Assembly (NCBI RefSeq): GCF_016901575.1
Contig: NZ_JACJKQ010000001.1
Span: 62,001-126,000, forward strand
Direction: 5' to 3'
DNA: 64,000 nt
Origin: Enorma phocaeensis
GTDB lineage: Bacteria; Actinomycetota; Coriobacteriia; Coriobacteriales; Coriobacteriaceae
Of the stretch, positions 1 through 64,000 are shown piece by piece. Position 1 is the first letter of the stretch, and each line of letters opens with the position of its first letter. The notes under the pieces are model-generated. The model made no database searches. It saw only the letters and a program-made list of their open reading frames with translations, and was not told where the DNA came from. Made by a program: the position numbers and the translations under genes.

Positions 1-1
1 G

Positions 2-286
2 TACTACCCGGCGGTCCTGCGCGCCATCAAGAACATCATCGTGAACGGCGTGAAGCAGGGCATCATGGTTGGCATGTGCGGCGAGGCCGCGGCAGACCCG
101 CTGCTTACCCCGCTGCTGCTCTCGTGGGGCATGGAGGAGTTCTCCGTCTCCGCGCCGAGCGTCCTTAAGACCCGCAAGGCTATCTCTCAGTGGACGAAGG
201 CCGATGCCGACGTTCTTGAGGAGAAGGTCATGCAGCTTAAGACCGCCGAAGAGGTCAAGGCCGCCCTTGAGGAAGCCGCACGCTAA
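2..286 (+). CDS. ptsI: Phosphoenolpyruvate-protein phosphotransferase (PTS enzyme I), C-terminal fragment
   Basis: Only the last 94 residues lie in the window; the gene runs in from the left edge. Enzyme I transfers the phosphoryl group of PEP to HPr, the first step of sugar uptake by the cytoplasmic phosphotransferase system. The visible part contains the PEP-binding-domain signature with the catalytic Cys (VGMCGEAAADP) followed by LLTPLLLSWGMEEFSVS and the closing helix typical of enzyme I. The stop is TAA. A PfkB-family sugar-phosphate kinase follows after a gap of about 130 bases, in keeping with PTS sugar metabolism. PEP synthase and pyruvate phosphate dikinase share this fold, but the MCGEAAADP and FSVSAPSVLKTR wording is that of PtsI. 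Confidence 0.93.
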   Translation, partial: YYPAVLRAIKNIIVNGVKQGIMVGMCGEAAADPLLTPLLLSWGMEEFSVSAPSVLKTRKAISQWTKADADVLEEKVMQLKTAEEVKAALEEAAR

Positions 287-322
287 GGCTTCTTGGGTCA
301 ACTCACTGTAAAGCTCGAACTG

Positions 323-348
323 CGTCCGGGGCCATGTGGTCCCGGACG
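323..348 (+). promoter_or_regulatory. Inverted repeat followed directly by a consensus -10 box
   Basis: CGTCCGGG and CCCGGACG form an 8-bp perfect stem around a 10-base loop. Two bases later comes TATAAT at 351-356. No -35 match is seen at the right distance, so the repeat covers the -35 position. It could be the ptsI terminator, an operator that recruits or blocks RNA polymerase, or both. Confidence 0.5.
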
Positions 349-377
349 TGTATAATCGTTCTGGTTATATGCTGTTG

Positions 378-391
378 GGCGCATATGCGCC
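378..391 (+). promoter_or_regulatory. Perfect 14-bp palindrome in the fruK leader
   Basis: GGCGCATATGCGCC reads the same on both strands. It sits about 22 bases downstream of the TATAAT box and 30 bases before the kinase start, a position suited to a repressor operator. The binding protein is unknown. Confidence 0.45.
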
Positions 392-420
392 GCGCAGTTC
401 TCCTAAGAAAGGATGGGCCT

Positions 421-1353
421 ATGTTCTATACGCTTACGGCGAACCCTGCTGTTGACATGACGGTTCAGTGCCCGACGCTTGTTCCCAATGAGAACATCCG
501 CTCCGTCTCGGCCGCGTATACGGCCAACGGCAAGGGTCTCGACGTCTCGTTCGCGCTCAAGAAGTTCGGCGTCGACTCGGTTGCCCTTGGCTTCTTTGCG
601 GGATTTACCGGCAAGTATGTCGTTGACGAGACCATGAATATGGGCTGCCTCTGCCGCCCGGTATGGATTGACGGCATCACCCGCATCAACTCCTACTTTA
701 ACGATGGCGAGAACGAGTACGGAATTCTGAACTCGGGTCCTTCCATCACCCCGCAAAACGAGCAGGAGCTGTACAAGATCCTTGACAACACCGGTGACCT
801 CGACTGCCTCGTGGTTTCCGGCTCCGTGCCCCCGAAGGCCTCCAAGGATTTCCTCGACCAGGTCGTGTCGCACGCTCAGGCGCGCGGCGCCGACGTGGTG
901 CTCGACCTCTCCAGCGACAAGCTGAAGACCCTTGCCTCCAAGAAGCCCCTGCTTATCAAGCCGAACCATCACGAGATGCGCGAGATCTTTGGTGTCCAGA
1001 TCGACACTGACGACGACGCCCGTCGCGCCCTCAAGCTGGCCCACGAGGCCGGCGTGCAGAACGTGCTGCTCACCATGGGCAGCCGCGGCAGCGCCTACTT
1101 CTCGAACGGCGAGGACATCTGGTATGCCAAGCGCGAGTTCAACATCAAGCTCGTGAGCTCCGTGTGCGCCGGCGACTGCACCCTTGCCGCCTTCCTGCTC
1201 AAGTGGTATCACAACCGCGACAACGTCGAGGAAGCCCTCAAGCTCGCTCTCGCCACCGGCGCGAACGTCTGCGAGAGCGCAGGCCTCGGTGACTTTGGTC
1301 ACGTCGACGAGTACAGCAAGCGCATCGCCGTGCGCAAGCTTCCGCGCGAGTAG
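421..1353 (+). CDS. fruK: PfkB-family hexose kinase, probable 1-phosphofructokinase
   Basis: A 310-residue ribokinase-fold kinase that most likely phosphorylates fructose 1-phosphate to fructose 1,6-bisphosphate with ATP, in the cytoplasm. The N-terminus MFYTLTANPAVDMTV is typical of the 1-phosphofructokinase/tagatose-6-phosphate kinase branch. The glycine-rich sugar-binding motif reads NGKGLDV (usually GGKGINV). The C-terminal ATP and anion-hole motif reads CAGDCTLAAF where GAGDS is usual, keeping the catalytic Asp. The start at 421 is chosen over upstream codons because AAGAAAGGA lies just before it and the family N-terminus begins here. The neighbouring ptsI supports a role in PTS sugar use. 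Tagatose-6-phosphate kinase is the main alternative. Confidence 0.82.
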   Translation: MFYTLTANPAVDMTVQCPTLVPNENIRSVSAAYTANGKGLDVSFALKKFGVDSVALGFFAGFTGKYVVDETMNMGCLCRPVWIDGITRINSYFNDGENEYGILNSGPSITPQNEQELYKILDNTGDLDCLVVSGSVPPKASKDFLDQVVSHAQARGADVVLDLSSDKLKTLASKKPLLIKPNHHEMREIFGVQIDTDDDARRALKLAHEAGVQNVLLTMGSRGSAYFSNGEDIWYAKREFNIKLVSSVCAGDCTLAAFLLKWYHNRDNVEEALKLALATGANVCESAGLGDFGHVDEYSKRIAVRKLPRE

Positions 1354-1389
1354 CAATCCGACATTTTCGGCTCTACAGTGCCGTTTCTT

Positions 1390-1421
1390 GGGGCGTCCCG
1401 CTTCGGTGGGGCGCCCTTTTG
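1390..1421 (+). terminator. Intrinsic terminator after fruK
   Basis: A 12-bp stem with two or three wobble pairs, GGGGCGTCCCGC against GTGGGGCGCCCT, closed by a TTCG tetraloop and followed by a short T run. It lies 36 bases after the stop. Confidence 0.85.
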
Positions 1422-1465
1422 CTGTAGTTCGCTATACTGATTGGACTTAGGGGAGGTGATCGCTG

Positions 1466-2899
1466 GTGGCTGCAACGGATGAGCTCGCTTGCGCTCCATC
1501 GCTGAGGGGCACACGGGTCCCGAGGGGCGCATGTCTCGTGCTCGAGGCGCTCGAGTCGGCCGGTCTCGAGGCCTGGCTGGTGGGCGGCTGGGTGCGCGAC
1601 GCGCTGCGCGGCGCTCCCTGCCACGACGTCGACCTGTGCTGCTCCGGGTCATGGCAGCAGAGCAAGCGTGCGCTTGAGGATGCTGGCATCCGCGTGATTG
1701 AATCAGGCATCAAATTCGGAGGCATCACCGCCGTCGCGCTTGGTGAGCGCATCGAGGTCACCACATATCGCCTTGATGGGTTTTATCGCGACGGACGCCA
1801 TCCAGAAAGCGTCGAGTATGCCGAGAGGGTCGAGGACGACCTCGCACGACGCGACTTTACCGTGAATGCGATGGCGTGGCATCCCGTGCGTGGGCTGCTC
1901 GACCTCTATGGCGGAGCGGACGACCTTTCCCGCGGGATCATACGTGCCGTGGGAGACCCCCGTCGTAGATTTGAGGAAGACGCCCTTCGCATGCTGAGGG
2001 CGGTCCGTTTTGCATGTCGTCTGGACTATATCATCGAACCCGAGACGGCTCGCGCCCTTGCGGAGTGCGCGCCCTTGCTGGCTGCGGTCGCGCGCGAGCG
2101 CGTGGGCGTGGAGCTCGACGGCATCCTTGCGACGGGCCGCGGCGGAGATGCGCTTCTTCGATATCCCGAGCTCATGTGTGAAGCGGTTCCCGAGCTCGCC
2201 GTCTGTCGCGGTTTTGATCAGCATAGCCGCTACCATGCCTACGATGTCTACGAGCATACCGCGCGAGTGCTTACCGTGGCTGGCGAGCTTTCGCTCTGTT
2301 TCGAGGACGGCCGCACTCCCGCCACGGCGCCCTCGTCCACCCTCATGTGGGCCGCGTTGCTGCATGACGTCGGCAAACCCGAGTGCTTTACGCTTGACGA
2401 GTCTGGCAATGGCCATTTCTATGGGCATCCCGAACTTGGGGCTGCCATGGCGAAGAGGATCATGCATCGTCTCGCGCTGCCCTCTGAGCTCATACGCGAC
2501 GTCTGCCTCCTCATCCGCTATCACGACCGCCCCCTGCGTCCCGAGCGTTCAAGCCTGCTGCGCATGGTTAATCTTCTGAGCGCGGGGACCGATGACGCCG
2601 CCCGGCTGATCGAGCTGCTCTTTGACATCAAGCGTGCCGACACCTTGGGAAAGGCCCCTTCGTGTTTTGACTATGTCGAGGATATCGAGCGTATGAGGCT
2701 GCAAGTCCGTGCGCTGCTGGGCGCGGGAGAGGCGTATAGCTTGAAGACGCTCGCCCTCACCGGTCGCGACCTCATCGCCGCGGGCGTCGCTCCTGGACCT
2801 GAGATCGGTGCGCGGCTCGGCTCGGCTCTCGATGCCGTCATTGACGGCAAGGTTGCAAATGAGACTGCGGCCCTTCTGGATTATCTTCGCCTGCGGTGA
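1466..2899 (+). CDS. cca: CCA tRNA nucleotidyltransferase with HD domain
   Basis: A 477-residue class II nucleotidyltransferase that adds or repairs the 3' CCA of tRNAs. The head carries LVGGWVRDALRG and HDVDLC, the GG...RD and DxD metal-binding motifs. The neck and RNA-binding region contains RRDFTVNAMAWHPV and DPRRRFEEDALRMLRAVRFA, the family's nucleotide-discrimination motifs. The C-terminal half has an HD domain (LLHDVGKPE, later RYHDRP), as in actinobacterial and E. coli-type enzymes, which can give phosphohydrolase activity. The GTG start is supported by GGGGAGGTG six bases upstream. A poly(A) polymerase is less likely, since the two tRNA genes' CCA ends nearby are encoded but still need repair. 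Confidence 0.93.
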   Translation: MAATDELACAPSLRGTRVPRGACLVLEALESAGLEAWLVGGWVRDALRGAPCHDVDLCCSGSWQQSKRALEDAGIRVIESGIKFGGITAVALGERIEVTTYRLDGFYRDGRHPESVEYAERVEDDLARRDFTVNAMAWHPVRGLLDLYGGADDLSRGIIRAVGDPRRRFEEDALRMLRAVRFACRLDYIIEPETARALAECAPLLAAVARERVGVELDGILATGRGGDALLRYPELMCEAVPELAVCRGFDQHSRYHAYDVYEHTARVLTVAGELSLCFEDGRTPATAPSSTLMWAALLHDVGKPECFTLDESGNGHFYGHPELGAAMAKRIMHRLALPSELIRDVCLLIRYHDRPLRPERSSLLRMVNLLSAGTDDAARLIELLFDIKRADTLGKAPSCFDYVEDIERMRLQVRALLGAGEAYSLKTLALTGRDLIAAGVAPGPEIGARLGSALDAVIDGKVANETAALLDYLRLR

Positions 2900-3023
2900 C
2901 CTTCTATCTCCAGCCGGAAGGCGCCCCATTGCGTACATCTGCCGTGCCATTTGATTGTTTCCGCTTGAGCCCTCTTACGTGACGCGTCGTCTCTTGTTTT
3001 GCTTTGTGGTATCCTCTCTACGG

Positions 3024-3055
3024 TTCGTAACACTTTTTTATCGATTCGTAACACT
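3024..3055 (+). promoter_or_regulatory. Direct repeat upstream of the ABC importer operon
   Basis: TTCGTAACACT occurs at 3024-3034 and again at 3045-3055, a spacing of 21 bases or two turns of the helix. It ends 14 bases before the GTG start of the binding protein. The arrangement suits two regulator molecules on one face of the DNA. Confidence 0.5.
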
Positions 3056-3069
3056 GGGGGGCGACGCGG

Positions 3070-4701
3070 GTGGACATCACGCGCAGGAGCTTTGCCGCGG
3101 CGGGGTTTGGCACGTTGGGAGCGGTGTTGGCGGCGGGGCTGCAGGGCTGCGCCGCACAGGAGGACGCCTATCAGGGGTCTGCGAGCGCAGGCGGATCTTC
3201 GCAGGTTATCGTGGCCATGAATACGGGCAGCGAGCCCGCTGCGGGTTTCGATCCGTTGGTCGCCTGGGGTTGCGGCGAACACGTGCATGAGCCGCTCATC
3301 CAGTCGACGCTCATCACGACCGATGAGAACCTTGAGTTCGCGGGCGATCTTGCAACTGAGTATTCGTGCACCGAGGACGGCCTTACGTGGACGTTCAAGC
3401 TTCGTGACGACGCGAGGTTCTCGGACGGGGAGCCGCTGGACGCCGATGATGTAGCATTTACCGTGAACGCCGTCATCGAGAACCCCGCATCGGAGGCGGA
3501 CCTTTCCATGGTCGACGAAGCGGTTGCCATCGATGCCACCACGGTCGAGCTGCATCTCAACAAGCCCTTTAACGCGCTGCTCTATACGCTGGCGGTGTTG
3601 GGCATCGTGCCGGAGCATGCCTACGGAGACGACTACGGCGAGCATCCTATCGGATCGGGTCGCTATCTTTTGGAGCGGTGGGACCACGGCCAGCAAGCGA
3701 TCTTCGCGGCGAACCCGGACTACTATGGCGACGCCCCGCTCATGGAGCGGGTGGTAGTGGTCTTTATGGAAGAGGACGCCGCGCTTGCTGCCGTCGCGGC
3801 GGGCGAAGTCGATATCGCCTTCACCTATGCGACCCATGCCGGGCAATCCTTTGATGGATACGAGCTGGTAAGCTACGCCACGGTCGACTCGCGCGGCATC
3901 TCTCTGCCCTGTGACCCCTCGGGAGGGGAGAGGGCTTCGGAAGACGGCTTGGTATATGAGGTCGGCAACGACGTCACCTGCGATATCGCCGTTCGACGTG
4001 CCATCAACTATGCCGTCGACCGCGACGCCGTGATCGAAGGCGTGCTGTCTGGGTACGGAAAACCCGCCTACAGCGTGAGCGATGGCATGCCGTGGTCGAG
4101 TGATGACATGCGCGTGGACCTCGACCGCGATGCTGCCCGCGCGCTGCTCGACGAGGCGGGATGGGCGGAAGGCGAGGACGGCGTCCGTGAGAAGGACGGC
4201 GTTCGCGCCTCTTTCGAGGTGTGGTACTCATCTGACGATTCTGTGCGCCAGGCCATGGCAAACGAGCTTGCCAACCAGCTTGCCGAGATCGGCATCGAAG
4301 CCCAGCCGCGCGGTGGCAGCTGGGACGAGATCTATCCCCATCAATACGCACAGCCCGTCCTGTGGGGCTGGGGGTCCAATTCTCCGATTGAGGTCTACGC
4401 GCTCAATTACTCCACGGGTTGGGGCAACTATGCTGGATACGAAAGCGATGTCGTCGATGGGCATCTGGATGACGCCCTGGCACGCCCTGAGATTGCGGAC
4501 TCCTACGGAGACTGGAAGCTCGCGCAGTGGGACGGCGCAGACGGCATCGCGCCTCAGGGCGCGGCGACATGGGCCTGGATCGCCAATGTCGACCACCTGT
4601 ATTTCAAGCGCGCCGGTCTCTCCGTCGCTGCGCAAAAGCCCCATCCGCATGGCCATGGCTGGTCGCTCGTCAACAACGTCGATCGATGGAGCTGGTCGTA
4701 G
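3070..4701 (+). CDS. ABC importer substrate-binding lipoprotein (NikA/OppA family), possibly metal-specific
   Basis: A 543-residue family 5 extracellular solute-binding protein. The N-terminus has a twin-arginine motif (TRRSFAAAG), a hydrophobic stretch and a lipobox ending in GLQGC, so it is probably a Tat-exported lipoprotein on the outer face of the membrane. SDGEPLDADDVAFTVNAVI and SGRYLLERWDHGQQA are family hallmarks. Near the C-terminus lies KPHPHGHGW, a His cluster that could take part in metal chelation. The gene heads a five-gene operon and its stop abuts the first permease start. The ligand could be nickel or another metal chelate, or a peptide. The GTG start has a G-rich tract just upstream. 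Confidence 0.88.
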   Translation: MDITRRSFAAAGFGTLGAVLAAGLQGCAAQEDAYQGSASAGGSSQVIVAMNTGSEPAAGFDPLVAWGCGEHVHEPLIQSTLITTDENLEFAGDLATEYSCTEDGLTWTFKLRDDARFSDGEPLDADDVAFTVNAVIENPASEADLSMVDEAVAIDATTVELHLNKPFNALLYTLAVLGIVPEHAYGDDYGEHPIGSGRYLLERWDHGQQAIFAANPDYYGDAPLMERVVVVFMEEDAALAAVAAGEVDIAFTYATHAGQSFDGYELVSYATVDSRGISLPCDPSGGERASEDGLVYEVGNDVTCDIAVRRAINYAVDRDAVIEGVLSGYGKPAYSVSDGMPWSSDDMRVDLDRDAARALLDEAGWAEGEDGVREKDGVRASFEVWYSSDDSVRQAMANELANQLAEIGIEAQPRGGSWDEIYPHQYAQPVLWGWGSNSPIEVYALNYSTGWGNYAGYESDVVDGHLDDALARPEIADSYGDWKLAQWDGADGIAPQGAATWAWIANVDHLYFKRAGLSVAAQKPHPHGHGWSLVNNVDRWSWS

Positions 4702-5727
4702 GTGATTCGCAAGCGTGGTTCCGCCGCCTCTCTCAAGGCGCCGCGGCTGCCTTGGGCCGTGCGCTACGTGGCGCGCTTCTTGCTGCTTCTCCTCGCAGTG
4801 AGTTTCATCACCTTCGCGTTGGTGGGCATCTCGCCCATCGACCCGGTGCAAGCAAACGTTGGACAGGCGGCATATGCGACCATGAGCGCAGAGCGTCGCG
4901 AGCTTCTGCAGCAGTATTGGGGCGCCGACCAAGATGTCGTTACGCGCTACCTGGGCTGGCTTGGGAGTGCCCTTCAGGGCGACCTAGGCGATAGCCTGCG
5001 CTATAACGCGCCGGTGATCGAGGTCGTCGGCGAACGCCTGCAGAGCTCTGCCGCCCTGCTTGTGGTTGCATGGGCCGTCTCGGGTGTTCTTGGATGCGCG
5101 CTGGGCGTTTTGGCTGGAGCCAGGCGGGGGAGTCTTGCAGATCGCGCTATCAGGGCCTATTGCTATCTGCTCTCTGCCACGCCCACCTTTTGGCTGGCGC
5201 TGCTCGCGCTCATGGTCTTCTCTGTGTGGCTGGGATGGTTTCCTTTGGGGTTTTCGGCGCCCATCGGTCTGACGGGTGAGGTCTCGCTTGCGACCCGGTT
5301 GTATCACGCGATGCTTCCGGCACTCGTCCTTTCCCTTACCGGTGTTGCCAATATCGCGCTCCACACGCGCGAGAAGACCATCGACGTCCTGGCAAGCGAC
5401 TATGTGCGCTTCGCCCGCTCGCGCGGAGAGGACATGTGGACCGTTGTGGCTCGCCACGGAATTCGAAACCTCGTGCTCCCGGCGCTCACGCTCGCATGCG
5501 GGCAGATTGGCGAGGTGGTGGGAGGATCCATCCTGGTCGAGCAGGTCTTTTCCTACCCCGGTCTCGGACAGGCCGCGGTGACGGCCGGATTGGGCGGCGA
5601 CGCCCCGCTCCTCGTCGGCATCGCGCTTGCGACGGCGGCGCTCGTCTTCGCGGGAAACCTTGCCGCGAATCTTCTCTACGGCGTGATAGATCCGAGGATG
5701 CGGGAGGCGACGGCCCATGTCGAGTAG
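4702..5727 (+). CDS. ABC importer permease 1 (DppB/NikB type)
   Basis: A 341-residue inner-membrane permease. The N-terminal helix (FLLLLLAVSFITFALVGISPIDPV) and the following periplasmic loop are typical of the DppB/NikB class. The cytoplasmic EAA loop, which docks to the ATPases, is TREKTIDVLASDYVRFARSRGE and continues into RNLVLPALTL. The family ending SYPGLGQAAVTAGLGGDAPLLVG is present. The GTG start follows the TAG stop of the binding-protein gene with no gap, so the two are translationally coupled. Confidence 0.9.
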   Translation: MIRKRGSAASLKAPRLPWAVRYVARFLLLLLAVSFITFALVGISPIDPVQANVGQAAYATMSAERRELLQQYWGADQDVVTRYLGWLGSALQGDLGDSLRYNAPVIEVVGERLQSSAALLVVAWAVSGVLGCALGVLAGARRGSLADRAIRAYCYLLSATPTFWLALLALMVFSVWLGWFPLGFSAPIGLTGEVSLATRLYHAMLPALVLSLTGVANIALHTREKTIDVLASDYVRFARSRGEDMWTVVARHGIRNLVLPALTLACGQIGEVVGGSILVEQVFSYPGLGQAAVTAGLGGDAPLLVGIALATAALVFAGNLAANLLYGVIDPRMREATAHVE

Positions 5728-6613
5728 GGGAAACGCGGCGTCTCGCATGGACGGCCCGGCGTCTCAGGCGTTCCATGTTCCGGTTCTGATCGGTCGTTTT
5801 GGCGGGAGGCGCGCGCTTGCGGCGACCTGTCTTGCGGTGATGGCAGTGCTGGCGTCTGTGGTCGTCGCAGGCAGGGTGCTCGAGCCCGTTGCGGTGGCGA
5901 CGGATTTCACTGCGCGCAACCTCGCCCCCTCCTGGAGCCATCCCTTTGGAACCGATTGGATGGGGCGCGATATGCTTGCCCGCACGCTTGCCGGTCTCTC
6001 GACATCGGTCATGGTGGGGCTTGGAGCTGCTGCGGTGTCCTCGGTGCTCGCGCTCGCCCTTGCCGCGGTCTCCGCGTTGGGGGGACGTCTCGCTGACGCC
6101 GCGGTGGGCTGGTGCATCGATGTGGTGATGGGGGTTCCCCATCTGGTTCTGCTCATCTTGATCAGCTATGCCTTGGGCCGAGGGGCGCTCGGCGTGTCGG
6201 TTGGCATTGCCGTCACCCACTGGCCCAGCCTCGCGCGCGTGTTGCGCGCCGAGCTGCTGCAGCTGAAGGAGCGGCCCTTCATCGCATGCTCCCGGGCGCT
6301 TGGCGTGGGCGGGGCGAGGCTGGCGCTTCGCCATATGGTTCCGCATGTCCTGCCGCAGTACCTCATAGGGCTCGTGCTGCTCTTCCCCCACGCCATCCTT
6401 CATGAGGCATCCATCACGTTTCTGGGATTCGGTCTCCCGCCCGAGCAGCCGGCGATCGGCGTCATCCTTTCGGAGGCGATGAGCTACCTCACCTCGGGGG
6501 CATGGTGGCTCGCGGTATTTCCAGGAGTCGCTTTGCTCGCCGTCGTCCTGCTCTTCGATCGCGTGGGGGCGGCTTTGCGTCGTCTCGTCACTCCTGAGGA
6601 GGTGCAGGCATGA
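5717..6613 (+). CDS. ABC importer permease 2 (DppC/NikC type)
   Basis: A 298-residue partner permease with about six membrane segments. HPFGTDWMGRDMLARTLAG is the classic DppC/NikC N-terminal loop. LKERPFIACSRALGVGGARLALRHMVPHVLPQ is the EAA loop, and HEASITFLGFGLPPEQPAIGVIL the terminal signature. Its start overlaps the previous gene by 11 bases and its end overlaps the first ATPase by 4 bases (ATGA), as expected for one tightly coupled operon. Confidence 0.9.
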   Translation: MSSRGNAASRMDGPASQAFHVPVLIGRFGGRRALAATCLAVMAVLASVVVAGRVLEPVAVATDFTARNLAPSWSHPFGTDWMGRDMLARTLAGLSTSVMVGLGAAAVSSVLALALAAVSALGGRLADAAVGWCIDVVMGVPHLVLLILISYALGRGALGVSVGIAVTHWPSLARVLRAELLQLKERPFIACSRALGVGGARLALRHMVPHVLPQYLIGLVLLFPHAILHEASITFLGFGLPPEQPAIGVILSEAMSYLTSGAWWLAVFPGVALLAVVLLFDRVGAALRRLVTPEEVQA

Positions 6614-7530
6614 ATGGTAGCGCCATGGAAGGGACGCCGGCGCCTTCCCACGGTCATGCCCACGCAGACGCCTCCCGGCATCCTGGGGGGCATCATCTGC
6701 TGCGCATCGAGCATCTATCCGTGTCATTTCGCATGTATGACTCCTCTGAGCCCTTCTTCTCCGCGCAGCATGTGGAGCGCGAGCAGATCCATGACCTCTC
6801 GCTGTCGGTACATGCTGGAGAAGTCATGGCGGTGGTTGGAGCAAGCGGGTCGGGAAAGACGCTGCTCGCCGATGCCGTCATGGCGCTCTACGAGCCCAAC
6901 GCGCGCATTACCGGCTCAATAGAGTTTGAAGGCGTGCCTCGTGACGCCGCAGGTCTCGCCGCGCTTCGAGGGCATGGGATATCCCTCGTCCCGCAGAGCG
7001 TGACGAACCTGGACCCGCTCATGAAGGTGGGGGAGCAGATCGTCGGCGCCTGTGGTGGGGGCAAGATGGGAAGACGGCGGCGGGCGGAGCGCCGCGCGCG
7101 CATGCTCGAGCTATTTGCGCAGTATCGCCTGGATCCAGAGGTCCAAGACCGCTATCCTCACGAGCTTTCGGGCGGCATGGCCCGGCGCGTCCTGTTGATG
7201 TGCGCGCTCATGGACGCCCCTCGTCTCATAGTGGCGGACGAGCCGACGCCCGGTCTCGACCGCGAGCTGGCCGTCCGCGCCCTGAGCGATCTCAAGGCCT
7301 TTGCCGCTGCCGGAGGAGGCGTGCTGCTCATCACGCATGACATCGAGCTCGCCCTTGAGGTGGCGGATCGCATCGCCGTCTTTCGTGACGGGACGGTGGT
7401 CGAAGAGGTGCCTGTTGCGGCGTTCGCCTCACCTGAGATGCTGTCGCATCCCTACACCCGAGCGCTCTGGCACGCGCTGCCCGGCCATGATTTCTTTGCT
7501 GATGCTGCAGAAGGGGGGATGGGGCGATGA
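6610..7530 (+). CDS. ABC importer ATPase 1 (DppD/NikD type) with His-rich N-terminus
   Basis: A 306-residue ATP-binding subunit. Walker A is GASGSGKTLL, the signature is ELSGGMARRV, Walker B is LIVADEPTPGLD and the H-loop is LLITHDIE. Before the ABC domain there is an extra 30 or so residues containing SHGHAHADASRHPGGHH, six histidines in a 17-residue stretch. This is unusual for a peptide importer and resembles the His-rich tracts of nickel or cobalt handling proteins. Together with the His cluster of the binding protein it favours metal transport. Overlap with both neighbours is 4 bases. Confidence 0.88.
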   Translation: MNGSAMEGTPAPSHGHAHADASRHPGGHHLLRIEHLSVSFRMYDSSEPFFSAQHVEREQIHDLSLSVHAGEVMAVVGASGSGKTLLADAVMALYEPNARITGSIEFEGVPRDAAGLAALRGHGISLVPQSVTNLDPLMKVGEQIVGACGGGKMGRRRRAERRARMLELFAQYRLDPEVQDRYPHELSGGMARRVLLMCALMDAPRLIVADEPTPGLDRELAVRALSDLKAFAAAGGGVLLITHDIELALEVADRIAVFRDGTVVEEVPVAAFASPEMLSHPYTRALWHALPGHDFFADAAEGGMGR

Positions 7531-8162
7531 GCCTTGTGGCGCAAGGCGTCAGGTTTTCCTACGAGCCCGAACACATGTTGATAGACGGGTTCGACCTTAC
7601 GGTCGAGCCCGGAGAGCGGGTGGCGCTTGAAGCGCCGTCGGGCGCCGGCAAGACCACCCTCTGCCGACTGCTCGCGGGGTATCTCAGTCCCCAGGCAGGC
7701 GCCGTCGAGGTCGACGGCGCCCCTGTCTCGTGCGGGCGCAGGCGGCGGGGGGCGCGTCGGGTTCAATTGATCTGGCAGCATCCCGAGGAGGCCTGCGACC
7801 CGCTCCTGAGGCTTGATGCGACCCTTTCCGAGGGTTTGCCGAGGGGCGAATGCCTGCACGACGCACGTCCCTCGGACCTCATGGAGCGATTCGGCATTGC
7901 GGGGGAGTGGCTGTCGAGGTTCCCGCACGAGCTGTCAGGCGGCGAGCTCATGCGCCTTTGCGTCGTGCGCGCGCTGCTCGCGAGGCCTCGCTACCTCATC
8001 TGTGACGAAATGACCGCAATGCTCGACGCGATCACGCAGGCGCGGGTGTGGACCCAGCTGATCGAGGTTGCCGAGCGAGAGCAGCTTGGTCTCGTCGTGG
8101 TGTCTCACTCGCCTGAGCTCTTGGACCGCGTCGCCACGCGTCGCGTGTCGCTTGCGAGGTAG
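7527..8162 (+). CDS. ABC importer ATPase 2 (DppF/NikE type), short
   Basis: A 211-residue ATP-binding subunit, shorter than the roughly 260-320 residues usual for DppF because the C-terminal oligopeptide-transporter extension is missing; NikE-like subunits are also short. Walker A is APSGAGKTTL, the signature is ELSGGELMR, Walker B is LICDEMTAMLD and the H-loop is VVVSHSPE. The Walker B segment reads DEMTAMLD instead of DEPTSALD but keeps the catalytic Glu. It closes the operon. Confidence 0.86.
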   Translation: MSLVAQGVRFSYEPEHMLIDGFDLTVEPGERVALEAPSGAGKTTLCRLLAGYLSPQAGAVEVDGAPVSCGRRRRGARRVQLIWQHPEEACDPLLRLDATLSEGLPRGECLHDARPSDLMERFGIAGEWLSRFPHELSGGELMRLCVVRALLARPRYLICDEMTAMLDAITQARVWTQLIEVAEREQLGLVVVSHSPELLDRVATRRVSLAR

Positions 8163-8303
8163 GGCGCATGCCGAACTCGAGCGGCTGCTTGCTGCCGGGC
8201 GGCGACGCATCGCCCGAAAGCGCGACGTCTTTGCGCGCCGCTGGGCATCCACCTTGCTAAAGTGGGTACCATACCAGGCGAGACCGAGCTTGAAGGAGCA
8301 TCC

Positions 8304-9740
8304 ATGGCAGCCCAGACCTGTACGCATATCCCGTCGTTCACCGGTTCGTTTCGCAACAACCTCGACGCGCTCATCGCCACCCTGGAGGGCGGCGACAAGG
8401 GTCCCTCGGGGAAGAAGATCGGCTTCGAGCTCGAGCGCATCCTGGTAGGTGTCGACGGCGTTCCCATTCCGTTTTCTGGTGAGCATGGCGTGGGCGAGCT
8501 GCTGCGGCGTCTCGCCGATCACCACGGCGAGGAGAGCCGGGTCATGATCGAGGGGCATCTTCTGGGCCTGTCCTATGATGTCGAGACGACCGACGAGGTG
8601 GTATCCGTCAACATCTCTCTTGAGCCGGCGGCCCAGTTGGAGATATCGGCGGGCCCTGCGCACTCGGTGAAGGCGCTCTACGAGGCGGTATGCTCCTTTG
8701 ACCGCGAGGTCGAGGAGGCGCTGTGGGACATGGGCTTGGAGGCGGAGCTGGTTGCCGTTGGGTACGACCCGTTCGTGTCGTCGCCTCTGGAACTCGAGCT
8801 CATCCCTAAAGACCGTTATCACGACATGGACGCGTATCTGTCGCGGCGGGGACGCTATGCGCGCGACATGATGCGCTGCACCGCGTCCACCCAGGTGTCA
8901 CTTGACTATGAGGACGAGGGGGACGCGAGCCGCATCTATCGCATGGCAACCCTTTTGGGTCCAGTGTTTGCCTTCCTGTTCGACAACGCCCCCGTCTTTC
9001 GCGGAAAGCCATCTCTTGGAATGGCGCGTTCGCGCATCTGGCATCACGTCGACGTCGACCGCTGCGGCATCGTTCCCGGTGCGCTCGAGGGGCTGAGTTT
9101 CGAGGACTATATCCTGTGGGTCTCGTCGGTGAAGCCCATCCTGTTTACCGACGAGCAGCATGTCACCACCTCTACTGGCGACAGCTATACCCGAGACATC
9201 ATGTCCGAGCGCCCGCTGACCCGCTCGGAGCTCATGCATCTGCTTTCGATGGTCTTTCCCAACGTGCGCCTGAAGGGCTTTGTCGAGCTTCGCGAGATGG
9301 ACTCGCTCCCTCCGCGGCTTGCTGCCGCCTGCACCAGTTTTACCGGCGCGTTGTTCTATGACAAGTGCTTGGAGGCCAAGCTTGCCGACGGGCTGTCCGC
9401 CTGGATGCCCGAAGGCTTTGCAGGGATCGATGAGAACGATGCTGTCATGGCGAGGCTGCATCTCGAGGAGCAGGGCTGGAACGCTTCGGTCTACGGGGTT
9501 CCTGTGGGCGAGATGGTGCGGGTGCTTGTGGCCATTGCGAGGGAGAACATTGCGTGCGGAACGGCGTGTGCCGGCATGCCGGGAGGTGCGACTGACGATG
9601 TTGCTGTCCCTGTGGTGCGCACGACCCCCGAGGCGCGGGCGTTTGATTTAGAGGGCATTGAGATGCTTGCGAAGATGTGGCGCTGGCAGCGTTTGCCGCG
9701 AGACACCACGGCGGAGGAGCTCGCTCCCATGCTCGCCTAG
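8304..9740 (+). CDS. Glutamate-cysteine ligase family protein (GCS2 type)
   Basis: A 478-residue enzyme of the plant/actinobacterial glutamate-cysteine ligase family, which joins glutamate and cysteine through the gamma-carboxyl using ATP. Family motifs seen are IGFELERI near residue 35, AQLEISAGP, MMRCTASTQVSLDY and VELREMDSLPPRL. The start at 8304 is chosen because AAGGAG lies five bases upstream; an in-frame upstream ATG has no such site. No glutathione synthetase or ergothioneine gene is nearby, so the product may be gamma-glutamylcysteine itself or another gamma-glutamyl compound. It is not in the importer operon: a gap of about 140 bases separates them. Confidence 0.82.
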   Translation: MAAQTCTHIPSFTGSFRNNLDALIATLEGGDKGPSGKKIGFELERILVGVDGVPIPFSGEHGVGELLRRLADHHGEESRVMIEGHLLGLSYDVETTDEVVSVNISLEPAAQLEISAGPAHSVKALYEAVCSFDREVEEALWDMGLEAELVAVGYDPFVSSPLELELIPKDRYHDMDAYLSRRGRYARDMMRCTASTQVSLDYEDEGDASRIYRMATLLGPVFAFLFDNAPVFRGKPSLGMARSRIWHHVDVDRCGIVPGALEGLSFEDYILWVSSVKPILFTDEQHVTTSTGDSYTRDIMSERPLTRSELMHLLSMVFPNVRLKGFVELREMDSLPPRLAAACTSFTGALFYDKCLEAKLADGLSAWMPEGFAGIDENDAVMARLHLEEQGWNASVYGVPVGEMVRVLVAIARENIACGTACAGMPGGATDDVAVPVVRTTPEARAFDLEGIEMLAKMWRWQRLPRDTTAEELAPMLA

Positions 9741-9827
9741 GCTCAACCTTCGACCTGTGGGTTCCTTCATGCGGATGGCTGCCCCTTCACGAGATGGCCA
9801 CAACTTCAAGTTTCTTGAAATTGCCTC

Positions 9828-9857
9828 TTGCGCAGATGAGCATTTTTCCCGTAATAT
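9828..9857 (+). promoter_or_regulatory. Promoter of the first tRNA-Glu gene
   Basis: TTGCGC (9828-9833), 18 bases, TAATAT (9852-9857), with an A/T-rich stretch just upstream. The same boxes recur before the tRNA-Gln gene, which supports the assignment. Confidence 0.7.
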
Positions 9858-9892
9858 GCATACCTGCAAGGAGGCACGAGCTTCCAAGCAAC

Positions 9893-9969
9893 GGCCCGTT
9901 CGTCTAGCGGTTTAGGACGCCGCCCTCTCAAGGCGGAGATCACCAGTTCGAATCTGGTACGGGCTACCA
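9893..9969 (+). tRNA. tRNA-Glu (anticodon CUC), copy 1
   Basis: A full cloverleaf with encoded CCA. The acceptor stem pairs GGCCCGT with ACGGGCT (one G-U at the end), the anticodon stem pairs CCGCC with GGCGG around loop CTCTCAA giving anticodon CTC, and the T arm is ACCAG-TTCGAAT-CTGGT. It reads GAG codons. Confidence 0.95.
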
Positions 9970-9980
9970 TCGAATCTTGA

Positions 9981-10006
9981 GACCCCGGTACCACCGGGGT
10001 CTTTTT
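9981..10006 (+). terminator. Intrinsic terminator after tRNA-Glu copy 1
   Basis: GACCCCGGT and ACCGGGGTC form a 9-bp perfect stem with a 3-base loop followed by five T. It starts 11 bases after the tRNA. Confidence 0.9.
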
Positions 10007-10194
10007 GTATTTGGTCTGTTCTCCTTCTCGGTGACTCATCGCTGCTTTTTTCTCCGTGTCGCCCATTGCGGGCAAATCGCGGCATATCGCCGTTTTCCGG
10101 TGGCGGGTTTAACGGTGGAGAAGGTCCGATTGCTGCCTATCGCCACGTCGTGGCGGGGGTCTCCGCTGCGCCGAAAGTTTTTTCAAATTAGGTC

Positions 10195-10223
10195 TTGCGC
10201 CACGGGCCTGCGTCTCGTAATAT
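10195..10223 (+). promoter_or_regulatory. Promoter of the tRNA-Gln/tRNA-Glu pair
   Basis: TTGCGC (10195-10200), 17 bases, TAATAT (10218-10223), preceded by an A/T-rich run (TTTTTTCAAATTA). The boxes are identical to those of the first tRNA-Glu promoter. Confidence 0.72.
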
Positions 10224-10233
10224 ACTTTCTTGC

Positions 10234-10253
10234 ACAAAGCACCTCTGCTTTGT
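10234..10253 (+). other. Hairpin in the tRNA-Gln 5' leader
   Basis: ACAAAGCA and TGCTTTGT form an 8-bp perfect stem with a CCTC loop, ending five bases before the first tRNA base. It may guide 5' processing of the precursor. Confidence 0.55.
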
Positions 10254-10258
10254 TCCAC

Positions 10259-10332
10259 TGGGATGTCGTCTAATGGCAGGACAGCGGATTCTGGTTCCGT
10301 CAATGGGGGTTCGACTCCCTCCATCCCAGCCA
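10259..10332 (+). tRNA. tRNA-Gln (anticodon CUG)
   Basis: Acceptor stem TGGGATG with CATCCCA, discriminator G and encoded CCA. The anticodon loop TTCTGGT gives CTG, decoding CAG. The T arm contains GGTTCGACTCC. Only two bases separate it from the second tRNA-Glu. Confidence 0.95.
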
Positions 10333-10334
10333 CT

Positions 10335-10411
10335 GGCCCGTTCGTCTAGCGGTTTAGGACGCCGCCCTCTCAAGGCGGAGATCACCAGTTCGAATCTGGT
10401 ACGGGCTACCA
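10335..10411 (+). tRNA. tRNA-Glu (anticodon CUC), copy 2
   Basis: Identical over its whole length to the copy at 9893-9969, including the CCA. The identity continues 20 bases beyond the tRNA into the terminator arm. It is co-transcribed with tRNA-Gln. Confidence 0.95.
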
Positions 10412-10422
10412 TCGAATCTTGA

Positions 10423-10447
10423 GACCCCGGCAATCCCGGGGTCTTTT
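10423..10447 (+). terminator. Intrinsic terminator after tRNA-Glu copy 2
   Basis: GACCCCGG and CCGGGGTC form an 8-bp stem with loop CAATC, followed by TTTT. The 5' arm is shared with the terminator of copy 1; the loop differs. Confidence 0.88.
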
Positions 10448-10623
10448 CGTATGCGAGCTCACGCAAGGCGGCCTTTCCATCATTCCCAACATGTATGCGC
10501 CGCATCTGCCAGAAGTCGTTCTGATGGGCATACGTAGCGGTTTGGAGTTCTTTGGTATGCGGGATGCCGAGCAGGCGGCGTGCGGCGATATCCTACAATG
10601 GTTCAAAAGGGTGAGCTGGATAT

Positions 10624-10645
10624 TGCCGAGGATTATTCCTCGGCA
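10624..10645 (+). promoter_or_regulatory. Stem-loop just before the flippase-like gene
   Basis: TGCCGAGGA and TCCTCGGCA form a 9-bp perfect stem with a TTAT loop. It ends six bases before the GGGAG ribosome-binding site at about 10651. A possible -10 box TACAAT lies at 10594-10599. Confidence 0.5.
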
Positions 10646-10660
10646 GATGATGGGAGAACC

Positions 10661-11965
10661 ATGTCGGATTCCCCGAAACATACTGCCGTGAAGGCTACGG
10701 TCGATGCCGCCCCGGCTGGGGGAGACGACCACAAGAGCGCTCGCCGCGGTGCGATTTTCATCGGGTTCGCCCTGCTCGCGTTTGTGGTGTACCTGGTTGT
10801 TTCTGGACAGGTGGCAGAGTTTTGGCGCGCCATGCAGAGCGTTCAGGTGCCTTGGCTTGTCGTTGCATGTTTTTGCATGCTCCTCTATCTCATCTTCGGT
10901 ATCGCGGCATATGCCATCGCCGTCTGGCTTGACCCCGAATCGCCCGTAGGCATTCGCGACCTCATCTCAGTCGAGGCGAGCGGCATCTTTTTCGGCAATC
11001 TCACGCCCATGCAGATGGGTTCCACTCCAGCCCAGATCTATCGCCTCACCAAGGCGGGGCAGAACGTGGGCGAGGCGGGGGCGACGCAGTTTACCCGCTT
11101 CATCGTGTATCAGTTTGGCCTCGTGGTGTGGTGCGCCATCCTTCTCATCGCCCGCATGCCGTTCTTTACCGAGCAGTACGGCGACATCACGCTCATCAGC
11201 GTATTCAGCTTCGGCGGCCACGTCCTCATCCTGCTTGCCATCTTTGCGATCGCGTTGATGCCGCGCATGGTCATCCGGGTTGCCCATTGGCTCATCTCGC
11301 TGCTGGCGCGTGTCGGGGTGGCGACCGACAAGGTCGAGCATTGGCGCGAGTTCGTCGACGGAGAGGTGTATTCCTTCTCGGAAAAGTTCAAGCTCTCCGC
11401 CGGACACCTCTCGTCCATGGCGCTCACGGTGGTCATCACCATGATGCAGCTCGGATTCTTCTATCTCGTTCCCTATTTCCTCATGCTTGCCTTCGGGCAC
11501 CATGACGTTGACTTCTTTTCGGTCATGGCGGCCTCGGCCTTTGTGCAGCTGCTGTCCTCTGCGGTGCCGCTTCCGGGTGGCACGGGCGGCGCCGAAGGCG
11601 GCTTTGCGCTGTTCTTGGGCCATTTCTATGGGTCTGCTGCAACGGCAGGCTATCTGCTGTGGCGTCTCATCACCTTCATCGCGCCCACCATCCTGGCAGC
11701 CCCGCTGCTGGGGTTAAAGAGCGCCCGAAACGCGAGCATCCATGCGCGCTGGGATCGCATCACACGTAGATTCAGGAGCTCCAAGAGCGATCAGGCTCCT
11801 ATGCAAAGGGCTTTGGACGCCCCATCGGATACATTTGATAAGGCGTCGTCATCTGCTCGGCGCAGGCGCGGCACGAGGGTCCGTCAGACGGCCGATGGCA
11901 TCATGGTGCTGCCGCATGCCGTGCCACGACGGACGGACTCGTCAAGGAAGTCCGACGACGCATGA
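10661..11965 (+). CDS. Lysylphosphatidylglycerol-synthase-TM/UPF0104 family flippase-like membrane protein
   Basis: A 434-residue polytopic membrane protein of the family that includes the flippase domain of MprF and E. coli YbhN. About eight hydrophobic segments run from residue 30 to 350. SVEASGIFFGNLTPMQMGSTPAQIYRL and SSAVPLPGGTGGAEGGFALFLG are the family's two diagnostic stretches. No synthase domain is attached, so it probably moves a lipid across the membrane; the lipid is not known. The C-terminal 75 residues are a hydrophilic basic tail. The ATG at 10661 is preferred over 10580 because of the nearby GGGAG and because the upstream codons overlap a likely promoter. Confidence 0.85.
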   Translation: MSDSPKHTAVKATVDAAPAGGDDHKSARRGAIFIGFALLAFVVYLVVSGQVAEFWRAMQSVQVPWLVVACFCMLLYLIFGIAAYAIAVWLDPESPVGIRDLISVEASGIFFGNLTPMQMGSTPAQIYRLTKAGQNVGEAGATQFTRFIVYQFGLVVWCAILLIARMPFFTEQYGDITLISVFSFGGHVLILLAIFAIALMPRMVIRVAHWLISLLARVGVATDKVEHWREFVDGEVYSFSEKFKLSAGHLSSMALTVVITMMQLGFFYLVPYFLMLAFGHHDVDFFSVMAASAFVQLLSSAVPLPGGTGGAEGGFALFLGHFYGSAATAGYLLWRLITFIAPTILAAPLLGLKSARNASIHARWDRITRRFRSSKSDQAPMQRALDAPSDTFDKASSSARRRRGTRVRQTADGIMVLPHAVPRRTDSSRKSDDA

Positions 11966-11971
11966 CGAGGG

Positions 11972-13918
11972 CTATGCCTCCGCGTAGCCGATGACCTGCT
12001 GTTCATACATGCTTGCGTGGTCGAGGTAGTGGAGTAGGGCGAAGCTGAGGCTTTCTGACTCCATGCTGTGCGCCAGCTCGCAGAGGAGCTCGTGTGAACT
12101 GGTGGGGTGCGGGCGCGTCTCGAGGATCGTCGCGACGCGAACGAGGGCGTCAAGGTCGGCCTGGCTCAGGTCTTCTGCCAGCACAAGGTGCTCGACCTGC
12201 TCGACTTCCGAGAACATGTGCCAGAGCGTCGAGAGTCCGGCTCGCAGCTGCTGACGTTCGTGCCCATCTTCCATCTCGCGAACGTATTTGGATGCCGAGG
12301 CATACATGAGATGGAAGCGTGCGAGCTGCTCTCCTGCTGCCCGCAGGCTCGTGGCGCCCCGCGCCCCGCGCCCGACGGTCGCCCAGTACTCGCGGATGAG
12401 CTGGGTGAGCTCGCGAAGGTTTCCTTCGAAGATCCGCTCGCGCGGCGAGGGCACCACGAAGCGGTTTATCACCAGGACGATGCCTACGGCAAGGCCGACA
12501 AACAGGATGCGAAGCCACGCGGCGGTGGTCGCGTTCATGGTGAGTGAAGTCATGAGCAGCGCAAACATGGTGGCAAGCATGGCCTGCACCCAGCTGCCGG
12601 GCGTGCAGCAATACAGGATCGAGATCAGGGTGAGCGACACCGCAAACACGCTTGCCGTGCCGGGCAGATAATGCGACACGAAGGTTGCGAGCGCGCCACC
12701 GATGACGGTGCCCACCGGACGGGTCCTCATGCGGTGGGCACTCTCCTCATAGCTGGGCATGAGGAGCAGGATGGCGTTTAGCGGCAGCCAATAGACGTGC
12801 TCGTAGCCCCACACCATGCTGATGGAGCAGGTGAGGGTGGTGACAAGCGAAAGCCGGCAGGCGAAGCGAAACTCGAATTCGTCACGATTCATGCGCCGGA
12901 AGGCATCGTCGACCACCTCGTTCCAAGGAATGCGTCGCGACGTCGGCTTTCGCGGCGGCTCGGCTTGGATTTGCAGGATGAGCGCCAGCGCATGGAGGAA
13001 GCTGTGGAAGAAGACGCGCACGCGGCTTTCGGGAACATCGACCACCCCGAGCGCCATCTGCGCCATGCGGGCGATGGAGCGCAGCTCTTCGGGTGTCTTC
13101 GCGGCGTTTGCCTGCCGCACCAGAAGGGCGAGCTCGTGCAATATGTCAGGATCGACGCGCCGCGCCAGATCATCTTGCCATTCGTCGTCTGCGAGTAGAT
13201 AGACTGCGCGCTGGAACAGCTCCGCATACATCTGGAAGATGAACTCGCGGCGGTCCCATGTTCGCAGAAAGTGGTGGTTGGTGATGCTCAGGTTGTCGAA
13301 GGTCCTCTCAAGGGAGAGGAACGCGTCGCGCAGCTCCTGCCCGCGCTCTCCGGCAGCCATGCGGTCGAGAAGGTCCGCCAGGGTGGAGAGGCTGCGCGTG
13401 AATACGTCCTCGTCGCGCTCGCGCCTCCGCTGCAGGGCGCTATAGGCGACGAGCGCCACGCCCAGCACGATCGCGGCGAACACGACCGAGGCGGTCTGTA
13501 TGAGAAACTCATCTAAGGTGAGGGGCTTGAGCTCCAAGAACACGAAGATCATGGCGTAGCCGAAGTACCCCTTGGGTACGAACTGGTTGCTCTGTGCCAA
13601 CACGAGCACAAAGGGAACCAAGAGGTTGAGCATGATGCACAGGGCCAGGTTGAGCGATGCCAGCCATGCGAGCACCGAAAGCGCCAGCATCACAAGACCT
13701 ATGATGAGGCTTGTGGCCGGCGTGTTGCGGCGCCTCTTGCGTCCTAAGAAGATGCAGACCGCTCCCGATACGACCATGGTGTAGGAGCTGCCAAAGAGCG
13801 CCGTGATCCCAAGAAAGAGGACGATGTAGACGAGAATGGCCGGCAGCGCGTCGGCGACGCGCCCCCGTGCGGTCTGTACGGCCGCAGCTACGCTCGATGT
13901 CTTCCCGTGAGTCCCCAT
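11972..13918 (-). CDS. FUSC-family integral membrane protein
   Basis: A 648-residue protein with the duplicated plan of the FUSC/aromatic-acid exporter family (YccS, AaeB-like). Four to five helices lie in residues 20-160, followed by a long cytoplasmic helical region (about 170-370). A second cluster of helices (about 385-510) contains RMRTRPVGTVIGGALATF, the best conserved family segment, and a helical C-terminal domain follows. Such proteins are thought to export small organic acids or related compounds; the substrate cannot be told here. It converges on the flippase gene, with 6 bases between stops, and diverges from the hydrolase gene. The ribosome-binding site is weak. Confidence 0.8.
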   Translation of the reverse strand: MGTHGKTSSVAAAVQTARGRVADALPAILVYIVLFLGITALFGSSYTMVVSGAVCIFLGRKRRRNTPATSLIIGLVMLALSVLAWLASLNLALCIMLNLLVPFVLVLAQSNQFVPKGYFGYAMIFVFLELKPLTLDEFLIQTASVVFAAIVLGVALVAYSALQRRRERDEDVFTRSLSTLADLLDRMAAGERGQELRDAFLSLERTFDNLSITNHHFLRTWDRREFIFQMYAELFQRAVYLLADDEWQDDLARRVDPDILHELALLVRQANAAKTPEELRSIARMAQMALGVVDVPESRVRVFFHSFLHALALILQIQAEPPRKPTSRRIPWNEVVDDAFRRMNRDEFEFRFACRLSLVTTLTCSISMVWGYEHVYWLPLNAILLLMPSYEESAHRMRTRPVGTVIGGALATFVSHYLPGTASVFAVSLTLISILYCCTPGSWVQAMLATMFALLMTSLTMNATTAAWLRILFVGLAVGIVLVINRFVVPSPRERIFEGNLRELTQLIREYWATVGRGARGATSLRAAGEQLARFHLMYASASKYVREMEDGHERQQLRAGLSTLWHMFSEVEQVEHLVLAEDLSQADLDALVRVATILETRPHPTSSHELLCELAHSMESESLSFALLHYLDHASMYEQQVIGYAEA

Positions 13919-13968
13919 AGCGCAAAAGCCTAGCGCTTCGACTGCGGCAAATGGCTACAAACCCGCCG

Positions 13969-13997
13969 TTGTCCATTTTTTCATGTTTGTTTATATG
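13969..13997 (+). promoter_or_regulatory. Probable promoter of the alpha/beta hydrolase gene
   Basis: TTGTCC (13969-13974), 17 bases including a T-rich run, TATATG (13992-13997). It lies about 60 bases before the AAGGAGG site of the gene. Confidence 0.55.
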
Positions 13998-14060
13998 GCG
14001 GCTATGAGGTCGGCACGCGGGTATAGTTACTCAGATTGGACCAACGGATAAGGAGGGCTG

Positions 14061-15104
14061 ATGGGAGAGGAACAAGGTCGGCAGGGCGACCCCGACGTTC
14101 GCGGCGTCGGAGCCGCCTTTGCAAACGTTCTGTCGCATCTAGGCACCGGCGTCCGCGTGCTTTCCGGCGAGGCGCTTTTCGATTTTGCCCTCAACCCCTC
14201 GTCGCCTCATTCGATCATGTCGCGCCTCGGTGCGGGGGCGGCGGGGGGCATCGACTCATTTGCGTCTGGCGGAGACCCTTTTCGCGACGAGGCAAGGCGA
14301 TGGTTTGAACAGTCGAAGCTGAGCGTTGAGCTCCCCGCGCGCGACGGGGGCGTTCTTTTTGGATGGCTGCTGCCGGCGGATCCCGTGTGGCCCTCGCCCG
14401 ATCGCCATGCCCTGTGGAGTGATTTTGGTCGCGGACGGCGGTACGCCGTCTTCTGCCATGGCTATACAGGCAAGCCGTCCGACCTCTGCGTCGAGGCCTA
14501 TCTTGCACACCGTGCGGGGATAAACGTTCTCATGCCCGCCGCCCGCGGCCATGAGCGCAACGCCGACCGCTACGTCGGCATGGGCTGGCTCGACTCTTGG
14601 GACCTGCTCGATTGGACGAGGCTTATTGTCACCTGCGACCCGGATGCGAGGATCGCGTTGTTTGGCGTGTCGATGGGCGGGGCAGAGGTGATGATGGCGT
14701 CAGGGCTCGATCTGCCGGAGAACGTGCGCTGCATCGTCGAGGATTGCGGCTATACAAGCGTCTGGGATGAGTTTGTCGTGCAGATCTCGCAGCAGCTTCA
14801 TCTGCCGGCCGTCCCCTTCCTCTCGACGGCGAGCGCGGTGTGCCGTCGGCGGGCGGGCTACAGCTTCAAGGAGGCCTCCTCGGTGCAGAGGCTTCGAAAG
14901 GCGAGCGTCCCCATGCTCTTTATTCACGGAACCGCCGACACCTTTGTTCCATACGCCATGCTTGACCAGGTGTTCTCCGCATGCGCTAGCTCCGAAAAAG
15001 ATCGGCTGTCAGTCGAGGGCGCAGGGCATGGCGCCTCTTCGGCGACCGACCCTTCGGGGTATTGGGAGCGTGTGAGCGCGTTTTTCGGCCGGCACCTGGC
15101 ATAG
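14061..15104 (+). CDS. Alpha/beta hydrolase (serine hydrolase)
   Basis: A 347-residue alpha/beta hydrolase of the YqkD/BEM46-like group. The oxyanion motif is FCHGYTG (residue 131), the nucleophile elbow is GVSMGG with Ser204, the acid is Asp293 in HGTADTFVP, and the base is His323 in GAGHGA. The pattern PAARGHERNADRYVGMGW is common in this group. No signal peptide or membrane helix is seen, so it is probably cytoplasmic. AAGGAGG five bases before the ATG fixes the start. The substrate is unknown. Confidence 0.85.
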   Translation: MGEEQGRQGDPDVRGVGAAFANVLSHLGTGVRVLSGEALFDFALNPSSPHSIMSRLGAGAAGGIDSFASGGDPFRDEARRWFEQSKLSVELPARDGGVLFGWLLPADPVWPSPDRHALWSDFGRGRRYAVFCHGYTGKPSDLCVEAYLAHRAGINVLMPAARGHERNADRYVGMGWLDSWDLLDWTRLIVTCDPDARIALFGVSMGGAEVMMASGLDLPENVRCIVEDCGYTSVWDEFVVQISQQLHLPAVPFLSTASAVCRRRAGYSFKEASSVQRLRKASVPMLFIHGTADTFVPYAMLDQVFSACASSEKDRLSVEGAGHGASSATDPSGYWERVSAFFGRHLA

Positions 15105-15108
15105 CACG

Positions 15109-15297
15109 CCCAAGTCCGTTAAGCCGACCGAAGAACGCAAACGAGAGACAGCACGCCATGGCGACGAGCGTCACATCGAAGGCGACTTTGCAGGAGCCGA
15201 AAGGTTTTCCCGTGACGGCAGATATGGCGCGTACCAGGCCTTCGCCCGGCACGATGATCACGTTGGGGGCGACTTCCACCGCGATGCCTCTCCCGAG
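15109..15297 (-). pseudogene. Remnant of a YczE-like membrane protein
   Basis: Read on the minus strand just after the TAG of the MacB-like permease and in the same frame, 60 or so codons give GIAVEVAPNVIIVPGEGLV followed by KPFGSCKVAFDVTLV and LSFAFFGRLNGLG. This run matches the central part of the YczE family of multi-helix membrane proteins (PGEGL...FG..K..FD). There is no start codon region and no C-terminus: the similarity stops where the end of the convergent hydrolase gene begins. It is therefore a relic, and part of it may have been deleted when the two flanking genes were brought together. Confidence 0.6.
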
Positions 15298-16526
15298 CTA
15301 CTGATATCTCAGGCACTCAACGGGGTCCATGCGGGCGGCGCGCCGTGCAGGGTAGAACCCAAAGACCACGCCGATGAGTACCGAGAGGCCTGCGGCTATC
15401 GCGATCGCCTCGATGGATACGGCGGGAGTGATTCCTCCTTCGGTGCCCGTGAGGGTTCCGGCGATACCGAGGGCGGAAGCCGCGATCGACAGGCCCCAGG
15501 ACGCCGCATATCCCAGCACCGTCCCTATAACGCCGCCTACGATGCACAGGGCGGCCGATTCCATGAGAAATTGAAGCGTGATGTCGCGGCGGGTGGCGCC
15601 GAGCGCCCTGCGCACGCCGATCTCTCGAATGCGCTCGGTGACGTTGGTGAGCATCATGTTCATGATGCCGATGCCTCCCACCAGCAGGGAAATGCCCGCC
15701 ACGGCGCCCATGATGAGCGAGAAGGAGTTCATGAAGCCGTTCATCGAGTCGATCTGCGACTTCATCGAATACACGTACACGTTGTCCTCGATCTGGTCGT
15801 CAGGTATGTCCATCACCTTGCCGACCTGCGTCTTGGTCGTCTCCATGAGGGCGTCGATATCGGAACCCTCGCGCGCGAAGCCGATGATCTGCGAGAGGTA
15901 TTCGTAGCCGCCGCTGAAGTCGTCGAGACAGGTGTTGAGGGGCACATAGACGGTTATGTAGGTGTTGCCGCTTCCTCCACTCATGGGCATGGATTCGTCC
16001 ATGCCGACGATGCGGTAGTCATGCGTGCCGAGGCGAACGGTCTTTCCCACCACCGAGACGTTGGCATCGCCAAACAGCGCCTGGGCACCGGCTCGGTCGA
16101 TGATGGCCACGCGGTCGCTCGACGCCTCCTCCTGGGTGTTGAAGAGCCTGCCCTCGGCAAGCCGGACCTGTCCGGTAAGCGAGAGGTACTCGGCGTCGGC
16201 ACCGGTGATCCCGACGTCGATCGTCTCGCCGTTGGCCGTGGTCTGCGTGAAGCCGAACGCCGAGGCGACGATGGATTCGTACTCCGGCATGAGGCGTCTC
16301 AGGTCTTCGAGGTTGTCGGTAGTCATCTGGTAGGAGGGGGAGATGTACACGGCTCGCGCGGCATTGAGCCCGAGGCCTTCGACGAGCATGTTGCGCACGC
16401 CTCCGATGAGCGAGGTCATGGCGATGACGGCGGCGATGCCGATCACGATTCCCAGGATCGTGAGCAGGCTTCGTCCACGGTTCGATTCAAGTCCGCGTAT
16501 CGCCTCGCGGATCAGGTCGGCGGCGC

Positions 16527-16530
<4 letters not shown>
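15298..16530 (-). CDS. MacB-like ABC exporter permease
   Basis: A 410-residue permease of the MacB/FtsX superfamily without an ATPase domain. An N-terminal helix (SLLTILGIVIGIAAVIAM) is followed by an extracytoplasmic MacB periplasmic core domain (about residues 45-280). Three C-terminal helices follow with the motif NVTERIREIGVRRALGATRRDI and end in PARRAARMDPVECLRYQ. Its start overlaps the ATPase gene by 4 bases. With the adaptor and ATPase upstream it forms a tripartite-style exporter, which in a monoderm is likely to export peptides, lipids or drugs. Confidence 0.9.
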
Positions 16531-17284
<754 letters not shown>

Positions 17285-17288
<4 letters not shown>

Positions 17289-18802
17289 AGCGTCGCCGTC
17301 CCGTCGCCCATGTCCATGCCGCCTGAGGAGATGACGAGGATGTCGCCGTCGGCAAGGGGGGAGAGCGGAATCTCGCTGCCGTCGGGGGCGGAGGCGGGTT
17401 CCGACCCCTCGACGCGGCCCACGACGGCGAAGCTGGCGTTTTGTGCAACCACCTCGACGTCGCGGCGCTCGGCCTCGTGCGTCTCGGGGTCGGTCTCCAC
17501 CATGACGTAGTAGGACATGCCGTCATCGGTGAGCAGCGACATAGGGGACACCATCACCACGTTGTCAAGCTGGGTGGTGACGATGTTGACCTCAGCCGTC
17601 ATGCCAGGCTTGAGACGTGGGTCGGGCGAGGGGATGAGGATGTCCACTGCGAAGGTGACGGAGCTGCCGTCGCCCATGTACATCATGTCGGATGAGCCGG
17701 CGCCCGATGCGATGGAGGCTATGTTTTGAACGGTCCCTTCGAGCGTGAGGCCCTCGAAGGCGGGGAAGTTGACCGTGGCGGGCTGGCCGGTTGCGATGCG
17801 TGCGATGTCCTCTTCGCTTACCTGAATGGTGACTTTCATCTGGGAGAGGTCGGCGATCTGCATGAGCGGGCCTGAGCCGCCGCTCTGCGACATGTCCTGG
17901 GGGCTTGCCCCCACCTGGGCGTTCATGGAAACGATGCTGCCGTCGGCAGGCGACGTGACGGTGCGCTCCGCAGCTTTGGCAACTGCCTGGTCATACGACG
18001 CCTGGGCCCCTTCGAGGGCTCGCTCTGCCGATGCGACGGCGTCCTTTGCTGCCTGTGGGTCTCCCGCAGGCAGCGCGTCTACTCCCTCTGCTGGCGCTTG
18101 GGGCGCATTCGAGTTTGCGAGGTCGCGCTTGGCGGCGGCGAGGTCGGCCTTCGCGGCATCGAGGGTTCGCTTGGCATCGTTGACGGCGAGGTCGAGGTCG
18201 GGGTTGTCGATTACCATGAGGACGTCTCCGGCGTGTACCTGTTGTCCTGCCGCGACGCGAACCTCGGAGATGGTGCCGTCGACGCCGGGGGTGATCACGG
18301 TTGAGGACAGCGGCTCCAAGGTCCCGCGGGAATCTACGGCATCGATGAACGACCCGCTCATCGCCATGTCGGTGATGGGCTCCACGACCTGCTCGGGCTC
18401 GCGGGTGAGCACCGAGACGCCGATTGCGACGGCGGCGACGATGGCAGCCGTCACTCCGAGGGCGATGCCGCGCCGAATAAGCTTCTTGCGGCGCCGTTCG
18501 GCGCGGCGGGCCTTCAGCTGCGCATATGCCTCCGCATCGGCTGCATCCAGGGTCGAGGGGTCTGGAAAGTCGGGGGCGTTCGAGCGCTTCTGCATGATGC
18601 CGCTGATCACCGGCAGGCGCGTCGTCTTCTGCTCTTCGGCACCGGATGGCGCACCAGGCGCATCCCCCGTGCCGTCGGGTGCGTCCGCTGAGGCGCGAGC
18701 CCCTGTCGCCGGGGCGTGCGCCTGGCTCGTGTCGCTGCCCGCAAGGTGGGATGCGTGTGCCGAGTCGTGCTCGCGTGGATCGTCCTTATGTCCGAAGGTC
18801 AT
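17285..18802 (-). CDS. MacA/HlyD-type efflux adaptor
   Basis: A 505-residue membrane-fusion protein. About 110 polar, Asp/Ala-rich cytoplasmic residues precede a single membrane helix (RGIALGVTAAIVAAVAIGVSVL). Then comes a biotinyl-lipoyl-like half (TVITPGVDGTISEVRVAAGQQVHAGDVLMVID), an alpha hairpin (about residues 215-290), the second lipoyl half (VTSPADGSIVSMNAQVGA) and beta-barrel domains. The long cytoplasmic N-terminus is unusual for MacA. A GGGAG site lies six bases before the start. It is the first gene of the exporter operon. Confidence 0.88.
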
Positions 18803-18869
18803 GGGTCGCTCCCATCGATGTCGCGGTTCAAGGCGACCTCAGCATCCGCTGCGGAGGCGATTCGGTCAA

Positions 18870-18887
18870 CTTAGAACCATCTTAAAA
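18870..18887 (-). promoter_or_regulatory. 11-bp-phased direct repeat upstream of the MacAB-like operon
   Basis: On the plus strand CTTAGAA (18870) and CTTAAAA (18881) are 11 bases apart, the spacing used by dimers of OmpR-type response regulators. It is 68-85 bases before the adaptor start. Confidence 0.4.
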
Positions 18888-18918
18888 TCTGCGAAAGGTC
18901 TCGGTTGCCTGTGCTGCG

Positions 18919-18951
18919 GCGGACAGGGGGCAGGTCGCGCCTCCTGTCCGC
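18919..18951 (-). terminator. Stem-loop after the FtsX-like permease gene
   Basis: GCGGACAGG and CCTGTCCGC form a 9-bp stem 34 bases beyond the stop of the 971-residue permease. There is no T run, so it may end or only stabilise the transcript. Confidence 0.5.
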
Positions 18952-18984
18952 GATGAACCATAGCGAACGGGACGTCGCCCGCCC

Positions 18985-21900
18985 CTAGATGGCGTCTTCG
19001 CGCAATGCCTCGACCACGCTTGCGACGCGGCAGCGATGAAGCGCGTAGGCGACGCTCACTAGGATGACCGCGAGCACCACGCCGGCGGAGATGCCCACCT
19101 GCGGCCATGGCAGGGAGGTCGTGAAGGTGCTAAACGACTGCTGCATGGCGTTGCCCATGAGGACGGCAACCACGCACGAGAGCACAAAGCCGATCGCGAA
19201 GCCGCGCAGGGCGTAGCTCGCACACTCGTAGGCGATCATGCGGCGAAACGCCCGGTCGCCCATGCCGATGGATTTGAGCACCGCGAACTCGCGACGGCGT
19301 AGGATGAGCGAGTTGGTGAGCGTGTTGAACACGTTTGCGACCGCGATGAGGCCCGTGATGGCGGTGAAGCAGTAGATGAAGGTCTGGATGGTGTCGGACA
19401 TCATGCGGGTCTGCGCCTTCGCTTGGGCGGCGTTGTTGTAGGCGCAATCGAGCTCGGGATGTGCCTCGGCGATCTGGCTGAACGCCTCTTGCGCCTTCGC
19501 GGCCACCTCGCCCGAACCGCTCGTGCCAAACGAGATCCCCGCCGTTCCGATGCCCATGTTGTGGGCAAGCCCGATGGCGGAGGCGGGCAGCATGAGGGTC
19601 AAGGTGTTCGTGTGAGTGGTGACACCCGTGGGGCCGTGCTCGGCAAGTGCCCCCACCGTGATGGCGTCGATGTCGGTGATGCCTTCGGAGAGGGGCACAA
19701 ACTCCTCGGAGCCGTCGGGCGCGTTGTACCACACGCGGGGCTCGCCCGCCTCATCCGAGACGATGCCGCCGCCATACATGCCCTCGACCCTCACATACGA
19801 GAACGTCTGGATGTCGCCGGTGCCCTTGAGTGGATTGTAGGAGCCATAGGTGTTGCCGTCGCTGTAGTCGTATTGGTTGAGTGCGACGGCGCGCGGGGCC
19901 GCAGGGTCGCAGAACTCCTGTACCGAGAGCCCCAGCTCCTCGATGTAGGACCGCCAGGTGGCATCGTCCACGAAGTCGACGTAGGCAGGTCCCGACCAGC
20001 TGCCGTCGGCGAGCATGGTGCCAAAGAACTGGCTCGAGGTGTTGGAGACCAGAGAGGCGGGCACGATGACGTCGGCGATGTAGCTCGTGTGGTACCCGAG
20101 CGGTGTGGCCCCCTCGATATCCCGCGCGTCTTCGTAGAGCGCGGCCAGCGCGGTCTGGAAGGCCGCCGCGTCCACGACGCCGTCCTCGCGCACCAGGGTG
20201 CCGTCGCTGGCCTCGGCGCTCGTGGCGTCCACCATCACGGCCAGGTCGACCTCGTCCATGGTGTTGAGCGCGGTGCCGCTTGCGTAGCCGAGCGTGTTGC
20301 CGATGATGCCCGCCACGATGAGCAGGGCCACCGAGACGGCCAGCGCGGCCACGGTCACCCGTCCCTTGGAGGTGGCGCGGGAGAGGTTGCGGTGGGCGAT
20401 GAAGCCGGGAATGCCGAAGAGCCGCGCGGCAATGCCGCGGAAGCGGGTATCGACGGATCCGCCGGCATGTTTGCTGCGGCGGTTTGCGCGGGCGAGCTGG
20501 CGACGGGTATGCCGGGTGAGGCGGACGTCCTTCGTCTGGCGAATGGCGTCCACGGCAGAGACGCGGCTCGCGCGGATGGCGGGCACCCAGGCGCTCACGA
20601 GCACGGTCACGAGGGCGAGCGCGGCCGAGAGGGCGAGTGCCGTCGGGCTCACCACCACGCGTACCGTGAGGCCGTAGGTGTCCACGTCGAACATGCTCGC
20701 CAGGCCCGCACCCGTGAAGTGGAAGACGATCATGCAACCCAGAAGTCCCAGCGCCAGCCCTACGGGGATGCCCACCACGGCCAAAAGGAGCGCCTCGGTG
20801 AGCACAGAGCGGCGCAGCTGCCGCTTGCTCGCGCCAAGGGAGGAGAGCAGACCGAACATGCGGGTGCGCTCGGCGACCGAGATGGCGAAGGAGTTGTAGA
20901 CGAGCGACACGCCGGCGACCACGATGACCACGGCGAGGACGGCGGCAATCATGTAGAGGGTGTTCCAGATGTCGGCGTCGCCGGTCACGCCCTGCCAGCG
21001 CAGCAGCGAATTGTGCGTCACGGTTCCCTCGGTGGCGTCGTTCGCCTCGGCGAGTTCGGTGGCGAAGGCTGTCGCGTCCTGGGGGTTCTTCATGGTGACG
21101 AGTGAGAAGACGCAGGTCGCCTCGGAGCCGTCGGCGAGCGCCTGCTCGACGGCGTCCTGCTCGGGATAGACGTAGGCGCCGTTGCCGGAGAAGGCGCGGG
21201 TGCTCGAGAACCCGTAGGCACGGTAGAAGCCCACGACGGTGCCGTCGATGGTGCCCAAGTTGGGTTCGTAGCCCTCGATGACGTCGTCCGCGTTGAAATA
21301 TGTGCCCGCAACCGAGGTGCCGACGATGGGGCCGGCGTTGTCGACGCCGTAGCCGGACCCGGCCTCACCCAGAAACTGCAGGGTGCGCTCGCCCAGCTGG
21401 AACGAGACGGCGCTGCCGAGCTCAAGCGTGCCCGTGCTGGAAAGGCCGCAGGGAGCAAGCTCGACGCCTTCCAGGTAGTGGGGGAGCAGGATCTCGCCCG
21501 GGGCATCGGGTGCGCGGCCCGAGGTGATCTCGGGCGTCGTGATGAGCTTCGTCCCCGCGGGGTTTTGGGGCATGGTCTTGATAAAGAGCCAGCTGCCGTA
21601 GTCGGCCGCGTTGTCCTCGCCCATCTCCACGGCGCCGAGCTCAACGACCTCGGTGTGGTTCTCGACGCGCTCGTCGGAGGCGATCTTGTTCCAGCCGTCC
21701 TGCGTCAGGCCGGCGGCTTCCATCTGCCAGGTGCCCTCGTCGGCCGCGGTGCGCTCAAAGAGCATGGTGTTCATGCTCACCACGCTCGTGAGCACGGCGC
21801 AGATGAGCGCGCAGGAGAGTGCGATGCCAAAGATCGAGACGACGGTTCTGGTGCGGTTTCGCGCGAGCGAGCGCAGCGCGAAGCGAGAAAAGATGTTCAT
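18985..21900 (-). CDS. Large FtsX-family ABC transporter permease
   Basis: A 971-residue permease with two FtsX units. One N-terminal helix (VVSIFGIALSCALICAVL) is followed by a large extracellular domain, then four helices in residues about 310-450 including YNSFAISVAERTRMFGLLSSLGASKRQL, a second extracellular domain (about 530-790), and three C-terminal helices with NSLILRRREFAVLKSIGMGDRAFRRM. This is the plan of Firmicutes/Actinobacteria antimicrobial-peptide and signal-peptide transporters (Vex, BceB-like superfamily). AGAAAGGC lies upstream of the ATG. The partner ATPase gene is directly upstream, separated by about 120 bases that hold a repeat element. Confidence 0.88.
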   Translation of the reverse strand: MNIFSRFALRSLARNRTRTVVSIFGIALSCALICAVLTSVVSMNTMLFERTAADEGTWQMEAAGLTQDGWNKIASDERVENHTEVVELGAVEMGEDNAADYGSWLFIKTMPQNPAGTKLITTPEITSGRAPDAPGEILLPHYLEGVELAPCGLSSTGTLELGSAVSFQLGERTLQFLGEAGSGYGVDNAGPIVGTSVAGTYFNADDVIEGYEPNLGTIDGTVVGFYRAYGFSSTRAFSGNGAYVYPEQDAVEQALADGSEATCVFSLVTMKNPQDATAFATELAEANDATEGTVTHNSLLRWQGVTGDADIWNTLYMIAAVLAVVIVVAGVSLVYNSFAISVAERTRMFGLLSSLGASKRQLRRSVLTEALLLAVVGIPVGLALGLLGCMIVFHFTGAGLASMFDVDTYGLTVRVVVSPTALALSAALALVTVLVSAWVPAIRASRVSAVDAIRQTKDVRLTRHTRRQLARANRRSKHAGGSVDTRFRGIAARLFGIPGFIAHRNLSRATSKGRVTVAALAVSVALLIVAGIIGNTLGYASGTALNTMDEVDLAVMVDATSAEASDGTLVREDGVVDAAAFQTALAALYEDARDIEGATPLGYHTSYIADVIVPASLVSNTSSQFFGTMLADGSWSGPAYVDFVDDATWRSYIEELGLSVQEFCDPAAPRAVALNQYDYSDGNTYGSYNPLKGTGDIQTFSYVRVEGMYGGGIVSDEAGEPRVWYNAPDGSEEFVPLSEGITDIDAITVGALAEHGPTGVTTHTNTLTLMLPASAIGLAHNMGIGTAGISFGTSGSGEVAAKAQEAFSQIAEAHPELDCAYNNAAQAKAQTRMMSDTIQTFIYCFTAITGLIAVANVFNTLTNSLILRRREFAVLKSIGMGDRAFRRMIAYECASYALRGFAIGFVLSCVVAVLMGNAMQQSFSTFTTSLPWPQVGISAGVVLAVILVSVAYALHRCRVASVVEALREDAI

Positions 21901-21928
21901 GGCCGAGCCTTTCTGGTGGGGTAGCCAT

Positions 21929-22013
21929 TTGGGGACGGGTTCGTTTCATCCACTTGGGGACAGTGCCGTTTCTGCCCATGCCGCCTCGGCCGTTCGCGGG
22001 CCGCGGCATGGGC
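21929..22013 (-). repeat. REP-like palindromic element
   Basis: Two copies of TTGGGGAC (21929-21936 and 21954-21961) precede a stem of 11 bp, GCCCATGCCGC with GCGGCATGGGC (21974-22013), whose loop contains a further GGCC/GGCC pairing. Short GTCCCC/GGGGAC motifs joined to a GC-rich stem resemble REP sequences mobilised by IS200-like transposases. No other copy is seen in the window. Confidence 0.45.
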
Positions 22014-22022
22014 GCGCCGGCG

Positions 22023-22703
22023 TCAGCGGCGCCGCTCGTCGCGGACGAGCCTGCCGTCCTCGATGGCGATCACGCGATCTGCCATGAGGGCGATGTCCTC
22101 ATCGTGGGTGATGACGATGAGGGTTTGCTTGAGCTGGCGGTTCGAGTCGCGCAGGAGCTGCATGATCTCGGCTGAGTTTTTGGAGTCCAGGTTGCCGGTG
22201 GGCTCGTCGGCAAGCACCACGGCGGGCGCGTTCATGAGCGCACGTCCGATGGCGACGCGCTGCTGCTGGCCTCCAGAGAGCTGGTTGGGCAGATAGTGCT
22301 CGCGCCCAACTAGTCCGAGCGCTCCCAGGAGCATGGCGAGTCGCTTCTGGTTGACCTCGCGACCGTCCATCTGCACGGGCAGCGTCATGTTTTCCACTAC
22401 ATCGAGCACCGGGATGAGGTTGTAGAACTGATAGACGAGCCCGACCTCGCGGCGGCGAAACACCGCCAGCTGCTCGTCGGTCCTCTCGAAGATGTCCTGA
22501 CCCTGCAGCTTGACGGTGCCCGATGTCGGCCTGTCGACCCCGCCCATGAGGTGCAGGAGCGTGGACTTACCCGAGCCAGAGCTGCCGATGATAGCGATGA
22601 ACTCGCCCGCCTCGACGGTGAAGGAGACGTCGTCGAGGGCGCGCACGGCGGTCTCGCCTGAGCCATAGACGCGGGTGAGGTGCTCTACGGAAAGGATGTT
22701 CAT
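22023..22703 (-). CDS. ABC transporter ATPase partner of the large FtsX-family permease
   Basis: A 226-residue LolD-like ATPase: Walker [12 protein letters not shown]-loop [21 protein letters not shown], signature [16 protein letters not shown], Walker [14 protein letters not shown]-loop VITHDEDIA. The start at 22703 (MNILSVEHL) has GAGAGG six bases upstream; an in-frame ATG ten codons earlier does not. The gene is first in a two-gene operon with the permease, a pairing typical of peptide-sensing or detoxifying transporters. Confidence 0.92.
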
Positions 22704-22762
22704 GAAAGGTCCTCTCGTTGTGGGGTATGCCACCTACCATACTGGATGAGGACCCTTGCTGG

Positions 22763-22781
22763 TGCGTGACCCATGCGTGAC
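22763..22781 (-). promoter_or_regulatory. Exact 11-bp-phased direct repeat upstream of the FtsX-type transporter
   Basis: TGCGTGAC occurs at 22763-22770 and 22774-22781 on the plus strand, 60-78 bases before the ATPase start. The 11-base phasing of two identical octamers suggests an OmpR-family activator site. Confidence 0.5.
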
Positions 22782-22783
22782 AG

Positions 22784-23029
22784 TTCCGTAAGAGAGCTGG
22801 TTATGCCTATCTCATTCAGCTGGTTGGATACCATGTGTGGCGCGCTGCACAGGTGCGCGACGACGGTTCTGACCTAATCGTCGACGAGGATGTCAGCCGG
22901 GGGATCGAGCCGACCGCCAGGGGCTATGTTCGCTTCTCGATTCCATTTATGCGTGAATATCTCTTGAACAATCGAGTCGATCTTCTTGCGCGCTACGGAA
23001 TCGAGTGCTCGCCTGAGGTGTCATCGTAG
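22784..23029 (+). pseudogene. Remnant of an AAA ATPase with winged-helix C-terminus
   Basis: An open frame without a proper start reads AGYAYLIQLVGYHVWRAA, typical of the lid region of a widespread actinobacterial ATPase, then VDEDVSRGIEPTARGYVRFS and IPFMREYL, which resemble the very end of the same protein. In complete members these parts are separated by a winged-helix domain of roughly 80 residues. The N-terminal P-loop half is also absent. The remnant thus seems to have lost its front and an internal part. Confidence 0.6.
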
Positions 23030-23218
23030 TTTTCGGTTAGGCGAAGAATGTTACCATGCTGATGGGCGGCGTCGCTTCAGGGCGGCGCTGTCGCATGTGT
23101 CGGGGAACGGGGGCTTGTGCCCGGGTCATGTGCCACGGCATCGCGTGCGTCAGCGGTGCCAGCATGCTGGGCAGGGGATTGCCGTCTGAACTATTGAGGT
23201 CGAAATGCGAGGTGGCGC

Positions 23219-24433
23219 ATGGAGTACGTCTCGGTAGGAGAGGCTGCGCGGCTGTGGGGCGTCACCGAACGCGTCGTGCAGGGATACTGCTCGCAGGGAC
23301 GCATCGAGGGGGCAGAAAAGGTCTCTGGAACCTGGCATATACCCGAGAACGCTCGTAAGCCGTCTGATATGCGCCGCAGAGACGCAGACGATGATCGCGG
23401 GCGTCTGCAACGCGAGGTCTCGCTGCGCGGGGCATCGACGATGACGAATCTCATGCCGCTCATGAACACCGCATTTGAGCCCGGCTTCGCCCTCGAGACG
23501 GCGCAGTCGTTCGAGGCGGGCCCGCGCCGCGATATAGCCTGTGCCGAGCATGCCTACTTCACGGGGGACGCCGCTCGAGCAGTCGAGCTTGCCGAGCCAT
23601 ATCTTGAAAGCGGAAGCCTGGGTTCGAGGCTTTCGGCATGCCTTATCTGCGCGTATGCGAACCTGCCTTTGGGGCGCATCGACCGTGCCATCGATGCCCT
23701 CGAGGGTGCTCGTGGCGCCGTGTTGCGCGCTTCTGAGGGCGAGCCTCGGTTGCGGGCGGCAGAGGGCTTCATAGCCCAGACGGCGAGCGTCTTGCTGCAT
23801 CTGCCCGCCCCGAGGCTTGCGCAAGATGCCGGTAAGGTCATTCCGCTTCTCCCGGCGGGCCTTCGTGCCTTTGCATTCTATGTCCAAGCACATGCCATGT
23901 ATCTTGCGGGCGAGCATTCGCTTAGCCTGGGAATCGCCGAGACGGCTTTGCTGGGTATGGACAAGACCTATCCCATCCCCGCCATCTACCTGCACCTCGT
24001 CGCCGTCATGGACCTCATGGCGCGGCGCCGCGCGGACGAGGCGCGCGCCCACCTGCTGGCGGCGTGGGAGCTCGCCCGCCCCGACGGGCTCATCGAGCCG
24101 CTGGGCGAGCACCACGGGCTCCTCGGCGGCATGCTCGAGGCCGCGATCAAGCCCGCATGGCCCGACGACTTCCGCCGCATCATCGACATCACCTACCGGT
24201 TCTCGGCCGGTTGGAGGCGCGTTCACAACCCGGCCACCGGCGACGACGTGGCGGACAACCTCACCACGACCGAGTTCGCCGCCTCGATGCTGGCGGCGCG
24301 GGGGTGGACGAACGCCCAGATTGCCGACCATTTGGGAGTGTCTCCCAACACGGTAAAGACCTTCGTCTCCTCGGCGATGTCCAAGCTCCACGTCAGGCGC
24401 CGCCAGGATCTTGCGCGTTACTTGCTTACCTGA
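23219..24433 (+). CDS. Transcription regulator with N-terminal MerR-like and C-terminal LuxR HTH domains
   Basis: A 404-residue protein. Residues 1-50 (YVSVGEAARLWGVTERVVQ, then GRIEGAEKVSGTWHIPENA) match the small MerR/excisionase-type DNA-binding proteins of Firmicutes. Residues about 95-330 are helical and TPR-like, as in MalT-type regulators. Residues about 345-404 are a LuxR/GerE domain (FAASMLAARGWTNAQIADHLGVSPNTVKTF, then LHVRRRQDLARYLL). No P-loop or membrane helix is present. GAGGTGG precedes the ATG. Having two different DNA-binding heads is uncommon. The target is unknown; the gene overlaps the convergent radical SAM gene by 16 bases. Confidence 0.8.
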   Translation: MEYVSVGEAARLWGVTERVVQGYCSQGRIEGAEKVSGTWHIPENARKPSDMRRRDADDDRGRLQREVSLRGASTMTNLMPLMNTAFEPGFALETAQSFEAGPRRDIACAEHAYFTGDAARAVELAEPYLESGSLGSRLSACLICAYANLPLGRIDRAIDALEGARGAVLRASEGEPRLRAAEGFIAQTASVLLHLPAPRLAQDAGKVIPLLPAGLRAFAFYVQAHAMYLAGEHSLSLGIAETALLGMDKTYPIPAIYLHLVAVMDLMARRRADEARAHLLAAWELARPDGLIEPLGEHHGLLGGMLEAAIKPAWPDDFRRIIDITYRFSAGWRRVHNPATGDDVADNLTTTEFAASMLAARGWTNAQIADHLGVSPNTVKTFVSSAMSKLHVRRRQDLARYLLT

Positions 24434-25884
24434 TGACGCCTCGTGAAGGTCGCCTCCTTTTCTGCCGCCACGTCACGTCCCAGACGTTCGAACTTCTCGA
24501 TCTCGACTGAATCCATTCCCTGATAGGGGTCATGGCGCTTCCGATACAACTCGTCCGACTCGTCCTGCCAGAGACGCTCGGCTACAGGCCTCCATTCGGC
24601 GGCTCGCCCCTCGGTCTTGGCGCGAAGCTCCTCGGGGCTCTCGGGCTCCACGAGGTCGGTGCCGTGGGCCCCGGTCTTGCGGACCAAGTTGCCTAAGATC
24701 TCGGGGTTCTCAAGCATGGGGCATGGCTGAAGGTGGTTCTCGTTGAACGGCTGGCCTTCATAGTACGCCGTGAAGAGCGGGCTTTTCAGCGCTTCGAGCA
24801 GGCTTACGTCATGGATGTTCACGTTTGAGTAGTGGATGAACACGCAGGGCTCGACGTCTCCTGCGGCGTTGATGTGCAGGTACCTCCTGCCTCCGGCGAT
24901 GCACCCACCCACAAACTCGCCGTCATTTTGAAAGTCCATGGTAAAGAGCGGCTTTTTCGAGCGCATCTCACGTACGAAGCGGTACATGTGCTCGCGCTGC
25001 TCGACCGTTGGCATGAGCGAGGCGGGGGAGCCCTTGCCCACCGGCATGTAGTGGAAGAACCAGCAGAACAGTGCGCCCTGGTCGATCATCCAATCGAAAT
25101 ACGCTTCGCTGGCGATGGCGTCTGCATTGGCTTTGGTCCAGCATGCCGAGATGCCGAAGGGGAGCTTGTAGGCGCGCAGCAGCTCCATGGCGTGCATGAT
25201 CTTGGCATAGGTCCCCTTGCCGCGTCGGGCGTCTGTGGTCGCCTCGGTCCCCTCGGCAGAGATCGCGGGAACGAAGTTCGCGACGCGCACCATGTCTTGG
25301 CAAAAGGCATCGTCGATGAGGGTCGCGTTGGTGAAGCAGAGGAAGGCGCAGTCGGGATAGTTTTCGCAGATATGTATGAGGTCCGCCTTTCGCACCAGAG
25401 GCTCGCCGCCGGTGTAGATGTAGATATGGCAGCCGAGCTTGCGTCCCTGCTCGATAATCGAGCAGATGTCCTCATAGCTGAGATTCAGCGCATGCCCGTA
25501 CTCGGCTGCCCAGCAGCCGGTGCAGCGCAGGTTGCAGGCGCTGGTGGGGTCGAGCAGGATTGCCCAGGGTATATTGCATTGCTCGCGCTCGCGAGCCTTT
25601 TGCTGCTGGGGCCATGCGAGCAGGTTAGCGTCCACGATAAGGGTCTTGAGGAGGCGTGAGCGCATCTGGGGGTTCAGGTCGAAGACCTTCATGATGAGTT
25701 CGTACCAGTTGCTGCGCCTATCGATGGCGTCTCGGAAGGCGGAGCGCTGCTCGGGAAAGACCGAGGCGGGCACGATCTTATCGATGAGGTCCATGACCTG
25801 GGGAATGCGTTCCTCGGGTTTTTCATCGAGATAGTCGATGAGTTTATTGAGCGCGGCGCGCTCGGCAGCCTGCGTGATGGCCAT
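24418..25884 (-). CDS. Radical SAM protein of unknown substrate
   Basis: A 488-residue iron-sulfur enzyme. The CxxxCxxC cluster that binds the SAM-cleaving 4Fe-4S centre is at about residue 120 (SACNLRCTGCWA), with the TGGEP motif at about 155. The C-terminal part has FVGGCIAGGRRYLHINAAGDVEPCVF, a SPASM-like pattern with further cysteines that could bind a second cluster. A helical region of about 100 residues precedes the core. The start at 25884 is chosen because the upstream codons encode an atypical basic run and overlap the intergenic operator region. It is divergent from a TetR regulator that probably controls it. Confidence 0.8.
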   Translation of the reverse strand: MAITQAAERAALNKLIDYLDEKPEERIPQVMDLIDKIVPASVFPEQRSAFRDAIDRRSNWYELIMKVFDLNPQMRSRLLKTLIVDANLLAWPQQQKAREREQCNIPWAILLDPTSACNLRCTGCWAAEYGHALNLSYEDICSIIEQGRKLGCHIYIYTGGEPLVRKADLIHICENYPDCAFLCFTNATLIDDAFCQDMVRVANFVPAISAEGTEATTDARRGKGTYAKIMHAMELLRAYKLPFGISACWTKANADAIASEAYFDWMIDQGALFCWFFHYMPVGKGSPASLMPTVEQREHMYRFVREMRSKKPLFTMDFQNDGEFVGGCIAGGRRYLHINAAGDVEPCVFIHYSNVNIHDVSLLEALKSPLFTAYYEGQPFNENHLQPCPMLENPEILGNLVRKTGAHGTDLVEPESPEELRAKTEGRAAEWRPVAERLWQDESDELYRKRHDPYQGMDSVEIEKFERLGRDVAAEKEATFTRRHQVSK

Positions 25885-26002
25885 CTTTGCCTGTCTCCCT
25901 TCTTCGTGCAACCGGACCTTTGGCGGCGGACGCCTCCGGAGCTTCTGAAGGCGTCGCTTGCCGATGTGGTTGCTGTCATATCCCGAGATAGTACCCATAA
26001 GA

Positions 26003-26012
26003 TGATTAATCA
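26003..26012. promoter_or_regulatory. Perfect 10-bp palindrome in the radical SAM/TetR intergenic region
   Basis: TGATTAATCA lies about 120 bases from both starts in an A/T-rich stretch, so it may be part of the promoter or an operator. Confidence 0.35.
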
Positions 26013-26068
26013 ACACATGTAGAATTCGATATATGACTATTCAACGAATGATGGGTGTATGCGGGGTA

Positions 26069-26082
26069 ACCCACACATGGGT
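26069..26082. promoter_or_regulatory. Candidate TetR operator
   Basis: ACCCA-CACA-TGGGT is an inverted repeat 45 bases before the TetR start. A further half-site-like ATGGGTG stands at 26051. Its size and place fit autoregulation by a TetR dimer. Confidence 0.45.
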
Positions 26083-26127
26083 GCGATGTGAGTAGAATGG
26101 AGTCCTTGCGGCAGGCAGGAGGGGCGT

Positions 26128-26730
26128 ATGTACAGGGATGAGATATGTGAGCGGCAGGATCGCCGGGTCGTTCGGAGCAAAAGGGCCATTGTCCAGGCGT
26201 TCGAACGGCTGCTGCTCGAGCGTCCGCTCGAAGAGATTACGGTGAGCGCCATCGCTCGAGAGGCGGACGTGGACCGAAAGACCTTCTATCAGCATTACGG
26301 CTCGATCGATGGCCTTATCGACGCCATAGCCGCCGAGGCGGTGGGCTATGTGCTCGATGCGGTCGAGGAGGCTCGGTCTGCGGCCGATGGGGGCGATGAC
26401 GAGCGATTCAGCATGTTCTTTTCCCGCGTAAACGAGGTCGTCTGCCGGGACATCGCGGTGAGCCGCCGCTACTTTGAGAGCGTGCCTACCGACAAGCTGC
26501 TCGAGCATATGCGCGAGCCGTTCGCGCGCGGCATCATCGAACGCCGGCTGCTTGCCAGAGACGTGCCGGATGCATATGTGGAGTGCTGCACCTCATATGT
26601 GCTGGGAGGGCTTATCGCGGCATATCGGTCATGGCTGCTTTCCGACCGGTCGATGCCGATCGAAGAGATGGTGTCCATGGTCGGCATACTGGTGGAGCAT
26701 GGTGCCGCCGGATTTGAGGGCAGCCTGTAG
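26128..26730 (+). CDS. TetR/AcrR family transcription regulator
   Basis: A 200-residue regulator. The N-terminal HTH reads RSKRAIVQAFERLLLERPLE and ITVSAIAREADVDRKTFYQHY, the TetR signature with the F/Y-Y-x-H-Y recognition helix. The all-helical C-terminal domain (residues 70-200), with a Cys pair at about 153-154, would bind a ligand and dimerise. It is divergent from the radical SAM gene, with inverted repeats between, which suggests that it regulates that gene and itself. Confidence 0.9.
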   Translation: MYRDEICERQDRRVVRSKRAIVQAFERLLLERPLEEITVSAIAREADVDRKTFYQHYGSIDGLIDAIAAEAVGYVLDAVEEARSAADGGDDERFSMFFSRVNEVVCRDIAVSRRYFESVPTDKLLEHMREPFARGIIERRLLARDVPDAYVECCTSYVLGGLIAAYRSWLLSDRSMPIEEMVSMVGILVEHGAAGFEGSL

Positions 26731-26744
26731 GCAAATAGCCGACG

Positions 26745-27791
26745 CTAGACGTTGGTTTTGAAAAACGTGATGGCGAAACGCGCGCCCGTGGTGCGGCCGG
26801 CGTCGTCGCAGATGTTCTCGGCGGTAAGCGTCCCCCCTTGCGCCGTGATGAGGCTGCGGGCAAGGGAAAGCCCGATGCCCACGCCCGCTGGGTTGACCTC
26901 GTCCTGCGGGGAGTGCGAGGACCCTCGATAAAACCTCTCGAAAACATGGGGAAGGTCTTGGGGCGCGATGCCGCCTCCGGTGTCTTCCACGACGATGCGG
27001 CACGCGATGGTGTCTTCATAGGCACGGAGCGCGACCCTTCCTCCTGCCGGCGTGTGCTCCATGCAGTTCTTGAGGATGTTCGAGAGCGCCTCGGCGGTCC
27101 AGCCGGCATCGCCGGTAAACGAGGCGTCCTCGTCGATGGCGGTCTCGAAGGCGACGTCGGCGATATCGAAGCCGATCGCAAGGGGTTCAAAGGCGTCGTC
27201 GACCAGGCGGCGTACGTTTACGGGCGTGGCCGTGAGCCGAACCACGCCCGCGTCGATGCGCGCAAGCTTGAGGAGGGTCGAGACGAGCCGCTCTACCCGC
27301 TGCTGCAGGCGCTCGATGTTTCGCAGGCGCTCTACGAGGGCGGCGTGCCCGCCCTCTTCAGACAGGCTCCTGCGTACCAGCTCGGTGGAGATGGATAGCG
27401 ACGTCAACGGGGTTTTCAGCTGATGCGAGATGTCTGCAAGCGCGTCTGCGAGGGTTTGGCGTTCGCGTTCGAGCTCGTCGGCGGTAATGTTTAGACGGGT
27501 GACCATCTTGTCAAGCTCGCTGGTAAGCACCGCGAGCTCGCCTTCGTCCATGTGTTCGAGGTCTATGGCTCGCTCGCCATGCAGCACGGCGTCGACGCGG
27601 TTCGAGAGCTGGGCGATGAGCCGGTAGCGTCTCCTGGTATGGATGATGAAGGGGATGCCTGCAGCAAGCGAGGCCGCTGCTATCCAGGGCAGTGCGTCGG
27701 CGTCGCCCAAGAGGCTGGCGGTAGCGAGCAGGGCAAGTGTGGCGAGCACCCATACGCCTATGGCGCGGTCAAAGCCGCGGTTGCGTCCCAT
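26745..27791 (-). CDS. Sensor histidine kinase, intramembrane-sensing type
   Basis: A 348-residue kinase. Two membrane helices (about 11-28 and 34-51) are joined by only about five residues (GDADALP), so there is no real extracellular sensor, as in intramembrane-sensing kinases such as BceS. A HAMP-like segment follows, then the phospho-acceptor His123 in ADISHQLKTPLTSL. The catalytic domain has the N box (ALSNILKNCMEHTPAGG), G1 (VVEDTGGGIAPQDL) and G2 (GVGIGLSLARSL). The gene starts two bases after the regulator's stop. Kinases of this kind often work with FtsX-type ABC transporters, of which two lie 5-10 kb away. Confidence 0.9.
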   Translation of the reverse strand: MGRNRGFDRAIGVWVLATLALLATASLLGDADALPWIAAASLAAGIPFIIHTRRRYRLIAQLSNRVDAVLHGERAIDLEHMDEGELAVLTSELDKMVTRLNITADELERERQTLADALADISHQLKTPLTSLSISTELVRRSLSEEGGHAALVERLRNIERLQQRVERLVSTLLKLARIDAGVVRLTATPVNVRRLVDDAFEPLAIGFDIADVAFETAIDEDASFTGDAGWTAEALSNILKNCMEHTPAGGRVALRAYEDTIACRIVVEDTGGGIAPQDLPHVFERFYRGSSHSPQDEVNPAGVGIGLSLARSLITAQGGTLTAENICDDAGRTTGARFAITFFKTNV

Positions 27792-27793
27792 GG

Positions 27794-28510
27794 CTAGCCT
27801 CGCGCCTGATAGCCCATGCCGCGCACCGTCGCGATGAGGGAGGGATGGGCCGGGTCGTCTTCAATCTTGTCGCGCAGGCGCTTGATATATACAGACAGCG
27901 TGTTCTCTTCGATATAGGTGCCGGCATCGTCCCAAAGTGCGTCGCGGATGCGATCGCGCGTGACGAGCTTGCCCGGGTTGGTCGCAAACAACAAAAGCAG
28001 CCGATACTCAAGGGCCGAGAGAGCAAGTTCTTGACCAGAGCGCTCAACCCGGGCGCGATCGGTGTCGATGCGCAGCGGTCCGAAGGAGATGATGTGTCGC
28101 TGCGGCTGCGAGCGGCGGATGGCGGCGGCGATGCGTGCGAGCAGCTCGCGCGGACGGAATGGTTTGGCTACGTAGTCGTCCGCGCCCATTTGTATGCCTG
28201 TCACGGTATTGAACTCGTCGTCCGACGCGGTAAGGAAAATGACGGGGACTTGGGGCGTTGCCTGCTTGATGGCGGCGCATACGGCAAAGCCGTTGCCCTG
28301 GGCGAGCGTGACGTCAAGAAGTACAAGCTGGTACGGTGCCTCCGTGCTCGCGGCATGGCCGGGCAGGGCGGCGCCCTTCCCTAAGGAGAGCTCGATGGCG
28401 CGCTCTTGTGTCGCCGCGTGGTCTACGGCGTATCCCTCGCCGGCGAGCAGCTCGCTGAGCGCCTCTACGATGGCGGGGTCGTCCTCTACCAGTAGTATCC
28501 GCGTGGCCAC
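27794..28510 (-). CDS. OmpR-family response regulator
   Basis: A 238-residue regulator: receiver domain with acidic pocket (VEDD, residues 8-11), phospho-acceptor Asp66 in LVLLDVTLAQGNGF and Lys in YVAKPFRPRELLARI, then a winged-helix domain (LSALEYRLLLLFATNPGKLVTRDRI, ENTLSVYIKRLRDKIEDD). The acceptor is near residue 66 rather than 51-54 because of about 12 extra residues (around GKGAALPGHAAST) between the second helix and third strand, an insertion not usual in this family. Paired with the kinase gene downstream. Confidence 0.92.
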   Translation of the reverse strand: MATRILLVEDDPAIVEALSELLAGEGYAVDHAATQERAIELSLGKGAALPGHAASTEAPYQLVLLDVTLAQGNGFAVCAAIKQATPQVPVIFLTASDDEFNTVTGIQMGADDYVAKPFRPRELLARIAAAIRRSQPQRHIISFGPLRIDTDRARVERSGQELALSALEYRLLLLFATNPGKLVTRDRIRDALWDDAGTYIEENTLSVYIKRLRDKIEDDPAHPSLIATVRGMGYQARG

Positions 28511-28528
28511 GGCGCCTCCTTAATGACG

Positions 28529-28560
28529 GGCGGGAGGCTGCTCGGCTGCAGCCTCCCGCC
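28529..28560 (-). terminator. Stem-loop between the L,D-transpeptidase and response-regulator genes
   Basis: GGCGGGAGGCTGC and GCAGCCTCCCGCC form a 13-bp perfect stem with a 6-base loop. No T run follows. It most likely ends the transpeptidase transcript. Confidence 0.65.
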
Positions 28561-28660
28561 TCGGATTGTCTCACACATCGGGCTTTTGCGGGTTTGGTGC
28601 GAGCCGCCACGTGAAAGGGCTGGCTTTCCTGCGGCGCCCGCCGGCCTTCTGAGTCCGTCG

Positions 28661-30307
28661 CTAGTAGTGCACGATGACGCAGGTCCCGACCTGGAGCAGA
28701 TCGTAGAGCTGGGCCACCTTGTCATAGGGGGTGTTGATGCACCCGTGGCTGCCGCGGCTGCGATAGGCGGAGGGGTCGCTGTAGACCCATGTGGGCTGCC
28801 AGCTCGCATCGTGGAAGCCCCACGAGCTGCCCTTGAAGGCGATCCAGTAATCGACGGGGCTCTCGTATTCCGGCTCTCCGGTCTCGGGGTCCTTGTTCTG
28901 GCTAATAAGCGTGATGTTGCGGGCCTTGTTGTTGACCTTGTAGACGCCGGTAGGAGTGTCGTTGTCCCCGTCGGGCTTGCCGGTAACGACACCGGTCTCC
29001 CAGACCAGGTTTCCGGAGGCATCGTAGTAGCGGGCGTACTGCTCGGTGATGTCGACGTCTACGAAGGCGCCCCAGTCGGGCTGCCCCGCCCCCGTAAACT
29101 TGTCGCCTTGCGAAGACGTCGGCACCGCTATCTCTCCGGTCTGGCGGTTGGCGACGGCGTCTTGGACCGCCTGAACCACCGCATCGGTGTCGACCTGCCA
29201 GCCGAAGGTGCCTCCACCGATGGTGACCTGCTTGCCGTCCGGGCGGGTGTAGGTGCGTTCGGTCCCGACCGTGTTGAAGCTCTGGGCCAGTCCTTGTGCC
29301 CAGTTGGTGAGGGCGGCCTGGTCAAGGGTGGGGGTCAGGTTTTCGTCAAAGACGATCCACTGGGCAACGGTTGAGCCATCGATGGTGCCGGCGTCGGAGT
29401 CTCCCAATTTGAAGGTCACATGTACGCCGAGAAGCTCGTTGGCGGCATCGCAGGCTGCCTGGAGCTGGTCATCGGTGTAGCCGCCTTCAAGCGGCTCGTA
29501 GGCGTCGTTGCCGATCTCCTCAAGCGAGACCTCTCCGTCTAGGCGCGAGAGCGCAAGCAGTGCGAGCTTGGAGACGTTGTCTCGGTTGAGCTTCTCGTTT
29601 TCGCGTGCACGGTCGGCGCTGAACGATGCCGTCTCGGCGTCATAGGCGCCTGCGGCATCGAAGACTCCGCTGCGCCCTTCGTTGAACGCGTCGATGGCGC
29701 CTCCGATGGCGTCAAGGAAGCCCTGCTCGTCGAAGTCTGACGAGAAAAGGCTGCGGTCGACCTCTGACGAGAGGTCCTCGGTGGAGCCGGTGGGCGCCGT
29801 TTCGCTCGAGTTGCCGCCCAATGATTCGGCAAGGCGGACGGGCCACAGGAGGGGATCGTTTTGGGAGAGCACCCGATCGGATACCGCCTGCGCGTCATAG
29901 ACGGGCGTATCGGCGGTGGGGGCGTACTCCCAGCTGAACCCATCGCCCTGCACCGTGAGCCGATAGCCGGAGGTCTCGCGCGAGAGGCTGTCCGCCGCGT
30001 CTTGCGAGGTCTTCAATGAAACATCGACTCCAGCGATGGTGGTGCCGGGATAGTACAGCATGGAGAACGCGGCGACGCCTGCCGCATACGCTGCGACCAC
30101 GATGCCGGCGGCGACGCCCAGGGCGATTGCCACGCGACGGCCCGTTCGCGCAGGCTTTTTAGGCGAAGGCGACGATGCGGAGGCGTTATCGGCGGCAGGG
30201 GCCTTGCGCGCGGGCGCCATATGCGACGGCGCGGCGTGCCTTCCTGAGGCATACGCCGGGCGAGGGGGCGTCACGCCGCCTTGGCTGCTGGTATGGTTGC
30301 TGCTCAT
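28661..30307 (-). CDS. L,D-transpeptidase (YkuD domain) with VanW-type peptidoglycan-binding repeats
   Basis: A 548-residue membrane-anchored enzyme that makes 3-3 cross-links in peptidoglycan or attaches ligands to it. A cytoplasmic Pro/Ala/Ser-rich stretch (1-60) precedes one helix (VAIALGVAAGIVVAAYAAGVAAF). Two repeats of the peptidoglycan-binding type (about 90-230 and 250-390; YRLTVQGDGFSWEYAPTA, TFKLGDSDAGTIDGSTVAQW) follow. The C-terminal YkuD domain (about 405-548) has the catalytic RSRGSHGCINTPYDKVAQLY with the essential His and Cys. The whole catalytic motif is present, so it should be active. Confidence 0.9.
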   Translation of the reverse strand: MSSNHTSSQGGVTPPRPAYASGRHAAPSHMAPARKAPAADNASASSPSPKKPARTGRRVAIALGVAAGIVVAAYAAGVAAFSMLYYPGTTIAGVDVSLKTSQDAADSLSRETSGYRLTVQGDGFSWEYAPTADTPVYDAQAVSDRVLSQNDPLLWPVRLAESLGGNSSETAPTGSTEDLSSEVDRSLFSSDFDEQGFLDAIGGAIDAFNEGRSGVFDAAGAYDAETASFSADRARENEKLNRDNVSKLALLALSRLDGEVSLEEIGNDAYEPLEGGYTDDQLQAACDAANELLGVHVTFKLGDSDAGTIDGSTVAQWIVFDENLTPTLDQAALTNWAQGLAQSFNTVGTERTYTRPDGKQVTIGGGTFGWQVDTDAVVQAVQDAVANRQTGEIAVPTSSQGDKFTGAGQPDWGAFVDVDITEQYARYYDASGNLVWETGVVTGKPDGDNDTPTGVYKVNNKARNITLISQNKDPETGEPEYESPVDYWIAFKGSSWGFHDASWQPTWVYSDPSAYRSRGSHGCINTPYDKVAQLYDLLQVGTCVIVHY

Positions 30308-30350
30308 AGTCAGGTCGAGTCCTTAGAACAGGGTGTTGCTCGGTTATGCG

Positions 30351-30371
30351 ATTATAGCTGTCCGAGCGGAC
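30351..30371 (-). promoter_or_regulatory. Promoter of the L,D-transpeptidase gene with a palindrome in the spacer
   Basis: A perfect TATAAT on the minus strand (30351-30356) stands 44 bases before the start. GTCCGAGCGGAC-type inverted repeat (30360-30371) lies just upstream of it, where a repressor could act. No good -35 match is seen. Confidence 0.5.
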
Positions 30372-30439
30372 GCTTGCGCGAACTGCGGCCATGACGTAGG
30401 GCGTTTGCTACAACTTTGCGACAGTCTCTTCACAGGACG

Positions 30440-30487
30440 GTAAGCCGTCGGACGCACCTCGAAGGCGGCAGGGGTTCGACGGCTTAC
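30440..30487 (-). terminator. Long-loop stem after L-serine dehydratase
   Basis: GTAAGCCGTCG and CGACGGCTTAC form an 11-bp perfect stem around a 26-base loop, 59 bases beyond the dehydratase stop. No T run follows. Confidence 0.45.
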
Positions 30488-30545
30488 AAGAAGGGAGCGG
30501 CGGAGCGGGCTGCGGCGCATCGCCTGCGACGACGCATCGGGATGG

Positions 30546-32117
30546 CTACTTGTTGCAGCCTCCGCAAGCCGAGCAGGCCGAGGGGGCGACGGCGATCCCG
30601 CCCCTTGCGGTCTCTCGAAGCGCGGACGGCATGGCATGGCCCACATCGAGCATGACCTGGGCCATCTCATCAAATGGCACAAGGCTCTTCACGCCCGAAA
30701 GGGCAAGCTGGGCCGATGAAAACGCGCACGCGACACCGATGGCGTTGCGGTTCTGGCAGGGAACCTCTACCAGGCCGCCCACAGGGTCGCAAACGAGTCC
30801 CAGGAGGTTGCCCAGGGCGATCGATGCGGCATCGAGGGCGCAGGCGGGCGACCCGCCAAGCATCTGGACGAGGGCGGCGGCGGCCATCGCCGCGGCGCTG
30901 CCCACCTCTGCCTGGCATCCGCCTTCGGCACCCGCGACGCAGGCGTTTGTCGAGAGCAGCATGCCCACCGCCGCCGCGCAGAAGAGCGCGTCCATGGTCT
31001 GCGCGTCATCAAGGCCTAGATGACGCGCGCAGGCGAGAACGCATCCTGGGACGACGCCGGACGAGCCGGCTGTGGGGGCCGCGACGATCACTCCCATGGA
31101 TGCGGAGCGCTCGAGTACGGCCATGGCGCGGGCGACCGCCTCGGTCTGCACGGTCCCCATGAGCGAGCTGCCGAAAGAATCCCGGTGCTCGGCGACGCCG
31201 CGAGCCTCTCCGCCGATAAGCCCGCCGAGTGAGCGGCGAGGCTCGCTGATGGGGGCTTCGGTCTCATCGCGCATGACCTGAAGCACGCGCGTCATGGCGC
31301 GCACCACCTCGTCTTCGCTGGTAAGGGCCGCCTCGCGTACCGCCATGAGGGCGCCGATGTTCAAGCCGTGCCGTCCACAGAGCGACAGGAGCTCGGAAGC
31401 GGTCTCAAACAGCTCGTCTGGCGCGGAGGCGGAAGAGGGCTGGGCTCCGGGTACCTGGACATAGGTCGCGGTGACGATGTTGGCATTGTGGCGCAGCTCG
31501 TCGAGAACGCAGGAGGGCGGCAGCTCGTCGAGTTCGAATACGGTGTAGGCGTCTCCGCCGCGCTCGGTGCGGTATGTGCGCATAAAGGCGATGTTGATGT
31601 CGTGTTGCGAGAGCAGGAGGGTGAGGCTTGCGAGCACGCCAGGCGTGTCGCGATGCGCGACAAAGAGCGTGTCGTACTCGCCTGAGATATCGACGTCGAC
31701 GCCGTTGATGCGGCTGACGCGCACGCGTCCTCCGCCGAGGCTTTCCCCGCGGACGGTGCAGGTGTCTCCGCGATTGTCGCGCATGAAGATGTCGACGGTG
31801 TTGGGGTGGACGCGTGGGTCGTCTTCGGCAAGCTCAAAGGCATAGTCAAGTCCCGCGTCGCGTGCCACCTGGAAGGCGTCGCGGATGCGCTCGTCGTCGG
31901 TGTCCATGCCCAAGACGCCTGCAACGAGGGCACGGTCGGTGCCGTGTCCGTGGTAGGTATGGGCAAAGCTGTTGTGCAGCGTGAACGAGACGTGCTCGAT
32001 CTCGCCCTCCATGAGTGAGGCTGCCACGCGCGCGCAGCGCAGGGCGCCCGCCGTGTGCGAGCTCGACGGGCCCACCATGACGGGGCCAAGGATTTCAAAC
32101 GCAGACATGGTTGCCAT
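30546..32117 (-). CDS. sdaA: L-serine dehydratase, single-chain iron-sulfur type
   Basis: A 523-residue enzyme that deaminates L-serine to pyruvate and ammonia with a 4Fe-4S cluster. The N-terminal beta domain starts FEILGPVMVGPSSSHTAGALR; an ACT-like segment lies at about residues 150-225; the C-terminal alpha domain has VAAPTAGSSGVVPGCVLA, EVGSAAAMAAAALVQ and DPVGGLVEVPCQNRNAIG, which include cluster ligands. The very end, SACSACGGCNK, has three more cysteines. Both domains in one chain is the E. coli/actinobacterial form, unlike the split Firmicutes enzyme. AAAGG seven bases upstream supports the ATG at 32117. Confidence 0.93.
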   Translation of the reverse strand: MATMSAFEILGPVMVGPSSSHTAGALRCARVAASLMEGEIEHVSFTLHNSFAHTYHGHGTDRALVAGVLGMDTDDERIRDAFQVARDAGLDYAFELAEDDPRVHPNTVDIFMRDNRGDTCTVRGESLGGGRVRVSRINGVDVDISGEYDTLFVAHRDTPGVLASLTLLLSQHDINIAFMRTYRTERGGDAYTVFELDELPPSCVLDELRHNANIVTATYVQVPGAQPSSASAPDELFETASELLSLCGRHGLNIGALMAVREAALTSEDEVVRAMTRVLQVMRDETEAPISEPRRSLGGLIGGEARGVAEHRDSFGSSLMGTVQTEAVARAMAVLERSASMGVIVAAPTAGSSGVVPGCVLACARHLGLDDAQTMDALFCAAAVGMLLSTNACVAGAEGGCQAEVGSAAAMAAAALVQMLGGSPACALDAASIALGNLLGLVCDPVGGLVEVPCQNRNAIGVACAFSSAQLALSGVKSLVPFDEMAQVMLDVGHAMPSALRETARGGIAVAPSACSACGGCNK

Positions 32118-32212
32118 GGAAGGACCTTTCAGGAGTTCTCGACCTGCATCGCCTGGCGTCGCTGCCGGCTATGCCATACTCTAGCGTATCGGCACGTGTC
32201 GGGAGGCGGCGC

Positions 32213-32848
32213 ATGGGCACTCGGGGAAGGATCAGCGGGTCCGCTCGCAGGCGGCTTGCATGGTGCATCGCGGCGGGTTGTTTCATCGCGGCAGCCCTTT
32301 TCATTGCGGTTCCGGCGCTCTATCGTTCGCTTGGACTGCCTTGGTTATGGGGCAGACGCATCGATGCTTCGAGTGCGGTCTCTGAAAGTTGCCCTTCCGA
32401 TTCGATGCGAGGTGACGGGGGCGGCCTGTTAGACGCTCATGCGGTGAGAATCGAGCGGTTTCCGTCGCCGCGTCTCCAGTCGGTGTGCTCGAGCGACTCT
32501 TCTGTGGTGAAGCAGGCTCGCGAGCTGTTCGAAAACGCTACGTTTACCTATTGGGGCGGCTATGGCGCGTATGTCGAGTCCATGCGGGACGTGGTTGGTT
32601 GCCATGAGACTTCTCTGACGCTTCTGGATGCCGAAGGCTGCGCCATCATAGAAGTTTGCCATGCAGACAGGTGGTATGTTCTTTTGGACGGCGTCGCATA
32701 CAGCATGGATGATGCCGCAGCGCTCGACGACGCGGTGGAAGGTTGGATCGGTGACGCCTGCGAAGAGATGTCGTGCGTCGGCGGCGGGCCCTGGTGCTCG
32801 ACGCCCGCCTCAGGGCGTCGTTGGTATTCCGAGGACGAATATCATTAA
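32213..32848 (+). CDS. Hypothetical membrane-anchored protein
   Basis: A 211-residue protein with no family I recognise. It has a basic N-terminus and one membrane helix (residues about 14-36, AWCIAAGCFIAAALFIAV) followed by an extracytoplasmic region of 170 residues. That region is rich in Asp/Ser and carries several cysteines (such as ESC, VCSS, VGC, EGC, EVC, DAC, MSC), which could form disulfides. The start at 32213 is chosen because GGGAGG lies six bases upstream; earlier in-frame codons overlap the dehydratase promoter region. It converges on gltX. Confidence 0.65.
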   Translation: MGTRGRISGSARRRLAWCIAAGCFIAAALFIAVPALYRSLGLPWLWGRRIDASSAVSESCPSDSMRGDGGGLLDAHAVRIERFPSPRLQSVCSSDSSVVKQARELFENATFTYWGGYGAYVESMRDVVGCHETSLTLLDAEGCAIIEVCHADRWYVLLDGVAYSMDDAAALDDAVEGWIGDACEEMSCVGGGPWCSTPASGRRWYSEDEYH

Positions 32849-32885
32849 TTGCTGAAAGAAGCCGATGAAAAGGTGACGCAACAGC

Positions 32886-32917
32886 GGGGCGGGCAGGGAT
32901 CGTCCCCTGCCCGCCCC
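32886..32917. terminator. Bidirectional stem-loop between convergent genes
   Basis: GGGGCGGGCAGGG and CCCTGCCCGCCCC form a 13-bp perfect stem with a 6-base loop, 38 bases after the hypothetical gene and 34 bases after gltX. No long T run on either side. Confidence 0.7.
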
Positions 32918-32950
32918 GAGAAGAGACTTGCGTTGTAGGCGACGAGAGGC

Positions 32951-34432
32951 CTAGAGCGCCATTTCGCGCGCGCGGTCAATGCGTGCAAGGCAATCCTCGC
33001 GACCGACGAGCTGCATGGTCTCGCCGAGCGGCGGGCTCACCATGTTGCCGCACTCTGCGACGCGCACCGCTTGGAACACGAGGCGCTTCTTCATATCGAG
33101 CGCTTCCGGCAGGGGCTCCAGCGCGGCGTCAATCGCATCAGCGGTCCATCCGTCTTCGGGCAGCGCCGTGAGCGCCTCGCGGGCCGCATCGAGCACGGCG
33201 CCCATGCCTTCCTTGGCGAGTCCCTTTGACACCGACTTCTCATCGTAGGCAAGTGTCTCTGCGGTCGCGAACACGGGTGCCGCGACGCTCGCGGCGTCAG
33301 ACGGCATCTTGGTGCGGGGGCGAACGATGGAGGCGAAGGTGGACCACCAGGCGTCATCGTGGTCGGCGCGTGCCACGGGGATGCCTGCGGCAGCGAGCTG
33401 GGGCAATGCGATGTGGTCCACGAACGTGGCATCGTCCATGCGATTGATGTACTCGGCATTCATCCAGTCGAGCTTCTTGGGGTCGAACGTCGCCGGATTC
33501 TTGGAGATGCGGTCGAGCGAGAACTGCGATGCAAGCACGTCGCGAGGAATGACCGTGGTCTCGCCGTCGAGCGACCAGCCCAGAAGCGCCAGATAGTTCA
33601 CGAAGGCGTCGGACAGATAGCCGGCATCGCGGTATTCCTCGACCGAGGTCGCGCCATGCCGCTTGGAGAGCTTCTTGCCGTCAGCGCCCAAGATCATAGA
33701 GATGTGCGCGAAGACGGGAACCGGGGCGCCGAGCGCTTCGTAGACCATGACCTGGCGCGGAGTGTTGGACAGGTGGTCGTCGCCGCGGATGACGTGCGTG
33801 ATGCCCATGGCGGCGTCGTCCACCACGGTGGCGAAGTTGTAGGTCGGGGTTCCGTCGGAGCGGAAGATCACGAAATCGTCGAGCTCCTTGGCATCGAAGA
33901 CCACGCGTCCATGGACGGCGTCCTCGATGACGACGTCGCCGCGGTCTTCGGGGACCTTGATGCGCAGGGTATAGGGCTCTCCGGCCTCCATGCGGGCGCG
34001 GGCCTCGTCGGCGGGAATGTTGCGGCAGCGGCGCTGGTAGCCCTGGAAGGGGTCCTTGCGCTCGCGCGCTGCCTCGCGGTCGGCCTCGAGCTGCTCGGGC
34101 GTGCAGAAGCAGGGATACGCCTTGCCCTCCTCAAGCAGGCGCTCGGCGGCCTCGCGGTACAGGTCGGCGCGCTCGGTCTGGGCATAGGGGCCAAAGTCGC
34201 CGCCGACCTCGGGGCCCTCGTCCCAGTCAAGGCCCAGCCAGCGCATGGCGCGCAGGATGACCTGCGTGTTCTCAGCGGTGGACCGGGTGGGGTCGGTGTC
34301 GTCGATGCGCAGGATGAACGTGCCGCCGTTGGCACGGGCAAACGCCCAGTTATAGATGGCTGTACGGGCGCCGCCGATATGCAGCTTGCCGGTGGGCGAG
34401 GGGGCAAAGCGGACGCGGACGTTTGAGCTCAT
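32951..34432 (-). CDS. gltX: Glutamyl-tRNA synthetase
   Basis: A 493-residue class I aminoacyl-tRNA synthetase that charges tRNA-Glu (and, in organisms with GatCAB, tRNA-Gln). RFAPSPTGKLHIGGARTA carries the HIGH-type motif and ADGKKLSKRHGATSV the KMSKS-type motif. The zinc-site area reads YPCFCTPEQLEADREAARE. The C-terminal anticodon-binding domain is complete. The start at 34432 is preferred because AAGGAG lies seven bases upstream and the family N-terminus begins there. Only one such gene is seen; tRNA-Glu and tRNA-Gln genes lie 24 kb away. Confidence 0.96.
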   Translation of the reverse strand: MSSNVRVRFAPSPTGKLHIGGARTAIYNWAFARANGGTFILRIDDTDPTRSTAENTQVILRAMRWLGLDWDEGPEVGGDFGPYAQTERADLYREAAERLLEEGKAYPCFCTPEQLEADREAARERKDPFQGYQRRCRNIPADEARARMEAGEPYTLRIKVPEDRGDVVIEDAVHGRVVFDAKELDDFVIFRSDGTPTYNFATVVDDAAMGITHVIRGDDHLSNTPRQVMVYEALGAPVPVFAHISMILGADGKKLSKRHGATSVEEYRDAGYLSDAFVNYLALLGWSLDGETTVIPRDVLASQFSLDRISKNPATFDPKKLDWMNAEYINRMDDATFVDHIALPQLAAAGIPVARADHDDAWWSTFASIVRPRTKMPSDAASVAAPVFATAETLAYDEKSVSKGLAKEGMGAVLDAAREALTALPEDGWTADAIDAALEPLPEALDMKKRLVFQAVRVAECGNMVSPPLGETMQLVGREDCLARIDRAREMAL

Positions 34433-34589
34433 GGATGCTCCTTGGACATGGGTAATCGAATTGGACTGCTGCATTATATGGCAACCTGCAAACCGGGCGG
34501 GCTTGCGCGGTGCTTTTGCGGGTATGAATGGGAAAATACAACACATGCATTCGCCTCCGGCAGAGGGTGCCGGAATAGAGGGAGGACCT

Positions 34590-35426
34590 GTGCTTCCAGA
34601 CTTGATGTTATCCGCCGGCGAGCCCGCCGCGTCGGCATCCGCTCCAAGTCGCGCCGCAGCAGATGCCGATGCCCGGGGCGACGCCGTCGTCGTCGCTCGG
34701 GACGCGAGCTACGCGCCGCAGGGGTACCGATCGTTCGAATTCGCGTCGCTCTCGGCATTCAGGGGAGAGGTGCTTGCCGCGGTGTCTCGCGGACAGGCAT
34801 CGGGACGTGACCTTCTGCTCGCCGTGGCGGGCCTGGTGCGACCGACGGCGGGATCATTGGCGGTGGCGGGAGTAGAGCTTGCCGCTCCGGTCTCGAACCG
34901 GCGCTTCCGCCTTCGCACTTCTGAACGGCTTCAGCGCGGCACGGTCGGCTTCGGCGTCGTCACCGGGCTGCTCGATGTCGACGAGCGGCAAACGGTCGAG
35001 GAGGCGGTACGACGCGAGGCGGGGCTCCGCGGCGGTGCCGCCGACGAAGACGCCGTGCTGGACCTTCTGGCGGAGCTTGGGCTCGCCACCCATGTCGACC
35101 AGCGTCTATATCAGCTGGAGCCTGCCGCCCGCCTTCGCCTCACGCTGGCGCTTGCCTGCGCCGGCGGCGTCCAAGTCGCCGTCTGCGACCTGGATGATCC
35201 CTTTGTGGGAGGCGCGTCGGCTGACGAGGCGCGTTCAGCGATCGGCACCGTGCGCGAGTTCGCCCTGCGTCATGGCACCTGCGTCATCGTGGCGACGCAC
35301 GAACCGGTGCTTGCCCTCGACGTACGTGCGGTCGCGCTCGATAGCGAGGCGGCGGAAGCGCTTGACGCCTTGAAGGCCGCTTCAGGCGAACGGCGGCCTG
35401 ACATGGAGGGCGGTGATGCCCGATGA
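34590..35426 (+). CDS. Degenerate ABC-type ATPase paired with a YhgE/Pip protein
   Basis: A 278-residue protein with the outline of an ABC ATPase but with most catalytic motifs lost. At the Walker A place (residues 66-74) it reads SRGQASGRD, lacking the GK[ST]. The signature LSGGQ is replaced by LEPAARLRL. The Walker B position reads VAVCDLDDPF, and the H-loop survives as VIVATHEP. ATP hydrolysis is therefore doubtful. The GTG start has GGAGG five bases upstream. The end overlaps the YhgE/Pip gene by 4 bases (ATGA), so the products are made together; this may be a regulatory or structural subunit. Confidence 0.72.
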   Translation: MLPDLMLSAGEPAASASAPSRAAADADARGDAVVVARDASYAPQGYRSFEFASLSAFRGEVLAAVSRGQASGRDLLLAVAGLVRPTAGSLAVAGVELAAPVSNRRFRLRTSERLQRGTVGFGVVTGLLDVDERQTVEEAVRREAGLRGGAADEDAVLDLLAELGLATHVDQRLYQLEPAARLRLTLALACAGGVQVAVCDLDDPFVGGASADEARSAIGTVREFALRHGTCVIVATHEPVLALDVRAVALDSEAAEALDALKAASGERRPDMEGGDAR

Positions 35427-37990
35427 GGTGGTTCGACGAGCTTGTCTGTCGTCTGCGCCAAGGGCGCGTCGTGGCGCTGGCGTGCGCCCTGGCTATACCT
35501 GTTGCTGCGGGCCTGCTCGCCACGATGGCTCTTGGCCAGGTGTTCTCGCGGTCGGAGCTGATTCCCGTGGCGGTGGTGAACGAGGACCGGGGCGTAACCA
35601 CGTCAGACGGGCGTGAGCTCTCCGCTGGCGACGATCTGGTGGACGACCTGCTGGACAGCCCGACGCTGGCGTGGAGCGTGGTCGACGAGGAGACCGCCGA
35701 CGCCGGTCTTGAAAGCGGAAGCTATGCGCTTGTTTTGCGCATACCTGAGGACTATTCCGAGTGCGTCGCGAGCCTTGAGACGTCGAGCCCCGAGCAGGCG
35801 ACGATCGAGATGGTCTCGAGCGGCAGCGAGAACGTCCTTGCGACAAGTGCAGGCTCGGCGGCGCTCCGTCAGGTCCAGGCACGGGTGCGAGCCGATGTCG
35901 GCGAGAACTACCTGCTCGGCGTTCTCAACGATGTGCGCGGCCAGGCGAGTCGCCTTACCTTGACCGCCGACGGATCGGTGATGCTCGATGCGGGCTATGA
36001 CGCGCTTTCACAGGGCGCGGACGCCTTGGCGGAAGGCATGGGGCAGATCGCCGATGTGTCTGGACAGCTGGATTCGGGCCTGGAGCAGATCGCGCAAGGG
36101 GTCGACGCCGCCGGAACGGGCGCCGCGGCGCTCGGCGAGGGCATGTCTGCCGTCGGCGAGCAGATGGCCGAGCCGCTCGCCCAGGGGGCTGAGGCGACCG
36201 CGGCGGCGCTCGACGCCCTGTCTCAGACGACGACGCAAATGGGTTCTGGCATCCAGCAGGTTGCCGACGCGCTCCAAGGCGTGTCGACCACGCTTGATGA
36301 TGTCCTGGGCTCTGCTGTTCGTCTGGCGGCTGCCGGTCCGGCGTTGTCGCAACAGGCGACAACGCTCAGCGATGCTTTGGTGGGCGCGACGTCTGCGCTC
36401 GAGGATGCTCAAGCTGCTGTCCGCGACGCTTCTGAGGGCATTTCCTCAGCCTTTGACTCCGTCGTCGCCGTGCGGGACGGCGCTGCGGCCCTGAGCTCGA
36501 GGATGGATTCTGACGACGAGCTGGCGCCCGGCGTGGTCCAGCGACTTCAGTCGCTTGATGTGCGGGAGGCCGAGCTCGATGCTCGGGTGCGCGACCTCGC
36601 GCTCGATGCCACCCTGTCCGCGGAGGAGCGCTCGGCATCCCTGGAAGCGATCGACGCCGAGCGTGCCGCTCTTTCAGAAGAGCGCGAGGCGCTTCTGGCA
36701 GACCTTTCCGACATCGCATCCGCTTCGGCGGACCTTGCCCAGACGAGCGCTTCGGCTGTCGACGGCCTTTCCGGTGCGTCCGATGCGTCGGCGTCGATCG
36801 ACGGGGCCGCGCAGGCGCTCGATGAGGCGGCGGGCCCTGCCGCTGACGCCCTCGAGGGGGCGACTGAGACGGTCTCCGGCCTTGCCGGCGATGCGTCTGG
36901 CGTGGCGCGCGGCGTCCTGAGCGCCAACGTGGTGCTCGACGGCGTCGAGGTGCCCGGCGGCAATCAGGTTCCCGGCGCGATCGGTACGCTTGACACCCTG
37001 GGACAGGGTGTCGGCGCGCTGGGGACCCAGCTTTCGTCCTCCGGCGGCATCGGCGCAGGCCTCTCGGGCGTGGCTACGGGCACGCGGGCCCTCGGTGACG
37101 CGTTGTCCGGCTTTGCCGGGGCGACCGGCCAGCTTGCCACCGGCAACGCGACGCTCGCCTCCGCGCTGCGCGGGGTGGCTCAGGGTACCTCTGGCCTCGC
37201 GGGCGGCCTCGATGCCATGGCATCTGCTGCCGGACAGCTGGGCGACGGCGTTGACCAACTCAAAGAGGCATCGGGCCAGGTTGTTGATGCGGTTGAGACG
37301 GCCGGCGATTCGCTGTCGAGCATCTCGGGCGACCCTGCGACGACTTCCGAGGTCGTCGCCCGCTCCGTCTCCATCTCAAACGGTGCCTCGACGTCGGTCG
37401 ATGGCATCCAGGCGGCAGCTCCGCTGGCGATCGTTGCGGCGCTTTGGCTCGGAGGCGTGCTGCTTGCGCTTTCGCTTCCGGCGTTCGACATGCGAGCCGT
37501 CGCGGCGGCCTCGGGCATCACCTCGGTGCTCTCTTGCTCGGTGGCCTATGCGCTGTTGGGCGCTGTCCAGGGGTTGCTTGGCGCCGCGGCGCTGCTTCTT
37601 CTGGGCGTCGGGCCAGAAGGCGCGTGGCAGCTTGCCGGGCTCTTGGCATTGACCGGCGTCTCTGGGGCACTCGTTTCCCAGGCGCTTCGAGCGGCGTGCG
37701 GGCGTCTTCACGTCGGCGTGTCACTTGTTGCGCTTGGCGTGCAGGCGGTTTGCGCGGGCGCGCTTCTGCCCTCTTTCTTCGCGTGCGCCCCGCTGCAGGT
37801 GCTGGGCTCGGTGCTTCCGGTACCCCTTGTGACGCAGGCGATACGAAGCCTCATGGCGGGTTCGTCGCGCGGCGTGGCGGCAGCGGTCCTCGCCCTCGTC
37901 GTCTGGTGCATCGTCGCGGTCGCTATCTCGTGCGTGGCGGCCCTGGCGCGACGGCAGGTCAGGCCGGAGCGCGTCTTTGCGGCGCGGTGA
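35423..37990 (+). CDS. YhgE/Pip family membrane protein
   Basis: An 855-residue protein of the phage-infection-protein/YhgE family. One N-terminal helix (VALACALAIPVAAGLLATMAL) is followed by the conserved segment LIPVAVVNEDRGV, then a very long extracellular part (about residues 60-650) of Ala/Ser/Gln-rich heptads (DALAEGMGQIADVSGQLDSG and many similar), likely coiled coil. Five to six C-terminal helices run from about 665 to 845. Relatives include the phage receptor Pip and the type VII secretion factor EsaA. Coupling to the upstream pseudo-ATPase suggests an ABC-2-like assembly. Confidence 0.85.
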   Translation: MRWFDELVCRLRQGRVVALACALAIPVAAGLLATMALGQVFSRSELIPVAVVNEDRGVTTSDGRELSAGDDLVDDLLDSPTLAWSVVDEETADAGLESGSYALVLRIPEDYSECVASLETSSPEQATIEMVSSGSENVLATSAGSAALRQVQARVRADVGENYLLGVLNDVRGQASRLTLTADGSVMLDAGYDALSQGADALAEGMGQIADVSGQLDSGLEQIAQGVDAAGTGAAALGEGMSAVGEQMAEPLAQGAEATAAALDALSQTTTQMGSGIQQVADALQGVSTTLDDVLGSAVRLAAAGPALSQQATTLSDALVGATSALEDAQAAVRDASEGISSAFDSVVAVRDGAAALSSRMDSDDELAPGVVQRLQSLDVREAELDARVRDLALDATLSAEERSASLEAIDAERAALSEEREALLADLSDIASASADLAQTSASAVDGLSGASDASASIDGAAQALDEAAGPAADALEGATETVSGLAGDASGVARGVLSANVVLDGVEVPGGNQVPGAIGTLDTLGQGVGALGTQLSSSGGIGAGLSGVATGTRALGDALSGFAGATGQLATGNATLASALRGVAQGTSGLAGGLDAMASAAGQLGDGVDQLKEASGQVVDAVETAGDSLSSISGDPATTSEVVARSVSISNGASTSVDGIQAAAPLAIVAALWLGGVLLALSLPAFDMRAVAAASGITSVLSCSVAYALLGAVQGLLGAAALLLLGVGPEGAWQLAGLLALTGVSGALVSQALRAACGRLHVGVSLVALGVQAVCAGALLPSFFACAPLQVLGSVLPVPLVTQAIRSLMAGSSRGVAAAVLALVVWCIVAVAISCVAALARRQVRPERVFAAR

Positions 37991-37991
37991 G

Positions 37992-38056
37992 CCCCGCGCC
38001 TGGTTGTGCGTCTTTAGAAGAGTTTCCCTCGACGCGCAACGCTTGAAGGCGCGGGG
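37992..38056 (+). promoter_or_regulatory. Two-tier inverted repeat before metK
   Basis: An outer 9-bp stem (CCCCGCGCC, 37992-38000; GGCGCGGGG, 38048-38056) encloses an inner 10-bp stem (GTTGTGCGTC, 38003-38012; GACGCGCAAC, 38031-38040, one G-U). TACAAT, a likely -10 box, follows at once at 38057-38062. It may end the upstream operon, regulate metK, or both. Confidence 0.5.
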
Positions 38057-38076
38057 TACAATGTGCAGGCACACAA

Positions 38077-38105
38077 GCCCGGCGGAATGGTAACGGCCGC
38101 CGGGC
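38077..38105 (+). promoter_or_regulatory. Hairpin in the metK leader
   Basis: GCCCGGCGG and CCGCCGGGC make a 9-bp perfect stem with an 11-base loop. It lies 12 bases before the GGAGG site of metK. The features of a known SAM riboswitch are not recognised. Confidence 0.5.
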
Positions 38106-38128
38106 GTCTTATCTATGGAGGGTTTACT

Positions 38129-39424
<1,296 letters not shown>

Positions 39425-39457
39425 CGCCCCGCGTGATGAGGACTTGGCGAATTGGCG

Positions 39458-41938
39458 ATGACGATACCCGACCAGCTTACGCTCTTCGGTGCTGGCGCCG
39501 AGGGCGCCACCAGGCGTTCGAGCGATAGGCCTGCTCCTACGGCGCAGGCCGCTTCGGCTGCATGCTACGTCTCCGTCGTCGTCGACATTCCGGCGAGAGC
39601 CCTTTCGGAACCCTTCACCTATGCGGTTTCCCAAGACCTTGTCGACGGGGTGAAGGTGGGGGCGACGGTGCTCGTGTCGTTTGCCCGACGCATGGCGGCG
39701 GGCTACGTGATTGCCTGCGCCGGAACCCCCGATGGCCTTGCCGGGGCGGAGTCGCTTGACCCTTCCAGCATCAAACCGGTGCGCGCCGTGCTGGCAGAGC
39801 CCGCCTTTTCCGAACAATCGGTTGCGATCGCTCGATGGCTTTCGCAAACCTATGTGGCGCCGCTCTCAGAGTGCCTCCGCCTCTTTTTGCCCCCCGGCCA
39901 TACGCCCAGGGTCCGTCGGCTCGAGGATGGCACCTACGAAGTCGAGCGTGCCTCGGTCCAGGAGGTGCACCAGCGGGTGGTCGCCCTTACCGAGGAGGGC
40001 CGCGCGTTCGTTCCGCCTGAGCGCGCCGTCCGCCAGCGGCAGCTGGTCGAGGCGCTAGCGTGCGGGCCGGTGACCACAAGCGAGCTCAACGCCTTGTATG
40101 GCGGCATGTCCGCTACGGTCAAGGCGCTTGAGCGGCGCGGCGTGGTGACGGTGGAGGAGCGACGCGCCTGGCGCGGCTGCGATGCGTCCACGACGCTCTC
40201 TTCGGCGAGCGGGGCCGCCCCCGCGCAGCTGACGGCCGGGCAGCGACGGGCGTTGTCCGCCATCGAGCATGCCCGCGGTTTGGGGCGAGGGGACGTGGTG
40301 GTGGTCGACGGCGTGACCGGTTCGGGTAAAACCGAGGTCTATCTAGCCGCCATCGAACGCGTGCTTGCCGAAGGCAAGTCGGCCTGCGTCCTCGTGCCCG
40401 AGATCTCGCTTACCGCCCAGACGGTGGGTCGTTTTCGTTCGCGCTTCGGCGATGCGGTCGCCATCTTCCATTCGCGGCTCTCTGCGGGCGAGCGCCTCGA
40501 TCAATGGGATATGGTGCACGCAGGCGTCGCCCGCGTGGTGGTCGGCGCACGGTCGGCACTGTTCTGCCCCTTCCGCGACCTCGGCCTCATCGTTATCGAC
40601 GAGGAGCATGAGCATACCTACAAGCAGGGCCAGAGCCCTCGCTACCATGCGCGTGAGCTAGCCGCCTACATGGCGTCCCTGTACGGGTGCCCGCTGGTCT
40701 TGGGTTCGGCGACCCCCAGCTTTGAGTCGCTTGCGCGCTGTGCGGCGGGGTCTTTTGGCGGCGTCTCGTGGACGCGCGTGGAGATGCCCGAGCGTCCCGC
40801 GGGGGCGACGCTCCCTCGTATCGTCATCGCCGACCTTCGTCGCGAGTTCGCCCGTGGAAGCCGCTCCATGTTTTCGAAACCTCTCCTTGACGGCCTCATG
40901 CGCGTGGTGGAGCGCCGCGAAAAGGCGGTCCTTCTGCACAACCGCCGAGGGTTCGCCCCCTTCCTCATGTGTCGCGAATGTGGCTGCGTGCCCACCTGCG
41001 ACCATTGTTCCACGGCGCTCACCTATCACGAGCGCACGCATACGCTCGAGTGCCACACCTGCGGCGCGGTCCATCCGGTAAGGCCCTATCCCGCGCCCGG
41101 CTCGGCCTGCCCGCGCTGTGGAAGCCGCTACCTTGCCAAGATGGGTATGGGCACCCAGCAAATCGAAGACGCCCTGCGCTCGTTGCTGCCGCCGGATGTC
41201 GCGGTGATTCGCATGGACGCCGACTCTACCAAGGCGAAGGGGTCTCATCAAAGGCTGCTCGAAGAGTTCGATGCGGCGGAGTGCGCGGTGCTTCTCGGCA
41301 CACAGATGATTGCAAAGGGCCTCGACTTTCCAGAGGTCACGCTTGTCGGCGTGGTCATGGCGGACTACGCCTTGAAGATGCCCGATTTTCGAGCTTCCGA
41401 GCGGGCCTTTGCCTTGCTTGAGCAGGTTTCAGGTCGTGCGGGACGCGGAGAGCGGGCGGGCGAGGTGGTTATCCAGACCTACTTGCCCGACGATCCCGTC
41501 ATCAGGGCCGTGGCGGCACACGACCGCTCCCTGTTTGTGCCGGCTGACCTTGTGCAGCGCGCCGAGCTTGGCTATCCGCCCTACGTCCGCCTGGTGAACG
41601 TCGTGTGCCGGGGCAAGGATCGAAACGTGACGGAGCGCTATGTCGAGGCGCTGGCAGAAAAAATCCGCGCCATCGCGTCTCAGGAGCATCGCGTCGCGCC
41701 TGCTGGCGCCTCGGGTCTCTCGGCAGCTCTTGCAGCCGATTCTACCGAGCGGCCTCAGGTCCTCGGGCCCACGACCTGCGTGATCGAGCGCGCAAAGGAC
41801 CGCTTCCGCTTCCATGTCATGGTCAAATGCCCTGTGGGCTATGACATCTCACGGGTGCTTTCCCGCGCGTTGTCCGAGGTCGGCGCACGCCGCGACGTCT
41901 CCGTGAGCGTGGACGTGGACGCCTACGACCTCATGTAG
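39458..41938 (+). CDS. priA: Primosomal protein N' (replication restart helicase)
   Basis: An 826-residue superfamily 2 helicase that reloads the replisome at stalled forks. The N-terminal 3'BD (VDIPARALSEPFTYAVSQDLVDG) is followed by Walker A VTGSGKTEVYLAAIE, the DEEH box VIDEEHEHTYKQGQSPRYHAR, GSATPSFES, and a zinc-binding module with eight cysteines (CRECGCVPTCDHC, CHTCG, CPRCG). Motifs V and VI (ILLGTQMIAKGLDFPEVTLV, QVSGRAGRGERAGEV) complete the helicase. Some relatives in Actinobacteria lack helicase motifs; here they are intact. Start: ATG at 39458, or the TTG two codons earlier, which is better spaced from GAGGA. Confidence 0.94.
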   Translation: MTIPDQLTLFGAGAEGATRRSSDRPAPTAQAASAACYVSVVVDIPARALSEPFTYAVSQDLVDGVKVGATVLVSFARRMAAGYVIACAGTPDGLAGAESLDPSSIKPVRAVLAEPAFSEQSVAIARWLSQTYVAPLSECLRLFLPPGHTPRVRRLEDGTYEVERASVQEVHQRVVALTEEGRAFVPPERAVRQRQLVEALACGPVTTSELNALYGGMSATVKALERRGVVTVEERRAWRGCDASTTLSSASGAAPAQLTAGQRRALSAIEHARGLGRGDVVVVDGVTGSGKTEVYLAAIERVLAEGKSACVLVPEISLTAQTVGRFRSRFGDAVAIFHSRLSAGERLDQWDMVHAGVARVVVGARSALFCPFRDLGLIVIDEEHEHTYKQGQSPRYHARELAAYMASLYGCPLVLGSATPSFESLARCAAGSFGGVSWTRVEMPERPAGATLPRIVIADLRREFARGSRSMFSKPLLDGLMRVVERREKAVLLHNRRGFAPFLMCRECGCVPTCDHCSTALTYHERTHTLECHTCGAVHPVRPYPAPGSACPRCGSRYLAKMGMGTQQIEDALRSLLPPDVAVIRMDADSTKAKGSHQRLLEEFDAAECAVLLGTQMIAKGLDFPEVTLVGVVMADYALKMPDFRASERAFALLEQVSGRAGRGERAGEVVIQTYLPDDPVIRAVAAHDRSLFVPADLVQRAELGYPPYVRLVNVVCRGKDRNVTERYVEALAEKIRAIASQEHRVAPAGASGLSAALAADSTERPQVLGPTTCVIERAKDRFRFHVMVKCPVGYDISRVLSRALSEVGARRDVSVSVDVDAYDLM

Positions 41939-42017
41939 GCCCCTTCGTGCCATGCCGCGCTTCTCTGCTGCGCCGTCCGGCGTTGTGCTCGCTCGGTGAG
42001 CTTGGGCCGTTATGTGC

Positions 42018-42030
42018 TCTTCCGTGAAGA
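42018..42030 (+). promoter_or_regulatory. Small inverted repeat upstream of def
   Basis: TCTTC-CGT-GAAGA precedes a possible -10 box TAAGAT (42047-42052) by 16 bases. It could be an operator or -35 substitute for the def-fmt-rsmB operon. Confidence 0.3.
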
Positions 42031-42092
42031 TTTCCCGTGGTGCGGGTAAGATAGAGCACGGCTGTACCTGTATTCACGGAAGGAACCATCAC

Positions 42093-42629
42093 ATGGAGAT
42101 GAACGGCATCGTTTTGTCGCCCGATCCCAGGCTGCGACAGGAGTGCGAGCCCATCAAGGAGATCACCCCGAAGATCGAAGAGCTCGTCGAGCGCATGAAG
42201 GATCAGATGTTTGAGAATAGCGGCTGCGGCCTTGCCGCGCCGCAGGTGGGCGAGCTCATCCAGCTGGTGATCGTCGACGTCGACTACTCTTCGCGTGAGG
42301 ACTATGACCCCTACGTGCTCATCAACCCGGTCATTGTCGAGCAGTCTGAAACCAAGCGTCCGTCTAGCGAGGGCTGCCTATCCATTCCGGGCATCAACTG
42401 CGAGATCAGCCGTCCGGATCACGTTGTGGTGGAGGCGTACGACCTCGATGCGAACCTGATGCGCTACGAGGCCTCGGGTGACCTCATGTGCGTGTGCCTG
42501 CAGCACGAGATCGACCACCTGCATGGCATCACCATGTTTGAGCGTCTGGACCCCAAGCAGCGCGTCCATGCCATGCGCGAGTATCAAGACGCCCTTGCCC
42601 GCGGCGCGAAGCCGGGCGATACCGAGTAG
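42093..42629 (+). CDS. def: Peptide deformylase
   Basis: A 178-residue metalloenzyme that removes the N-formyl group from new proteins. All three family motifs are present: GCGLAAPQVG (45-53), EGCLSIPG with metal-binding Cys95, and QHEIDHLHG with His138, His142 and catalytic Glu139. The ATG at 42093 has AAGGAACC upstream; the earlier in-frame stretch is not conserved in the family. The fmt gene follows after 42 bases, joining removal and addition of the formyl group in one operon. Confidence 0.96.
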   Translation: MEMNGIVLSPDPRLRQECEPIKEITPKIEELVERMKDQMFENSGCGLAAPQVGELIQLVIVDVDYSSREDYDPYVLINPVIVEQSETKRPSSEGCLSIPGINCEISRPDHVVVEAYDLDANLMRYEASGDLMCVCLQHEIDHLHGITMFERLDPKQRVHAMREYQDALARGAKPGDTE

Positions 42630-42671
42630 CCTTTCTTCTATCTGTTCGCACTCGTCAGAAAGGGGTTGCGC

Positions 42672-43589
42672 ATGCGTGTCGTATTCATGGGAACGCCGGC
42701 GTTTTCGGTGCCTTCGCTTCAACATCTCGCTTGCGAGCACGAGGTGGTGCTGGTGCTCACCCGACCCGATGCCGTGCGTGCTCGCGGCAAGCGCCTCGAG
42801 CCGTCACCGGTTAAGGTTGCCGCGCAGGAGCTCGGCATCCCCGTGGTCGAAGCCAAGCGCATGACCCCCGAGGTCCTCGATGCCCTCGCTGCGGCCCGGG
42901 CCGATGTCTTCTGCGTCGCCGCCTATGGCTGCATCCTGCCAGACGAGGTGCTCACCATGGCGCCTTTGGGATGCGTGAACGTGCATGCGTCGCTGTTGCC
43001 GCGTTGGCGCGGGGCGGCCCCCATCCAGCGCTGCATTCTTGCCGGCGATGAGCGCACCGGCGTATCCATCATGAGGATCGGACATGGGGTGGATACGGGC
43101 GCCTTCTGCGCCCAGGCGTCATGCAGCGTCGCCGGCAAGACGGCGGACGAGCTCACCGCTGAGCTTGCCGAGCTCGGCGGAGACCTCTTGTGCCAGGTGC
43201 TTCCAACGCTTGCCGACGGGACGGTCGTGTGGACCGAGCAGGATGAATCGCTCGTGACCCACGCAGCAAAGATTGAAAAGGCCGAGCTCCGCCTCGAGCC
43301 CGGCCTCTCGGCGATCGAGAACGTGCGCCGCGTTCTCGCCTCATCGGATGCCGCGCCGGCGCGCTGCGTCATCGCCGGCAAGCCGGTGCGCATCATGAGG
43401 GCCGCCCTTGGCGACGTCTCGCTTGTGGCAGGCGAGCTGCGGATCGAGGGCAAGCGCGTCTATGTCGGATGCGCCGACGGGGTCATCGAGATTCTCTCGA
43501 TGAAGCCTGATGGCAAGCGGGAGATGGGCGCCGCCGCCTGGGCCGTGGGCCAACGTGAGGCAGGGGGCCGTTGGGAGAGGCTCTCGTGA
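42672..43589 (+). CDS. fmt: Methionyl-tRNA formyltransferase
   Basis: A 305-residue enzyme that formylates initiator Met-tRNA with 10-formyl-tetrahydrofolate. The N-terminal Rossmann domain (MRVVFMGTPAFSVPSL) has the catalytic NVHASLLPRWRGAAPIQ with Asn and His, and VDTGAFCAQ after it; the C-terminal OB-like domain binds tRNA. AAAGGGG eight bases upstream sets the ATG; an in-frame TTG two codons earlier is possible. Its stop overlaps the start of rsmB (GTGA). Confidence 0.95.
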   Translation: MRVVFMGTPAFSVPSLQHLACEHEVVLVLTRPDAVRARGKRLEPSPVKVAAQELGIPVVEAKRMTPEVLDALAAARADVFCVAAYGCILPDEVLTMAPLGCVNVHASLLPRWRGAAPIQRCILAGDERTGVSIMRIGHGVDTGAFCAQASCSVAGKTADELTAELAELGGDLLCQVLPTLADGTVVWTEQDESLVTHAAKIEKAELRLEPGLSAIENVRRVLASSDAAPARCVIAGKPVRIMRAALGDVSLVAGELRIEGKRVYVGCADGVIEILSMKPDGKREMGAAAWAVGQREAGGRWERLS

Positions 43590-44983
43590 GCAAGCTCTCG
43601 CCGGCGCGTTCCGCCGCCCTTGCCGCCCTGCTCGAAGCGGATCGGTCCGGGGCCTTTGTCCGCGACCTCATGGACGAGCTGTCCTGCGCGCGCTCTCTCG
43701 ACCAGCGCGATGCCGCGTTCGCGCTTCGGCTCGCGCTTGGCGTGAGCGCCACAAAGGGCTGTCTTGACGAGGCGCTCGACGCCTATGTCGCCAAGCCTGG
43801 CAAGGTGCAGCGATCGATTCGCATGGCGCTGCGCATCGCAGCCTTCGAGATCATCTATCTTGGGTCCGAGCCGCGCGTCGCGGTGAGCCAGGGCGCAGAG
43901 CTCGTGCGCAGCCGTGCGAAGAGCGCCGTCGGCTTTGCAAACGCCGTTCTGCGTCGCGTGGCCGAGGGGCGCGAGGCGTTTCTTGCCGCCTCCGACATCG
44001 TCTCAGATGAGCGTGCCGTCGTCTCGATGGCGCGCCGTGCCGGCGTGCCTGCATGGCTGGCACGCGAGATGCTCGCCTCGATGGGCGACGCCCACGCGCA
44101 GGCTGCCCTCGATGCCCAGCTTGAGCCGGCGCCCCTCGCAATCCAACTCAATCCGCGCATATCCTCGATTGGGGGAGTCGAGCTTTACGATACGCCCCTG
44201 GTCGGCGCGTTTAGGGTTTTAGACCGCGCCGGCTTGGTTGGCTCGGGAGCCCTGAGGCGGGATGATGCCGCCTCTTCCGACCTGAATGCCCAGATCATCG
44301 CCACGGCTGCCATCCGTCCCGGTTCCACGCTTGAGATCGGTGCGGGACGCGGCACCAAGACCTTTGTCATGGGATGTGGACGCAGCCGTATGGGTCTTGC
44401 CGCGCAGCATGTGGCGTGCGACCTGTCTGCCCATAAGTGCGACCTCAACAGAAGCCGGCTCATTGGGGCAGGGCTTGACCGGGGCATCTCGTTTGCAGCG
44501 GGTGACTGCAGGGACTTGGACGGGGTGCTTTCACAGCTCGATAGCGGGGCGGGGGAGCGGCTTCTGTTCGATACGGTGTTTCTCGATGCTCCCTGTTCGG
44601 GGACGGGCACGATGCGTCGCCATCCTGAGATTCCCTGGCGCCTGCAGCTCGATGACGTGGTCAGCTCGTTGCCCAAATTGCAGCTCGAGCTTCTCGCCGA
44701 GGCGTCATCGCGCGTCGCGCCTTCTGGCGAGCTTATCTACGCGACGTGCTCGACTCTCGAAGCCGAGAACGATCGCGTTGTCGAGCGGTTTCTCGAGATG
44801 CCGCAAGCTCGTGGCTTCCAGCTTGCTCCGGTCAGTGAATCGTATGCGTATACGCTGTCTGATTTTGAGCAGGCGAGCGCGTATGTGCGCGATCATGAGA
44901 CCGAAACGGGTTGCTTTACGACCTATCCGGCCCATGATGCCTTCGACGGCCACTTCTGTGCCCGTTTCATCCGCATCGCGTAG
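43586..44983 (+). CDS. rsmB: 16S rRNA cytosine-C5 methyltransferase
   Basis: A 465-residue enzyme of the RsmB/Sun group that methylates cytosine 967 of 16S rRNA with SAM. An N-terminal NusB-like RNA-binding region (residues 1-140; AALRIAAFEIIYL style) precedes the Rossmann methyltransferase: LEIGAGRGTKTFVM (SAM), DTVFLDAPCSGTGTMRRHPEIPW with the catalytic-pair Cys, and YATCSTLEAENDRVVERFL with the second Cys. The GTG at 43586 has GAGAGG five bases upstream and overlaps the fmt stop; a TTG at 43571 is the alternative. Confidence 0.93.
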   Translation: MSKLSPARSAALAALLEADRSGAFVRDLMDELSCARSLDQRDAAFALRLALGVSATKGCLDEALDAYVAKPGKVQRSIRMALRIAAFEIIYLGSEPRVAVSQGAELVRSRAKSAVGFANAVLRRVAEGREAFLAASDIVSDERAVVSMARRAGVPAWLAREMLASMGDAHAQAALDAQLEPAPLAIQLNPRISSIGGVELYDTPLVGAFRVLDRAGLVGSGALRRDDAASSDLNAQIIATAAIRPGSTLEIGAGRGTKTFVMGCGRSRMGLAAQHVACDLSAHKCDLNRSRLIGAGLDRGISFAAGDCRDLDGVLSQLDSGAGERLLFDTVFLDAPCSGTGTMRRHPEIPWRLQLDDVVSSLPKLQLELLAEASSRVAPSGELIYATCSTLEAENDRVVERFLEMPQARGFQLAPVSESYAYTLSDFEQASAYVRDHETETGCFTTYPAHDAFDGHFCARFIRIA

Positions 44984-45074
44984 CGCTGGGCATGATTGGC
45001 GCGATGTGCTGCATTCGATGCTTCGTGCATCGAGGCGATAGATCGTTGTTTCTTGATCGTTCTCTACAAGACAA

Positions 45075-45109
45075 AGGCGCCCGCGGTTGCGATGCAACGC
45101 GGACGCCTT
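45075..45109. terminator. Bidirectional stem-loop between rsmB and the FmdB-like gene
   Basis: AGGCGCCCGCGGTTGC pairs with GCAACGCGGACGCCT with one C-A mismatch and one bulge, a total of about 13 pairs around GAT. It lies between convergent genes. Confidence 0.7.
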
Positions 45110-45133
45110 CATCTTGTTGATTGAACTTTCGGC

Positions 45134-45409
45134 TTAGTTTGCCTTATGCGGGCAGTTATCGCAGCTGTGGGATTCGGACGGGCTGCTTGAGCTGTCGCTC
45201 GTGCCAGAGGTGGCAGCAGTGCTCGAACCTCCTCCACGCTGGTCGGTGTTGTAGAAGCCGCTGCCTTCGAATTTGATGCCGCTTGCGCTAAAGACCTTCG
45301 TGGCGGGCTGGCCACATTTTGGGCAGCTGATCTCGGGGTGCTCGGTCATGCCGTGCTCGACTTCAAACACCGTGTTGCACGCGGTGCATCGATAATCATA
45401 TCGTGCCAT
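45134..45409 (-). CDS. FmdB-family zinc-ribbon protein
   Basis: A 91-residue protein. MARYDYRCTACNTVFEVEH and ISCPKCGQPATKVFS give the two CxxC knuckles of the FmdB/putative regulatory protein family. The C-terminus adds a Ser/Gly/Thr-rich linker and a second CxxC (SHSCDNCPHKAN), which is not in all relatives. The start at 45409 is chosen because the zinc-ribbon N-terminus begins there and AAAGGAAC precedes it. The function of the family is not settled; a translation- or nucleic-acid-related role is often proposed. Confidence 0.86.
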   Translation of the reverse strand: MARYDYRCTACNTVFEVEHGMTEHPEISCPKCGQPATKVFSASGIKFEGSGFYNTDQRGGGSSTAATSGTSDSSSSPSESHSCDNCPHKAN

Positions 45410-45519
45410 GGTCGGTTGTTCCTTTCCTCGCTTCAAACAAAGGTACTCTACCCCAATTCGGTGCTGCGAGTCCGTCATGCGAGCTTTTCGCTTCCGTTCT
45501 CGCGCATGGGGCAGAGCCG

Positions 45520-48500
45520 CTACTTTGCGACGCGTCCCGTATCTTCAAGCAGCACGCGCATGTCTTCGATGGCAGAAGAGACATCGTCCTCGTCCGCCTG
45601 CCAAGACCAGTTGCCGTCGGCTACGCCCGGCACGTTCATGCGAGCCGTATCGTCTAGCCCCAAGATGTCCTGAAGCGGGACCATGACCAGCTCGGCATCG
45701 CTCGCCATGGCGTTTCGCAGGAGCTTCTGGCCAAGGCTGCGAGCATACTCGGCATTGTCGGTGAACGAACGTGCGCAGAAGCCCACGAGCGTCGACGTGT
45801 CATGCGTGGAGGTATAGAAGATCTTGCCCGGATGCGGGTGCAGGCCGTCCAGCACGTTGTAGTCAGAGAATTCCAGAACGTCCATGCCGGGGAATCCACA
45901 TGTGGCGACAAGCGACCGAACGCCAGGAGTGAGCACGCCAAGGTCTTCCGCGATAAAGGGGAGCTGTCCGAGCTTTTCGTAAGCGCGGTCGAAGAGCTCC
46001 TTGCCCGGTCCGGGAAGCCAGCGGCCTTCAGAGCCCGGAGCGCCTGCGGGGATGCAGAAGTAGTTGTGGAAGCCCAGGAAATGGTCGAGACGCACGCGGT
46101 CATACAGGTCGCAGGCGCGGCCCAGGCGGGCAAGCCACCAACGGTAGCCGTCCTCGCGCATGACGTCCCAGCGGAAGGTGGGGTTGCCCCAGATCTGGCC
46201 GTCGGGCGCGAATCCATCGGGCGGAGCGCCGGCGATGCCGGAGGGGCGGCCGTCCTCGTCGAGGCAGAACATCTCAGGGTTGGTCCAGACGTCGGCGGAG
46301 TCATCAGAGACATACATGGGAATGTCGCCGATGATCTGGATGCCGCGACGATGGGCATGGGCCACCATGCGGCGCCATTCGACATCGAAGCGATACTGGA
46401 AATATGCCTGCGCCTCGGCCTCGGGACGATACTTGGGGCTCATGAGAATGCGCTCGTCGTAGCGTGAGAGGGCGGATGGCCACTCGTGGCGCGCCTCGCC
46501 CTTGCGAGCCGCCTTGACCGACATGAAGGCGCAGTAGGGCTTGAGCCAGAACGACTCCTTCTCGACGAATGCGCGATAGGCGGCGTCAGACTTCTCGCCG
46601 CCCTTGGCCTTCCAGGCGCGGAATTCGGCGCGAAGCTCCTTCTCGCTTTCGGGGAGCAGGTCGATGTTGCCCGCGAATGCAGAGGGGCCCGCATAGGGAG
46701 AGTTGAAGAGGTCGGTGGGGTTTACCGGCAGGACCTGCCAGTAACGCATCCCCATCGCTGCCAAATGATCGATGAAGCGACGGGCGGGGACGCCCAGGGT
46801 GCCTGTGCGGCCCTTGTCGGAGGGAAGCGAGGTGATGTGGCACACCACGCCCGCGCCGCGCTCGAGCGGCTTCTGGAGGCGTTGCTCGTCATGGAAGAGG
46901 ACGACCGCAGATCCGAAGGGCCACAGCGTGACGCCTACGGTGTCGTCCTCTGCAATGGGGAGCTCGGCTCCGGACACAATGTCGGTCGCCGCCTCGCCGC
47001 GTGCCGCGATGCGCACGGTATGGGAGGTGTCCCTGCTGCGGTTGATGATAACCGTGGCGCTGGTGCCGTCGGCGGCTGTTCGCGTGTAGCTCAGCACGTC
47101 ATCATCGAGCGCCTTTGCCGAGATGTCGCCATCCACCATGAAGGGGAGCGCGCGACGTACGGCCGAGGCGTTTTTCACGATGGTGAGCATGTCGCGGTCT
47201 TTGATGTCTTCCTCGAGTGGCAGGGTGCGACGGTTACCGGGATCGGAGAGGCCCTCGAGGCAATACTCATCGCCATAGTAGATCGAGGGAACGCCCGGGA
47301 ACGTCATCTGCATGAGGGTGGCGAGCCAGAATCGTGCCTTGGCAAGGCCCATGGCCTCGGGTGAGAGGCGCCAGCGGCCGCGCTCCTCCTCGGGAAGCTG
47401 GCTCTCATCGGGGCCGCCACCCAAGACGGAGGCGATGCGCGGCCGGTCGTGGCTGCCGAGAAGGTTCAAGCAGCATGCGAGCGCCTCGGGCGGATAGTTC
47501 TCGTGGAGCGACTCGATGACTTCCGCCGCGTCCTCGGCCGACATGTGACCCATGAGGAAGCCGATCACCATGTCGCGGAACGGATAGTTCATGGCCGAGT
47601 CGAGCTCTTCTCCCAGCAGATAGTGACGGAGGTGGCCATAGCTCTCTTTGTTGGAGGCGTCCTCCCAGACCTCACCCAAAAGAAGGCCGTCGGGGCGCTC
47701 CTCGAGAAGCGTGGTCTTGATATCGCGGATGAGCGATTCCGTGAGCTCGTCGGCAACGTCGAGGCGCCAGCCAGCCGCGCCTGCGCGCGTCCAATGGCGA
47801 ATGACGCCATCTTCGCCCAGCAGGAGCTCGCGAACGATAGGGGAGTCGCCGTTGAGGTCGGGCATGTTGCCGATGCCCCACCAGCAACTATAGGTGCCGT
47901 CCTCATTGAAGCAGTAGGCATCTCGCCATGGGGAGTCCTCACCTGCCCAGGCGCCTTTGCCGGGGTAGTTTTCAAAGCGGTTGAAGTAGATGGAGTCATC
48001 GCCGGTGTGGTTGAAGACGCCGTCCAAGATGATCGAGATGCCGTGCTCCTTGGCCTTTGCGCACAGCTCTCGGAAGTCCTCTTCGGTGCCGAGCATCGGA
48101 TCGATCTTCATGTAGTCGGCGGTGTCATAGCGATGGTTGCTCGCTGCCTCGAAGATGGGGTTCAAATAGATGACGGTGATGCCGAGCTCTTCCAGTCGAT
48201 CAAGATCCGAGGCGATGCCTTTGAGCGAGCCTCCGTAGAAGTCCCATGTGGTAATGGAGTTGTTCGGATTACGTTGATAGACGGGAGGCTCGTTCCAGTC
48301 TTCAACAACGTGGCGCCGGTAGCCGTTGTGAGGCTCTGCGGCCACCTTCTCGCATCGCTCGCGCCAGTTGGGGTCGCGGCGGTAGCGGTCCGGGAAGATT
48401 TGATAGACCATGCCGTTTTCATACCAGCTGGGGCGGACGGTGCGCGGCTCGTAGACGGTGAGCTGGAAGGAGGGGACGTTCTCGTAGTCGTAGGTCACGC

Positions 48501-48822
48501 CCTCGCCGCCGGTGCGGCCTTGTGGTGCGCCGCAGCGAAGCTCGCGCTCTTCGCCGTCCTTCTCGCAGCGCGCGATGAAGCTGTACCAGACGATGGCGGC
48601 ATGGCGGCACGGCACGACGATCGAGAACGTTTCGGGGCCGATTCGCTGCATGCGGTGGCGGCGCTCGCCTTCTCCGTCAACCCAGGTGCGAAGAAAGAGG
48701 CTGATCTCGCCCTCGTCGGGAGCAGCCTCGACTCGGACGTTCAGCGTGACGTCGGTGCCGACCTTTGCAGCTCCAAAGGGAGAGCGATATTCTGGCAGCC
48801 GACTGTTGTGAATCAATCTCAT
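45520..48822 (-). CDS. Fused GH13 alpha-glucan hydrolase and GH77 4-alpha-glucanotransferase
   Basis: A 1100-residue two-enzyme chain. The N-terminal part (to about 640) is a neopullulanase-like GH13 enzyme with a beta-sandwich (1-110) and barrel: FYGGSLKGI, GVFNHTGDD, GWRLDVADEL (nucleophile Asp), LLGEVWED (acid Glu) and LLGSHDRPRI. The C-terminal part (about 655-1100) is MalQ-like GH77: RAGVVCHITSLPS, RLDHFLGFHNYF (nucleophile), FIAEDLGVLTP (acid) and TSTHDTSTLVGF. All catalytic residues are present in both. It would open branches or cut linear chains and rearrange the maltodextrins freed from glycogen. It has its own promoter but follows glgA. Start has AGAGGGAAC upstream. Confidence 0.9.
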   Translation of the reverse strand: MRLIHNSRLPEYRSPFGAAKVGTDVTLNVRVEAAPDEGEISLFLRTWVDGEGERRHRMQRIGPETFSIVVPCRHAAIVWYSFIARCEKDGEERELRCGAPQGRTGGEGVTYDYENVPSFQLTVYEPRTVRPSWYENGMVYQIFPDRYRRDPNWRERCEKVAAEPHNGYRRHVVEDWNEPPVYQRNPNNSITTWDFYGGSLKGIASDLDRLEELGITVIYLNPIFEAASNHRYDTADYMKIDPMLGTEEDFRELCAKAKEHGISIILDGVFNHTGDDSIYFNRFENYPGKGAWAGEDSPWRDAYCFNEDGTYSCWWGIGNMPDLNGDSPIVRELLLGEDGVIRHWTRAGAAGWRLDVADELTESLIRDIKTTLLEERPDGLLLGEVWEDASNKESYGHLRHYLLGEELDSAMNYPFRDMVIGFLMGHMSAEDAAEVIESLHENYPPEALACCLNLLGSHDRPRIASVLGGGPDESQLPEEERGRWRLSPEAMGLAKARFWLATLMQMTFPGVPSIYYGDEYCLEGLSDPGNRRTLPLEEDIKDRDMLTIVKNASAVRRALPFMVDGDISAKALDDDVLSYTRTAADGTSATVIINRSRDTSHTVRIAARGEAATDIVSGAELPIAEDDTVGVTLWPFGSAVVLFHDEQRLQKPLERGAGVVCHITSLPSDKGRTGTLGVPARRFIDHLAAMGMRYWQVLPVNPTDLFNSPYAGPSAFAGNIDLLPESEKELRAEFRAWKAKGGEKSDAAYRAFVEKESFWLKPYCAFMSVKAARKGEARHEWPSALSRYDERILMSPKYRPEAEAQAYFQYRFDVEWRRMVAHAHRRGIQIIGDIPMYVSDDSADVWTNPEMFCLDEDGRPSGIAGAPPDGFAPDGQIWGNPTFRWDVMREDGYRWWLARLGRACDLYDRVRLDHFLGFHNYFCIPAGAPGSEGRWLPGPGKELFDRAYEKLGQLPFIAEDLGVLTPGVRSLVATCGFPGMDVLEFSDYNVLDGLHPHPGKIFYTSTHDTSTLVGFCARSFTDNAEYARSLGQKLLRNAMASDAELVMVPLQDILGLDDTARMNVPGVADGNWSWQADEDDVSSAIEDMRVLLEDTGRVAK

Positions 48823-48931
48823 AGGATAGTTCCCTCTACTACTGGCGCGGCGCACGTGGCATCTACGTCGCGCGAAGCAAAACTTCTCTAGTATATGGAA
48901 ACTGTAGTCTGCCTGCTAGCAAAGACTTGAA

Positions 48932-48959
48932 AATATACCCATGTGATGCTCTTTTACAA
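48932..48959 (-). promoter_or_regulatory. Promoter of the GH13-GH77 gene
   Basis: On the minus strand TTGTAA (48954-48959), 16 bases, TATATT (48932-48937). It lies about 110 bases before the start. The rest of the 337-base gap between glgA and this gene holds only the glgA stem-loop. Confidence 0.62.
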
Positions 48960-49078
48960 CGTGGGTTTGTTGATCGGCTGGTCGCATTTTGGTATTTGAC
49001 CAGGTGTTTTGGCAGGTGCGCGCCGCATGCAGACAGGTTATGGCGTGAATCCATGTATCTTGCTTGGAAATGGGTGAC

Positions 49079-49108
49079 GGGGCATCGTGCGATGATGCAC
49101 GATGCCCC
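49079..49108 (-). terminator. Stem-loop after glgA
   Basis: GGGGCATCGTGC and GCACGATGCCCC form a 12-bp perfect stem with a 6-base loop, about 50 bases beyond the glgA stop. No T run follows. Confidence 0.72.
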
Positions 49109-49159
49109 GTCTGTTCTTCTCGATGCCTTCGAGCTATCAGAGAAGGAGCGACGTATGCG

Positions 49160-51454
49160 CTAGGAAGAACGACGGCGGGTCGTGGTCTTGCGGGCAGCAG
49201 AGACCTTCGTCGCCTTGGTTGTGGTCTTTGCCGTGCTGGCCTTGGCCGCCGGCTTGGTCTCCTTGGCCTCCTCGACGGGCGCCTCGGCTGCGGGCTTGGC
49301 AGGCTCGGTCTCACTCTTGACCGGAGCTGTCTTAGCGGCGGCCGCCTTCGTGGCGGCAGCCTTGGTAGCGGTGGCCTTGGTAGCGGTGGCCTTGGTAGCA
49401 GCGGCCTTGGTCGTCTTGGCCGTTGAAGCCTTAGGCGCCTCAGTCTCCTCGACGGGCTTCTCGGCAGCCGCCTTTGCCGATGCGGCCTTGGTGGCGGTCG
49501 TCTTGGCAGCCGCGGTCTTCTTCGCGGTCGTCTTGGTGGCAGCGGTCTTCGCCGTCGCTGTCTTGGTCGCGGCAGACTTGGTCGTCTTGGCGGCCGTGCT
49601 CTTGGTGGCAGTCTTTGTTGCCGTGCTCTTGGTAGCGGCCTTGGTCGCGGCGGTCTTTGCGGTCGTCGCCTTGGTTGCCGCCTTGGTCGTCTTCTTTGCA
49701 GCCGGCTTGGCAGCGGGCTTCTCCTCCTCGGCCTTTACCTCCTTGGCCGGAGCTTCCTCAGCGACAGGCTCCGCCTTGGGCTCAGAGGACTCGGCAACGC
49801 TCTCCTCTTCAACCGGTTCAGGGACCGCAGCGGTTGCAGGCTCCTCTTCAGCGGGCTTTTCGACAACGGGCTCGACGGGGGCAGCCTCGGGTTCAGGAGC
49901 GGCCTCGGGTTCGGGCTCGGGAGCAACCTCAGGTTCCGGCTCCGGGGCGGGCTCGCTTACCGGAGCCGGGGTCGGTTCAGGCTCCGGCTCGGGCATCACC
50001 TCTACATCAGGATGAAGGCTGCGATACAGGTCGATGTAGGCATCGGCCGAGCGCTTCCAGGTGAAGTCCTGGGTCATGGCGTGCTTGACGAGCTCGTTCC
50101 AAGAGTCGCGGTCGTCCCAGAACAGACGCGCCGCACGGAAGACGGCGTCGCCCATCTCGTCACCGTTGAAGTGGGCGAACGAGAAGCCCGTGCCCTCGCC
50201 GGTGAACTGGTTGTAGGGGATGACGGTGTCCTTGAGGCCGCCGGTCTCGCGGACGATGGGCAGGGTGCCGTAGCGCATGGCGATGATCTGAGACAGGCCG
50301 CAGGGCTCGAAGAGGGACGGCATGAGGAACATGTCGGCGCCGGAGTACATGCGGCGGGACAGCGCGGAGTCGAAGGTGAGGCGCACCGCCATGGAGCCAG
50401 GGTACTTGTTGGCGAAGTAGTTCATGGAGTCCTCGTAGTCGCCAGTGCCCAGAATGGCCACCTGCACGCCGCCGGAGAGAATCCTGTCGAGGGCATAGGT
50501 CACGAGGTCCATGCCCTTCTGACGGGTGAGGCGCGTTACCATGACCATGAGCGGGCGGTCGGAGCGAACCTCGAGGCCGAGCTCCTGCTGAAGGGCCGCC
50601 TTGCAGGCCGCCTTGCCCTCCATGTTGTCAACGGAGTAGTTCTCGGTGAGCTGATAGTCGGTCGAGGGGTCCCACTCGACGGTGTCGATGCCGTTCAGGA
50701 TGCCCGAGAGGATGTTGTTGCGGCGTCGCAGCACGCCGTCGAGGTGCTCTCCGTATTCGGGCGTCTGGATCTCGCCCGCATAGGTGGGGGAGACGGTGGT
50801 GATGGCATCGGTGTAGTTCAGGGCTCCGAGCATATAGTTGATCGAGCTCGAGTCGCAGCGCAGCTGGCGGGCGGCGTTGGGGATGTGCGCCAGGCCCAGC
50901 ACGTCGTTCAGGATGGTGTCGGAGAACTGGCCCTGGAACGCGATGTTGTGAATCGAGAAGACGGTCTTCACGCGCTCATAGAGGGGCAGGCCCTGATAGA
51001 ACTCGCGCAGGAACACCGGCGACAGCGCGGTGTGCCAGTCGTTGCAGTGCAGGATGTCGCACTGGAAGCCATCGGGGAGGTGCTGGAGGCTCTCGGTGAC
51101 CGCCTTGGAGAAGAACGCGAAGCGCTCGCCGTCATCGAAAAAGCCATAGGGATAGCTCCGGGCGAAATAGTGCTCGTTGTCGAGGAAGAGATAGGTGATG
51201 CCGTCGAGGTCGAGGCGCTCGAGCCCGCAGTACTCGTTGCGCCAGCCCAGGCTGACGTAGAACTCGCCAACATGCTGCATCTGCTGGGTGTAGTAGTCGG
51301 GAATCGTGGAGTATTTCGGCACCATGACGATAACGTCGGCGCCGGCCTTTTTGAGCGCCTTGGGGAGCGATCCCGCGACGTCTCCCAGGCCACCGGTCTT
51401 TACAAAGGGCGCCGCCTCGGCGGAGGCGAATACCACTTGCATCTTTTTAGCCAT
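49160..51454 (-). CDS. glgA: Glycogen synthase with acidic and histone H1-like C-terminal tail
   Basis: A 764-residue protein. Residues 1-482 are a complete GT5 glycogen synthase that adds glucose from ADP-glucose to alpha-1,4 chains: KTGGLGDVAGSLPKAL (ADP-glucose binding), HCNDWHTAL, TRLTRQKGMDL and SLFEPCGLSQIIAMRYG (active-site loop). The usual length is about 480. About 280 residues follow: first Pro/Glu-rich and acidic (487-570, EPEPTPAPVSEPAPEPEPEV), then almost only Ala, Lys and Thr (575-764, AAKKTTKAATKATTAKTAAT and similar), resembling histone H1 tails. GlgB has a similar basic tail. GGAGG precedes the ATG at 51454. The tail may bind polyanions or the granule; this is inference. Confidence 0.93.
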   Translation of the reverse strand: MAKKMQVVFASAEAAPFVKTGGLGDVAGSLPKALKKAGADVIVMVPKYSTIPDYYTQQMQHVGEFYVSLGWRNEYCGLERLDLDGITYLFLDNEHYFARSYPYGFFDDGERFAFFSKAVTESLQHLPDGFQCDILHCNDWHTALSPVFLREFYQGLPLYERVKTVFSIHNIAFQGQFSDTILNDVLGLAHIPNAARQLRCDSSSINYMLGALNYTDAITTVSPTYAGEIQTPEYGEHLDGVLRRRNNILSGILNGIDTVEWDPSTDYQLTENYSVDNMEGKAACKAALQQELGLEVRSDRPLMVMVTRLTRQKGMDLVTYALDRILSGGVQVAILGTGDYEDSMNYFANKYPGSMAVRLTFDSALSRRMYSGADMFLMPSLFEPCGLSQIIAMRYGTLPIVRETGGLKDTVIPYNQFTGEGTGFSFAHFNGDEMGDAVFRAARLFWDDRDSWNELVKHAMTQDFTWKRSADAYIDLYRSLHPDVEVMPEPEPEPTPAPVSEPAPEPEPEVAPEPEPEAAPEPEAAPVEPVVEKPAEEEPATAAVPEPVEEESVAESSEPKAEPVAEEAPAKEVKAEEEKPAAKPAAKKTTKAATKATTAKTAATKAATKSTATKTATKSTAAKTTKSAATKTATAKTAATKTTAKKTAAAKTTATKAASAKAAAEKPVEETEAPKASTAKTTKAAATKATATKATATKAAATKAAAAKTAPVKSETEPAKPAAEAPVEEAKETKPAAKASTAKTTTKATKVSAARKTTTRRRSS
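49359..49403 (-). repeat. Tandem 15-bp repeat inside the GlgA tail
   Basis: GCCTTGGTAGCGGTG occurs twice exactly (49359-49373, 49374-49388) and once with a few changes (49389-49403). On the coding strand each unit gives five residues of the Ala/Thr/Lys type, so copy-number change keeps the frame. Confidence 0.7.
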
Positions 51455-51481
51455 TGAGGCCTCCATATACAATCCGATGTT

Positions 51482-51517
51482 AGAATCGCCGCCCAGCGCG
51501 TGCCAGGCGGCGATTCT
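51482..51517 (-). promoter_or_regulatory. Stem-loop in the glgD-glgA gap
   Basis: AGAATCGCCGCC and GGCGGCGATTCT form a 12-bp perfect stem with a 12-base loop, 28 bases before the glgA start. It has no T run; it may set the ratio of synthase to upstream products through stability or attenuation. Confidence 0.5.
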
Positions 51518-51579
51518 TATGATAGTCCCTATCGAACATCTTGGGTGGGTCAAACCCAGTCGAGGTGCCAGTTAGAAAC

Positions 51580-52686
51580 CTACTTCAGGGCAGCCTTGCC
51601 CACAACCAGGATGTCGTCGGGAGTGCCGCTCAGCTCGGTGTTGGCAGCCACCACGTTGTCCTTGTCGAGGATCGCGTTCTCGACGTGAGCACCGCTCTTG
51701 ATGGTGCAGGACTGCATGATGATGCTGTTCACCACGTTGGCGCCGGCCTCGACCGTCACGCCGCGCGCGAGGATGGAGTTGCGCACGGTACCCTTGATCT
51801 CGCAGCCTGCGGAGATGCGGGAGTTGCACGCGACGGAACCGGAGAAGTACTTCGCCGGCGGCGCGTCATGGGCCTTGGTGAGAATCGGGCGCTCCTTCAT
51901 GAACAGCTTGTTCGAGGTCGTCGGGTCGAGCAGCTCCATGCTGCGACGGAAGTAGGTGTCCTCGTTGAAGAAGCCCATGGCCAGGCCCTTGAACTCGTAG
52001 CTGCACACGTCGATGCGCTCGAAGTCGGGCGCGATGGCCTCAAAGAGGTCGAGGTAGTCGGCGCTGGCATACTGGTCGATGATCTGGAGCAGCAGCGGAC
52101 GGTTGATGACGACGCAATCGAGGAACTTGTTGTCGCCGTAGCTGCAGCCCTGGCGGAAGCCCTTCACGCGGCCCGCCTCGCCGATCTCGAGCGACATGGC
52201 GTCGTCCTGATGACGTTCGGCGCGCACGTAGACCATCGTGATGCCGACGCCGCTGGCCTCATGGGCTTCGATCACGGCGTTGAGGTCCATGTTGAAGATG
52301 ATGTTCGAACCCATCAGCACGACATAGGGCTTGTCGGAGCGCTGGAAGAGCGTCTTGTTGGAGATGATGTCACGGAGCAGGAAGCGCATGCCCTGCTTGG
52401 TGGCGCCGTAGGGGTTGCCGGGAAGCGGGAACAGGCCGCCCTTCTTGCGGTCGAGGCCCCAGTCCTTGCCATGGCCGACGTGGTCGACGATGGAGCGATA
52501 GTTGCCCGGCATCACGAGGCCCACGGTCTTCACGCCGGCGTTGGCGAGGTTGGACAGCGGGAAGTCGATGAGACGGTAGCGGCCCATGAACGGGATGGAC
52601 GCGAGCGGACGGCTGTCGAGCAGGACGCTGTGCTCCCTGCTGGTGTAGTTAGCGGTGATATAGCCGATGGCCTTGCGGTTGATCAT
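51580..52686 (-). CDS. glgD: ADP-glucose pyrophosphorylase regulatory subunit GlgD
   Basis: A 368-residue relative of GlgC with a nucleotidyltransferase domain (IGYITANYTSREHSVLLDSRPLASIPFMGRYRLIDF) in which the GGxGxRL glycine loop of active enzymes is absent, and a left-handed beta-helix C-terminus (SRISAGCEIKGTVRNSILA). GlgD is non-catalytic in Bacillus and forms a heterotetramer with GlgC, raising its activity. The gene begins four bases after the glgC stop. The start at 52686 has AAGGGGG upstream. Confidence 0.92.
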   Translation of the reverse strand: MINRKAIGYITANYTSREHSVLLDSRPLASIPFMGRYRLIDFPLSNLANAGVKTVGLVMPGNYRSIVDHVGHGKDWGLDRKKGGLFPLPGNPYGATKQGMRFLLRDIISNKTLFQRSDKPYVVLMGSNIIFNMDLNAVIEAHEASGVGITMVYVRAERHQDDAMSLEIGEAGRVKGFRQGCSYGDNKFLDCVVINRPLLLQIIDQYASADYLDLFEAIAPDFERIDVCSYEFKGLAMGFFNEDTYFRRSMELLDPTTSNKLFMKERPILTKAHDAPPAKYFSGSVACNSRISAGCEIKGTVRNSILARGVTVEAGANVVNSIIMQSCTIKSGAHVENAILDKDNVVAANTELSGTPDDILVVGKAALK

Positions 52687-52690
52687 CGGT

Positions 52691-53836
52691 TCATTCCCCC
52701 TTCCCGATGACGACGTCGTTTCCAACGACGGCGGTGTCCTTCGTGGTGTCGACCGAGCCGAGCTTCACGCCCTCCTCGACGACGGCGTTCTCACCGATGA
52801 TGGCGCGGCAGATGTGAGCGCCGGCCTTGATGACGGCACCAGGCAGCAGGACGGAGTCCTCGACGATGGCGCGCTCGCCGATCACGCAGTCGGTGGAGAT
52901 GACGGAGTGGCGGGCGGTGCCCAGGATCTCGCAGCCGTTGGAGACCAGGCAGTCATCGACCTTGCCGTCCGGGCCGATATAGTGAGGCGGACGGGTGGTG
53001 TCGTTGCTCATGATGGGCGTCTTGTAGTCATACAGGTCGAAGTAGGGATTCGGTCCCAGGAGATCCATGCTGGTCTCGTGGTAGCTGGCGATGGTGCCTA
53101 CGTCCTTCCAGAAGCCCTCGAATTTGTGGACGAACAGGCGCTTGCCGTCAGCCAAAGCCTTGGGGATGATGTCGCCGCCGAAGTCATGGCTGGAGCGCTG
53201 GTCGAGCGCGTCCTCCTCGAGGGCATTGATGAGGAAGTCGGCGGTGAAGATGTAGATGCCCATGGAAGCGAGGTTCGAATCAGGCTTCTCGGGCTTCTCG
53301 GTGAACTTGGTGATCTTGCCTTCGTCGTCGGTGGTGAGGATGCCGAAGCGGCTTGCGTCCTCCCACGGCACGGGCATGACGGCGACGGTCAGATCGGCAT
53401 TGTTGCTGATATGGGTGTGAAGCATTTCGCGATAGTCCATGCGATACAGGGCGTCGCCGGACAGGATGAGCACGTACTCGGGGTCGTGCGACTTGATGTA
53501 GTCGAGGTTCTGCGTCACCGCGTCGGCGGTTCCGGCGTACCAGGCGCCGCCATCCTGGGTGGCATAGGGGGGAAGGATGGAAACGCCACCGCCGCGCTCG
53601 TCAAGATCCCACGCAGAGCCGGAGCCCAGGTAGGCATGCAGGCGATAGGGACGGTACTGGGTCAGCACGCCCACGGTGTCGATGCCTGAATTCGAGCAGT
53701 TCGACAACGTGAAGTCGATGATCCTGTACTTGCCTCCGAATGAGACGGCTGGTTTGGCAATCTTAGATGTGAGCGCCCCCAACCTACTGCCCTGTCCTCC
53801 TGCGAGGAGCATGGCGATGCATTCTTTTTTGCTCAT
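52691..53836 (-). CDS. glgC: Glucose-1-phosphate adenylyltransferase
   Basis: A 381-residue enzyme that forms ADP-glucose from glucose 1-phosphate and ATP, the committed step of glycogen synthesis. [27 protein letters not shown] has the catalytic glycine loop and Lys; the substrate-binding FTEKPEKP and [11 protein letters not shown] and the C-terminal beta-helix are all present. The active-site DxD type [14 protein letters not shown] is intact. AAGGAGAAC precedes the ATG. With GlgD it should make a GlgCD heteromer. Confidence 0.96.
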
Positions 53837-53884
53837 CGATGTTCTCCTTCAAAACCCGTTCCGATAGTTTGACCTTGCTATCGA

Positions 53885-53916
53885 AGGCGCGCCGCAAAGC
53901 GCCTTACGGCGCGCCT
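53885..53916 (-). terminator. Stem-loop between glgP and glgC
   Basis: AGGCGCGCCG and CGGCGCGCCT make a 10-bp perfect stem with a 12-base loop in the 120-base gap. No T run, so some transcription probably continues into glgC. Confidence 0.5.
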
Positions 53917-53956
53917 GGATGCCAAATGGGGCGGAGTCCACGAGAGGAGGCGCGCG

Positions 53957-56383
53957 CTATGCGTGCCAGATCTCGTCGCGATACTCTCGAATGGTGCGGT
54001 CGCTCGAGAAATGACCCGAGTTGGCCGTGTTGTGGAGCGCCATACGGTTCCACGCGAGGGTGTCGCCATAAGCCTCCGTGAGCTCCTCCCACGCCTGGAC
54101 ATAGGAGTGGAAGTCCTTGAGCACGAGGTCATGGTCGTTGTTGTCCATGAGCTCGCGACGGATGGAGTCGAACGTGCCCGAGAGGCGCGAGAACGTGCTG
54201 TCGGTCAGCTCGTCCACGCAGCGGCCGAGACGGTCGCGGTCTGCGTTGTACTCATCCCAGGAGAAGTAGTGACCGCTCTTCTGCAGCGCCACGACCTCGG
54301 GCTCGGTGAGGCCGAAGATCTTGACGTTCTCGCGACCTGCGAGGTCGGCGATCTCGATGTTCGCGCCGTCGAGGGTTCCGAGCGTGATCGCGCCGTTCAT
54401 CATGAGCTTCATGTTCGAGGTGCCCGAGGCCTCCTGGCCGGCAGTGGAGATCTGCTCGGAGATCTCGGCGGCGGAGTAGATGAGCTGGGCGTTCGAGACT
54501 CGGAAGTTGGGGATGAACACGACCTTGATGCGGTCGTTCACGCGCTCGTCGGAGTTCACGACGTCGGCGACCGAGTTGATGAGGCGGATGACCTCCTTGG
54601 CGAAGTAATAGCTCTGGGCTGCCTTGCCGGAGAAGATGAAAGTCGTCGGGCGAACCGTGAAGTCGGGGTCGTCGAGCAGGCGGTTATAGATGTCCATGAC
54701 CTTGAAGATGTTCAGAAGCTGGCGCTTGTACGCGTGGAAGCGCTTGACCTGAACGTCGAAGACCGAGCTGGGGTCGACCACGATGCCGGTCGTCTCCTTG
54801 ATGTAGCGGGCGAGGCGCTCTTTGTTCTCTCGCTTCGAGGCCGCCATGGCGAGCAGGAAGTCCTCGTCATCGACGTAGTCCTCGAGCTTCTTGAGCTCCA
54901 TGGCGTCATCGAGCCAGCCGGTACCGATCTTCGAGGTGATGAGCTTCGAATAGGAGGGGTTGGCCTCGGCGAGGAAGCGACGGTGGGTGACGCCGTTGGT
55001 CTTGTTGTTGAACTTCTCGGGCGTGAGCTCGTAGAACTCCTTGAAGACCTGCTCCTTCAGGATCTTGGTATGGAGCTCGGCGACGCCGTTGACGGAGTGG
55101 CTGCATACGATGGAGAGGTTCGCCATGCGTACCTCTCCATCCCAGAGGATGGCGGTCTTCTGGAACATCTCGCGCCACTCGGGATTGTCCGACGGGAAGC
55201 TCTCGCGGAAACGGCGGGCGATCTCGTCGATGATCTGGTAGAGGCGCGGAAGCAGCGGCTTGAACGTGGTGATGGGCCACTTCTCGAGCGCTTCGGGGAG
55301 AACGGTGTGGTTGGTGAAAGACACGGTCTTGGTGACGATGTCCCAGGCCTCGTCCCACTCCAGGCCCTCCTCGTCCATGAGGACGCGCATGAGCTCGGGG
55401 CCGCACATGGCCGGATGGGTATCGTTGGTGTGAATGGCCACATACTCCGGAAGGAGCTTCCAATCGGAGCCATGCTCCTTGCGGAAGGTGCGCAGAATGG
55501 AGTTGATGCCGGCGGCAACAAACAGGTACTCCTGCTTGAGACGCAAGATTTTACCATGCTCACCGGCGTCGGCGGGGTAGAGGATCGTGGAGATGGCCTC
55601 CGCCTCGGCGCGGCCGGCGTTGGCCTGCGCGTAGTCGCCGCGGTTGAAGGCGTCCAGGTCGAAGAGGTCCTCGTTGGGCTCTGCCTTCCAGACGCGCAGC
55701 TTGTTTACCAGCTTGCCGCCATAGGCGACCACGGGGATGTCGTAGGGGACAGCAAGGATCTTCTGCCCGCCGTCGATGCGCCACATGGTGCGGCCGTCCT
55801 TCTCGTAGGACACGCTCGTGCCACCAAAGACAACCTCGACGGCGCTCTCGGGACGACGGGACTCCCAGGGGTAGTCGTGCTTGAGCCAGTTGTCCGCAAG
55901 CTCGACCTGGCGGCCGTCGACGATCTCCTGCTTGAACAGGCCGTACTCATAGCGCATGCCGTTGCCGTAGAAGGCGATGCCCTCGTGCGCGGCAGATGCG
56001 AGGAAGCAGGCGGCGAGGCGGCCCAGGCCGCCGTTGCCGAGCGCTGCGTCGGGCTCGCGGATCTCGAGCTCCTCGAGGGTGGTTCCCATCTCCTTGAGGG
56101 CGTCGGACACCATGTCGCGGATGCCGAAGTTCAGCAGGTAGTTGTCGAGCAGGCGGCCGATAAGGAACTCGAGGGAGAAGTAGTACACGCGCTTCTGGCC
56201 GGTATTCTCGATCTCAAGCTCGTTTTCGCTCGCAATGCGACGGGCGCGAGTGGCAATGAGCTCGGCGAGGGCATAGAAGCGGTCGTGCGAGCCGCAGAGC
56301 TCGAACTCCTTGCCGGTGTTGGCGCGGACCATCGCACGGTACTGCGTGATGAAGTCCTGCTTGTCTTTGAAGATCTGATTCAT
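53957..56383 (-). CDS. glgP: Glycogen phosphorylase
   Basis: An 808-residue GT35 enzyme that releases glucose 1-phosphate from glycogen ends using phosphate and pyridoxal phosphate. The Lys that holds the cofactor is in EASGTSNMKLMMNGAITLGTLDGANIEI. Other conserved stretches are EPDAALGNGGLGRLAACFLAS, FSLEFLIGR, and KRFHAYKRQLLNI. Its length is that of the family and no tail is present, unlike GlgA and GlgB. GGAAAGGAAG lies five bases before the ATG. Second gene of the glycogen cluster. Confidence 0.97.
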   Translation of the reverse strand: MNQIFKDKQDFITQYRAMVRANTGKEFELCGSHDRFYALAELIATRARRIASENELEIENTGQKRVYYFSLEFLIGRLLDNYLLNFGIRDMVSDALKEMGTTLEELEIREPDAALGNGGLGRLAACFLASAAHEGIAFYGNGMRYEYGLFKQEIVDGRQVELADNWLKHDYPWESRRPESAVEVVFGGTSVSYEKDGRTMWRIDGGQKILAVPYDIPVVAYGGKLVNKLRVWKAEPNEDLFDLDAFNRGDYAQANAGRAEAEAISTILYPADAGEHGKILRLKQEYLFVAAGINSILRTFRKEHGSDWKLLPEYVAIHTNDTHPAMCGPELMRVLMDEEGLEWDEAWDIVTKTVSFTNHTVLPEALEKWPITTFKPLLPRLYQIIDEIARRFRESFPSDNPEWREMFQKTAILWDGEVRMANLSIVCSHSVNGVAELHTKILKEQVFKEFYELTPEKFNNKTNGVTHRRFLAEANPSYSKLITSKIGTGWLDDAMELKKLEDYVDDEDFLLAMAASKRENKERLARYIKETTGIVVDPSSVFDVQVKRFHAYKRQLLNIFKVMDIYNRLLDDPDFTVRPTTFIFSGKAAQSYYFAKEVIRLINSVADVVNSDERVNDRIKVVFIPNFRVSNAQLIYSAAEISEQISTAGQEASGTSNMKLMMNGAITLGTLDGANIEIADLAGRENVKIFGLTEPEVVALQKSGHYFSWDEYNADRDRLGRCVDELTDSTFSRLSGTFDSIRRELMDNNDHDLVLKDFHSYVQAWEELTEAYGDTLAWNRMALHNTANSGHFSSDRTIREYRDEIWHA

Positions 56384-56458
56384 GGCTTCCTTTCCACCGG
56401 GGTGTTCCCGGGACGTCTACAGATTCAGCCACCCCGTATTATATGGCTGTCGCGATGC

Positions 56459-58867
56459 TCACTTGGATGTCGATGTCTTTTTTGTCGTTGATGAGGTTTT
56501 TCGGGTCGAAGTCTTTGTGGATGTGCTTGCCGCCTTCTTCGCGGTGGACGTCGACCGTTTGGTCGTCTTCGTGGCAGGTGCGGCCTCGGTGGCAGCAGGC
56601 GCGTCGGCGGCTGCTGCCTTCGTCGTTGCCGCCTTTGTCGCCGTGGATTTCGCGGTCTTCGTGGCGCTCGTCTTCGCGGCTGCGGACCTCGTGGTCTTTT
56701 TCGCCGTCGTCTTGGAAGCGCCGTCGGTCGCCTTTGCGGCGGTCTTGGTGCTCTTCTTGGCGGCGGTGCGCTTCGTCGTGCGCTTGGTGGTGCGCTTGGG
56801 CTTCGGAGGCACATAGGAGCTCGGACCCACGCGCTTCAACACCACGCCGGCAAGCCCGGGCACGCTGATCGTGACGGATTCGTCGCAGCCGTTCCAAGGA
56901 TAGGGCTCGCTCGGGAACACCTTGCCCTCGAGGTTGTCGATCTCGTATCCGCTTCCGCCGAACTCAGGGTTGTCAGAATCGAAGATGACCTTCCAATCGC
57001 CCTCGCGCGGGACGCCCATGCGGAAGGTCTCGTAGGACGCCGGATCGAAGTTGATGAGCACGACGAGGTCGTCATCGGGGTCCTCGCCATGGCGCACGAA
57101 CGAGATGATCGACTGCTGAGAGTTGTTCGCGTCGATCCAGGTGAAGCCGTCCTCGGTGTAGCCGCGCTGCCAGAAGGCGGGCTCGGACAGGTAGAGCTTG
57201 TTGAGCGCCTTGACGAACTGCTGGTGATGGCGATGCGTCTCATATTCATCGACCAGGAACCACTGGATGGACTCGTAGTAGCGCCACTCGATGAACTGGG
57301 CGATCTCGTTGCCCATAAAGGAGAGCTGCGCGCCCGGATGGGTGATCTGATAGAACACGAGCGTGCGCAGGCCTGCGAACTGGCGCCACCAGTCTCCCGG
57401 CATGCGGCCCATGAGCGAGCACTTGCCGTTCACGACCTCGTCATGGCTGAGCGGCAGCACGAAGTTCTCGTTGAAGGCGTACATGATCGAGAAGGTGAGC
57501 AGGCGGTGCGCGCCGGGACGCCACGGGAAGTCGGTCTGCATGTAGTGCAGGGTGTCGTTCATCCAGCCCATATCCCACTTGTAGTGGAATCCCAGGCCAC
57601 CCTCCTCGGGCGGATAGGTCACGAGCGGCCACGCGGTAGACTCTTCGGCGATCATCATGACGTCGGGGAACTCGCGACCGACGGCAGCGTTGACCTGGCG
57701 GATGAATGCCGAGGCGTCGAGGTCTTCCTCGGTGCCGTACTTGTTGAACTTCTTCTGGCCGGGGTCATCCACGCCGAAGTTGAGGTAGAGCATGCTCGAG
57801 ACGCCGTCCATACGGATGCCGTCCGCATGGAACATCTCGATCCAGAACAGCGCGTTCGAGACGAGGAAGCTGCGGACCTCCCCGCGCCCGAAATCGAATT
57901 TGTGGGTGCCCCAGTTGGGGTGAATCTCGCGCTCGAAGAGCATGTGCCCGTTGAAGGTCGCGAGGCCCTCCTCGTTGGCGCAGAAACCGCCCGGAACCCA
58001 GTCGAGGATGACGCCGATGCCAGCCTGGTGGCAGGCGTCGACGAAGTGCATGAGCTGCTTGGGCTCGCCATACCGCGAGGTCGCGGCGTAGTAGCCGGTG
58101 GGCTGGTAGCCCCACGAGCCGTCAAAGGGGTGCTCCATGACGGGCAGGACCTCGATGTGCGAGTAGCCCATCTCCTTGACGTAGTCTACAAGCTCGACAG
58201 AGAGGTCGTCGTAGGTATAGACCTCGCCGCGCTGCGCGGGGAAGGGGTCGCCGGGACCCGGATAGTTGCCATTCTCGTCGGGCTCGCCCTGCGGCTCGTC
58301 GCCGTGGCGCTTCCATGAGCCGAGATGCACCTCATAGATGTTCAGAGGTTCCTTCATGTGGTCGTGCGTGCGACGGTGCTCGAGCCACGCGCCGTCGCCC
58401 CACGCGTAGCCCGTGATGTCCATGAGGCGCGATGCGGTTCCGGGGGCCTGCTCGGCGTAGAACGCATACGGGTCCGCCTTGTACAGCAGGTCGCCCGAGT
58501 CGGTCTCGAGCACGAACTTGTAGAGGTCTCCCTGGGCAAGTCCGGCGACGAATCCCTGCCACATGCCGCTCTTCGCGATGGGATAGAGCTCGTTGGCTTC
58601 AGGGTCCCACTCGTTGAAGTCGCCGACAACATGAACACTCTTGACATCGGGTGCCCAGATGCAGAAGTGCCAGCCCTCGACGCCGTCCTGGACGTCGGGG
58701 TGCGCGCCCATCTTTTCCCAGCTACGCTGCCATGTACCGTTGGCGAACATGTAGATGTCGTCATCGGTCATGATGAGGACGGGCTTCTCTGCGGCGTCGG
58801 CTGCCTTGCTGGCAGCGGTTTTCGCCGACGGGGCGGGTGCTGGAGCGTTCTTCTTCATATGACTCAT
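56459..58867 (-). CDS. glgB: Glycogen branching enzyme with histone H1-like C-terminal tail
   Basis: A GH13 branching enzyme of about 802 residues that makes alpha-1,6 branches. It has a CBM48 domain (FCIWAPDVKSVHVVGDFNEWD), the barrel motifs EVLPVMEHPFDGSWGYQPTGY, DGIRMDGVSSML (nucleophile Asp), MIAEESTAW (acid Glu) and VLPLSHDEVVNGK, and the C-terminal beta domain ending GVVLKRVGPSS. A further 116 residues, starting KPKRTTKRTTKRTAAKKSTK, are mostly Ala, Lys, Thr and Ser. The N-terminus too has a short Ala/Pro/Lys stretch (residues 4-27). First gene of the cluster. The start is either 58867 or the ATG three codons on. Confidence 0.93.
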   Translation of the reverse strand: MSHMKKNAPAPAPSAKTAASKAADAAEKPVLIMTDDDIYMFANGTWQRSWEKMGAHPDVQDGVEGWHFCIWAPDVKSVHVVGDFNEWDPEANELYPIAKSGMWQGFVAGLAQGDLYKFVLETDSGDLLYKADPYAFYAEQAPGTASRLMDITGYAWGDGAWLEHRRTHDHMKEPLNIYEVHLGSWKRHGDEPQGEPDENGNYPGPGDPFPAQRGEVYTYDDLSVELVDYVKEMGYSHIEVLPVMEHPFDGSWGYQPTGYYAATSRYGEPKQLMHFVDACHQAGIGVILDWVPGGFCANEEGLATFNGHMLFEREIHPNWGTHKFDFGRGEVRSFLVSNALFWIEMFHADGIRMDGVSSMLYLNFGVDDPGQKKFNKYGTEEDLDASAFIRQVNAAVGREFPDVMMIAEESTAWPLVTYPPEEGGLGFHYKWDMGWMNDTLHYMQTDFPWRPGAHRLLTFSIMYAFNENFVLPLSHDEVVNGKCSLMGRMPGDWWRQFAGLRTLVFYQITHPGAQLSFMGNEIAQFIEWRYYESIQWFLVDEYETHRHHQQFVKALNKLYLSEPAFWQRGYTEDGFTWIDANNSQQSIISFVRHGEDPDDDLVVLINFDPASYETFRMGVPREGDWKVIFDSDNPEFGGSGYEIDNLEGKVFPSEPYPWNGCDESVTISVPGLAGVVLKRVGPSSYVPPKPKRTTKRTTKRTAAKKSTKTAAKATDGASKTTAKKTTRSAAAKTSATKTAKSTATKAATTKAAAADAPAATEAAPATKTTKRSTSTAKKAASTSTKTSTRKTSSTTKKTSTSK

Positions 58868-58986
58868 CCAATCGATCAGGCGGCGCTGCCGCTGTCCGAT
58901 AGATACCTTGTCTGGGGCGTGGCGTGGTTGTGCGATGCCGATGTATGCATCGGCATGCATGTGCGCTGCCTAGACGTTCATTCACG

Positions 58987-59013
58987 AGAATACCATTGTC
59001 CAACTTTTGTCTA
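58987..59013 (-). promoter_or_regulatory. Weak promoter candidate for the glycogen cluster
   Basis: On the minus strand TAGACA (59008-59013) and TATTCT (58987-58992) are 15 bases apart, shorter than ideal. It is about 120 bases before glgB. The 385-base gap between glgB and the HAD gene otherwise holds only the repeat at 59208-59230. Confidence 0.35.
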
Positions 59014-59207
59014 TCCCGGAAGCCGAGAGACGGTAGATATCGTTTCGTGGGCGTAGTCGCGGGCACGCAAAGAAGCGCGTCTTTGGCCGAATGCTTACGA
59101 TTTGCTCACGCTGTTTTGATAGCATTGGCATTGCCCTGTGAGAAACTACGGCAGCGTCGTCTGGGCGCTTCTATCGGCGCGCTGCGACGCTGGACCTCAG
59201 CGGTCTT

Positions 59208-59230
59208 TTGGCACCATATTCTTGGCACCA
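59208..59230 (+). promoter_or_regulatory. Direct repeat before the HAD phosphatase gene
   Basis: TTGGCACCA at 59208-59216 and 59222-59230, 14 bases apart, end 22 bases before the ATG. It may be a regulator site in the leader. Confidence 0.35.
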
Positions 59231-59252
59231 GCGATTATGAGAAGGGAACTCG

Positions 59253-59969
59253 ATGTCCAGTTCTGCAACCTCTTGCAAGCGGATGCCCCGCGCGTTCATC
59301 TTCGATTGCGACGGAACGCTCCTCGATTCCATGGGTACATGGCTGAGCATTCAGCCGAAGCTGCTTGAGACCTATGGCATACAAGGGCTCACCTCGGACG
59401 ACTTCGCCGAGTTCGAGCATCTCTCCGTCGAGGACGAGTGCGCCGCCTATCGCGTGAAGTGGGGCCTTTCTGCGTCGGGCGATGAGATCTACGGCCGTCT
59501 CATGGACATGCTGCGCGAGGAATACGCAAACGTTATTCCGGCAAGGGTTGGAGCTGCGGAGTTTCTCGCAGCCGCCCACGAGGCGGGCATCCCCATGGCC
59601 ATCGCCACCTCGACGCCCGATTTTCTGGTGCGCTCGGGGCTTGAGCATCATGGCCTGGCAAGCTATTTCTCAAACATCACCACCACTGGCGAGGCTGGCC
59701 GTTCCAAGCAGCATCCCGATGTGTACAACCTCGCCCTCGCGCGCCTCTCGAAGGATCGCGACCTCGGTGAGGTGGACCATGGCGATGTATGGGTCTTCGA
59801 AGACGCCGCCTTCGGACTTATGAGCTCGGGGGAGGCGGGATATCGCCGCGTGGGCATCTTCGACCCTGCGGGGCGGACGACCCGTGATGAGGTCGAGCGC
59901 CTCTCCGACATCTTTATCGACGAGTATCCAGAGCTCACCCTCGACGCCATCTATTCCTATGGGGGCTAG
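59253..59969 (+). CDS. HAD-superfamily phosphatase (beta-phosphoglucomutase-like)
   Basis: A 238-residue HAD subfamily IA protein. The nucleophile loop is FIFDCDGTLLDS (residue 15), motif II is IATSTPDF and motif III/IV are KQHPDVYNLAL and VFEDAAFGLMSSGEAGYR. A four-helix cap lies in between. It could hydrolyse a sugar phosphate or isomerise one; nearness to the glycogen genes suggests a sugar phosphate but does not prove it. AAGGGAAC precedes the ATG. Confidence 0.85.
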   Translation: MSSSATSCKRMPRAFIFDCDGTLLDSMGTWLSIQPKLLETYGIQGLTSDDFAEFEHLSVEDECAAYRVKWGLSASGDEIYGRLMDMLREEYANVIPARVGAAEFLAAAHEAGIPMAIATSTPDFLVRSGLEHHGLASYFSNITTTGEAGRSKQHPDVYNLALARLSKDRDLGEVDHGDVWVFEDAAFGLMSSGEAGYRRVGIFDPAGRTTRDEVERLSDIFIDEYPELTLDAIYSYGG

Positions 59970-59975
59970 CGATCG

Positions 59976-60641
59976 ATGGGATGTGTGAGGCGCGTCTTGG
60001 TGGTGGGCGGCTCTCCCGAGCCATCATCTGCTGAGACGGTTCGTGCCGCGGCGCGTGGGTGCGACGCCGTCGTCGCGGTCGATCGCGGACTTGACGCCCT
60101 GCTGGCTTCAGGCCTTTCCTGCGACCTGTTTTGTGGCGACGCCGACTCGGTGAGCGAGAAGGGGGCTGCCCTCGTACGCTCGGCCGAAGAGTCTCTCGAC
60201 CCCGCATTCGAGGTCGTGCGCTACAACCCGCATAAAGACGACACCGACCTTGGCCTCGCGTTGGGCGAGGTCCTGCGCCGCTGGCCCGAGGCGCGCGTCG
60301 TCGCGACGTGCATGTCTGGAGGAAACCCGGACCATGAGCTCGCCGTGCTCGGAAGGCTCTCTGCGTGGTCGGGGGAGCTGGAAGTCAAAGAGGACCGTTT
60401 TGACCAGCGCTTTTTAAAGTCGGGCGACGTGTGGGATCTTTCCGGACACGAAGGGGAGCGATTCACCTTCGTTCCGCTGTCGTGCGAGGCCGTCGTCTCC
60501 GAGCGCTCCATGCGCTGGGAGCTCGACCATAAGCACGTCCCGCTGTTGTCCGATCTCGGCGTTTCGAACGTCATCGAGTCGGGCGGGGCATCGATCACCT
60601 GCCATGAGGGCCTCGTGGTCGCCTGGGTCTTTCGCAGCTGA
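59976..60641 (+). CDS. thiN: Thiamine pyrophosphokinase
   Basis: A 221-residue enzyme that transfers pyrophosphate from ATP to thiamine, giving the cofactor TPP. The N-terminal Rossmann-like domain has VAVDRGLDALLASGLSCDLFCGDADS (family GDxDS) and KDDTDLGLAL (the DxTD-type motif), then a C-terminal beta-sandwich domain. It starts six bases after the HAD gene and probably shares its transcript. AdhE nearby does not use TPP. Confidence 0.88.
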   Translation: MGCVRRVLVVGGSPEPSSAETVRAAARGCDAVVAVDRGLDALLASGLSCDLFCGDADSVSEKGAALVRSAEESLDPAFEVVRYNPHKDDTDLGLALGEVLRRWPEARVVATCMSGGNPDHELAVLGRLSAWSGELEVKEDRFDQRFLKSGDVWDLSGHEGERFTFVPLSCEAVVSERSMRWELDHKHVPLLSDLGVSNVIESGGASITCHEGLVVAWVFRS

Positions 60642-60756
60642 GCGCCGCGAGGAGCTTTTTCGGGCAGGGCATGCATGCGAGGAACATGGCGAGGTGAACG
60701 GGCGTTTTCTGTGCGTCATTGCAGTATTCGTTATTTATGCAGTACGTGCAAACGCA

Positions 60757-60843
60757 GGGAGGCCCCGGAGGGATTCCCTAAGCCGACATTCCGCAGCTGC
60801 GAAGCGGCGAGGACGTCGGCGTGGGAACCCTCCGGGGCCTCCC
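60757..60843. repeat. Large multi-tier palindrome between convergent genes
   Basis: GGGAGGCCCCGGAGGG (60757-60772) pairs exactly with CCCTCCGGGGCCTCCC (60828-60843). After one bulged A, TTCCC pairs with GGGAA. Inside, CCGAC pairs with GTCGG and CCGC with GCGG. About 30 pairs in all. It may act as a two-way terminator or be a small repeat element. No T run is seen. Confidence 0.65.
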
Positions 60844-60864
60844 GGATGGGCGGTGAGTCCCTGC

Positions 60865-61632
60865 TTACTGGTAATCGAACACGTCGATCCAGCTCATGAG
60901 GAAGCTCTCCTCAAGGTCACGCTTGCGGGCGAGTTCGGATGCGGCAACGATGGGCATCCACTGGCGCACGACCTGCTTGGGCATGTCGGCGCGCTCGCAG
61001 TACAGGTCGAGATAGGCCTCGGCCTGCTCCTTGGAGCCAAGGGCGAACAGCAGATAGGTCATGGCGACGTCGGCGGCAGGGGCGCCCTGGGTGGCGTGCG
61101 CCCAGTCGCACACATAGAGCTCGCCGTCATCGCCGACGATGACGTTGGTCGGGTTGAAGTCGCCGTGGCAGACCTTGAACTCCTTCTTCATGCCGTCCAG
61201 GCGCTCCATCAGGTTGTAGCGCTGGGTGGCATTGATGGCCTCGAGGCCGCCGATCATACGAGCGTACTTGTCGCGCTGGCGGTTCAGCAGAGGAGAGGTG
61301 TAGTGATGGATCTCGATCTGCAGGTCTACGAACTGCTCAAGATACTCGCCAAAGCGCTGGGGCTCGGCCTCCATCTTCTCGGCAAGCGTGGTGCCAGGGA
61401 CCTTCGAGGTAAGGAGCGCCCAGCCGGTGGTGTCGCCCTCGACCTCGGTTACCTCGAGCGCCTTCGGGGAGCGGATGCCGCACTCGTTGATGCGGGCGAG
61501 GTTCAGTGCCTCGTTGAAGACGTCGGAGACCGGCTTGGTGTCGTTGAACACCTTGGCGATCTTGTCGCCCAGGTCATAGACGACCTTGTTGCCGCGGCGG
61601 GCAAGCTCGATCTTGGAATCGGGGAGAATCAT
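60865..61632 (-). CDS. Phosphotransferase-fold (APH/choline kinase-like) protein
   Basis: A 255-residue aminoglycoside-phosphotransferase-fold protein. The catalytic loop is KVCHGDFNPTNVIV (Asp as base) and the metal-binding motif VCDWAHATQGAPAADVAMTYLL. A Lys for ATP is at about residue 28 (KIAKVF). These motifs mark it as a likely active small-molecule kinase, but the substrate is unknown; choline, a sugar or an amino sugar are possible. AAAGGATG precedes the ATG. It lies downstream of adhE on the same strand, after a strong stem-loop. Confidence 0.8.
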   Translation of the reverse strand: MILPDSKIELARRGNKVVYDLGDKIAKVFNDTKPVSDVFNEALNLARINECGIRSPKALEVTEVEGDTTGWALLTSKVPGTTLAEKMEAEPQRFGEYLEQFVDLQIEIHHYTSPLLNRQRDKYARMIGGLEAINATQRYNLMERLDGMKKEFKVCHGDFNPTNVIVGDDGELYVCDWAHATQGAPAADVAMTYLLFALGSKEQAEAYLDLYCERADMPKQVVRQWMPIVAASELARKRDLEESFLMSWIDVFDYQ

Positions 61633-61664
61633 AGCTCTTCATCCTTTCTAGGAGCCTCGTACAT

Positions 61665-61704
61665 GCGCCGCGCCGAACAGCGGCCGCCGTCTCCGGCGCG
61701 GCGC
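61665..61704 (-). terminator. Stem-loop after adhE
   Basis: GCGCCGCGCCG and CGGCGCGGCGC form an 11-bp perfect stem with an 18-base loop, 18 bases after the adhE stop. No T run. Confidence 0.7.
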
Positions 61705-61721
61705 GTCAAACCCTATGGCAA

Positions 61722-63998
61722 TTATGCCTCGTAGGACTGCGGCTCGCGGCCGTAGTACGCGTCGAGGTACAGCTCCTTGATCTCGCTCATGAGCGGGTAG
61801 CGCGGGTTGGCGCCGGTGCACTGGTCGTTGAAGGCCTGCTCGGTCATGTCGTCGAGGGTGTCGAGGAAGTACTGCTCGTCGACGCCGTAGTCCTTGATGG
61901 TCTTCTTGATGCCAATGGTCTCCATGAGGTCCTCGAGCTTCTGGATGAAGTTCTCGAACACCTCGCGGTCGTCAGCACCGGTGCAGCCGCAATAGCGACC
62001 GAGGTCGGCGTAGTCCTTGAGCGCATGCGGATACTGATACTGCGAGAAGGTGCCCATCTTGACGGGCTTCTCGGCGGCGTTGTAGCGCATGACGCGGGTC
62101 AGGATGACGGCGTTGGCGAGGCCGTGCGGCAGGTGATGGAAGGCGCCGAGCTTGTGAGCCATGGAGTGGTTCACGCCGAGGAACGCGTTGGCGAAGGCCA
62201 TGCCGGCCAGGCAGGAGGCGTTGTGCATCTCCTCGCGAGCATGCGGGTCGGCAGCGCCCTTCTCGTAGGCCGCGGGGAGGTTCTCGAAGACGAGCTTGGC
62301 GGCACGCATGGACAGGCCACGGGTGTAATCGGAGCTCATGATGGAGACGTAGGACTCGATGGCGTGAGTCATGACGTCGATACCGGAGGCGCAGGTGAGG
62401 CCCTTGGGAGCGGTCATGGCGTTGTCGACGTCGACGATGGCCATGTTCGGCAGCAGCGCGTAGTCGGTGATGGGCCACTTGATGCCGGTCTCGGCGTCGG
62501 TGATGATGGCGAACGGCGTCACCTCGGAGCCGGTGCCCGAAGAGGTCGGAACGGCGACGAAGTAGGCCTTCTCGCCGAGTTTCGGGAAGGTGAAGACGCG
62601 CTTGCGGATGTCCATGAAGTCCATGGCGGCGTCTTCGAAGTTGACCTCGGGATGTTCGTACATGAGCCACATGATCTTGCCGGCGTCCATGGCGGAGCCG
62701 CCGCCGACGGCGATGATGACGTCGGGCTCGAACAGGCGCATGCGCTCGGCGCCCTTCTGGGCGTCCTGCAGGCGCGGATCGGGGCAGATGTCATAGAACG
62801 CGTCGTGTGCGACGCCCATCTCGTCGAGCTTGGCCTCGATGGCGCGGCAGTTGCCGTTCTTGTACAGGAAGGAGTCGGTGACGATGAAGGCGCGCTTCTT
62901 GCCCATGACGCGGCCGATCTCGTCGAGCGCGACGGGGGTGCAGCCCTTCTTGAAGTAGACCTTCTCGGGAGCCCTGAACCAGAGCATGTTCTCGCGGCGC
63001 TCGGCCACGGTCTTGATGTTGAGCAAGTGCTTCACCCCAACGTTCTCGGAGACGGAGTTGCCACCCCAGGAGCCGCAGCCCAGGGTGAGGGACGGCTTCA
63101 TGGCGAAGTTGTAGAGGTCGCCGATGCCACCCTGCGAAGACGGGGTGTTGATGACGATGCGGCAGGCCTTCATGGTGTCCTCGAAGAGGGCGATCTTCTC
63201 CTTCTCGGCGGGGTGCACGTACAGCGACGCGGTGTGGCCCGGGCCGCCGGCGAGCACGAGGTGCTCGGCCTTGTCCACGGCCTCCTGGAAGTCCTTGGCG
63301 TGGTACATGGCGAGGACGGGGGAGAGCTTCTCGTGGGAGAATTCCTCCTTGCCCGGATCGGTCGAGGTGACCTCGGCGATGAGGATCTTGGTCTTAGCGG
63401 GGACCTCGATGCCGGCGAGCTCAGCGATCTTGGCGGCGGGCATGCCGGGGATGCGGTGGTCGAGGGCGCCGTTCTTGAACATGGCCTCGCGCAGCGCCTC
63501 GAGCTCCTTGCCTTTCTTCACGAAGTAGCAGCCGCGATACTCGAACTCGCGCTTGACCTCGTCGTAGATGGAGTCAAGCGCGGTCACGGATTGCTCGGAG
63601 GCGCAGATCATGCCGTTGTCGAACGTCTTGGAGTGGATGATGGAGTTGACGGCGAGCTTGATGTCGGCGGTGTCATCGATGACGACCGGGGTGTTGCCGG
63701 CGCCGACGCCGAGGGCGGGCTTGCCGGAGGAGTAGGCGGCCTTCACCATGCCGGGGCCACCGGTGGCGAGAATGATGTCGACCTCGCGCATGAGCATGTT
63801 GGTGAGCTCGAGCGAGGGCTGGTCGATCCAGCCGATGATGCCCTCGGGCGCGCCGGCCTTCACCGCTGCCTCAAGCACGAGCTTGGCGGCGGCGATGGTG
63901 CACTTGGCGGCAGCCGGGTGAGGGGAGATGATGATGGCGTTGCGGGTCTTCAGGCTGATGAGGCACTTGAAGATCGCGGTGGAAGTGGGGTTGGTGGT
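61722..63998 (-). CDS. adhE: Bifunctional acetaldehyde-CoA/alcohol dehydrogenase, 5'-truncated by the window
   Basis: About 758 residues of a protein of about 870; the first 110 or so are beyond the right edge. AdhE converts acetyl-CoA to acetaldehyde and then ethanol, regenerating NAD+ in fermentation, and forms spirosomes in the cytoplasm. The aldehyde-dehydrogenase half has DNGMICASEQSV with the catalytic Cys and GVGAGNTPVVID. The iron-dependent alcohol dehydrogenase half has DVIIAVGGGSAMDAGKIMW and the iron ligands in GVNHSMAHKLGAFHHLPHGLANAVIL. The reading frame runs on to the edge (TTNPTSTAIFKCLISLK). Confidence 0.96.
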   Translation of the reverse strand, partial: TTNPTSTAIFKCLISLKTRNAIIISPHPAAAKCTIAAAKLVLEAAVKAGAPEGIIGWIDQPSLELTNMLMREVDIILATGGPGMVKAAYSSGKPALGVGAGNTPVVIDDTADIKLAVNSIIHSKTFDNGMICASEQSVTALDSIYDEVKREFEYRGCYFVKKGKELEALREAMFKNGALDHRIPGMPAAKIAELAGIEVPAKTKILIAEVTSTDPGKEEFSHEKLSPVLAMYHAKDFQEAVDKAEHLVLAGGPGHTASLYVHPAEKEKIALFEDTMKACRIVINTPSSQGGIGDLYNFAMKPSLTLGCGSWGGNSVSENVGVKHLLNIKTVAERRENMLWFRAPEKVYFKKGCTPVALDEIGRVMGKKRAFIVTDSFLYKNGNCRAIEAKLDEMGVAHDAFYDICPDPRLQDAQKGAERMRLFEPDVIIAVGGGSAMDAGKIMWLMYEHPEVNFEDAAMDFMDIRKRVFTFPKLGEKAYFVAVPTSSGTGSEVTPFAIITDAETGIKWPITDYALLPNMAIVDVDNAMTAPKGLTCASGIDVMTHAIESYVSIMSSDYTRGLSMRAAKLVFENLPAAYEKGAADPHAREEMHNASCLAGMAFANAFLGVNHSMAHKLGAFHHLPHGLANAVILTRVMRYNAAEKPVKMGTFSQYQYPHALKDYADLGRYCGCTGADDREVFENFIQKLEDLMETIGIKKTIKDYGVDEQYFLDTLDDMTEQAFNDQCTGANPRYPLMSEIKELYLDAYYGREPQSYEA

Positions 63999-64000
63999 GG

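Follow-up and report, generated by a model that had tools for sequence, protein, structure and literature searches.

Histone H1-like tails on granule proteins are a known means of tethering PHB and polyphosphate (polyP) granules to the bacterial nucleoid (PMC13052382). In Pseudomonas putida, the PHA-associated protein PhaF combines a granule-bound N-terminal part with a disordered H1-like C-terminal tail that binds DNA, contains "4- and 5-aa repetitions" and places the granules (PMC3574117). PhaM of Cupriavidus/Ralstonia binds DNA by a histone-like domain, attaches PHB granules to the nucleoid and works together with the polymer synthase (PMC13052382). AlgP of Pseudomonas aeruginosa, whose loss leads to fewer and larger polyP granules, has an H1-like C-terminal tail with KPAA/KTAAA repeats (PMC9239181). 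Little is known about the placement and sharing-out of bacterial glycogen: it goes unmentioned in a 2025 review on how bacteria position their organelles, and a 2024 review on the alpha-glucan enzymes of prokaryotes states that bacterial glycogen contains no protein that would cluster its particles. In Escherichia coli, over-made glycogen and GlgA-GFP gather at the old poles at a cost to replicative lifespan (PMC4836754), so that a tether would have a problem to solve. The open-access literature searched yielded no description of a lysine-rich or disordered tail on a bacterial GlgB or GlgA or of nucleoid-tethered glycogen, and nothing relevant on glycogen in Coriobacteria.

The glycogen genes of Enorma phocaeensis encode such tails on two enzymes. 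While H1-like granule tethers are a known concept, such a tail on glycogen-building enzymes is new. PhaF is a non-enzymatic PHA phasin, whereas here the tail is fused to an enzyme that builds glycogen, and its DNA binding is putative. PhaM is a separate adaptor activating PhaC, whereas here the synthase and the branching enzyme are themselves tailed. AlgP belongs to another polymer and has a non-enzymatic N-terminal domain, and its repeats are more regular than the Thr/Ser-rich GlgB tails. A relationship to Phasin or AlgP by descent was not detected, the only domains found in GlgB being GH13/CBM48 and Alpha-amylase_C.

The C-terminal tail of GlgB

The window (64,000 nucleotides of contig NZ_JACJKQ010000001.1) contains glgB at 56459-58960 on the minus strand, an uninterrupted reading frame of 833 aa from the longest ATG start. 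Its catalytic body (CBM48, GH13 and Alpha-amylase_C; 56810-58783, minus strand, residues about 60-717) was delimited by Pfam, structure and curated-model matches and places the protein clearly in the GlgB family, with 798.8 bits for NF008967 (cut-off 577) and 712.9 for TIGR01515 (cut-off 463.95). Ordinary GH13 branching enzymes of solved structure (PDB 5gqz, 3k1d, 1m7x) resemble it over the whole body, residues about 64-713, 5gqz with an E value of 1e-185; unlike the body, the lysine-rich tail is matched by none of them. Matches to the curated models and solved structures end no later than residue 714 (about 713), that to 1m7x, which we take to be the E. coli enzyme, already at residue 710, where the Pfam Alpha-amylase_C domain also ends.

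The remaining 116 residues (718-833; 56462-56809, minus strand) comprise K25, R6, A28, T34, S14, P5, D2 and E1, giving a net charge of +28, and include not a single L, I, V, F, W, M, Y or C. In the AlphaFold model, which was built on 23 Coriobacteriia sequences and is as a whole only moderate (mean pLDDT 64), the last strand lies at residue 712 and the tail has a pLDDT of 25-41 and no secondary structure. Thus, reading frame and composition bore out the original prediction that GlgB ends in 116 residues rich in Lys, Thr, Ala and Ser; that they lie outside the GH13 fold agrees with the end of the homologous core by residue 714 and with the predicted last strand, and their designation as H1-like is justified by the Lys/Ala-rich composition, the strong positive charge and the predicted disorder. 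A regular tandem repeat of the KPAA type was not found, the tail in the window being Thr-rich and irregularly spaced. A short Ala/Lys/Pro-rich stretch (MKKNAPAPAPSAKTAASKAADAAEKP; 58780-58890) also precedes the catalytic body at the N-terminus, where the choice of the start codon is uncertain.

Distribution of the GlgB tail

The survey of the order covered 199 genomes in which GlgB and GlgA were found, with the sequence of the glg region read for about 98 of them. When only tails of at least 35 aa and clearly positive charge (+8 or more) were counted, GlgB was tailed at the same position in 44 of 50 Coriobacteriaceae and 40 of 46 Atopobiaceae (84/96 together). The length of the tail drifts fast (9-265 aa overall, 15-265 aa in most), the charge being kept. 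Five species (G048, G052, G144, G164 and G138) have shed or shortened it. In G138, a lysine-rich remnant was sought in every downstream frame and none was found, which excludes a frameshifted or broken tail and indicates that its short tail is real.

No lysine-rich tail was present on 30 GlgBs of other Actinomycetota or in G143, a member of another family (f2) of the same order. The branching enzymes of the Coriobacteriia share 54-58% identity with some Bacillota GlgBs versus about 45% with those of other actinobacteria, and the history of glgB in Coriobacteriaceae and Atopobiaceae therefore probably includes gene transfer. The basic tails of the nearest Bacillota GlgBs reach at most 15-21 aa. 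In a sample biased toward relatives of the query, long basic tails were found in nine of 37 Bacillota records and one of Spirochaetota, whereas 38 further records, which belonged to other phyla or had no phylum label, showed none. The GlgBs sampled from cyanobacteria, Chloroflexota and most other phyla lack such a tail. The Bacillota cases belong to Selenomonadaceae (Mitsuokella, 116 aa; Anaerovibrio, 191 and 200 aa), Oscillospiraceae (Fournierella, Pygmaiobacter), Eubacteriaceae and Lachnospiraceae. Hence, the tail described for a single gene cluster is real but no isolated oddity: it is a feature of two whole families, and it is older and wider than had been supposed, extending into Bacillota. 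That tails of this kind recur on the branching enzyme of gut anaerobes only distantly related to each other suggests a need common to them. Another GlgB-like protein of this genome (L139, G000:C18:25388-27073), a diverged one with a 700-aa frame and 39% identity, lacks a lysine-rich tail.

A possible nucleoid tether for glycogen

By analogy with PhaF, PhaM and AlgP, we tentatively propose that the GlgB tail is an H1-like polycationic anchor, which may tie the glycogen-building enzymes, and hence the granules, to nucleoid DNA. As an intrinsically disordered polycation, it would bind polyanions irrespective of their sequence, with the DNA of the nucleoid as the most likely partner. Since GlgB sits on the growing glucan, to which it is assigned by its enzyme family (residence on granules being putative), the tail would attach glycogen granules to the nucleoid as they form. 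Granules held in this way would stay many and small and be shared by the daughter cells, instead of gathering at the old poles. Later, GlgA, the glycogen synthase, gained a basic tail behind an acidic spacer in the Collinsella clade, which would add another such anchor. From the presence, charge, lysine spacing, predicted disorder, distribution and near-confinement of the tails to glycogen-building enzymes we infer all three elements, i.e., DNA as the partner, the tethering of granules and the effect on segregation. More doubtful, though still conceivable, is the broader statement that glycogen granules are anchored to the nucleoid by enzyme-borne H1-like tails throughout Coriobacteriaceae and Atopobiaceae and, by convergence, in several gut Bacillota, GlgB having been recruited first and GlgA later. 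If true, this would make glycogen the third kind of storage granule to rely on the H1-like solution and give the first example of its tethering to the nucleoid. The recurrence of a polycationic GlgB tail in common gut bacteria makes a possible link between glycogen and chromosome checkable by a single deletion.

In favor of a tether, the place and the charge of the tail are conserved in two families despite free drift of its sequence, and the GlgB tail exists without a GlgA tail in Atopobiaceae and Bacillota. Against it stand the tailless GlgBs of other actinobacteria and of most other phyla sampled, the several species that shed or shortened the tail, and the lysine spacing of 4-5 residues, which is not reproduced in Bacillota tails. 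Moreover, RNA, polyP and teichoic acids fit the charge of the tail as well as DNA does. It could be that the tail binds RNA, ribosomes or polyP and acts as a general polyanion scaffold, forming a polyanion-rich condensate round the granules, and we regard this as rather unlikely. Charge alone does not discriminate between DNA, RNA and polyP, an H1-like protein (AlgP) is associated with granules of polyP (PMC9239181), and PPK1 is present in the E. phocaeensis genome. The GlgB tail was short or missing in eight of 16 genomes without PPK1 as opposed to five of 66 with it, a raw association that was not significant on phylogenetically independent pairs and goes with small genomes. Furthermore, four species with strong tails of +27 to +37 (G092, G108, G124 and G140) gave no match to PPK1 or PPK2, so that polyP is excluded as a necessary partner. 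Genomes that are small and lack PPK1 more often have a short GlgB tail or none, a trend entangled with kinship.

Conservation and spacing of the lysines and rarity of lysine-rich stretches

The tail might also have no specific partner, being either a charged entropic bristle that keeps the glucan-bound enzyme soluble and spaces granules by repulsion, or a weakly selected low-complexity sequence that lengthens and shortens through repeat slippage. The fast-changing length (9-265 aa), the repeat-like sequence and the loss of the tail in several species are in line with this. The residues themselves point the other way, and we consider the explanation unlikely. Among 22 close Collinsella relatives, column conservation was 0.954 for lysine and 0.949 for lysine plus arginine versus 0.809 for A/T/S/P (p about 6e-5, with columns treated as independent), and the tails hardly admit acidic or hydrophobic residues. 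Lysine is also kept in genomes of 61-65% GC, the tails are nearly exclusive to GlgB and GlgA, and one and the same enzyme acquired them repeatedly, in several families of bacteria.

The spacing of the lysines was compared with shuffles of the same tails. In Coriobacteriia, lysine pairs 4-5 residues apart were enriched and those 2-3 apart depleted in both enzymes, with z values for GlgB of +3.6 at 4, +10.7 at 5 and -12.6 at 2, and for GlgA of +4.9 at 4, +19.1 at 5 and -11.9 at 2, all of which overstate independence as the tails are related by descent. The enriched intervals agree with the repeats described for the DNA-binding tail of PhaF (PMC3574117) and with the KPAA/KTAAA repeats of AlgP (PMC9239181). 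Bacillota GlgB tails favored, more weakly, a spacing of 5-6, and 4 was depleted; thus the lysine intervals of 4-5 residues found in Coriobacteriia are shifted in Bacillota.

Applied to 383 kb plus about 60 kb of this genome, a strict filter for lysine-rich 40-aa stretches retrieved only GlgA and GlgB. A looser filter returned 82 GlgBs, 50 GlgAs and one doubtful small ORF from 2.2 Mb of glg loci, and two more proteins, identified by eye as an ABC-F-like linker and an FtsK-like N-terminus, from 0.45 Mb of this genome. The near-confinement of such stretches to the two enzymes indicates that the tail is specific and, for the scanned part of the genome, rules out lysine tails as a general habit of the proteome. 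Scanning for the codon pattern KxxKxxK proved to be a poor probe, by which GlgA itself was missed. The FtsK-like protein, by eye a DNA translocase (L133; G000 C1, about 284-304 kb), thus carries at its N-terminus one of the few other lysine-rich stretches in the scanned part of the genome.

The GlgA tail and its relation to that of GlgB

Within the same cluster, GlgA has a C-terminal tail of 269 aa (49163-49969, minus strand), the GlgA models ending at residues 512-518. Its composition changes along the sequence: an acidic Pro/Glu-rich spacer of 83 aa and net charge -23 (49721-49969, minus strand) follows the GlgA body and is itself followed by a basic Lys-Ala-Thr part of 186 aa and net charge +33 (49163-49720, minus strand), which was delimited by composition and comparison with relatives and ends in a VSAARK...RRR motif. 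Where GlgA is tailed, the tail measures 89-316 aa and is acidic and then basic in most genomes. The original prediction held the other glycogen enzymes to be tailless, and the comparison agreed with this. GlgP (53957-56383), GlgC (52691-53836) and GlgD (51580-52725), all encoded on the minus strand, had no C-terminal extension of more than 8 aa in 79-80 genomes, and the GH13-GH77 fusion enzyme (45520-48855, minus strand) is without a tail in the E. phocaeensis window.

It had also been suggested that the tails of GlgA and GlgB share a docking partner within one coordinated device. Since lysines are spaced by 4-5 residues in both tails, it is plausible that the two bind the same type of partner. 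A device needing both tails is contradicted by their distribution, and the expected co-variation fails at the level of the order. GlgA was tailless in 39 of the 40 Atopobiaceae with a tailed GlgB, in the Coriobacteriaceae genus g5 and in seven of eight tailed Bacillota with GlgA in reach; the single Atopobiaceae GlgA with a tail has a short one of 38 aa. Conversely, six Collinsella-clade genomes possess a GlgA tail and a short or weak GlgB tail. On a tree of 77 genomes, 37 had only the GlgB tail, 26 both, six only the GlgA tail and eight none. The GlgB tail changed nine times on the tree of both enzymes and the GlgA tail three times, one of these changes being an artefact of a contig end (L035), and no association of the two tails was found on phylogenetically independent pairs from the 77 genomes. 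Nearly all genomes of the Collinsella clade have both tails, a co-occurrence that reflects one shared origin. Although this co-occurrence, the common lysine spacing and a possible binding of the +28 GlgB tail by the acidic part of GlgA (net -23) would suit a docking device in which both tails bind the same partner together or one another, it is improbable given the many GlgB tails standing alone, the six genomes with a GlgA tail and little GlgB tail, and the missing association on independent pairs.

The GlgA tail is limited to Coriobacteriaceae other than genus g5 and to one Selenomonadales record. The GlgB tail is the older one; that of GlgA came later and goes back to essentially a single gain in the Collinsella clade. 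The two tails are thus separate gains; obligatory pairing is not supported and, given the order-wide distribution and the tree, was ruled out. Nor is the GlgB tail a recent copy of the GlgA tail, as had rightly been predicted, since the two differ in architecture and age. Redundancy, by which the GlgB tail would be lost only where GlgA is tailed, fitted the first set of trees and then failed when more Atopobiaceae were included; it was dropped because G048, G052, G144 and the rest of g27 have a short GlgB tail and no GlgA tail.

Both long basic tails (GlgA, 181 aa; GlgB, 52 aa) were also seen in the uncultured Selenomonadales RUG048 (L201), the sole case outside Coriobacteriaceae and apparently an independent double gain. 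In one genome of 61% GC (G153, L073), arginine replaces many lysines jointly in the tails of GlgA and GlgB, both of which are arginine-rich there and no longer rich in lysine and threonine. The GlgA tails of the Collinsella clade are often closed, amid drifting disordered sequence, by the motif VSAARK-x(3-6)-R[KR]R (49163-49210 in E. phocaeensis), which is possibly a docking motif of its own.
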